Assembly (NCBI GenBank): GCA_015489175.1
Contig: WGAI01000060.1
Coordinates: forward strand, 1-33,333
Source of the DNA: Caldifarciminota bacterium
GTDB lineage: Bacteria > Hydrothermota > Hydrothermia > B15-G9
Direction of reading: 5' to 3'
DNA length: 33,333 bases
The notes under the pieces are model-generated. The model was given only the letters and a program-made list of their open reading frames with translations, did not search any database and was not told the origin of the DNA. Shown here one piece after another: positions 1-33,333 of this stretch; the stretch's first letter is position 1; each line of letters opens with the position of its first letter. The position numbers and the translations under genes were made by a program.

Positions 1-1479
1 GCAAGGCTCAACGGTGCAAGGGAGACTAACTGGTGGCCGTGGGAATCGGAGGCCTCTAATATCAATGCTACTCCTGAAAACAACATCGCACTGGCATGGA
101 TGAAGGATTCCCCCGGCTACTACATAGGCAGCCATTCGGTTTCTTATGGCTCAGCCTTTTTGAAGCCGGTTCTTCTGGGGATAACGAAAGGAGGACTACC
201 ACCCGCCATCGCCCTGAAGGACGGCAAGGACATCTACAACATGATCATCGGGCACGAGACGACCGACAACGATTCGTCAGACGGCACGACCGACGATTTC
301 CTCGAATATCTGCGCCACGAGTTTGTTGGTTTCGGGAAACCCACATGGATGCCGACAGTTTCAGCGGAGTCATCTCCCGACTACACGGTCAACACCGGCG
401 ATTTCGTGCAGCAGGACCAGCTGCCGAATAATGATAGGGGATATGTGTATGCCGGCACAGGCATAAGGTGGCTTACAGAAGTGACTTTGAGGGTTAATGA
501 GGAGATCGCCCACGAGCCGATGGGTAGTGTGAGTGAAGACTCCATGCCGTTTACATACATCTTTGTTGAGAATGTGGGCGAAGACAGCGGCCTTGTCCGT
601 GCCGATGATGAATGTGCTGTGTTGCCAGCGGTTTTGTCGCCCGGATACGGACTGCCTGAGGAGACGGATTCCATCCAGTTCGCTGATGGAAATCCCGGAG
701 ACCCAGACTATCACCTCTACGATCATCCATGGAATGGCCCAGGCTCATCAGATGCCCATGAGATATTCAAGGCTGACATAAATTCACCGTCGGACCTGAT
801 TATGCTGGTCGCAGCAGGTGTTACCGATGTGGACAACGACGGATACGGGGAGTGGAGAATAAACAACGGATACAGCAAAACTTTTAACATATTCGTTTAC
901 ACGCCAGCTGTGACCGAATCCATCATTGACACTATGGGGCTTGGAGATGACCACTGGTTACAGAGGGTTCAGGTATCCAACGATGATAATTCCGCTTCGG
1001 TCTCGGAGGTAATTGTGAGGGTTCCGCTGACCGATAGTGTTGCTTCGGTGGATTCTATCACGCCATCCGATGTGGTTCACGATGTAGTTGTGACATCCGA
1101 TAGCAAGGGTTACAACATCGAATTTACAATAAGTTCGATTGAGCCTTATGTTACCGACACATTTAGTGTTTACTACACGGTGGCGCCGAGCGAGGTTGAT
1201 GAGCCGATAAGCCCGGCCAATCCGCCGCAACTCACCCGCCTGTCCACCTCCTACGATGGCGAGTTAGCTCATGTTAGATTATCCCTTGCGTCTCAGTCGG
1301 TTGCACGGATTTCGGTGTATGATGTCAGCGGCCGCCTTGTTGCAAAACTGCACGATGGCACATTGGCCTCGGGAAACCACGAATTTTCATGGAGTCCGTC
1401 AAGATCCGGTGTCTATATGGTCATCGCATATCTCGGAGACGGCAAAGAGCTGAAGAATAGAATCGTCGTGTTCAGATAG
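1..1479 (+). CDS. T9SS-sorted secreted protein, 5' end outside window
   Basis: The frame is open from base 1, so the gene begins upstream; 492 codons are visible. The first in-window ATG (100) has no ribosome binding site and lies inside continuous coding sequence, so it is not the start. The last ~80 residues form a T9SS type A sorting domain: a beta-rich stretch with VARISVYDVSGRLVAKL, then SGVYMVIAYLGDG, ending in NRIVVFR. In the family this domain sends a protein through the SprA translocon (encoded at 18999-24494) to the cell surface, where it is cleaved off. The middle part has Asp-rich loops (DVDNDGYGEW) and beta-sandwich-like segments; I do not recognise a catalytic domain. The secretion class is well supported; the function of the mature protein is unknown. 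Confidence 0.8.
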   Translation, partial: ARLNGARETNWWPWESEASNINATPENNIALAWMKDSPGYYIGSHSVSYGSAFLKPVLLGITKGGLPPAIALKDGKDIYNMIIGHETTDNDSSDGTTDDFLEYLRHEFVGFGKPTWMPTVSAESSPDYTVNTGDFVQQDQLPNNDRGYVYAGTGIRWLTEVTLRVNEEIAHEPMGSVSEDSMPFTYIFVENVGEDSGLVRADDECAVLPAVLSPGYGLPEETDSIQFADGNPGDPDYHLYDHPWNGPGSSDAHEIFKADINSPSDLIMLVAAGVTDVDNDGYGEWRINNGYSKTFNIFVYTPAVTESIIDTMGLGDDHWLQRVQVSNDDNSASVSEVIVRVPLTDSVASVDSITPSDVVHDVVVTSDSKGYNIEFTISSIEPYVTDTFSVYYTVAPSEVDEPISPANPPQLTRLSTSYDGELAHVRLSLASQSVARISVYDVSGRLVAKLHDGTLASGNHEFSWSPSRSGVYMVIAYLGDGKELKNRIVVFR

Positions 1480-1481
1480 GC

Positions 1482-2492
1482 CTATCGGGAATAAATTTTG
1501 GCCAATTTTTCCAGTCCCTCCTCGATGGTCTGCGCATCGGGAGGGGCTATTTTTAAACTTTTCATGTAGTTCATGGCATAACCGTCGCCATCTGCAAAAT
1601 ATCCGAGCATGTCGTGGGGAAGCCCGAAAAAGCCGCCGAATAACACGGACAGCGTTTTCGCAGTCGAGATCGATACACGCCTTGATATGTTGTATCTGAT
1701 GGACGATGCGAATATGTCTAAGACATCGTCAGATGGCGTGTTGCTTGTGGAAACAATGTTGTATGTAGCCCCAATCGCATTTGAGTTATCAAACAGCCTG
1801 ATGAACGCAGTATTGAATGTCTCAAAATCGATGAAATTCATACTTCCCTTACCTGAGCCGATGTAATATGGTCCAAAGAAGGCTCTTGAAAGCGAGATAT
1901 ATCTCAAAACATGATGGGCGTAGTTTGTCCATACGCTTTTGTCACGGGTGTAAACCAAAAACGAAGGCCTTATGACCGTAATCGGTAACCTATGGCTTTT
2001 CTTGGAGATTTCTATCTCCGCGAAATATTTGCTCCGTTCATAGTGGTTCCTGAAATCGTTTTCGTGTTCAACGATATCATTCGGATAAACGGCGTTGTTG
2101 AGCCCGGCCACAAAAACGGTTGACATGTAAACCATCTGTCTAAGGCTTTTCATCCTGAGCGCAAAGTTCAGGGCGTTTTTGACAGCCTCGATGTTCTTCA
2201 GGTAGTATGTCGAAAAAGAGGCTCCAAACTCACGAAACTCGTTCAGATACAGGAAGTGCGTGGTCTCTTCCCAAATCCTGAGTGGTTCTTTGAGCCCCAG
2301 AGATACGCCTCTCAAATCGCCAACAAGCAACTCCAGAGGAGGAAGCTTGGGGAGATGCGTTATGGCGGCCTCTACATCTCCTTCCTCTATCAAAAACCAT
2401 ATCTTCTCAATTTCGTGGTGTTTTACCAATTCGTCTATCAGGTCTGCAATGAAGCTGTCGGGTTTGCTAACTATGAAGAGAGCTATTCCCAT
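1482..2492 (-). CDS. Extended SDR-like protein with degenerate NAD(P) glycine loop
   Basis: 336 residues. It resembles the NAD-binding-4 (male-sterility/thioester reductase) branch of extended short-chain dehydrogenases. The evidence is VGDLRGVSLGL (family VVGDL), the strand QMVYMSTVFVAG with the active-site Ser, HYERSKYFAE with the YxxxK pair, and ITVIRPSFLV. The N-terminal Rossmann turn, normally TGATGFLG, reads VSKPDSFI at residues 8-15, so no glycine remains. The usual LAA after beta-4 reads YLNE. The protein may therefore bind no dinucleotide, or bind it differently. The start is supported by a GGAGGTGG site 5-6 bases upstream and a promoter at 2519-2548. It converges on the preceding T9SS cargo gene with a 2-base gap. 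The fold is fairly sure; activity is uncertain. Confidence 0.7.
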   Translation of the reverse strand: MGIALFIVSKPDSFIADLIDELVKHHEIEKIWFLIEEGDVEAAITHLPKLPPLELLVGDLRGVSLGLKEPLRIWEETTHFLYLNEFREFGASFSTYYLKNIEAVKNALNFALRMKSLRQMVYMSTVFVAGLNNAVYPNDIVEHENDFRNHYERSKYFAEIEISKKSHRLPITVIRPSFLVYTRDKSVWTNYAHHVLRYISLSRAFFGPYYIGSGKGSMNFIDFETFNTAFIRLFDNSNAIGATYNIVSTSNTPSDDVLDIFASSIRYNISRRVSISTAKTLSVLFGGFFGLPHDMLGYFADGDGYAMNYMKSLKIAPPDAQTIEEGLEKLAKIYSR

Positions 2493-2518
2493 GTTCCACC
2501 TCCGTCGAAATCGGGCAA

Positions 2519-2548
2519 ATTATGAAGTTTTACCACATTGACAATCAA
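2519..2548 (-). promoter_or_regulatory. Sigma70-type promoter of the SDR-like gene
   Basis: Read on the minus strand, -35 TTGATT (2548-2543) and -10 CATAAT (2524-2519) are 18 bases apart. A start site near 2512 would leave a leader of about 20 bases that contains the GGAGGTGG ribosome binding site. Seen by eye only. Confidence 0.5.
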
Positions 2549-2597
2549 ACCTCGAACTTGCTTTCCCCTTAAGATTAGATGCACTTTGCATTTTTTA

Positions 2598-2606
2598 TGA
2601 TATAAT
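2598..2606 (+). promoter_or_regulatory. Extended -10 promoter, probably leaderless, of the EcfT-like gene
   Basis: TGATATAAT gives a perfect TATAAT at 2601-2606 with the TGn extension. The -35 position (GATGCA) is poor, as is common with extended -10 promoters. The ATG starts 8 bases after the -10 box, at the expected transcription start, and there is no Shine-Dalgarno sequence between them. The message is therefore probably leaderless. Confidence 0.55.
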
Positions 2607-2613
2607 TTTCACC

Positions 2614-3387
2614 ATGAAATTGATACGATACATTGAGGGACAATCATATCTCCACAAAATAAATCCTGTTATAAAAGCTATTGGGGTAATGACGGTCATG
2701 ATCGCTGTTATAACCTCATCGAGCTGGCTTTTCATATTTTTCGTGTTTTTGGTTACTACATTGATGATGCTTGTGGCAGACATAGATGTTTCCATGGTTA
2801 GGGGACTTCTGAAGTGGCTTATTATATTATCGTTGGTCATAATTTTGATGAACTACCTGTTTTATAAGCCTTATGGTTCGGATATAAGCCGATTTTTCTA
2901 TATGTCGCGCGAAGGATTTTATCGGGGGCTGTTCATAAGTTTGCGCATAATAACTGTGGTGTTTCTATCATCGATGTTTGTTTTCACGACTGATCCGACT
3001 GATTTCATAAGCGCTTTGATGCAGAACATTGGGTTATCACCAAGGATAGGTTTTTCAATTCTTGTTGCGTTAAGGACCATCCCGATGTTTGAGCTGGATA
3101 TTGAGCGCATAAAAGCCGCACATAAGGTCAGACGATACAAGCCAGAAGGTAATCTCTGGAACAGATTGAAATTCAGGATCATATCTGTGGGATTGCCCCT
3201 TTTCGTGCTTGCGGTTTTGAGGGCTGAGCGCGCGGCTATCGCCATAGTAGCGAGAGGACTTAGCGACAACAGAAAAAGGACATTTTTGAGAACATGGCGC
3301 GTGGGAATTATGGATTGGATTTTTCTTACCGTTTCTTTTATCCTTTCCATCGTTGGTGTTTTGACTGACATTTTCAAAATAACTTAA
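2614..3387 (+). CDS. Energy-coupling factor transporter transmembrane protein EcfT-like (CbiQ family)
   Basis: 257 residues, the usual EcfT length. EcfT couples a substrate-binding S-component to a pair of ATPases in vitamin and metal-ion importers of the cytoplasmic membrane. Hydrophobic segments lie near residues 20-55, 65-85, 105-125, 190-205 and 230-252. The two coupling helices are ERIKAAHKVRR (164-174) and AIAIVARGLSD (208-218). The second keeps the Ala-Arg-Gly motif that contacts the ATPase; the first has AAH instead of ARG. No EcfA ATPase or S-component lies in the window, so this subunit is solitary or uses shared ATPases from elsewhere. Only 13 bases separate it from the PilT-like gene, so the two are probably transcribed together. 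Family assignment is good; substrate is unknown. Confidence 0.75.
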   Translation: MKLIRYIEGQSYLHKINPVIKAIGVMTVMIAVITSSSWLFIFFVFLVTTLMMLVADIDVSMVRGLLKWLIILSLVIILMNYLFYKPYGSDISRFFYMSREGFYRGLFISLRIITVVFLSSMFVFTTDPTDFISALMQNIGLSPRIGFSILVALRTIPMFELDIERIKAAHKVRRYKPEGNLWNRLKFRIISVGLPLFVLAVLRAERAAIAIVARGLSDNRKRTFLRTWRVGIMDWIFLTVSFILSIVGVLTDIFKIT

Positions 3388-3400
3388 TGGAGGGAAGAAT

Positions 3401-4348
3401 ATGCCTAAATTGCTTGCAGGAGATATACTTGACCGCATGGCCACCGAGAGGATAAGGGAGTTGTGGCTGGTCCCTGGTTCGGTGGCGGTTTACCGGAAGG
3501 AAGGGCAGATTGAGCCCTTTTCACAGGATAGGCTTTTCCCGGATGACATAAGACAAATACTCATGAATTTTCGTTCGAGGGCAGCTCTGCATGCCGGCAC
3601 GGGTATGGGGGAATCGGGCAGTTTCTCATTTGGGGTTAGGGGAGTTGGTAGGTTTCGTGTGAGCTATGTCATGCAAAGGGGGTCTTATGCTGTTTTTGTA
3701 TTTCTGACCGGAGAGAAGCCGCCGCAACTCGACATGCTGGTGAAGGACATGGAGATGATGGCTTCACTTCGCCAGATGATGGCTTCAAGAGAAGGTTTAA
3801 TTCTCGTCACCGGCCCGTTCAATGTGGTCAACTTCGATTTTACAGGTGCAATAGTGGATGAAATCATAGATAACAGGCACAGCGTGGTTTACACCGTTGA
3901 ATCCCCCCTCATGTATACCTTGCGTCACAGGAAATCGGTGGCAATCCAGTGCGAGGTTGGCACGGATGTCCCAACCGTCAGAAAGGGCATAGAAAACGCT
4001 ATCAGCATCGCTGCCGATGTGCTGTATCTCAGCAATATCCCTAATAGCGAAGCACTTGAAACGCTCCTGAAATCCATCGAGGGTGGTCGCTTGATCATAG
4101 CCTCACTGAACGCAGCCGGTGTCGTGCCTGGTCTGGTGGGCATGGAGGCGCTTACCCGTAATCCGAGATATTATCGACAGAAAATCTCCTACGCCATTTT
4201 GGGGGTGTTCTCTCCGAAGATAAGCGACGAAAAATCGATTGTGGAGTGGGTGAAGATATCCGATGAGCTTAGAAACGCCATAATCGAGGGCAATTATGAG
4301 GAGCTGAACAAGCACATCAAGGTTGCGGAGGCTGATTTCACGCTATGA
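3401..4348 (+). CDS. PilT-like protein lacking all ATPase motifs (pseudo-ATPase)
   Basis: 315 residues, shorter than PilT (about 345-370). The PilT fold is clear: VRGVGRFRVSYVMQRGS (79-95), EGLILVTGP (131-139), the Glu of TVESP (165-169) and EVGTDVPTVRKGIENAI (185-201). The nucleotide motifs are gone. Walker A GPTGSGKST is GPFNVVNFD (138-146). The Asp box TIEDP is TVESP. Walker B GEMRD is SNIPN (211-215). The His box GHLVFGTLHT is GRLIIASLNA (229-238). The reading frame is intact and well spaced, so this looks like a maintained non-catalytic paralogue and not a decayed gene. GGAGGGAAGA precedes the ATG. It overlaps the DUF523 gene by 4 bases (ATGA). A structural or regulatory role at the type IV pilus base is inference, helped by the prepilin 1.3 kb away. 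Confidence 0.8.
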   Translation: MPKLLAGDILDRMATERIRELWLVPGSVAVYRKEGQIEPFSQDRLFPDDIRQILMNFRSRAALHAGTGMGESGSFSFGVRGVGRFRVSYVMQRGSYAVFVFLTGEKPPQLDMLVKDMEMMASLRQMMASREGLILVTGPFNVVNFDFTGAIVDEIIDNRHSVVYTVESPLMYTLRHRKSVAIQCEVGTDVPTVRKGIENAISIAADVLYLSNIPNSEALETLLKSIEGGRLIIASLNAAGVVPGLVGMEALTRNPRYYRQKISYAILGVFSPKISDEKSIVEWVKISDELRNAIIEGNYEELNKHIKVAEADFTL

Positions 4349-4806
4349 TAAAGGCAGTAGCGAGTGCCTGCCTTCTTGGGATGAAGACCCGATATGATGG
4401 CGGCACTAACGAGGATCCTGAGATCGTGGAGATGTTCAAGCGGGGCGAGATTATTCCGATATGTCCTGAACAACTTGGTGGTTTGCCTACACCTCGAGAA
4501 CCCTTCGAGTTCGTGGGTGGAGATGGAGAAGCTCTTCTTGAAGGAAGAGCCTATTTGAAGGGTTTAAATACCGGTCGGGACGGTTCTGAAAATTTTCTTC
4601 GCGGGGCGCGTGAAGTTTTGCGTATCGTCAAACTGGCTGGCATAGAAAAGGCCTATCTGAAGGAAGGCAGCCCTTCATGTGGCGTTAACTGGGTTCATAT
4701 TGAGGGTAATTTGGTTAGAGGCTGCGGCGTAACAGCTGCCCTGTTAAAAAGGGCGGGGATTGAGGTTGAGGGGAGGTTGCCGCCGTCGTCCGTTAGAGAA
4801 AAGTAA
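4345..4806 (+). CDS. DUF523 family protein (TudS-like)
   Basis: 153 residues, full length for the family. Family signatures are SACLLGMKTRYDGG (7-20), CPEQLGGLPTPREP (40-53), LKEGSPSCGVN (105-115) and GCGVTAALLKRAGIEV (126-141). Members characterised as thiouracil desulfurases hold a [4Fe-4S] cluster through three cysteines; the natural candidates here are Cys9, Cys40 and Cys112. It starts inside the stop codon of the PilT-like gene (ATGATAA), so translation is coupled. Its 3' end overlaps that of the convergent Cas6-like gene by 14 bases. The family is certain; the substrate in this organism is not known, and no sulfur-transfer gene is adjacent. Confidence 0.85.
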   Translation: MIKAVASACLLGMKTRYDGGTNEDPEIVEMFKRGEIIPICPEQLGGLPTPREPFEFVGGDGEALLEGRAYLKGLNTGRDGSENFLRGAREVLRIVKLAGIEKAYLKEGSPSCGVNWVHIEGNLVRGCGVTAALLKRAGIEVEGRLPPSSVREK

Positions 4807-5563
4807 CCCGCACGCTGCCGTTGCCGAATTTTCTGAAGAGCCCCACGCCGCTGAACTCTATGAGGTGCATTAAGGCGTTGGCCTTTTGGAGCTCCGCCTC
4901 ATCACCCCCATCAAATTCTATTTCCACATTTCCGCCTATCGAGAACACCTTTGTGTTCCGAAAATGAGCTTCTTTCCCCCTAAGTTTGTAGGACTTGATC
5001 TGAAAGTGCTCGACATCCACATCGGGGAGGCTCCTTTCCGAGAAGTATTCCCATAGTTCTTCTGCCAGTCTAAAAACCTCTTTGAGATCGGGGAATCTTC
5101 TTTTGTTTATGCCAATCAGAATAGGCATATCGGATGAGATCTTAATAATTTTTGCCGTGCGGGATGACAGGAAGTCCCTGTAAAGTTTCGACCTCACTGT
5201 GCTGAAAAGTATCAACCTTGCAGGGATCTCCTCGACATCAAATCTGTTGCTGTTTCGGGTTATCTCGCTAACACCCTGGACAATCGCTTCAAAAGATGGT
5301 TCATCGAGCGTGGCGACAAGCATGTCGAACGGCCGTCCTTCATTCAGAGCTCTCTTTTCCGCTCTCTGAAAGCCACCTTCCGGAGCCACGATTCTGATGG
5401 GCAGGTATTCCTCTTCATCCTCTTCCGACTCGATGCTGGAGTAATACACCTCGCTGCCCATCTTTATGATGCTCTTCAGCACCCTATACTGAAACTCTCC
5501 GATAGTTTCAGTAACATCCACTTTCTCTTCAAGCAATACCCTTAAGTTGATTATAGCAGGCAT
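4793..5563 (-). CDS. RAMP-superfamily protein, Cas6-like (orphan)
   Basis: 256 residues from the preferred ATG at 5563. Its layout fits Cas6-type RAMP proteins, which are two ferredoxin-like folds that bind or cut CRISPR repeat RNA. The N-terminal strand IINLRVLLEE and a helix match the first fold. In the middle, RLILFSTVRSKLYRDF is followed by a long helix DLKEVFRLAEELWEYFSE. Near the end come VFSIGGNVEIEFDGGDEA and a glycine loop FSGVGLFRKFGNGSVRV (residues 237-253). A catalytic His cannot be assigned. An upstream TTG at 5602 and an ATG at 5575 are in frame, but a TATAGA -10-like box (5581-5576) lies over that region, so I favour 5563. There is no CRISPR array or other cas gene beyond the Csm5-like neighbour. 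Fold assignment is by motif reading only. Confidence 0.5.
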   Translation of the reverse strand: MPAIINLRVLLEEKVDVTETIGEFQYRVLKSIIKMGSEVYYSSIESEEDEEEYLPIRIVAPEGGFQRAEKRALNEGRPFDMLVATLDEPSFEAIVQGVSEITRNSNRFDVEEIPARLILFSTVRSKLYRDFLSSRTAKIIKISSDMPILIGINKRRFPDLKEVFRLAEELWEYFSERSLPDVDVEHFQIKSYKLRGKEAHFRNTKVFSIGGNVEIEFDGGDEAELQKANALMHLIEFSGVGLFRKFGNGSVRVTFL

Positions 5564-5610
5564 AACATGTTGCATTCTATAACAAAACCCAAAGAATTGC
5601 AAACTTTACA

Positions 5611-5646
5611 GAAATAAAACCCTTTCAAGTTGAAAAAATTTAAGGG
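5611..5646 (-). terminator. Weak terminator-like hairpin after the prepilin gene
   Basis: On the minus strand CCCTT (5646-5642) can pair with AAGGG (5624-5620), with a small TTTCAACTTGAAA palindrome inside, followed by TTTTATTTC. The stem is short, so it may be only a partial terminator between the pilin and the Cas6-like gene. Confidence 0.3.
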
Positions 5647-5648
5647 AC

Positions 5649-6191
5649 TTAAAACGCGCCTTCCCTAACAGTCACTATTTTGGGGATCTCGTCAGTGCAA
5701 TAGAATACGCTGTTGTTCACATTCTCGGGATCAGGAGCGGTGCCATAGCCTCCGTTGGCGTCGAGATCTCCAACGGCAATGATGGTTATATCCTCGAAGT
5801 CAGTGGCCGGAGTGTCATTGCCTTTCTCTTTAGGTATGTTTCCGCCGGATGGTGTGCCTTCAGCCACAAGATAGCTGAAATATACCGAGCCGGCAGGACG
5901 GAACCCAATCCAGTTAAATCCGTCCACATCGGCTCCATGCGAGTCAAAGGGCAAACTTATGGGGCCAGGGACAACTCCGGGTGCCCAACCAGCCACTTTG
6001 TAATAGTTATTTTCTGTGGCAAAAAGCTCTTCGGCTACTCTGATTGCGTGTATGTTGATCTTCGCCTCCGATGTCTTCGCTTTGAGTTGAAACTTTTTGT
6101 ATTGCGGAACGGCTATGGAAGCAAGGATGGAAATGATTGCCACTACGATCATCAATTCGATTAAGGTGAAACCTCTATGCTTCCTCCTCAT
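5649..6191 (-). CDS. Type IV prepilin / pseudopilin
   Basis: 180 residues. It has a class III leader MRRKHRG cut before Phe8, then [19 protein letters not shown] with Glu12 (Glu5 of the mature form) and the hydrophobic N-terminal helix; [16 protein letters not shown] continues the helix. Prepilin peptidase would cleave and methylate it, and an assembly ATPase would polymerise it. The globular part is acidic and ends with [19 protein letters not shown]; only one Cys was noted, so no C-terminal disulfide loop is evident. The start lies 17 bases inside the 3' end of the Csm5-like gene and is preceded by GAAGGTGAT, so the two are translationally coupled. No assembly ATPase, PilC, secretin or prepilin peptidase lies nearby. 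The class is certain; whether it is a major pilin or a pseudopilin is open. Confidence 0.92.
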
Positions 6192-6939
6192 TCATATCAC
6201 CTTCTTCCTTTATTTTGACTTCTACCCATCCAACTGGCAGACTGTTTTCAGATGAGAGGATGATCTTTCGTGGCAATATGTCGAGGTTATATCTGCGAAT
6301 TAACATCTCTCGGACATCTTTCACTTTCCAAAAGAACATGAAATTTCCGCCGAAAGGATTGATTGTCCACCATCCCATCCTCAGCGGCATTTCTTGCTTT
6401 TTGATCCTGTTTATGTAGTCCTCGTAAAAAGTGAAGGCCTGTTCAAGGCCGCTCAACATCTTCATCTCGTTTTTAGCAAGAGCTTCGCTGTATGAATGAG
6501 CGGCTGTGGCTATTTTCTGCATATCACCCCCTTCAATCTCGAACTCCACAACACCATCTATTGCTTCGGTTTCAAAGGCATCGACTTCCGCCGCAGATTC
6601 GGTATCGTAGATGACCACATTCAGCTTTTTGATTATTTCCTCCGGAATGTAAATCCTATCAGGAACCCACAGGCCTGTCAGGATGTCATAACGGTCGATC
6701 ACAATATTAAGTATGTCTGGAACCGCTTTTCTGGACCTGAATCCGCCGCTGAGGTATCTCCTGATGCGCTTTTCCACGAACGAATCCTTGCCCGTGTAGT
6801 AGAAGATGACACTGCTCTGAATAGCCTGTATCACAATCCTTCCCGGCAAATAGGGATTCCCTTTTTTGTCTCGAGGAAATCCGTCCTTCTTAAGCAAAAG
6901 TGGTGTCCATGTCAAAATCTCGGCATGAAGTTTTTTCAT
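6175..6939 (-). CDS. RAMP-superfamily protein, Csm5-like (orphan)
   Basis: 254 residues. The N-terminus has the RAMP pattern of type III CRISPR effector subunits: [13 protein letters not shown] (9-21), then [10 protein letters not shown] (24-33) in the place of the usual D..G..YIPGSSLKG, followed by a helix. The C-terminal part has [13 protein letters not shown] (186-198), similar to the glycine-rich loop of Csm5, then [21 protein letters not shown] (223-243), similar to the family ending with GWVKL. The loop sequences differ enough that RNA binding is uncertain. I chose ATG 6939, since the upstream ATG 6951 lies within the GGAGGG ribosome binding site. The prepilin gene overlaps its 3' end. 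No cas10, other csm genes or repeats are present. The assignment is by motif resemblance, not by alignment. Confidence 0.5.
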
Positions 6940-6986
6940 TTTTCCCTCCATGGATTAAGTTAACCCGTTATTTGGGGATAATATTC

Positions 6987-7025
6987 CACAATACCGTGTA
7001 TTTCGTCAAGCAAAAGGGTATTGTG
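6987..7025. repeat. Inverted repeat CACAATACC / GGTATTGTG, 21-base spacer
   Basis: Perfect 9-base arms lie at 6987-6995 and 7017-7025. A TTGACG -35-like hexamer pointing at the Csm5-like gene lies inside the spacer (minus strand), with TATTAT about 20 bases further on, a spacing that is longer than ideal. The arms could be paired operator half-sites or a DNA loop site for the minus-strand transcription unit. Confidence 0.5.
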
Positions 7026-7033
7026 TCTTAAAA

Positions 7034-7055
7034 GTTGGTGTAAAGTTGGCGTAAA
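7034..7055. repeat. Tandem 11-base direct repeat (GTTGGTGTAAA / GTTGGCGTAAA)
   Basis: Two adjacent copies, 7034-7044 and 7045-7055, differ at one base. An 11-base period puts both copies on the same face of the helix, which fits a regulator binding site; that role is inferred. Confidence 0.55.
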
Positions 7056-7218
7056 GTATGCCAGAAAACCGCGGCAATATCAAACATGGTAAGAAATTGT
7101 TGATGCTGGGAGCAGTTTGGGCGTTTATCAGAGTCTAATTTGTCTTACTAAAAACCGTAGGCACATTGAGGCACCCGCATGTCACTTGAATTTCATTGTT
7201 TAAGCATGGATGGGCATT

Positions 7219-7254
7219 TTGTGACTGGACAAGTCACAATTTGTCGGGTATCAT
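7219..7254 (+). promoter_or_regulatory. Promoter with palindromic operator over the -35 box
   Basis: -35 TGGACA (7226-7231) and -10 TATCAT (7249-7254) are 17 bases apart. A perfect palindrome TTGTGACT-GGACA-AGTCACAA (7219-7239) covers the -35 hexamer, so a bound repressor would block the polymerase. The half-site TTGTGA resembles Rex (NADH-sensing) operators, but the arms are 9 bases apart and not 8, and it does not fit CRP (6). The predicted start near 7261 gives a 32-base leader with GGAGGT before the ATG at 7293. Confidence 0.65.
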
Positions 7255-7292
7255 ATCCGCCCAACATTACAAAAAAAACGGAGGTAATAGGC

Positions 7293-7961
7293 ATGGGGCT
7301 TCTCTCGAAACAGGATGCGGATTTTTTAAGACAACTCTTTGAGAAAGAGCTTGTGAAGGATGTGAATATCCTTCATTTCACTCAGCATCTTGAGTGCCAG
7401 TATTGCCGTGAGACAAAGATGATACTTGAGGAAGTGGCTGAGCTCTCTGATAAGATCCATCTTGATACACATAACTATCTTGAAGATCAAGAGCTTGCCA
7501 AGCAATACAACATCGACAAAATCCCTGCCACATTGATACTTGATTCTGAGAAGAAAAACTATGGAATCCGCTATTTCGGCATTCCCTCTGGATACGAGTT
7601 CACGACCCTGATTGAGGATATCAAGATGGTGTCGAAAGGCGATTCCGGACTTTCAGAGCTCACCCGGAAAGTGTTGGCGCAGCTAACAACCGATCTTCAC
7701 ATTCAGGTTTTCATCACACCGACATGTCCGCACTGTCCGAAAATGGTGAAACTGGCACACCAGATGGCTTTCGAAAGCGAGCGCATTGTGGCCGATATGA
7801 TAGAGTCGATCGAGTTCCCCCATCTGGCGAACAAATACAATGTGTATGCTGTGCCTAAGGTCATCATAAACGATTCGGTGGAATTTGAAGGCGCATTGCC
7901 CGAACACATGGTCATAGAATACATCGCATTGGCCGGCAATCTCGATCTGGACAAAATTTAG
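7293..7961 (+). CDS. Protein disulfide oxidoreductase with two thioredoxin folds (PDO/glutaredoxin-like)
   Basis: 222 residues with two thioredoxin-like halves, each with a CxxC: Cys35-Gln-Tyr-Cys38 and Cys145-Pro-His-Cys148. The cis-Pro loops are KIPATLI and AVPKVII. This is the layout of the PDO family of thermophiles and anaerobes and of the AhpF N-terminal domain; it transfers reducing equivalents to or makes disulfides in cytoplasmic proteins. There is no signal peptide. The ATG at 7293 is chosen for its CGGAGGTAATAGG ribosome binding site and because the promoter ends at 7254; an in-frame ATG at 7179 is upstream of the promoter. The gene is monocistronic, ending at the hairpin at 7991. 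The operator suggests redox-responsive control (inference). Confidence 0.85.
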   Translation: MGLLSKQDADFLRQLFEKELVKDVNILHFTQHLECQYCRETKMILEEVAELSDKIHLDTHNYLEDQELAKQYNIDKIPATLILDSEKKNYGIRYFGIPSGYEFTTLIEDIKMVSKGDSGLSELTRKVLAQLTTDLHIQVFITPTCPHCPKMVKLAHQMAFESERIVADMIESIEFPHLANKYNVYAVPKVIINDSVEFEGALPEHMVIEYIALAGNLDLDKI

Positions 7962-7990
7962 TCTTTTCGATTGTAATTGAGCGGGTTTAG

Positions 7991-8015
7991 GGACGGGGCA
8001 TTTGCCCCGTCCTTT
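7991..8015 (+). terminator. Rho-independent terminator of the disulfide oxidoreductase gene
   Basis: GGACGGGGCA (7991-8000) pairs perfectly with TGCCCCGTCC (8003-8012), followed by TTTT. It lies 30 bases after the stop codon and just before the 3' end of the convergent outer-membrane gene. Confidence 0.85.
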
Positions 8016-8020
8016 TAGTT

Positions 8021-8812
8021 TCAGAGGGAATACACTATGGAGAGGGCGAGGTTTTCCCTGAACTGCACCTTATCGATTTGGTCTCTGTCGTAAAGCCATT
8101 GGGCGTAAATCTGAAGTTTTATGAGTTTTGTTACCGTTATCTGTATTGTGTTCTCGAAATTGACATCTGGAGATCTCCAGGTCTGACCGGACGGATTGAA
8201 ACTATACAATGCCTTGAAAACCCTTAAGTTGCTTTTGTATAGCATATTTTTTGCGAGGTTAAAGTTAGCCGACGCTACAAATTCGAGGCCACCGTCTATT
8301 GGAACGCTCCCCGTGTCCGCCCTATTCACTACCTCCTTGAACGATAGGCCGAGCCTCGCTGTCACAGTGTTGGAATCATTTGGCGAGTAAATGTCCCGTG
8401 CCGCTCCGAACGACTCAGTGAGTGTCGCAGGGTTCAAATAGAGCTTTTGGTCGTTATCGTAAAACTGCGTCAGCACCCTCGCTGATGCGAACGGGTCTAT
8501 CGGCCAGCCCATCGTGAGCTTCAGAACAGCTTCGTTCTCGAGCTTATCCGATGATTTTATCGGCGGTTTCCACTTTTTGCTTTCCGCATCCTGTGTGTAA
8601 GTCTGTCCGAATGCCATAGACAGGTTGTTGGTAAACAAAACCTTTGAGCTGAGCGATTTTTTCAGGCCGAGGTTGAGGAATGCCGTCCATGATATAGCTC
8701 CTGCGTCGCCGCTCTGCCACGACTGGCTGTAATAACTCTGGTTTATGTTAATCCCTGTGCTGAAAGCGTTTACCCAGCCTGCTATCAGCATTGCTGTTAC
8801 CAATGTGTTCAT
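8021..8812 (-). CDS. DUF3078-like outer-membrane beta-barrel protein
   Basis: 263 residues. A signal peptide MNTLVTAMLIAGWVNA is followed by alternating beta strands: SWTAFLNLGLKKSLSSKVLFTN, EAVLKLTMGW, VTARLGLSFKEVV, LEFVASANFNLAKNM, and a last strand NLALSIVYSL. An early NQSYYSQSWQSGDAGAISW and a middle NPATLTESFGA match DUF3078 proteins, which are outer-membrane proteins of the FCB group. I chose ATG 8812, as AGGAGG is 6 bases upstream; ATG 8818 abuts that site and an ORF start at 8887 precedes a terminator. It is separated from the regulator operon by the terminator at 8844-8874, whose T-run also contains TATAAT. Barrel character is good; the DUF3078 label is moderate; function unknown. 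Confidence 0.65.
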   Translation of the reverse strand: MNTLVTAMLIAGWVNAFSTGININQSYYSQSWQSGDAGAISWTAFLNLGLKKSLSSKVLFTNNLSMAFGQTYTQDAESKKWKPPIKSSDKLENEAVLKLTMGWPIDPFASARVLTQFYDNDQKLYLNPATLTESFGAARDIYSPNDSNTVTARLGLSFKEVVNRADTGSVPIDGGLEFVASANFNLAKNMLYKSNLRVFKALYSFNPSGQTWRSPDVNFENTIQITVTKLIKLQIYAQWLYDRDQIDKVQFRENLALSIVYSL

Positions 8813-8843
8813 CTCCATCCTCCTGTTTGGCAAGTCAACAATT

Positions 8844-8874
8844 ATAAAAGCCTGCCCGAATTTATCGGACAGGC
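8844..8874 (-). terminator. Rho-independent terminator of the protease/regulator operon
   Basis: On the minus strand GCCTGTCCGA (8874-8865) pairs with TCGGGCAGGC (8859-8850) with one mismatch, followed by TTTTAT. It lies 26 bases after the stop of the winged-helix regulator. The TATAAT in its tail may serve as the -10 box of the next gene. Confidence 0.75.
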
Positions 8875-8899
8875 CAAATAGATGCACAAGACTCGCGAT

Positions 8900-9220
8900 T
8901 CAGTCCCCAGACTTCAAAGTGGAATAGATCTGTTTCACGGATTTGAGATACTGGTCGAGCGCTTTTCTGCCCTCGGCTGTGATTTTGTAAATTGTCATCG
9001 GTTTCTTGCCAACAAATTTCTTCTGGACATAGACATAGCCCGCTTCCTCAAGTTTGCTTACATGTGCCGATAGGTTTCCCCGTGAGAGGCCGGTCATGTT
9101 GAGCAGGTATTTGAAATCGGCCTCCTCCACGCCGTAAAGGACTGCCATGATCGCAAGCCGCGCGGGTTCATGAATTACCCTGTCCAGATTTTTAATGTTC
9201 TGAAACACATTTTTACTCAT
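8900..9220 (-). CDS. Winged-helix transcriptional regulator (HTH_34 / MarR-ArsR-like)
   Basis: 106 residues, a single winged-helix domain: HEPARLAIMAVLYGVEEAD, KYLLNMTGLSRGNLSAHVSKLEEAGYV as helix-turn-helix, and YVQKKFVGKKPMTIYKITAEGRKAL as wing and last strand. This is the HTH_34 family of short dimeric regulators without a ligand domain. It overlaps the membrane-protein gene by 8 bases and is the last gene of the operon before the terminator. The palindrome in the operon promoter (10913-10928) is a good candidate for its own binding site, which would make the operon self-controlled; that is inference. There is no metal-binding Cys/His set. Confidence 0.85.
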   Translation of the reverse strand: MSKNVFQNIKNLDRVIHEPARLAIMAVLYGVEEADFKYLLNMTGLSRGNLSAHVSKLEEAGYVYVQKKFVGKKPMTIYKITAEGRKALDQYLKSVKQIYSTLKSGD

Positions 9221-9806
9221 TTTTGCGATGCTCCCTCATGAATCTGTAGGAAACAACTCCGCCTATCGTCACCATGATGGCACCCATGATGATGAGCGAT
9301 ATGGGTATGCAGTTAGTTGAGTTGCCGGTGAGGGTAACGGCGGGCGGCACGGCTGCAAGCAAAATCCCCTCGAATATTAGCCTGTTTACATTCCAGAAGA
9401 TGCCCACCCACAGCAGGATTATGAAAGAAAAGGCCGAAATGGAGAGCCATGGCGGGATGTTGTCGATAAGGATTGTGGCAGTTAACAGGATGAACAGGGC
9501 GATCGAGATAGCATATCTGATTGCCCCACTGGTTCCTTTATCTTGCTTTTGAGGCTTGAAATAGCCCGTTATCGGCACAACTAACCTGTTTTTGAGCCAC
9601 CTTATCGCATACGGAGAGAGTGCAATAACCAAAATCTGCGCTGCAACAATGACATACCTGTAAGCCGGTCTCGGTGAACCGGACAGCAAGAACTGAAGTC
9701 CACCGGATAGAATGAGTACAATTCCCGTTATGAACTCAGCGATGCCGTCTTTCCACCACATACTCCGAGATGATTTTATAAGCTCATCCAGATTTGTCCC
9801 TGTCAT
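9213..9806 (-). CDS. Integral membrane protein of a protease-regulator operon
   Basis: 197 residues with about six hydrophobic helices: EFITGIVLILSGGLQFLLSG, YVIVAAQILVIALSPYAI, YAISIALFILLTATILI, WLSISAFSFIILLWVGIF, IFEGILLAAVPPAVTL and PISLIIMGAIMVTIGGVV. The start at 9806 gives a 4-base ATGA overlap with the protease stop and a GGAGG site 8 bases upstream; an upstream GTG at 9815 overlaps that site. I do not recognise a characterised family. Small membrane proteins of this size often travel with HTH_34 regulators. A role as a sensor, or as a target or inhibitor of the protease, is possible but unproven. Confidence 0.75.
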   Translation of the reverse strand: MTGTNLDELIKSSRSMWWKDGIAEFITGIVLILSGGLQFLLSGSPRPAYRYVIVAAQILVIALSPYAIRWLKNRLVVPITGYFKPQKQDKGTSGAIRYAISIALFILLTATILIDNIPPWLSISAFSFIILLWVGIFWNVNRLIFEGILLAAVPPAVTLTGNSTNCIPISLIIMGAIMVTIGGVVSYRFMREHRKNE

Positions 9807-10879
9807 TTTGACCACCTCCTTGCAATGTCTATTGTTTTACCGAAATCCACACGGCCATAACCCGTGTATGGATCAAAGCCGGGATCGCCGATGTCGTGAG
9901 CACCTCTTTCAATTACCTCAACCACTTCGGCTGCGGTCAGATCTGGCCTGACCGATCTGACAAGAGCGGCAAGGGCGCTGACCACTGCGGTTGCAAGCGA
10001 TGTGGCGCCGCACTCAATTGTGTCCCTGATGGAACTGAATTCCATGTCCTCTGGCCCCATCGGCGAATCATCGGCTTTATAGAACCTCTCCTCATGGGGG
10101 ACAGCCACCACAATGGATTCGCAGGGCGCGACAACCGTCAACCTGTTGCCGTAATTTGACCCCTGCTGAATCCCGTTAACCGTTTCCGTCCATCTTTCGT
10201 CGTCGAGTTTTGCGGCGCCCACGACGATGATGTTTTTAAGACCTTCGCCCGGATAATCTTCATATTTAGATGCAGAATTACCCGCACCTATCACGATGAC
10301 CACATCGTGGTAAGCCGCATAGCTGAAAGCCGAATCCAGCTCAGACGACTTTTTGAGTAACCCGCTGATGTTGATGACCTTTGCACCGTGATCCACAAGA
10401 TAGCGTATCCCTTCTGCCGTGGCCCGTTCGATATGATTCTGCCATTTCACGGCGAACCTCGTCAGCTCAGGCGCGTGTTTTACCATCTCCTTCTGGAACA
10501 GCCTTATGTCCCCATCGGGATGTTCTTTATCAAATTGTTTTCTGAGAATCAAAAGCTTGTGTTTGATCACACCTGTTGAAGCCGCCAGCTCACTGCATCC
10601 CGGCGCAAGCGAACGGATGACACTCGCCACCATAGTCCCGTGAGCCACTATCTCATAAATCTCAGTGTGGTATGCCCCATCCGCGAAGTAGCCGGGAGAT
10701 AGGACATCCCTCAGATCCGGATGAAAAAAGTCAAATCCCATGTCGATTATCCCAACTGTGATTAAAGAATCGCCCCGCGTGTAATTCCATGCATAATTTG
10801 CATTTACGACATCCATGAACCTCGCCTTGTATGGATTTCCGTTCATGGTGATTACGATTGCCATAAGCAGGTTGTTCAT
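9803..10879 (-). CDS. Subtilisin-like serine protease (peptidase S8)
   Basis: 358 residues. The full catalytic set is present: Asp46 (VGIIDMGFD), His80 (VAHGTMVAS), oxyanion Asn201 (IGAGNSAS) and Ser294 (GATSLATA, where most members have GTSMA). It has no clear pro-domain: the catalytic Asp comes 46 residues after the start, and the only hydrophobic N-terminal stretch, LLMAIVIT, is short, so export is doubtful. About 60 charged residues between His80 and the substrate strand (VINISG, 169-174) form an insertion. AGGAGGG lies 6 bases before the ATG. It heads an overlapping operon with a membrane protein and a winged-helix regulator, which suggests regulated proteolysis linked to the envelope and not digestion of food protein. 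Confidence 0.88.
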   Translation of the reverse strand: MNNLLMAIVITMNGNPYKARFMDVVNANYAWNYTRGDSLITVGIIDMGFDFFHPDLRDVLSPGYFADGAYHTEIYEIVAHGTMVASVIRSLAPGCSELAASTGVIKHKLLILRKQFDKEHPDGDIRLFQKEMVKHAPELTRFAVKWQNHIERATAEGIRYLVDHGAKVINISGLLKKSSELDSAFSYAAYHDVVIVIGAGNSASKYEDYPGEGLKNIIVVGAAKLDDERWTETVNGIQQGSNYGNRLTVVAPCESIVVAVPHEERFYKADDSPMGPEDMEFSSIRDTIECGATSLATAVVSALAALVRSVRPDLTAAEVVEVIERGAHDIGDPGFDPYTGYGRVDFGKTIDIARRWSK

Positions 10880-10910
10880 CTCATCCCTCCTATTTAGTAA
10901 ACTTGTTTGT

Positions 10911-10938
10911 ATTGTAAACTAATTTACATAAATGTCAA
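10911..10938 (-). promoter_or_regulatory. Promoter with palindromic operator of the protease operon
   Basis: On the minus strand, -35 TTGACA (10938-10933) is perfect and -10 TACAAT (10916-10911) follows after 16 bases. The spacer is filled by the perfect palindrome TGTAAA-CTAA-TTTACA (10913-10928). A partial copy, TTAGTAAAC (10894-10902), lies just downstream near the expected start site. A dimeric repressor bound here would exclude the polymerase; the operon's own regulator is the obvious candidate. Confidence 0.75.
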
Positions 10939-10979
10939 TGGGGGTTTTTGATAAGTGATGTTACGGTCATCTGTCGTTT

Positions 10980-10988
10980 GGGGGGGGG
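10980..10988. repeat. Homopolymeric G9 tract
   Basis: Nine consecutive G bases lie 26 bases upstream of the -35 box of the OLD-family nuclease gene. Such tracts are prone to slippage; any phase-variation role is conjecture from one sequence. Confidence 0.9.
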
Positions 10989-10989
10989 C

Positions 10990-11043
10990 ACTGTAATGCA
11001 CTTTGTACAGTTTGTTGACCTCCATAAATCTCTGAATTATAAT
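10990..11043 (+). promoter_or_regulatory. Promoter and possible operator of the OLD-family nuclease gene
   Basis: -35 TTGACC (11015-11020) and a perfect -10 TATAAT (11038-11043) are 17 bases apart. Just upstream, ACTGTA (10990-10995) and TACAGT (11006-11011) form a 6-base inverted repeat with a 10-base gap. The start near 11050 gives a leader of about 40 bases with AAGGAGG before the ATG. Confidence 0.7.
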
Positions 11044-11091
11044 GTCATGCATGGTTGCGTGAGCTATTTACCTTAGAAGGAGGACTTAAAT

Positions 11092-12672
11092 ATGCTTGAT
11101 GCATTAGATCGGGAATTGCGACTTGTGTGGGATCAGCTTCGTGGTAAAAAAAAGCATCTTACTTATTTTTTAGAAGAGATATCGCTCGAGAATATCCGTT
11201 CTTTTCGCAAAAAGGTTAAAATAAAATTCGATTATCCTGTAAGTGTGTTAGGCGGCGAAAATGCATCTGGAAAAACCACGGTTATTATGGCAGCTGCCTG
11301 TGCATACGATAATCCCGATGGACGTATTTACCCTTCTAATGTGTTTCCGAGGTTTTTGCCGAAGGAGGAAGATTTTCCAAAAGATGAACTTATGGGAGCT
11401 GCATTGGAATTCACTTATACTCATGAAGGGAAGATTTTGCAAATGTTGTGGAAACAGGGTAAAGATGGGCGCTGGAATAAAAGTTTCTTTGGTCGCAAAA
11501 GAGCTTCATGGCCGAAAAGAAGAGTTTATCTCAGGACTTTAGCTCAGCTTACACATCCTTCAGAGATCAGAAAATTCATAACATTGGCGCAGAAAAAGGA
11601 TCTCCACATAGAGGCTGTCGATCCATATTTCATTTCATTGGCGGAGCGTGTATTGGAGACAAACTATGGTGAAGTTCTCAGAATTTTGCGTGAACAGGAA
11701 GACAAAGGGTTGCTCTTTGCTAAACTATCTAACAAAACAAAGTATTCTGAGTTTCACATGGCGGCGGGGGAAAGGTCAGTTTTGCGATTATCTTTAGTCC
11801 TTGCCAAGCCTGAAATGGAAAATGCGTTGGTTTTAATAGATGAAATCGAGAACAGTTTGCATCCTTATGTGCAGAAGAAACTTATGCTTGAGCTTCAGAG
11901 GCTCGCTTTACGGAAATCCTTGCAGTTTATCATAACCACTCACAGCCCTGTCGTTTTAAACGCCGTCCCACCAGAAGGCCGGATAATACTTCAGAGGACT
12001 GACGAGGGGGCAAAAGTCATTCCGCCGTTTATAGATCTCGTCGAAAGAGCACTTTACGGGCAGACTGAAAGGAAATTAAAGATCTTATGCGAAGACCGAG
12101 TGAGTGCAGAGATCATCCGTGGTGTCCTTGATATCCTCATCCCTAAACTTCGGATTGCTCATGAAGACATTGAGATAGGGCACGACACCGGGAAAACGGA
12201 ATTTAAACACCATCTTTCTACCATCTTGAAATTTGGCATGGAAAGGGAATTCATATTTATCCTTGATGGAGATGCTCATAATATCGCTTACGAATTAAAG
12301 AGGATTCATCCATACCTGCGTGTTTTGCTCCTACCCGGCAGAAAACCTCCAGAGGAATGGATTTTAGATGTGCTTGAAAAGCATGGCTCCGATTATGTAG
12401 GACTTATACCTGTCGAGAATGAGGAAGTGTTGAGAAGGTTCCTTAGAAGAGTTGATTCAATTTATGCAGCCTCAACTGGTGATAGGCGTGCAATAGCGAA
12501 GGAAAAATATCGCACATTTGTGAGTTACTTCTCACTCACTGAAGAACAACTTGCAAGAATAGTTGCGAGACACGAGATGGAAAAACATAGAGGGGAGATT
12601 GTCGAGTTTTCTGAGCAGCTGGAAGACGCTATAAATTCGTGGCGAAGCCCGGAGTTTCGTCGCTTCGTGTGA
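11092..12672 (+). CDS. OLD-family endonuclease: ABC-type ATPase fused to TOPRIM nuclease
   Basis: 526 residues. The N-terminal ATPase begins with ISLENIRSFRKK and has Walker A GENASGKT (55-62), a signature AAGERS (224-229), Walker B LVLIDEIE (246-253) and an H-loop TTHSP (282-286). The TOPRIM domain follows: KILCED (330-335) with the acidic residue Glu334, then FIFILDGDAH with Asp392 and Asp394. OLD-family proteins are DNA nucleases; relatives include GajA of the Gabija defence system and phage P2 Old. Here it stands alone: no UvrD-type helicase (GajB) or other partner is adjacent, and the neighbours face away. The gene looks AT-richer than the protease and GH18 genes beside it, which would fit acquisition by transfer. 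A defence role is inference. Confidence 0.82.
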   Translation: MLDALDRELRLVWDQLRGKKKHLTYFLEEISLENIRSFRKKVKIKFDYPVSVLGGENASGKTTVIMAAACAYDNPDGRIYPSNVFPRFLPKEEDFPKDELMGAALEFTYTHEGKILQMLWKQGKDGRWNKSFFGRKRASWPKRRVYLRTLAQLTHPSEIRKFITLAQKKDLHIEAVDPYFISLAERVLETNYGEVLRILREQEDKGLLFAKLSNKTKYSEFHMAAGERSVLRLSLVLAKPEMENALVLIDEIENSLHPYVQKKLMLELQRLALRKSLQFIITTHSPVVLNAVPPEGRIILQRTDEGAKVIPPFIDLVERALYGQTERKLKILCEDRVSAEIIRGVLDILIPKLRIAHEDIEIGHDTGKTEFKHHLSTILKFGMEREFIFILDGDAHNIAYELKRIHPYLRVLLLPGRKPPEEWILDVLEKHGSDYVGLIPVENEEVLRRFLRRVDSIYAASTGDRRAIAKEKYRTFVSYFSLTEEQLARIVARHEMEKHRGEIVEFSEQLEDAINSWRSPEFRRFV

Positions 12673-12786
12673 AAACGATGGGTAGCGTGCCGTAAAAAAG
12701 AAGCCGTCCTATCCGGTTCCTGCCCTCTACTGATTATCCGTGGCTAAGAGTGAAAAATTGTTTCTTCCTTCTTCAACCTGTTATTT

Positions 12787-13362
12787 TCACTTATTGCCTA
12801 ACCGTCCGCTTTCGGAGAAAACCTCGTTTATCCAATCCCTAACCTCAAAACGAACGCGTTTCCTCGTCCTCTCGCTGACCTCCAGCAACCTGACCCTGTC
12901 GTTGATGCCCCATTTATCGATTAGGTGCACCTTTTTCAGCTGGATGGTCCCCAGCACGGGTGGTCTGTGGGCCCTTAAAAGCTTTCTGACCCTCTGCCCG
13001 AAAGGCTTTGACAGCAGCTCCATGCCCCCGATCTCGTCTATGACAATAAGGTCGGCCTGCCGCACCGCCTTCTCGAGCACCGGAATTACAAGCTCTTCGA
13101 AGTGTTTGACATACACCTTGTATTTTCCGTAAGGCTGGAAGACACCGTCTGGCCCCTTTCCAAGCCCGGCAAGCCGCCCACTTTTGCGATAGGGCAGCAC
13201 TTTCACTGTGAACCCGACCCGTTGACCTTCGCGCCGTATTTCCTCGGTGTAGAACCCATAAACTGACAGGCCGAGCCCGAGAGCCATCTCGATGCTCTCC
13301 TTTATCAGGGTAGTTTTGCCTGAGCCCGGCCTGCCGGTTATAAGCAAATGTTTAACGAACAT
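12787..13362 (-). CDS. Nucleoside-triphosphatase THEP1-type (NTPase_1 family)
   Basis: 191 residues, the typical length. Walker A ITGRPGSGKTTL (8-19), an early GFYTEEIRREGQRVGF (36-51), and the Walker B region LIVIDEIGGMEL (105-116) are the family marks. Members hydrolyse ATP, GTP and other NTPs slowly; the cellular role is not known. The ATG lies 11 bases inside the 3' end of the GH18 gene and has no good ribosome binding site, so it depends on coupled translation. A second, related NTPase is at 18103-18585. Confidence 0.88.
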   Translation of the reverse strand: MFVKHLLITGRPGSGKTTLIKESIEMALGLGLSVYGFYTEEIRREGQRVGFTVKVLPYRKSGRLAGLGKGPDGVFQPYGKYKVYVKHFEELVIPVLEKAVRQADLIVIDEIGGMELLSKPFGQRVRKLLRAHRPPVLGTIQLKKVHLIDKWGINDRVRLLEVSERTRKRVRFEVRDWINEVFSESGRLGNK

Positions 13363-15667
13363 TTATGACTTTGACCGTTTCTGAGATGATGCCGTTTGTG
13401 GCACGGATGAAGAAGACACCGTTAGACGGCAGCCTTAGTTCTTTTTGCGTGTTCCTGAGCTCGCCGCTGTAAATGGTTCGGCCGGAGATGTCCATCACCT
13501 GGAACTGAATGGGTTTATCACCCTTCAACGGAACGAGCTGGATGATGCCGTTTTTCACAAGCGATGTGACTGAAAGGAGATGGCCTTGGGACGGCTGTGC
13601 ACCATCGTTTTCCTCGATGCTGGTTATACCGAACATGTCGAACGCTTTGTGCATGAGGCTAACGGCACTGTCAACGGGGTAAACCGTTTCGAGCGGCACC
13701 GTGACGAACAACACATTGCTGCCTTTCGCAACTCCTGCTACGCCATAGGCAGTTGAATCGACAGAGTTGAACAGGAAGGCGGTTACGGCGTCGTCGGCAG
13801 CTCTGATGCCATCCGGGTCAGCCACATCGTAGTGGCCGTGAGTGCCATCATCGAAGTTGTATGTGCCGCTGAACTGCGGCAGTGCCCCTGAAATCGTGTA
13901 GTTGTGCGGCACATCGCCTGAGACGAAAACGGCTCCGAGCGCATTTGAGAGGAAAGCAGTATCAGCCGGGTTTCCGGTTGCCGCAAGGCTCTGGGCTATG
14001 TTGGAACCGCTTATGAGGAGGTGGCCGCCTGAGTTCACATAGTTTTGAAGAAGTGGCTCGACTGCCGGTGTTATTGCTGGCACTGCGGAATCACCTGTGT
14101 CCCCACTGATCCACACAACAGCGTCATACCACGAAAGTGTCACCTGACTATCCTCCACAACGCTTGCCGTTACACTGCTGAAGAAAAGGTTGCGCTCAAG
14201 CAACATGCGAGCGTAGGGTAGTATGGCGAGCGAATCGTCTGTTGAGTTCACGACCATGACCTGAGGGATGCTCCTACCCGATGGCCTGATTGCGAGAGTC
14301 GTCGAGAAATGACCTTCATGCCATGGATTTATAGGCCTGACTTTGTAAAAATACACGCTGTTGGTGTCAAGTCCACCGAGACTAACGATCGTCGAAAAAG
14401 TGGATGTTGCCTTTACGAAATTTTGGCCGTCCGTGCTGACAAAAACATCGTATTTGGCGGCATTCTCAGCAGCTGACCATGAGAGCCTGACACGGCCGTT
14501 AAACAGAGGGTCAACCCTGAACATTGTTATCTCGCCGGGTGGATCCCACGGCTCTGCGAAGTTTGCAAGCAACGCATACCACAGCTCCTGACGGGTTCCG
14601 TCGTAAGTCAGTGCCCATATTCCGATTCCCTGTGCCGCAGTCGAGTTCACCGTCTGATATTTCAATGTGAGACTTGAGTCATCATCATACCAGCACTGAT
14701 GCCATGTCGTATAATCCTGATACCTATACCATGGCGTTTGTGAGTAGGAATCCCATATTCTGCCGTAAATCCTTGCATTCGTGGCGGCAGTTGCATAGAA
14801 AACGGCGTTTGCCCGCCCCCTCGTCCTTGAGCCGCGTGTCGAGTCGTATGTCGGCCAATCGTATCCGTAATATGGCACTCCCATGACGACTTTCTCAGGA
14901 TGCCCTGTCGTCGTGATGTAATGGTTCAGCGACCATGTAAAGTTGTAAGAGTAGCCGCTGAGCGGCGACGGGGGGCCTGCATTTTCGCTTCCGGGCCAGA
15001 AATAGTCGTATGACATAACCATCAACCCGTCGAGGAAGCTTCCAAGTGCCGCCTCATCATACCTGTCCGACCATTCATCATCGACCGCCATCACATCCAT
15101 ATAAACCTGCAGGTTGTGGTTGTGAAATGTATCGGAAAGAGCCCTCATGAAGGCCGTCAGGTGATCGCGGTCAGCGGAGTAGGGTATCTCGAAATCGATG
15201 TTAACACCTTCGACACCTCCGGCGTTGACGGCATTGAGGAGCGTGTTTATGGCGTTGGCGGTGTTCGTAGGGCTCGTTATGAGTGTGTGAATCTGATCTG
15301 CGTCAAACAGGATCACCGCAAGGTTCACCATTACACCGTGTGCGTGTGCGCTGTCAATTACGCCGCGCCAGTAGCCCGGCCATCCATGTGAGTTCACGAT
15401 AAACCCGTTTCCGTTGATCTCGATGCCGAACGGGACGATGTGAGTTATGAGATCCCAGCGAATTGTCGTGTATTGCGATCTCTGCCAGTATGGCAGGAAC
15501 CCGTAAACGGTTCGCTGCATCGGCAGCTTCCTTTCCTGAAGCGCCAATACCGGCCTCTCCAGAGGCACTAATTGTTTTGGTGCATCGTCATGATGCGAAA
15601 AATACTCGATCTGGTGTATCGTTTTTGGTGTTGAGCTTATAAGCTGCAACAAAACCAAAATTGTCAT
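13352..15667 (-). CDS. Secreted GH18 (chitinase-like) protein with Fn3 and T9SS sorting domain
   Basis: 771 residues. A short leader MTILVLLQLISS is followed by a GH18 barrel (about 52-390): VYGFLPYW, GVNIDFEIP (154-162, with Asp158 and the catalytic acid Glu160; Asn156 replaces the Asp of DxDxE as in several spore-lytic GH18 proteins), DGLMVMSYDYFW, VVMGVPYYGYDW and GIGIWALTYDG. Next comes a fibronectin type III domain (about 395-480). Then follows a Rossmann-like domain (QVMVVNSTDDS, DAVVWISGDTGD, GGHLLISGSNIA) similar to the GATase-like modules of other secreted hydrolases. The end is a T9SS type A sorting domain (FQVMDISGRTIYSGEL ... NGVFFIRATNG). GGAGGGAGGA precedes the ATG. The likely substrate is a beta-1,4-GlcNAc polymer such as chitin or peptidoglycan; which one cannot be read from the sequence. 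Confidence 0.88.
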   Translation of the reverse strand: MTILVLLQLISSTPKTIHQIEYFSHHDDAPKQLVPLERPVLALQERKLPMQRTVYGFLPYWQRSQYTTIRWDLITHIVPFGIEINGNGFIVNSHGWPGYWRGVIDSAHAHGVMVNLAVILFDADQIHTLITSPTNTANAINTLLNAVNAGGVEGVNIDFEIPYSADRDHLTAFMRALSDTFHNHNLQVYMDVMAVDDEWSDRYDEAALGSFLDGLMVMSYDYFWPGSENAGPPSPLSGYSYNFTWSLNHYITTTGHPEKVVMGVPYYGYDWPTYDSTRGSRTRGRANAVFYATAATNARIYGRIWDSYSQTPWYRYQDYTTWHQCWYDDDSSLTLKYQTVNSTAAQGIGIWALTYDGTRQELWYALLANFAEPWDPPGEITMFRVDPLFNGRVRLSWSAAENAAKYDVFVSTDGQNFVKATSTFSTIVSLGGLDTNSVYFYKVRPINPWHEGHFSTTLAIRPSGRSIPQVMVVNSTDDSLAILPYARMLLERNLFFSSVTASVVEDSQVTLSWYDAVVWISGDTGDSAVPAITPAVEPLLQNYVNSGGHLLISGSNIAQSLAATGNPADTAFLSNALGAVFVSGDVPHNYTISGALPQFSGTYNFDDGTHGHYDVADPDGIRAADDAVTAFLFNSVDSTAYGVAGVAKGSNVLFVTVPLETVYPVDSAVSLMHKAFDMFGITSIEENDGAQPSQGHLLSVTSLVKNGIIQLVPLKGDKPIQFQVMDISGRTIYSGELRNTQKELRLPSNGVFFIRATNGIISETVKVINVR

Positions 15668-15690
15668 AATTCCTCCCTCCGTGGAGATTT

Positions 15691-15726
15691 AAAGGTTAAT
15701 CCGCAAATTCGGAAAGTCCAACCTTT
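15691..15726. terminator. Two-part hairpin between operons, possible weak terminator
   Basis: AAAGGTT (15691-15697) pairs with AACCTTT (15720-15726), and inside it TCCG (15700-15703) pairs with CGGA (15710-15713). It begins at the stop codon of the small membrane protein and precedes the GH18 gene. There is no good T-run, so termination is uncertain. Confidence 0.35.
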
Positions 15727-16046
15727 TATGCCGACTGGTTTTCTTCTGTTTTTTTCTTATCTCTACCTCGCCTGTATATAGCTATGGGAATGAGAATGAC
15801 CAATCCCACAACTATTGTGATGACGGAGACGACCATCTCGTCTTTCTTCCACATGACGAAAAATCCGATCAGCTCCAACAGCAAACCGGTGAAAAAGAGT
15901 ATGTAACTCAGCGTATCGTAAGGTAATCCCTGAGGGATTGGGTATTTTTCAACCGTTTTGCGTGTCACTTTCTTTCCCTGCTTCGTTCCTGTGGGGCGTC
16001 TTCTCCTGCGAGTAGTTCTTTTTTTCTTATCCTTAACTGCCGTCAT
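15726..16046 (-). CDS. Small membrane protein with very basic N-terminus
   Basis: 106 residues. The first ~35 are rich in Lys and Arg (KDKKKRTTRRRRRPTGTKQG), then come two membrane helices, LSYILFFTGLLLELIGFFVM and VVSVITIVVGLVILIPIAIY, and a charged tail RRGRDKKKTEENQSA. The basic N-terminus should lie in the cytoplasm and could touch nucleic acid, lipid headgroups or a partner. It starts with AAAGGAGG upstream of ATG and overlaps the previous gene by 4 bases (ATGA). I do not recognise the family. Confidence 0.75.
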   Translation of the reverse strand: MTAVKDKKKRTTRRRRRPTGTKQGKKVTRKTVEKYPIPQGLPYDTLSYILFFTGLLLELIGFFVMWKKDEMVVSVITIVVGLVILIPIAIYRRGRDKKKTEENQSA

Positions 16047-17503
16047 GGGTTTCCTCCTTTTGCGGGCTTTATCTGCCCGAAACTGTAAAGGTTGATCAAA
16101 TCTTTATTTCTGGACAACACATAATTTCCTGCAATTCCTCGAAATATACCTATCGAGTCGGCCTTTTGCCATGACGATATGGATGAGATGGGCCTATCTT
16201 GCATAATTCTGGCCACAATGGCACCTGCATCGTAACCCGTCTCAGCTATCGATGACGGACGAACTCCGAATATCTGCATGAAATTGTCAAGCACTTCCTG
16301 CCTATCGATATCTGGCATCCCCGGCTGTGGTGCGGCTATGACGATGTTTAGCTCGTTCTTCCTGCGCCACGATAGCCATCTGTCACAGCCAAGAACGATT
16401 GGATTTACATCATAGAACCGCATCTGCGAGACCATCGAGTAAATGCCTCGGTTGCCTGCCGGCGCAAAGATCAAAGGGTAATCCTCACGGCTGATCCTTC
16501 TGATGATGTCGATCTCCTCGCGGAACGGGAGCCCTTCAGATGGCACCTTGATGGCTTCAACCACCGTGCCGCCCGCCCTTTCCACAAGCTGCTTGAAATA
16601 TAGGGCCGCAGATATGTATTGGGCATCGTCGGGGAACAGAATGTAAACCCTTTTGGCATACAGGGAATCGAGCGCATAGCTTGCAAGTTTCTCGACTTCG
16701 AGCTTCAATGCGTAGTTGAACGGTATGACAAAGTTTCCGATATCGCCGAGCCTCAGATCGGCCGCACCTGGTATCAAATTCAAAATGGCGGCGCTATCTA
16801 TCTTGGGCGCTGTGTTCATGGCGAACATCGATGTCAACGGCCCGACAACCAACGCAAAGACGCTGTCCTTAAGCGTTTCGGCTATGTAACTTGCGTAGGA
16901 TGTGTCGCTTCGGGTGTCTATTTCGACGAGTTCGACGCTGACGGGAAGTGCGAGGCGGAAGCCGCGCATGAACTCCTTGCCAAGGCTGGCCATCTTGCCT
17001 GATTGCGGCACAAGAACTGCGACCTTTTTCGTTGGAGTGACCCGTTTGTCCAGATAGCCGCGCGAAAGGAGGTTGTGGAACAGGTCAGCGCCCAGATCTA
17101 TCAGCCCGAAAAGATACACATAGCTGCTGTCCTTGACCCACGATGGTGCAGGCCCCGCATAAGCTTTCAGAAATTCCACTGCCGCCATGTCCTTGTTGTC
17201 CATCTCGAGGTAGGACTTCGCCATGTAATACCTTACAAGGCCAACCTTTTTGCTCTCAGGAAATTCGAGGATGAACTGGTTTCCATAATTGATCGTGCCC
17301 TGAAAATCGCCTGAATTGTAGCTTGCCTCTATCCCAAGCAGCAGAAGCTTCTCGCGCCTTTTCCCTTTTTCTTCGGGGAGCCTGTTCTGGATGACTTCGA
17401 GCGCTTTTTGCGGCTCGCCCTGATCTATGAGTGCACGTATCTCCTTTAAGTAACTCCTGCCGAATGAGATTGTCAGGGCGATGAGGATGACGCTGAGATT
17501 CAT
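16043..17503 (-). CDS. TPR plus periplasmic-binding-protein-like fusion (LpoA/LivJ-like)
   Basis: 486 residues. A signal-like N-terminus MNLSVILIALTISFGRS is followed by TPR-type helices (about 20-150, e.g. EPQKALEVIQNRLPEEKGKRREKLLLLGIE broken by turns). From KVAVLVPQSGKMASLGKEFM (about 165) a type I periplasmic-binding fold runs to the end: FALVVGPLTSMFAMNTAPKI, RVYILFPDDAQYISAALYF, YPLIFAPAG and IAETGYDAGAIVARI. The layout is that of LpoA, which activates a peptidoglycan synthase, and of amino-acid-binding proteins. No lipobox Cys is visible. It overlaps the upstream gene by 4 bases (ATGA). No permease genes are adjacent, so an envelope-sensing or PBP-activator role is more likely than uptake (inference). 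Confidence 0.78.
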   Translation of the reverse strand: MNLSVILIALTISFGRSYLKEIRALIDQGEPQKALEVIQNRLPEEKGKRREKLLLLGIEASYNSGDFQGTINYGNQFILEFPESKKVGLVRYYMAKSYLEMDNKDMAAVEFLKAYAGPAPSWVKDSSYVYLFGLIDLGADLFHNLLSRGYLDKRVTPTKKVAVLVPQSGKMASLGKEFMRGFRLALPVSVELVEIDTRSDTSYASYIAETLKDSVFALVVGPLTSMFAMNTAPKIDSAAILNLIPGAADLRLGDIGNFVIPFNYALKLEVEKLASYALDSLYAKRVYILFPDDAQYISAALYFKQLVERAGGTVVEAIKVPSEGLPFREEIDIIRRISREDYPLIFAPAGNRGIYSMVSQMRFYDVNPIVLGCDRWLSWRRKNELNIVIAAPQPGMPDIDRQEVLDNFMQIFGVRPSSIAETGYDAGAIVARIMQDRPISSISSWQKADSIGIFRGIAGNYVLSRNKDLINLYSFGQIKPAKGGNP

Positions 17504-18030
17504 AACAGGCCTATCTCCACGCCTTCTTTGTTGCCGCGAGCATATTCGTAATATCTCAAAGCTGCCTTTTTCGCCTCTTCGATCATGGATTCCGGGAGCT
17601 CTTTCTTGATCTCAGCCGGTATGCCTGCCACAAGTCTGAGCGGTGGGACCTCTTTTCTCGAAAGCACCACAGCGCCAGCAGCCACCACAGCACCCTGACC
17701 GATCCTTGCGTGGTCGAGCACGGTGGCACCCATGCCGATAAGCGCATAGTTACCAATCATGCATCCGTGAAGTATAGCCGCATGGCCTACCGTCACATAG
17801 TCGCCCACTATCACCGGAACGCCTGGCTCAACATGAACCACCACATTGTCCTGAATGTTGGAGTATTCACCGATCTCTATCCTGTCCAGGTCACCTCGTA
17901 AAACAGCGTTATACCATACAGATGCGCCCTTTTTCACGATGACATCGCCGACAAGCGTGGCGTTGGGCGCTACAAACGCATCCTCGTGAATCTGTGGATA
18001 TTTGCCTTTGTAAGGTATTAAAATAGCCAT
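17500..18030 (-). CDS. Gamma-carbonic-anhydrase-like hexapeptide-repeat protein
   Basis: 176 residues from ATG 18030. It starts MAILIPYKGKYPQI, typical of the family. The left-handed beta-helix repeats run from AFVAPNATLVGDVIVKKG through GASVWYNAVLRGDL, IEIGEYSNIQDNVVVHV and TVGHAAILHGCMIGNYALIG, and a C-terminal helix (SMIEEAKKAALRYYEYARG) packs on the trimer. His residues that bind the metal in Cam-type enzymes are present in VVVHVEP, VGHAA and LHGC. The start is set by the promoter at 18037-18066: the -10 ends 6 bases before this ATG and the in-frame upstream start at 18066 lies in the -35 box. It leads an operon with the TPR/PBP protein and the small membrane protein. Confidence 0.87.
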   Translation of the reverse strand: MAILIPYKGKYPQIHEDAFVAPNATLVGDVIVKKGASVWYNAVLRGDLDRIEIGEYSNIQDNVVVHVEPGVPVIVGDYVTVGHAAILHGCMIGNYALIGMGATVLDHARIGQGAVVAAGAVVLSRKEVPPLRLVAGIPAEIKKELPESMIEEAKKAALRYYEYARGNKEGVEIGLL

Positions 18031-18036
18031 GTTTTC

Positions 18037-18066
18037 ATTATAAGATTGGCTTGCAGGCTCGGTCAA
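18037..18066 (-). promoter_or_regulatory. Strong promoter giving a leaderless message
   Basis: On the minus strand -35 TTGACC (18066-18061) and a perfect -10 TATAAT (18042-18037) are 18 bases apart. Only GAAAAC separates the -10 box from ATG 18030, so transcription should start at or next to the A of the ATG, with no Shine-Dalgarno site. Confidence 0.7.
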
Positions 18067-18102
18067 ATGCGCTCGGTTTCTTGCGCCGCGGAGGCGATGA
18101 TT

Positions 18103-18585
18103 TTATGGCTCTTCACGCAGCACCTTCCACTCCGCAATCCCGAAATGTCTGATCACCTCGTCGATCAAAAGCTCGCGGCAGGCGATGATGGCGTCCATCC
18201 CTGATTTGACGATCTCCTCGAAAATGTCGTGAAAGCCAAGCCCTTCGAGCTCCAGTGGGCCGATCTCGTCGATGAAAAGCGGGGAAATCCCGTCTTCCAT
18301 TGCCTGTCTGAGTATTCCGATGCCGGCCTCAAGGCCATCTCTGGAAAAAGAAAACGGCCCGTAGGTGAAGGCCTCCTTCCAGCCTTTCGATGTCAGTTCG
18401 CGGTATCTCGCAAACGGGATTTTCAGGTTCGTTCCGAGTTTGAGGAGGTCGTAACCGTGCAGGATGCCGCCCTCGATGTGCTTGACGGAGACGAACCCCG
18501 CACCTCCCAGTTCGCGGTAAAGCTCGATCATACGCCGTGTTTTCCCGCTGTTAATGTTGCCGGGAACGATTTTTATCATTGCCAC
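18103..18585 (-). CDS. Small P-loop NTPase (DUF2478 / NTPase_1-like)
   Basis: 160 residues. Walker A is PGNINSGKT (8-16), and FIDEIGPLELEGLGFHDIFEE holds Walker B and the ExGxLEL mark shared with THEP1-type NTPases. The start at 18585 is GTG; an in-frame ATG is two codons later, and neither has a strong ribosome binding site. It overlaps the ComEA-like gene by 35 bases, so translation is coupled. It ends the SprA operon. The function of the family is unclear; some members sit in molybdenum-cofactor or metal operons, of which there is no sign here. Confidence 0.75.
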   Translation of the reverse strand: MAMIKIVPGNINSGKTRRMIELYRELGGAGFVSVKHIEGGILHGYDLLKLGTNLKIPFARYRELTSKGWKEAFTYGPFSFSRDGLEAGIGILRQAMEDGISPLFIDEIGPLELEGLGFHDIFEEIVKSGMDAIIACRELLIDEVIRHFGIAEWKVLREEP

Positions 18586-19018
18586 TGCCCAAACTCACGA
18601 ATTTTCGGATCTTCGACAACTTCTTGTCCCCTATGCCTTTCACATTCTTTAATTCGTCAACCGAACGGAACTTTCCGTGTGCCCTGCGGTATCGGATAAT
18701 CCTGCCTGCGATGACCGGGCCTATGCCCGGCACTCTCACAAGCGCGGCGCTGTCCGCACTGTTTATGTCGATCGGAAACGAGGATCTGGCTGGCGTAGTT
18801 CTGACGGATTTCGATGTGTTCTTTGGCGGTGTTTTGGGCGTCAAAGGCTCAGAGTAGTATTTTGCGCCGACCATCTTCGGGACGGACAGGTTGATCCATT
18901 TTATCGCGATGCCCGCTCCTGCCGACAGGATGAGAAAAAACGCAACAGCCTTCTCCTGAGGCGTTAGGAATAGCTGTTCCTTGATTTCCCGCCACAGATC
19001 AGAATTTAAGAGAGACAT
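18551..19018 (-). CDS. ComEA-like membrane-anchored helix-hairpin-helix protein
   Basis: 155 residues. One membrane segment, AVAFFLILSAGAGIAIKWI (24-42), a Pro/Thr-rich linker, then a double HhH domain: IDINSADSAALVRVPGIGP, VIAGRIIRYRRAHGKF and VDELKNVKGIGDKKLSKI. This is the ComEA pattern, in which an anchored HhH domain binds incoming duplex DNA outside the membrane during natural transformation. No comEC or comF is in the window. It overlaps the end of the SprA gene by 20 bases and the following NTPase gene by 35 bases. The C-terminal tail GSGNDKNRSRQH is basic. Confidence 0.85.
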   Translation of the reverse strand: MSLLNSDLWREIKEQLFLTPQEKAVAFFLILSAGAGIAIKWINLSVPKMVGAKYYSEPLTPKTPPKNTSKSVRTTPARSSFPIDINSADSAALVRVPGIGPVIAGRIIRYRRAHGKFRSVDELKNVKGIGDKKLSKIRKFVSLGSGNDKNRSRQH

Positions 19019-22000
19019 TTGCGTTCAGCTGATTGCTCAAAAATTCTCTCCCCGTAGTCTTGTCGAAATTCTTGCTGAACTGGTATTGGAGCCCACCTGT
19101 TACATTCTTTGTGAACCTGTATTGTGCATACAGCGAAAATGACTTTGATGTGTTTCCAGTTATGACATCGCCCATCTTTGTGGTTTCGTCGTTGTAGGTG
19201 TAAGTGACATGGAATGTAACGGAGCTTTTGAGCCTTATCGGGTGCTTAAATAGCGGTAGTTTCAGGCCTTTCGACCTGTCGAGAGAGTAGGACAGGTCAA
19301 CTGACACCGATTTAACCGCCGTTTTGCTCGTCGGCCCATACCTGAACGATTCGTTTCCGCGCAGAGTATAGCTCCCGTTCAGGTTCATCGTCACTTTGTT
19401 GAAAAGCGATGTGGACATAGTTGGCGTGAAAGAGTTTTCTGTTTGACGGGTGTCAGGCGTCGGCGCATCTGCTGGCCCGTTCTCCCTTATCGAATGAGAA
19501 TAGCTCAGGTTAAGGGTTGTGTTTCCGAGCACCTTGTTGAGCCCGGGAATCACCTTTTCTATCTGTGAGAACTGCGTTGAGAGCGATGGCCATGTCAGGT
19601 TCTTATCTCGCGTAACGCCCATGTTTGTCCTGCTGTATGTGATGTCCATCGTGCCTCGATAAGAAAGCGTCAGCCTTATAAGCCTTATGTTGCCGTTGAT
19701 CGAGTAACTGCGGTTTTCGTTGCTGGTGTTTCGCGTACCCGATGTCGGCAGGTTGAACGAATCGGACAGCCCAAGCCTGAACATGACATCCGGTCTGCCC
19801 TGAACGAGGTAGTAGTTTGCGGATCTGCGAAGCGAATAGCTTAAATTTGGTGCAGGGAAGACATTTACCAGTTTCGAGATGTAGTAACCCATCATCTTTA
19901 GCGGGTTGGATGTGTCCTTTCGGATGTTCCTGAGGAACGGGAAGGGGTCAACCCTTGAGTTGACCGAGAAGTTGAATGTTCGGGTTATGTTGTGCAGGTT
20001 CATCGTGTCCGTTGCGTTCGCTGTCGGCAGGTTCTCGCGGTAGTTGTTGCTGACCTGAATTGACGGCGTCAGCATGTTGAAGATGTTGAGGCTGTAGCTG
20101 CCTGAAAGCTGCTCCTCTCTCGATATGTCGCGCCCCCATCTACCGGGGAACCTAAGGTCATGCCCCTGCGACTGGCTGTAACTGAGCCTCATGTTTCTGA
20201 AAGGCGAGTATTGAGTTGAAAAATTGAGGGTGAGAGCCTTCTTCCCATTGTTCGTTCTTGTGCCGCTCTGTCTGTTGTAATTCATGCTTGTGTCGCCTGT
20301 ATAGTCCGCTGACAATAGGAGGCTTGAGAAAAGCGGACTGAAGTTGATGCCGAAAATGTTGAGCGGTCGAAGGTTGGGGTTTAGGTTGTATTCTATTTTC
20401 AAGTTCTCGGAATTTCCTAATGAAAGTTGCGTCTGTGTGTTGCGATAGGTTTCAGACCTGCTAGCGTTCACCTTGAAAGGATCGAACAGGAAGCGGAACA
20501 GCCAGAACTTTGAGCGTGATTTCGAGAATTGCAATCTCAGGTTTTTGGAATACGAAAGCTCTCTGTGCTCTTCCATCTCCTGAGGTGAATAAACGATGTC
20601 ATTGCCTACAGGATACTTGGGGAATGTGTAGCTCACATTCTGTGACGCCGTCAGGGCCAGGTTTATCCCCCATACGGACGGCAGGAGCATGCCGGGCCTG
20701 ATGCTTCCACTCACGGAGTAGTTTTGCGTGAGATTGCGTTGTGATCTTGTGTCGCTGAGGCTTCGGAAATCCGGTTCCCTGTATTCCGCGCTTGCGTTCA
20801 ATGTTATGAATCCTGCCCAATTAAAATTGAAACTTCCGCGCGCTGCCCATCCGCCATTCCGTCTCGGCCCCGATGCCCGAAGCTCGTCAAACCATACCTC
20901 GCCGCTTATCGGAGTTTGAGATGAGTCGTTCAGGATGCCGAACTCATACATCTTGACGCTTCCTAAATTTGGCACCCCTTTGACCCCATAAGGCCCTGAG
21001 AAGAACACTGAGTCGTTGGGGAAAGAGTCTGGTCTAAGGGTTTTGAGATGGGTAAGCGCATCGAATGGAATGGTGAACTCATGCCAGCCTGTGCCGCTAA
21101 GTCTGAACCTGAATTCGTAATAGTTGTTTTCGTCTGAACCGACCCTGAAGAATAGCATCGGGTTGCCGTCTAACGGGTGTCTTGCCTTAGCAAAGAACTT
21201 AATCTCAGTGTAGTCGAGGAGATCCTGTTGGTTGTTCTGGCTCAAAACCTGGCGGTGCACCAGTGCGTAATGGCCAAGCCCGATGTTAGAATAGACGACT
21301 GCGATGGACTGTTCCCGTTCGAGCCTGCCGTTCTGGTCGCGCCTTAGGAATACACCTGGAGGCGGTGAGTAATCGTTAGTCTCATATGTGTTCACGACGC
21401 CAATCCGCACAACTTCGCTGGAATCCACGGGCTGATATGACGAATCGATCGCCGTGACGCCGTAGTTAAGCCATTTGTTGCCAACAAATTCAATCCTCTG
21501 AATTAGAACGGTGTCTGTCCTTGTGAACCCTGTCAGCCACATCCTTGCGTATCGAATTTGACTCCATGTCGGATTTGTCCCCACCTCCGTGTGCGATGTT
21601 ATGTCCTTGAGCGGTATGCGGTAGTGTTTCCACCCGGCGGGCGTCATATCGACGAGGTATTCGCTGTTGAGGTCGCTGAGGTCGATTGTGTACTCGAAAT
21701 ATGCGTTGTTCGTGTCCACTGTCATGTTCCCATCGAGGTCCTCGGTGTCGTAGTGGCCGTTTCCCTCAGTCCCGTCTATGTGCTCAAAGTTCCACCTATC
21801 CGACAACGAGTAGCTGTAATCGTCGTTGCCATCGTCCTGAGAACCTTCCGTCCATGAACTGTCGTTCCCCGCTACCTTGTCGAGGCCGACATCCTCCGTC
21901 CTCGCATCGAAGTGGTCGTGGTCAGCGTCGATGTCCTCGCCGTCGATCTCATGCGGGCCTCGATACATGCCTTTAATTCTGCCCGCCCTGTCACGCCAGA

Positions 22001-24494
22001 TAGCGTCCTCGGAGATGGCGTAACCGATGTCTATCTTGACCTTTATGCTGTCGCCTTTTGCGACGAATTCGAGGAAGTCGATATTCTGAAAATCCTGCCC
22101 ATCGCGGTTAACAAGGTAGTTCAACGATGCCCATTGTGTAGTGTCACCTTCGACCTGAGGCCGAACGATCAACATCAACACAGGTTCACGATCGTCCTGC
22201 ATCTCTATCGGCTCGTTCGGGTAGATGTCTCCTGACCTTATGACATCGGGCAGCACCGCCCAGATCAGTTTCCTTGCAAAAGATGATGTGTCTCTGCCGA
22301 CTGGAATGCTGCCGTATGACCATTTGAGGCGCGAGATGGAGAGCGACACGGACTGTTTGGCGGATTCCATGTCGTCAATGTAGCCATCTCCTTTTATGTT
22401 CGGGTTGGGAAATGCGCGCGCCGCCTCGAACTGCATCTGCATGGAAGATTCGTTCCTCAAATTGAGCCACGGGACGATGTTCAATGTCCTTGTCATGAAC
22501 GGCATCGGGAGCTGGAACTGCATGTCAAACTCACCTACCGTAGCCCTCGTCGGCTCATCGCCTATCTGAGGCCGCTCGTCGATCGTCCCCTCGGATCTCG
22601 TTATCCATGTGCTTCCGAGAGAGAGGTTTTCCCCAAGCGCGTAGTCAAATCTGACTCCGAGTATTGAGCGCTCTTTGCTCGCCATAAATGGCACATAGTC
22701 GTAAGTTATCCTGATGTCGGCGTTTGGATCGTTGAGCACCTCGTCGTTCAAAATTGTGATCGTGCCTGTAGTGTAGTCGATCGTGTAGTCCCGATTTCTA
22801 ACCAGCCGCCTGCCGTTGTAGGTCACAACTTCGCTCCCCTCTATAATGTCGTAGGCGTTCAATTGAATTTGGTTCATCCTCTGCCTGATCTTCACCTGAA
22901 TGTAATAATCCTGCCCCTGACCGGGCTGCAGGTTGCGCAGCCAGTAGATGGCGGAATCCGGATGTTCAAGTGCAGTGTCAGCGAACGGATACGGATCAGG
23001 AAATATGAGGTAGCCCTTTGCGTAATCTAACACCGTAAAGCTCTGTCCGTTCCTGTTCTGAATTTCGTCGATCACACCATCTCCGTTGAGGTCAAGTCCG
23101 AGGATTTGCAGGTAAGACCTGTCGTTTTCGCCGTTCACCGGACCCTGATTTGTAACCCTGTAAATCTGGATATCCACCTGTCCGGGGTAGAGATTTGAGT
23201 TCCTTAAGCTGTAAATGTTCTTAAGTTCCATCGAGTTGAGGATGAAGTATCTGTATTCGTCCGGGTTTTGAGGGTTGACGGGTATAGAATCCATGCCGCC
23301 GTAATCGCGAGGCCGGATTAGTTTCAATCTCAGGTTGCTTGTGTCAGATATGTCGCCGACCACCTTGCCTGAGGCGGTGCGGTAGTAAACCCCAACTATC
23401 TGACGCCCGGATACAGGCGTCCGCAACTCGATGATGTTCGTTCTGGAATCCCAGAAATAATCGGTCTGAGGTGTAAGCCAGTTGAAAAATCCGTCGTTGG
23501 AAAGTCCGCTATCCGCTTGATCCGAGTTTACATCGTAAAAATACGCCCTGCCTGGCATTGCACCGGTCTCGCTGTTGTTGGTCGGGTCATCATCGTCGAA
23601 AAACACCTCTAACTGAACGATGGAATCCGTTTCGCCGAGCCAGAAAAATTTGCCTTTCACATAGTCCTTTGCGTAAAGTTTGAACGAATCGACACGGGCT
23701 CCGGATGTGAACATGCCGGTTCGGCTCTCCCCCTGCTCCTTTGTCGCAAGTGTCGTTATCTGCAGATTGGCCAGCTGAAGCACTGTCTTTATGCCGAACA
23801 GCCCTTCCCTTGTGTTTGGAAAGCTTGCGTAGCCGCGACTTGGAAAATCAAGCCTTGTGTCGCCCAACTCGATGAGCTTGACGACCTCGTCCTCCCCCCC
23901 CTCATATCGCAGGCTAACCTTGTTCTTGAGCTGGTTCTGGCGTTGTGAGTCATGGTCTATAAGCACATGGATCTTGTCGCCTACTGTGCCCGTCAATCGC
24001 ACTCTCAGGGTCTGATCCATGGTGATGACGGGGAAAAATGAGCCGCCGCCATATTCTGTCGGCCTATCCGTTGAACTTTTCGATGCGCCGCCGCCAAATG
24101 TTATGTCCTGTTGCCCATCAATTTTGAGTTTGGCTCCTTCTCCGAGGAATTTCAGGCCCTTGGGGAACTTGAACGGCACCTCGATGTCAGGCAGGAGCCC
24201 GCCGCCGGTATTTCGGCCCGCTCTCGTGGTCTCTGCCGCTGCTTCCAGAGCCATGGCCACTTCGAGGGAATCGATGCGCCTCTGAAGATATGAATTCAGT
24301 GGCATCACCTCCAGCGTGTCGAGGACTTTGTTCCTATTCATTATCACGCGGAAGGCAAGATTGAGAGACGGATCAACGATGACGGTGTCCTTAAGGCCCG
24401 CCTCGGCACCGAGTTCGTGCCAGAGCCTTTCGTTTAGCCAATCATGATTTGATGTTGTGACCAGTGAAAGTAACAAAAAAGCTTGATAAATCAT
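18999..24494 (-). CDS. sprA: T9SS outer-membrane translocon SprA (Sov)
   Basis: 1831 residues; Bacteroidota SprA proteins are about 2300-2500, so this is a compact form. The signal peptide is MIYQAFLLLSLVTTS. Family marks are FFPVITMDQTLRVRLTGTVG and KIHVLIDHDSQRQN, the conserved GDTRLDFP and ASFPNTREGLFGIKT, GDGYIDDMESAKQS in the middle, and a long C-terminal half of alternating beta strands ending NANVSLKF. In Flavobacterium SprA forms a very large beta-barrel through which sorted cargo leaves. It serves the two T9SS cargo proteins encoded here (1-1479 and 13352-15667). Several Asp-rich stretches (DGEDIDADHDHFDARTEDVG) could bind calcium. AGAGGTG precedes the ATG. The ComEA-like gene overlaps its end. 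Confidence 0.93.
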   Translation of the reverse strand: MIYQAFLLLSLVTTSNHDWLNERLWHELGAEAGLKDTVIVDPSLNLAFRVIMNRNKVLDTLEVMPLNSYLQRRIDSLEVAMALEAAAETTRAGRNTGGGLLPDIEVPFKFPKGLKFLGEGAKLKIDGQQDITFGGGASKSSTDRPTEYGGGSFFPVITMDQTLRVRLTGTVGDKIHVLIDHDSQRQNQLKNKVSLRYEGGEDEVVKLIELGDTRLDFPSRGYASFPNTREGLFGIKTVLQLANLQITTLATKEQGESRTGMFTSGARVDSFKLYAKDYVKGKFFWLGETDSIVQLEVFFDDDDPTNNSETGAMPGRAYFYDVNSDQADSGLSNDGFFNWLTPQTDYFWDSRTNIIELRTPVSGRQIVGVYYRTASGKVVGDISDTSNLRLKLIRPRDYGGMDSIPVNPQNPDEYRYFILNSMELKNIYSLRNSNLYPGQVDIQIYRVTNQGPVNGENDRSYLQILGLDLNGDGVIDEIQNRNGQSFTVLDYAKGYLIFPDPYPFADTALEHPDSAIYWLRNLQPGQGQDYYIQVKIRQRMNQIQLNAYDIIEGSEVVTYNGRRLVRNRDYTIDYTTGTITILNDEVLNDPNADIRITYDYVPFMASKERSILGVRFDYALGENLSLGSTWITRSEGTIDERPQIGDEPTRATVGEFDMQFQLPMPFMTRTLNIVPWLNLRNESSMQMQFEAARAFPNPNIKGDGYIDDMESAKQSVSLSISRLKWSYGSIPVGRDTSSFARKLIWAVLPDVIRSGDIYPNEPIEMQDDREPVLMLIVRPQVEGDTTQWASLNYLVNRDGQDFQNIDFLEFVAKGDSIKVKIDIGYAISEDAIWRDRAGRIKGMYRGPHEIDGEDIDADHDHFDARTEDVGLDKVAGNDSSWTEGSQDDGNDDYSYSLSDRWNFEHIDGTEGNGHYDTEDLDGNMTVDTNNAYFEYTIDLSDLNSEYLVDMTPAGWKHYRIPLKDITSHTEVGTNPTWSQIRYARMWLTGFTRTDTVLIQRIEFVGNKWLNYGVTAIDSSYQPVDSSEVVRIGVVNTYETNDYSPPPGVFLRRDQNGRLEREQSIAVVYSNIGLGHYALVHRQVLSQNNQQDLLDYTEIKFFAKARHPLDGNPMLFFRVGSDENNYYEFRFRLSGTGWHEFTIPFDALTHLKTLRPDSFPNDSVFFSGPYGVKGVPNLGSVKMYEFGILNDSSQTPISGEVWFDELRASGPRRNGGWAARGSFNFNWAGFITLNASAEYREPDFRSLSDTRSQRNLTQNYSVSGSIRPGMLLPSVWGINLALTASQNVSYTFPKYPVGNDIVYSPQEMEEHRELSYSKNLRLQFSKSRSKFWLFRFLFDPFKVNASRSETYRNTQTQLSLGNSENLKIEYNLNPNLRPLNIFGINFSPLFSSLLLSADYTGDTSMNYNRQSGTRTNNGKKALTLNFSTQYSPFRNMRLSYSQSQGHDLRFPGRWGRDISREEQLSGSYSLNIFNMLTPSIQVSNNYRENLPTANATDTMNLHNITRTFNFSVNSRVDPFPFLRNIRKDTSNPLKMMGYYISKLVNVFPAPNLSYSLRRSANYYLVQGRPDVMFRLGLSDSFNLPTSGTRNTSNENRSYSINGNIRLIRLTLSYRGTMDITYSRTNMGVTRDKNLTWPSLSTQFSQIEKVIPGLNKVLGNTTLNLSYSHSIRENGPADAPTPDTRQTENSFTPTMSTSLFNKVTMNLNGSYTLRGNESFRYGPTSKTAVKSVSVDLSYSLDRSKGLKLPLFKHPIRLKSSVTFHVTYTYNDETTKMGDVITGNTSKSFSLYAQYRFTKNVTGGLQYQFSKNFDKTTGREFLSNQLNANVSLKF

Positions 24495-24662
24495 AAGATT
24501 TTCACCTCTGAGAAGGATTTATGCAGGTTTCCATGATATTACCCGATAACCTTCTTTTCAAGACAACAATGAAAAATTCGGTATGTTTTTGTTATTGACA
24601 ATTGTAAAAGGTGATTGGAAGCGTTATCTTTTATTAACAGCTTCGGATCAAGGAGGGGTGAG

Positions 24663-26504
24663 ATGAAAGCTATAAAAGTGGTGATATTGGTGATTGTTGT
24701 TCTCATTTTGATGATGCCTCTGTATGGTGAAAGCAAGGCTGTGAAGGTTCTGATAACAAAGGGAATGACCCTGAGTGATATAGCTGCTAAGTACTATGGC
24801 AAAGCCGATTCTATTGTTATAAAAAAATTAAGAGAGGCAAACCCGGAAATCAAGAATGCGGATTTGATTTTTGCAGGTGATTCGATAACTCTGCCAGAGA
24901 TTCCGGGTTACCAGATAAAATTGCCGCCGAAACGGGAGATAATTCAAAAAACACCGAGCTACATGACTGTGACCAGGATAGCTGGCAATGTGCAGGTCAT
25001 GCACAGCAAAACCCCTGTCCCTACAAATCCAGTTGCTGGCGAGATAATAACAGGTGGTGATAGAATCATAGTTGAAGATAGTCTGTCATGGGTAGAGTTA
25101 GAAGCTGAAAATGGACTCCTGATACGCGTGAGCGGCAAGGCGATCTTCGATATAAAGGAACTTTTTATGACTAACAATGCCTTAGAGTCGAAGATAACGC
25201 TTATAAAGGGGGCTGCATGGTTTAATTCAGAGGCGTCATCGAAAGATAGCTACCTTGAAGTCAAGGCAGGAAAGATAAACGCCGTGTCCAGACATACGAA
25301 ATACAGTGTATATGCGTCTAATGGCGGCATGGTGAAAGTTCTTTCAGGAGAGGTGGAGGTTGCTCTTCCCTCTCAAAAGATGGTGGTGAAATCTGGACAG
25401 GAATTCTCTGATTCAGCTAAAAAAGTGGAAAAACTGAAATTGACTTTGTTTGAAAAGTGGAATATATCACTCGACGAATTCAAAAACGACCAGACACCTC
25501 CTTACCTGGCTGTGACATCTCCATTGCCGTTCAGCGTGACAAACAAACGCAACATCAAGCTGGAAGGAAAAACTGAACCCGGTGCTACCGTATTTGTCAA
25601 CGATGAGCAGGTATCCGTTGACAGCAGCGGGGTATTTTCTGCCGATGTGGAACTTAAAAACGAGGGAATAAATGTCATCGAAATTAAGTCTTCAGATTTG
25701 GCGGGTAATGTATCTATACTTCATCGTGTGGTCGTGCTTGATCTCAAGCCGCCCGTAGTGAATCTTGAGTATCCGCCCGATTCCGAGGTAGTAAGGGCAC
25801 CAACTATAAAGGTCCTTGGCACCACCGAGCCGGGGGCAACTGTTGAGATTGATGGTCAGAATGTAGCAGTTGCACCTAATGGGTATTTTGAGAAACTTAC
25901 GCTGCTGCAAGGTGGATGGAACACACTGAAAGTGACCGCCACTGATTCTGCTGGTAACACCACTGTTGTTAAACGCGAGATCTATGTGGATACTCAGCCG
26001 CCCACCCTATATGTGATAAAACCCCAGGCTGGCACTATAACCAATAACCCCAGGGTTGAAGTTGTAGCGAGCACTGACCCTGACGCAGCTGTGGTTGTGG
26101 GAACGAAAGCGGCATCAAAAGGCAGGGATGGACGCTATCACATGTATCTGACGCTTCAGGAAGGTCCCAACGCCATAAGTGTCAAAGCGGTGGATAAGGC
26201 AGGTAACCTTACTCTTAAATTTGTCCCGATAACCGTGGACCTGACTCCGCCTCAGCTCGTCCTCGGTGGGTTGCTCTCCATGCCTGTTACACTATCCTCG
26301 GAGAGCAATATAGAGGTCATCGGAACAACGGAGCCTAATGCTACCATAACCGTAAATGGCATGCCGGTTAAGGTCTCAGATGACGGCCAGTTCTCGACCA
26401 CCATTTCCTTGAAGCCCGGAATAAACAACATTGTGGTTGAGGCTATAGATGAGGCTGGCAACAAAACTGTTATGAAACGAACAGTTAAATATGTCAGACA
26501 ATAG
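24663..26504 (+). CDS. Secreted LysM-FecR protein with four Ig-like repeats
   Basis: 613 residues. Signal peptide MKAIKVVILVIVVLILMMPLYG; then a LysM domain (VKVLITKGMTLSDIAAKYYG ... FAGDSITLP), a FecR domain (VTRIAGNVQVMH, GGDRIIVED, GKINAVSRHTKYSVYA, VLSGEVEV), and four Ig/glucodextranase-B-like repeats of about 85 residues, each with TxPxATVxVNG and ending LKVTATDSAGNTT or a close variant. LysM binds peptidoglycan; FecR domains in such proteins sense or signal at the envelope. The ATG at 24663 has AAGGAGGGGTGAG directly before it and starts the signal peptide; an in-frame upstream start at 24615 does not. It overlaps the CHASE2 kinase gene by 14 bases, so the pair is probably one sensing unit. 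AT-rich codon use differs from the SprA gene. Confidence 0.9.
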   Translation: MKAIKVVILVIVVLILMMPLYGESKAVKVLITKGMTLSDIAAKYYGKADSIVIKKLREANPEIKNADLIFAGDSITLPEIPGYQIKLPPKREIIQKTPSYMTVTRIAGNVQVMHSKTPVPTNPVAGEIITGGDRIIVEDSLSWVELEAENGLLIRVSGKAIFDIKELFMTNNALESKITLIKGAAWFNSEASSKDSYLEVKAGKINAVSRHTKYSVYASNGGMVKVLSGEVEVALPSQKMVVKSGQEFSDSAKKVEKLKLTLFEKWNISLDEFKNDQTPPYLAVTSPLPFSVTNKRNIKLEGKTEPGATVFVNDEQVSVDSSGVFSADVELKNEGINVIEIKSSDLAGNVSILHRVVVLDLKPPVVNLEYPPDSEVVRAPTIKVLGTTEPGATVEIDGQNVAVAPNGYFEKLTLLQGGWNTLKVTATDSAGNTTVVKREIYVDTQPPTLYVIKPQAGTITNNPRVEVVASTDPDAAVVVGTKAASKGRDGRYHMYLTLQEGPNAISVKAVDKAGNLTLKFVPITVDLTPPQLVLGGLLSMPVTLSSESNIEVIGTTEPNATITVNGMPVKVSDDGQFSTTISLKPGINNIVVEAIDEAGNKTVMKRTVKYVRQ

Positions 26505-28989
26505 AGAAAAACTTATTGCATTTCTTATAATCCTTATAGTCCCATTGCTTTTCTCCTGGGTATTGCATGATACCACGATTTTTCGCTCGGTCGAAGGAAC
26601 ATATCAGGACAAATTGATGGTATTTCGAGGGCCAGTGCCTTGCTCATCTGTCGTGGTTGTTGCTATCGACGATGAGTCCATTGAAAAACTGGGGCACTGG
26701 CCCTGGAGGGGCAAAATTCTATCGATGGGTCTCGATAGAATTAGAGGCGAAAAAGTCCTTGGTATAGACATTCTGTTTTCGGAATATACCAATTTTGAAG
26801 ACGATAGTGCTATTGTAGCTGCTATTGAAAAACACAGAAATGTCGTCCTTCCGGTTAGTAGTTCCGAAGATGGCCTTATCTTTCCGGCTATGCCGTTCAG
26901 GCTTGCTGCTACATCGATCGGCCATGTGGTGTTACACCATTCGGTTGATGGAACTATAAGGAAAGCTTTTGCTGTTATGCCATTTAAACAGAAAGGGAGT
27001 GTGCTTTTTATACCCTCATTCTCGATAGAGTTGTATCGAATTTATCGTTCGATACCGCCGGATTCGACATTCTTTGACCAGCGGAGACGCATCTATCGGG
27101 TTGGCGACTTGAAGATTCCACTTTTTAAAAACGGAACATTCCTCATAAACTACACGTTACCGAATGATTACATACCTACAGTCCCTTTTTATAAGCTGTT
27201 TACATCATCTTTTGATACGACTGTTTTCAAGGATAAGATCGTCATAATCGGGGTCACTGCTATCGGCATGCAACAGGATCAGCTTATCACTCCATTGAGC
27301 CAGAAGTCGATGCCGATGTCGGGAGTAGGGGTTCAAGCTAACATAGTCGCTATGTTGCTTAAAGGAATTGTTGTAAGACCTATTAACGGTATGGTGGTGG
27401 CCATAATTCTGGTCATTTTGATGGCTATAGCTGCGTGGCTGTTTGAATATCAAAATATCTATCTCGCACTTGGTTACCTTCTTGGATTGATTATAATCGG
27501 TGTGCCTCTCAGTTTTGTTATGTTTGTCAGACATCATGTCCTTGTGTCATATCCGACTCTTTTGATATTGTCTTCTGGAACAGCATTGTGGGGACTTGTT
27601 GTGAGGTTCTATCAACTTTCCCACACGGTTGTGAGACTTACAAATAGGCTCAGGCACGCTCCGATCATATTGCCATCCATAAAACTATCTGAATTAATCA
27701 ACATAGAGGAGCAGTTAAAGGAAGTGGCCGGGCTTGAGGATGTCAGACTTGCTCGTAACTGCCCTCCCGATTATTCGTCGTTCTATGTAAAACAGAGGCT
27801 TAAGCTTTGTGTGAAACCCTTACCTTCCCCTGAAGCCCGCAGGTTCATTGGTCAATCTGTTGTGCCGCTTATACGAATTCTGATAGGCGAAACAGACACA
27901 GGTAACATTCTCATAGGTGGTCTGGATGAAGCAGTCAAAAATCTGACGCTTATAGGCGAGAAAATACGGGCTCAGAACAAGGCTTTGAACATATTGCTTA
28001 ATACGGCCGAAGGGGGCCTCATAGTTACGGATACATTGGGGAACATAAAATACATAAACGACCGAGCTGCCAGTGCTCTTGGCACGCAGCCTGATTTTGT
28101 GAGAAACGCCAACTTATTGGAATTTTTAGAGAAAAATCCTCAAATTAAATCGACTGTTGATTTCCGCGATGTGCTTCTGAACATGAAATCCCATGTTTTC
28201 GGCGAGATGGAAAACGCAAAAACCGGAAAAATTTATCAGGTGGGCGTGTCCTTCTCACAATCGGAAGAAGGGCTGGGCGGACTCGTGATCGTCCTTTACG
28301 ACATAACCAAACTCAAAGAACTTCTTGAAGCGAGGGAACTTGCACTCTATGGATTGACACATCAATTCGCAACACCCGTTACGGTGATAAGGGAATACGC
28401 GAGATTGCTTAAGAGAAACCCTGATAAGCCGAGCGAAAAGATACTCGATGCTATAATAAGCTCTGCCAATAATCTTGAGGCTCTAATTCACAACTTCGTT
28501 TATTTCGCCAAACTGGACAGAGAAACCGCGGCCGAAACCTTCACCGAATATGACTTGAGGGATGTGATAGAAGCGGCCATAGAGGAGGTTAAACCGAAAT
28601 ACCCTGATAAGCAACTCGATGTTTCAATGCCGGACACCATCAAATCTTTTGGCAATCCTGATATGATAGGTGTGGTAGTTAATAATCTCATAGACAATGG
28701 TCTTAAATACTCCAGATCAAAGGCTATGGTGAGGGTTTCTGAGGACGAGAACAACTGCATAAAGCTCGAGGTTTCAGATGACGGCCCCGGCATACCAGAA
28801 GAGGAGCAGAAATATGTGTTTGACCCGTTTCGTAGGGGGAAAACTCGCAAAAAGGGATTTGGCCTTGGACTCGCGATAGTCAGGAAGATCATAGAGTTAC
28901 ACAACGGTGAGATTTATGTTGAAAACGATCCCGTTCTCGGCGGCGCAAAGTTTACTATCAGGCTACCCTCCCAAAAGTGCAATAAATAA
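26491..28989 (+). CDS. CHASE2-PAS sensor histidine kinase
   Basis: 832 residues. One N-terminal membrane helix (7-26), an extracytoplasmic CHASE2 domain (VVVVAIDDESIEKLGHWPWRG near 55-75, KVLGIDILFSE), three membrane helices (about 298-376), a PAS domain (ALNILLNTAEGGLIVTDTLG) and a kinase core. The H-box LTHQFATPVTVIREY has the phospho-acceptor His624; NNLIDNGLKYS, DDGPGIP, VFDPFRRG and GFGLGLAI are the N, G1, F and G2 boxes. It starts within the end of the FecR gene and has no Shine-Dalgarno site of its own. No response regulator is adjacent, so the partner is encoded elsewhere. CHASE2 next to a FecR/LysM protein is a recurring pairing and suggests that CHASE2 reads the FecR protein. Confidence 0.92.
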   Translation: MSDNREKLIAFLIILIVPLLFSWVLHDTTIFRSVEGTYQDKLMVFRGPVPCSSVVVVAIDDESIEKLGHWPWRGKILSMGLDRIRGEKVLGIDILFSEYTNFEDDSAIVAAIEKHRNVVLPVSSSEDGLIFPAMPFRLAATSIGHVVLHHSVDGTIRKAFAVMPFKQKGSVLFIPSFSIELYRIYRSIPPDSTFFDQRRRIYRVGDLKIPLFKNGTFLINYTLPNDYIPTVPFYKLFTSSFDTTVFKDKIVIIGVTAIGMQQDQLITPLSQKSMPMSGVGVQANIVAMLLKGIVVRPINGMVVAIILVILMAIAAWLFEYQNIYLALGYLLGLIIIGVPLSFVMFVRHHVLVSYPTLLILSSGTALWGLVVRFYQLSHTVVRLTNRLRHAPIILPSIKLSELINIEEQLKEVAGLEDVRLARNCPPDYSSFYVKQRLKLCVKPLPSPEARRFIGQSVVPLIRILIGETDTGNILIGGLDEAVKNLTLIGEKIRAQNKALNILLNTAEGGLIVTDTLGNIKYINDRAASALGTQPDFVRNANLLEFLEKNPQIKSTVDFRDVLLNMKSHVFGEMENAKTGKIYQVGVSFSQSEEGLGGLVIVLYDITKLKELLEARELALYGLTHQFATPVTVIREYARLLKRNPDKPSEKILDAIISSANNLEALIHNFVYFAKLDRETAAETFTEYDLRDVIEAAIEEVKPKYPDKQLDVSMPDTIKSFGNPDMIGVVVNNLIDNGLKYSRSKAMVRVSEDENNCIKLEVSDDGPGIPEEEQKYVFDPFRRGKTRKKGFGLGLAIVRKIIELHNGEIYVENDPVLGGAKFTIRLPSQKCNK

Positions 28990-29052
28990 TTTAGCTCCTC
29001 GTGTTCCTTTATCATTTTAGAAATCCAATTTCATTAAGAAGAAGGAGGTAAT

Positions 29053-32000
29053 ATGTTCAACATAACAGCTATTCTGCTTATCGCCGTTCTTTTCCCAGGC
29101 TATGGAGAAGTGAAAGGGGCGTTTTACCCATCTCTTTCACCTGATGGTAAGCTGGTGTCGTTCTCTTACATGGGTGACATTTGGGTCGCCCCTATCGACG
29201 GAGGTGTAGCTCGGAGAATTACTGTGTCCGAAGGAGCTGAGTTCTACCAAACATGGTCTCCTGACGGTAAATGGATAGCGTTCACATCCGACAGGTATGG
29301 CAGTGGCGATGTGTTTGTTGTTCCTTCTGATGGCTCGGCTCCACCGAAACGACTTACATACCATCAGGCGTGGGATAGGGTCTATTTCTGGAGCGAGAAC
29401 AGCAAATTCGTCTATTTCGGCTCCAGTAGAACCGAATTCCGTAAGGCTCTTTATCGGATTTCCATAGACGGTGGTAACCCTGAGCGTGTGGTGAACTTCG
29501 ATGTGAGTCTTGCAACCCTGATTCCCGGGACCGACACAATTCTGTTCAACAGAGGAGGAAACAACTGGTGGCGTAGGAAATATCGGGGAAGTGCCAACTG
29601 GGACATCTGGAAGATGTCCTTGAGTGACCAGAAGCCTGTGAAAATCACAGATTTCGACGGTCGTGACGGATGGCCTATGTTCTCACCTGTCGATAACAGG
29701 ATATATTTCGTCTGTAACGAGGGGAAGGACTCTATCTCTAATCTCTGGGCGATGGATAGGGATGGGTCAAACAGACAGCAGATAACGCATTTCAAAGAGG
29801 ATGTCCTATATCCATCTATATCTCGTGATGGCAGAATTATTGTTTTTCAGGTTTTTGATAAGCTTTACAGGTATGATGTGGAGACAGGTGAGACATCTGA
29901 GCTCAAATTCTATGTGCCTCAGGATTACAAGCAGCTGGATCAACGATACATCACTGCGAATAAAGGTGTTACCGATTTTTCCGTTAAGCCCGACGGAAGC
30001 GAGATAGCATTTGTCGTGTGGGGCGACATCTATGTGATGAAACTTGAGAACGGCGATGTCAAAAAGGTTAACAGGATTACCCGCACGCCTGACCTCGAGA
30101 CCGAGGTGAGGTGGCACCCCCAAAAAGAGGAACTCATCTATGTGTCTTTGAGGGATGGCAACTATGAGATTTACACGGCTGAGCCGGAGGATACCACCAA
30201 ATCGCTTGCCGATGCCTACCGGATTAAGGAAATTCGCTTAACCAAGACACCTGAGGCCGAACATGATCCCGCCTTCTCACCTGACGGTAAGATGATAAGC
30301 TTCAAGGTCAATGAAAGGCTTTATGTGATGAATGCCGACGGCGGAAAACGAAAGAAGATAGCAGACATGGATGTTAACTGGCCCAGATGGTCGCCCGACA
30401 GCAGATGGATAGCTTTCAGCAGCGATGTCGTGGGATGGCGCGAGGACATATTCGTTGTGCCATCAGACGGTTCGAGCGAGCCGGTGAACATAACCGATAA
30501 TGTGCGCGACGACTACAAGCCTATGTGGTCTTCCGATGGCAGACGCATAGTTTATGCCTCAAGGAGTGACGATGACCTCAAGATCAGGTTTGTTTGGCTG
30601 AGGAAGGATGACGAGCGGAAATCGCTTTCATGGTGGAAGGATCACAGGGACAGCGTCGAAAAGTATGACACCATCAAGATCGATTTTGACGGGATAAGGG
30701 ACAGGGTTCACGACATAGCGACTTACAAAGGCGGTTATTATTCGTGGACACAGGAACCTGACGGCGAGATGATAACCGTTGATGTCCAAAGCGATGATGG
30801 ACATGTTATCAAATTTGTTGATTGGCTCGAAGGCGAAAGGGGAGAAATAATTCTTAGCAGAGATCAGGCTCCCTGGGGGCTTGAGATGATAAACAAATCC
30901 AGCGTCTATTTCGGCTTCAATAAATTGTTGTTCAAAGGGCAGAAATCGGGTGCTCTCTCAAGGCTGGATTTTAATGTGGGCTTCTGGATGACTGTTGAAG
31001 ACATCCGAAAAGCCGTGTTTGATCAGGGTTGGTGGCTGCTTCAGGAGGGATTTTATGACCCATCTCATCACGGGATAGACTGGAAAGCAATGTATGACAA
31101 GTATCACGATTGGGCAAAGCGCACGAGGACATCCTTTGAATTTGACCGTGTTTTCTCGATGATGCTCGGTGAACTGAACGCTTCGCACCTTGGAATATGG
31201 GTGAACAACCCTGATGCCTATCGGGAGCCAACCGGCATTCTGGGAATTGAGATCGACCCTGAATACCACGGCGATGGCGTTAAGGTCAAGAAAGTCATCA
31301 AGAACTCAGTAGCCGATAAATATCTCGGACTCAAGCCCGGCGACATCATAACCGAGATCAATGGCGTCGAAATCCAGTCGGACAGCAACTTCTACAGCTA
31401 TCTGCGCAAAAAGGCTAACAAAAAAGTGCTTGTGACATGGAAATCAGGTCTTCTGGATGAGACCCACGAAAAAGAAGTTAAACTTGAGGGCTATTGGGAC
31501 TTCAGGAAGCATGTGTATGACAACTGGGTGGAGGGCAACCGCGAGATAGTTGAAAAGCTGAGCGGGGGCAAAATCGGCTATCTCCACATCAGAGCCATGA
31601 ATTACAGCTCACTCAAGAAGTTTTATGACGATGTCTATCGCAACCGCGACAAAAAGGCGTTGATAATCGATGTCAGATACAACGGGGGCGGCAGAACGCA
31701 TGATCAGATTCTCAATTTCTTGAGCCGTGTGCCATACGGCTATTACAAGTCGAGATGGGCTACTCACAAGAGTTATAGTCCTGACTTCCTGTGGGATAAA
31801 CCGGCTGTTGTGCTCATAAATTCGAGCAGTTATAGCGATGCTGAGATTTTCCCGATGGGGTTCAGACAGCTTAAACTCGGAAAGTTGATCGGTGTTCCGA
31901 CATTTGGAGCCGTAATCGGCACATCTAACTATACCATGCTCGACGGCAGGACCGTTGTCAGAATGCCTTTTGTAGGGTGGTACCGCCTGAGTGGAAAAAA

Positions 32001-32127
32001 TTTGGAGAACGGAGCGGTTCAGCCCGATATATATGTGGAAAACCCACCCAAATACGACAACATCCCTGGCGGACCGCAAATTGAGGTGGCGGTCAGAACC
32101 CTGCTCAAGAAATTGGGAGAGGAATAA
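29053..32127 (+). CDS. Tricorn-like protease: beta-propeller, PDZ and S41 domains
   Basis: 1024 residues. A signal peptide (MFNITAILLIAVLFPGYG) is followed by TolB/tricorn-type propeller blades with repeated SPDGKWIAFTSDR motifs (about 25-530), then a helical domain, a PDZ domain (VKKVIKNSVADKYLGLKPGD, about 745-800) and the S41 catalytic region. By comparison with tricorn, Ser711-His712 (NASHLG) and Ser928 (YSDAE, where tricorn has GSDGD) are the catalytic residues, with Glu985 (LENGAVQPD) nearby. Archaeal tricorn degrades peptides made by the proteasome; bacterial exported forms presumably trim envelope or food peptides. AAGGAGGTAAT precedes the ATG. It is monocistronic and ends at the hairpin at 32134-32164. 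Confidence 0.9.
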   Translation: MFNITAILLIAVLFPGYGEVKGAFYPSLSPDGKLVSFSYMGDIWVAPIDGGVARRITVSEGAEFYQTWSPDGKWIAFTSDRYGSGDVFVVPSDGSAPPKRLTYHQAWDRVYFWSENSKFVYFGSSRTEFRKALYRISIDGGNPERVVNFDVSLATLIPGTDTILFNRGGNNWWRRKYRGSANWDIWKMSLSDQKPVKITDFDGRDGWPMFSPVDNRIYFVCNEGKDSISNLWAMDRDGSNRQQITHFKEDVLYPSISRDGRIIVFQVFDKLYRYDVETGETSELKFYVPQDYKQLDQRYITANKGVTDFSVKPDGSEIAFVVWGDIYVMKLENGDVKKVNRITRTPDLETEVRWHPQKEELIYVSLRDGNYEIYTAEPEDTTKSLADAYRIKEIRLTKTPEAEHDPAFSPDGKMISFKVNERLYVMNADGGKRKKIADMDVNWPRWSPDSRWIAFSSDVVGWREDIFVVPSDGSSEPVNITDNVRDDYKPMWSSDGRRIVYASRSDDDLKIRFVWLRKDDERKSLSWWKDHRDSVEKYDTIKIDFDGIRDRVHDIATYKGGYYSWTQEPDGEMITVDVQSDDGHVIKFVDWLEGERGEIILSRDQAPWGLEMINKSSVYFGFNKLLFKGQKSGALSRLDFNVGFWMTVEDIRKAVFDQGWWLLQEGFYDPSHHGIDWKAMYDKYHDWAKRTRTSFEFDRVFSMMLGELNASHLGIWVNNPDAYREPTGILGIEIDPEYHGDGVKVKKVIKNSVADKYLGLKPGDIITEINGVEIQSDSNFYSYLRKKANKKVLVTWKSGLLDETHEKEVKLEGYWDFRKHVYDNWVEGNREIVEKLSGGKIGYLHIRAMNYSSLKKFYDDVYRNRDKKALIIDVRYNGGGRTHDQILNFLSRVPYGYYKSRWATHKSYSPDFLWDKPAVVLINSSSYSDAEIFPMGFRQLKLGKLIGVPTFGAVIGTSNYTMLDGRTVVRMPFVGWYRLSGKNLENGAVQPDIYVENPPKYDNIPGGPQIEVAVRTLLKKLGEE

Positions 32128-32133
32128 TAGCGA

Positions 32134-32168
32134 AGCGGAGGCAGACTATAAGTCTGCCTCCGCTATTT
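32134..32168 (+). terminator. Rho-independent terminator of the tricorn-like gene
   Basis: A perfect 14-base stem, AGCGGAGGCAGACT (32134-32147) with AGTCTGCCTCCGCT (32151-32164), is followed by ATTTG. It starts 6 bases after the stop codon. The T-run is short. Beyond it, up to the DUF192 gene, I see only a weak ACCTGT/ACAGGT inverted repeat (32244-32269). Confidence 0.75.
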
Positions 32169-32321
32169 GCTCCACCATTTGTTCTCCCTACCCATAAGAT
32201 ACACTTGTTCCAGCCTGATTTTTTCGCTTTAGAGCTTCAAATTACCTGTTGTGGAACATAATTACAGGTGAGTTAATACCGAACGGCGGTCAGTCCTGTT
32301 AGACAGCATGTTTGATGGGGA

Positions 32322-32804
32322 CTAAAATCCTTTGACTTTCAGGGTGTCGCCAATTCCGATGCCATGCCTCTCGAAAAATCCCTGATTTACCTCCAGCGCA
32401 TACATTGCCGGCTGGGCTGAGATGTGGGTGGTTTCAGAAAACGGCTCCATCTTCTGGATGTCAACGATGACTAAGTCTCTATCCAGAAAAGCTATTGAGA
32501 GAGGGATTTTCGTGTTCTTCATCCAGAAACTCAGCGGTTCTTCCCTGTCGAACACGAAGAGCATCCCCTGATCTTCGGGAAGCGAATCCCTGAACATCAA
32601 GCCCATTTCCTGTTCTTCGGGTGTAGCAGCGATCTCCATCTTTATTTTGACGCCCTTGATTTCTCCCATGAGAAACCCGGATTCGAGGTTTAGAACCTGT
32701 TTGGAGATTTGCATATCCTGTGGGTGGGATTCCTTCTTCTGTGCTATTTTGAGACCTATTATCAGCACTATCGTGACGGTTAGTGGGAAAATCAATCTTT
32801 TCAT
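32322..32804 (-). CDS. DUF192 family exported protein
   Basis: 160 residues. An N-terminal hydrophobic anchor MKRLIFPLTVTIVLIIGLKIA is followed by the DUF192 core: EIAATPEEQEMGLMFRDSLP, GMLFVFDREEPLSFWMKNTK, IPLSIAFLDRDLVIVDI and AMYALEVNQGFFERHGI. Family members are small periplasmic or extracellular beta-barrel-like proteins of unknown role. There is no Shine-Dalgarno site; TATACT abuts the ATG, and the tRNA-Ser gene ends 18 bases upstream on the same strand. Translation may therefore start on a message processed off the tRNA, or on a leaderless one. Confidence 0.9.
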   Translation of the reverse strand: MKRLIFPLTVTIVLIIGLKIAQKKESHPQDMQISKQVLNLESGFLMGEIKGVKIKMEIAATPEEQEMGLMFRDSLPEDQGMLFVFDREEPLSFWMKNTKIPLSIAFLDRDLVIVDIQKMEPFSETTHISAQPAMYALEVNQGFFERHGIGIGDTLKVKGF

Positions 32805-32822
32805 AGTATAAAAATGATAAAG

Positions 32823-32911
32823 CGGAGGGGGAGGGATTCGAACCCCCGAGGGGATTTTACTCCCCTAAGCGATTTCGAATCGCTCGCCTTCGTCCGCTCG
32901 GCCACCCCTCC
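32823..32911 (-). tRNA. tRNA-Ser(CGA)
   Basis: 89 bases. A 7-base acceptor stem GGAGGGG/CCCCTCC, a D-arm with GGCCGAGCGGACGAAGGC, an anticodon stem AGCGA/TCGCT with loop TTCGAAA giving anticodon CGA (reads UCG), a long variable arm (AGGGGA...TCCCCT) typical of class II tRNAs, and a T-arm with GGTTCGAATCC. The discriminator base is G, as serine tRNAs have. CCA is not encoded. Confidence 0.97.
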
Positions 32912-32972
32912 ACAAGTGGTTGTAGAAAATAAAGCGCATGCAGATGTGCGTCAAGCACCGCATGTGGACAAC

Positions 32973-33001
32973 AAAAAGCGGCGCTTAAAGCGCCGCTTTT
33001 T
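32973..33001. terminator. Bidirectional rho-independent terminator
   Basis: AAAAAGCGGCGCTT and AAGCGCCGCTTTTT form a 14-base stem around a single A, with A/T runs at both ends. It lies between the small membrane-protein gene and tRNA-Ser and would end the symporter operon on the minus strand. Confidence 0.9.
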
Positions 33002-33033
33002 GCAATCGAAGCGCTGGGCTATCTTAAGCCGAT

Positions 33034-33159
33034 TCACTCATCCTCATCTTCCGGAACCGGCAGATTTTCTGTCGTTATTAGCAGTATAAACGAATAAACT
33101 GTAAGGGTTATCACAAACCCCCAGAATATCATCATCATTAGCCATCCGATCGGCGTCAT
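33034..33159 (-). CDS. 41-residue membrane protein, probable symporter small subunit
   Basis: 41 residues, one membrane helix: MTPIGWLMMMIFWGFVITL, then VYSFILLI and an acidic tail ENLPVPEDEDE. GAGGAGGCC lies 9 bases upstream of ATG, and only 3 bases separate it from the stop codon of the preceding gene, so it is translated with it. Tiny one-helix proteins directly after sodium symporter genes (MetS-like accessory subunits) have this look. The gene itself is well supported by its ribosome binding site, spacing and following terminator; the role is inferred from context. Confidence 0.65.
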   Translation of the reverse strand: MTPIGWLMMMIFWGFVITLTVYSFILLITTENLPVPEDEDE

Positions 33160-33162
33160 GGC

Positions 33163-33333
33163 TTAGGCCTCCTCTTTGGCCTTGCTTTTCTTCCTGTCCC
33201 ACGCTATGCGTATGAGGATTGCTATTACCACATATACGAGCACAATTGCGATTCTTGTGGCTATGAGGAATGGCCTGTTAGCAGCCGGAACACCTTTCAT
33301 GAGGAGGAAGTTAATTCCATCCGTTGCTATCCA
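33163..33333 (-). CDS. C-terminal end of a membrane transporter, probably an NSS-type sodium symporter (partial)
   Basis: Only the last 56 residues are in the window; the gene continues beyond base 33333. They contain a final membrane helix (IATRIAIVLVYVVIAILIRI) followed by a basic tail AWDRKKSKAKEEA. A polytopic transporter end followed at once by a one-helix small protein fits the neurotransmitter:sodium symporter family with its small subunit. The visible part has no diagnostic motif, so the family is a guess from gene order. Confidence 0.4.
   Translation of the reverse strand, partial: WIATDGINFLLMKGVPAANRPFLIATRIAIVLVYVVIAILIRIAWDRKKSKAKEEA

Follow-up and report, generated by a model that had tools for sequence, protein, structure and literature searches.

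The window, that is, the whole 33,333-nucleotide stretch of DNA analysed here, is contig C60 of a 2.06-Mb genome (completeness 95.6%), and its forward strand carries at 3401..4348 an open and intact reading frame of 315 aa for a non-catalytic PilT/PilU-like protein, hereafter pseudo-PilT. The gene is preceded by a ribosome-binding site (GGAGGG, 3389..3394, +, 6 bases 5′ of the ATG), and its stop is overlapped at 4345-4348 by the ATG of the downstream DUF523 gene (2-thiouracil desulfurase family, 4345..4806, +), so that the intact frame, the good ribosome-binding site and the coupling to the next gene, all read from the sequence in an earlier note, are borne out. Upstream, at a distance of 13 bases, lies a gene for a CbiQ/EcfT-type transporter subunit (2614..3387, +), in an order kept within the genus. 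The nearest public relatives are MAGs of candidate division WOR-3 (97% and 75% identity in this protein), a name now placed by NCBI in the phylum Caldifarciminota. The earlier note also pointed to a prepilin gene (N_methyl, PilA-like, 5649..6191, −), which indeed lies 1.3 kb away but on the opposite strand. Since the 75%-identical relative (G002) keeps the ecfT-pseudo-PilT-DUF523 trio without the pilin and Cas6-like genes, the linkage is lost already within the genus, and we therefore rejected a functional link with this prepilin and regard it as a chance neighbour. The Cas6-like protein of the window (4793-5602, −; TIGR01877 E 2e-6; PADLOC Cas6_IIIa 3e-7) is an orphan whose gene converges on DUF523, and no direct repeats of at least 22 bp were found in the window. 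Note that the window also encodes an AAA/OLD-like ATPase (11092-12672, +; PADLOC candidate-defence match HEC-04, 2.3e-47) and a surface-type protein with a C-terminal FlgD-Ig-like domain (100-1479, +; E 2e-4).

The earlier note had recognised a PilT scaffold in this protein, and the profile, the sequence matches in the PDB and the predicted fold all agree with it. Indeed, the PilT profile TIGR01420 matches the window protein with an E-value of 1.3e-29, but its 103.5 bits stay far below the curated NCBIfam cut-off of 319 bits, and the same gap separates the family members (83-150 bits) from canonical copies (404-499 bits); Pfam T2SSE (PF00437) exceeds its gathering threshold marginally (25.8 bits vs 24.9), and solved PilT structures in the PDB (2gsz/2ewv/5fl3) match the protein at E about 1e-24. 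AlphaFold2 models were built from family-only alignments for two divergent members, the window protein and a member from family f11 (mean pLDDT 89 and 91, respectively), and Foldseek found in both the N2D + RecA-like CTD fold that is also that of PilT (Gm PilT4 6ojx/6ojy, Aa PilT 2gsz/2ewv, Tt PilT2 5fl3). The window-protein model matches PilT2 5fl3 (TM 0.81) and PilU 9n32 (TM 0.82), the f11 model PilU 9n32 (TM 0.81) and PilT 3jvv (TM 0.86), and for both models PilT and PilU rank above DotB, GspE and PilB. This DotB/GspE/PilB branch of the PilT/VirB11-like ATPases shares the superfamily fold with a weaker match (TM 0.52-0.75); pseudo-PilT has no N1 domain. DotB/GspE/PilB ATPases keep intact motifs. 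A viral origin was rejected, the only strong BFVD matches being two ATPases with phage labels (11-16% identity) whose fold is of the broader DotB type. PilU, the PilT-dependent accessory retraction ATPase, resembles pseudo-PilT both in a fold match equal to that of PilT (TM 0.81-0.82) and in being an accessory paralogue that exists besides PilT; unlike pseudo-PilT, however, PilU retains its motifs and powers retraction with its own ATPase (PMC6762196), and an ordinary PilU-like protein is encoded elsewhere in the same genome (G000:C8). Compared with PilT itself, pseudo-PilT aligns at the GxGRF, QRG, TxExP, QxEVGxD, ExG and R254 positions, but it shows only ~22% identity, lacks ~40-50 C-terminal residues and does not lie beside pilB/pilC.

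The state of the ATP site was established from an alignment of ten family members with 36 canonical PilT/PilU of the phylum and G. metallireducens PilT (whose numbering is used for PilT below), the PilT interface contacts being taken from the list in PMC6858323. In the window protein, the Walker A place (3812..3838, +) reads GPFNVVNFD and not GPTGSGKST, with G136, K137 and S138 replaced by V143, N144 and F145. The ASP-box place (3893..3907, +) reads TVESP, in which Glu167 (PilT E160) is retained while D161 and E164 (now M171) are replaced; the place of Walker B and the catalytic Glu (4016..4042, +) reads DVLYLSNIP, with N212 for E205; and the HIS-box place (4079..4111, +) reads EGGRLIIASLN, with G228, R230 and N237 for T221, H223 and H230. 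Two arginines are replaced as well (R195 by S202, R98 by F101), and the protein ends in a remnant of the AIRNLIRE region (DELRNAIIEGNYEEL, 4262..4345, +), short of the PilT end. These losses extend over the family. The Walker A pattern GxxGxGK[ST] occurs in no pseudo-PilT and in all 36 canonical copies sampled; the E205 position is N, D or K in the 10 aligned members, and only a partial copy (G034) may have Glu; a HIS box (T221...H230) was not recognised in the family; E164 is retained in 0/10 and R98 and R195 in 1/10 each. In contrast, E160, R81, S73, E178, G180, Q176, D182, D199, G222 and R254 are kept in 10/10. The claim that every ATPase motif has been erased therefore stands for Walker A, the catalytic Glu and the HIS box, but not entirely for the ASP box, whose first Glu (E160, here E167) is family-invariant together with R81 of the N2D (here R84).

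Judged from the aligned residues, pseudo-PilT is unable to make use of the PilT ATP site, having lost the residues that handle phosphate, Mg and water; it is without a PilT-type nucleotide site, and its sequence excludes catalysis. An ATPase or NTPase with a non-canonical site could draw on the first ASP-box Glu and R81, which are retained in all complete members, and on the TxEDP that f11 members still show in the ASP box. We nevertheless consider it very improbable, as no member has a P-loop lysine flanked by glycine and Ser/Thr, and the residues that replace E205, E164, H230, R98 and R195 differ by lineage, as they largely do at the lost ATP-site positions in general; a hidden or alternative nucleotide site was accordingly rejected on these residues. 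A targeted, surgical loss of the motifs is not supported either. Only 14 of the 88 highly conserved PilT positions (16%) are kept and 74 (84%) are changed, so that the motif loss is one part of a broad divergence, in which the pore-loop-3 sequence is changed and shortened, the closed-interface residues (T221-H230, R195-D161) and L269/P271 are lost, and the C-terminal region, including the open-interface contact G339, is absent.

Strong purifying selection acts on the pseudo-PilT family. Using the Nei-Gojobori method on three close pairs from three lineages, we obtained dN/dS values of 0.033 (window vs G001), 0.006 (G004 vs G006) and 0.015 (G007 vs G009), far from 1, and four flanking genes in the window vs G001 pair gave 0.037-0.091. 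In addition, representatives of four families share 45 residues without exception, and at 19 positions at least 90% of the family agree on a residue unlike the canonical majority. The constraint has also shifted between domains, since the N2D (residues 1-103, 3401..3709, +) is the relatively more conserved half in pseudo-PilT, whereas the PilT proteins encoded by these genomes are more conserved in the CTD (p about 0.002, bootstrap of the interaction). The maintained pseudo-ATPase proposed earlier is thus supported by the dN/dS of three pairs, by a whole family without Walker A and by a confident PilT/PilU fold, and these results suggest that the protein is functional, as a non-motor partner or a scaffold, and that the gene is not dying.

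The earlier note had also named decay and stop codons among relatives as evidence that would speak against it. Eleven copies have intact frames; the exceptions are the G034 copy, which is cut by a contig end, and the G005 copy (L044 6140-7069), which has two in-frame stops (TAA at the position of Walker A, TAG close to the C-terminus) without a frameshift and which may reflect a recent loss or a sequencing or assembly error. These two stops, and the four f6 genomes in which a clean empty site stands where the gene would be, are what could be adduced for a gene in decay, a pseudogene that by chance kept its frame. Such a reading is hardly credible in view of the dN/dS values, the 11 intact copies and the residues invariant over four families, as well as the good ribosome-binding site and the three-gene order conserved within the genus; for the window copy, dN/dS and family-wide conservation rule out a pseudogene.

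The orthologous family was found in 13 of the 147 genomes of the phylum, all of them in the window's own class (40 genomes) and distributed over the taxonomic families f1, f2, f3, f6 and f11. It forms one clade (support 100/100), separated by about 4 substitutions per site from the 36 canonical PilT/PilU, whose motifs are intact. In f2 genomes, cca and kdsB flank the gene; it comes after kdsB in f11 and abuts cca in f6/g18, and in four f6/g7 genomes (L108, L110, L112 and L113) cca and kdsB meet directly, with ends overlapping by 11-21 bases, at the same point where f2 genomes carry pseudo-PilT. These patterns fit vertical inheritance from an ancestor of the bearer families, followed by relocation of the gene in f1 and f3 and by its clean loss at least once. 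The linkages to cca (f2, f6) and kdsB (f2, f11) are the best conserved and support orthology and age, not function. Indeed, no neighbour was found to be shared across all bearer lineages, the gene being flanked by ecfT/DUF523, cca/kdsB or kdsB/thrC, and no pil gene is a conserved neighbour among the loci compared.

In the genome of the window, a different contig bears a normal pilB-pilT-pilC-pilS-pilR operon (PilT at G000:C44), and a second PilT/PilU-like ATPase is encoded at another place. Bearer genomes generally have an ordinary pilB-pilT-pilC motor together with a second PilT/PilU-like ATPase; in the bearers looked at, this genome included, pseudo-PilT is unlinked to pilB-pilT-pilC. Within the class, pseudo-PilT is present in 13/28 genomes with PilT/PilB-type motors and in 0/12 without (Fisher p 0.0035, a value uncorrected for phylogeny and drawn from few lineages). 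Fifteen class members have a pilus motor but no copy, four of them with the clean empty site, and in G005 the motor is present even though the pseudo-PilT copy carries two stops. Two bearers have no visible pilB-adjacent pilT: in G034 the contig with pilB stops at the point where pilT would come next, and in G030, a 98% complete bearer, the assembly contains neither pilB-pilT-pilC nor the flanking epimerase gene, the absence of the latter making an assembly gap likely. We do not count either bearer as a clean counter-example. Note that G030 (L126, L127, L130) has a PilU-like gene and a CpaF-like gene, each at the end of a different contig.

This distribution bears on the main rival explanation, according to which the PilT/PilU fold has been reused outside pili, in a stand-alone scaffold or binding protein of metabolism or the envelope that merely coincides with piliated lineages. 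The lack of linkage to pil genes, the housekeeping neighbourhoods (cca, accB, efp, kdsB, thrC, ecfT), the few PilT-conserved positions retained over so long a branch and the many piliated relatives without the gene are all compatible with such a protein. However, the gene is found in none of the 12 class members without pilus motors, the PilT subunit-interface residues R81, S73, E178 and G180 are among the invariant ones, and the neighbourhood is itself not conserved, so that the alternative pathway is not named by the neighbours. Altogether, we regard reuse outside pili as an appreciable possibility, though one that we would sooner doubt than accept.

The explanation that we prefer, tentatively and at a little below an even chance, is that pseudo-PilT diverged long ago from PilT as a non-catalytic paralogue and now binds the type IVa pilus retraction motor or regulates it, and we infer that it functions through contact with pilus motor proteins. 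The suggestion of the earlier note that the protein could plug or regulate the retraction motor, or serve as a scaffold, is thus plausible, and its occurrence together with type IVa pilus genes fits. In such a mechanism, the conserved N2D face and the interface residues (PilT S73, R81, E178, G180) would pack against a neighbouring PilT-type CTD, making pseudo-PilT either a non-firing ring subunit or a layer stacked on the PilT/PilU motor, where it could brake retraction, keep interfaces in the open state or bring in another factor. The four retained residues are used by PilT at open interfaces or in both states, and if pseudo-PilT joins the ring, the open state would be favoured because these residues are retained and the closed pairs T221-H230 and R195-D161 are lost. 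A precedent exists in V. cholerae, in which PilU can still drive retraction when PilT is impaired in binding or hydrolysing ATP, and surplus Walker A mutant PilT is dominant negative (PMC6762196). Like pseudo-PilT, PilT[WA] and PilT[WB] are non-catalytic. These mutants are still able to act with PilU or, in the case of overproduced [WA], to interfere; but they are laboratory point mutants in an otherwise intact PilT, while pseudo-PilT is a naturally evolved and deeply diverged family. Against this motor-partner reading stand the missing pil neighbour, the 15 piliated class members without a copy, the altered pore loop 3, the loss of the C-terminal region with G339, the G030 assembly without pilB-pilT-pilC and the stopped G005 copy in a genome with a motor.

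The same residues also bear on another arrangement, a homomeric, non-rotating ring or clamp that would sit on the PilC platform instead of PilT or PilB and hold the pilus static. The whole N2D + CTD architecture of the AF2 models and the conservation, throughout the family, of R81 and of the open-interface residues E178, G180 and S73 could serve such a ring. We consider it unlikely, however, given the loss of the closed-interface residues, L269/P271 and the C-terminal segment, and the changed and shortened pore loop 3, which in PilT is the predicted PilC-binding element (PMC5424180).

No report of a PilT-type pseudo-ATPase was found in the open-access literature searched, and all four Geobacter PilT paralogues retain the motifs (PMC5065972). 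Pseudo-PilT has the fold and ancestry of PilT and departs from it on the catalytic features tested. Motors of this family are hexamers, and their subunits tend to be regarded as equivalent; to our knowledge, dead PilT-family subunits are known only as laboratory mutants. We think it possible, if still somewhat doubtful, that pseudo-PilT is a natural dedicated pseudo-ATPase, an inactive PilT whose packing with live PilT/PilU would brake or license that motor and which selection has preserved within part of a candidate phylum. Such a naturally dead paralogue, strongly selected, would open a direct way to study the roles of PilT beyond hydrolysis, such as recruitment, coupling to PilU and interface state, and it adds to the pseudo-enzymes that outlive catalysis. 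If pseudo-PilT instead proves independent of pili, it would be an instance of the RecA-like fold of a secretion ATPase put to use as a scaffold.
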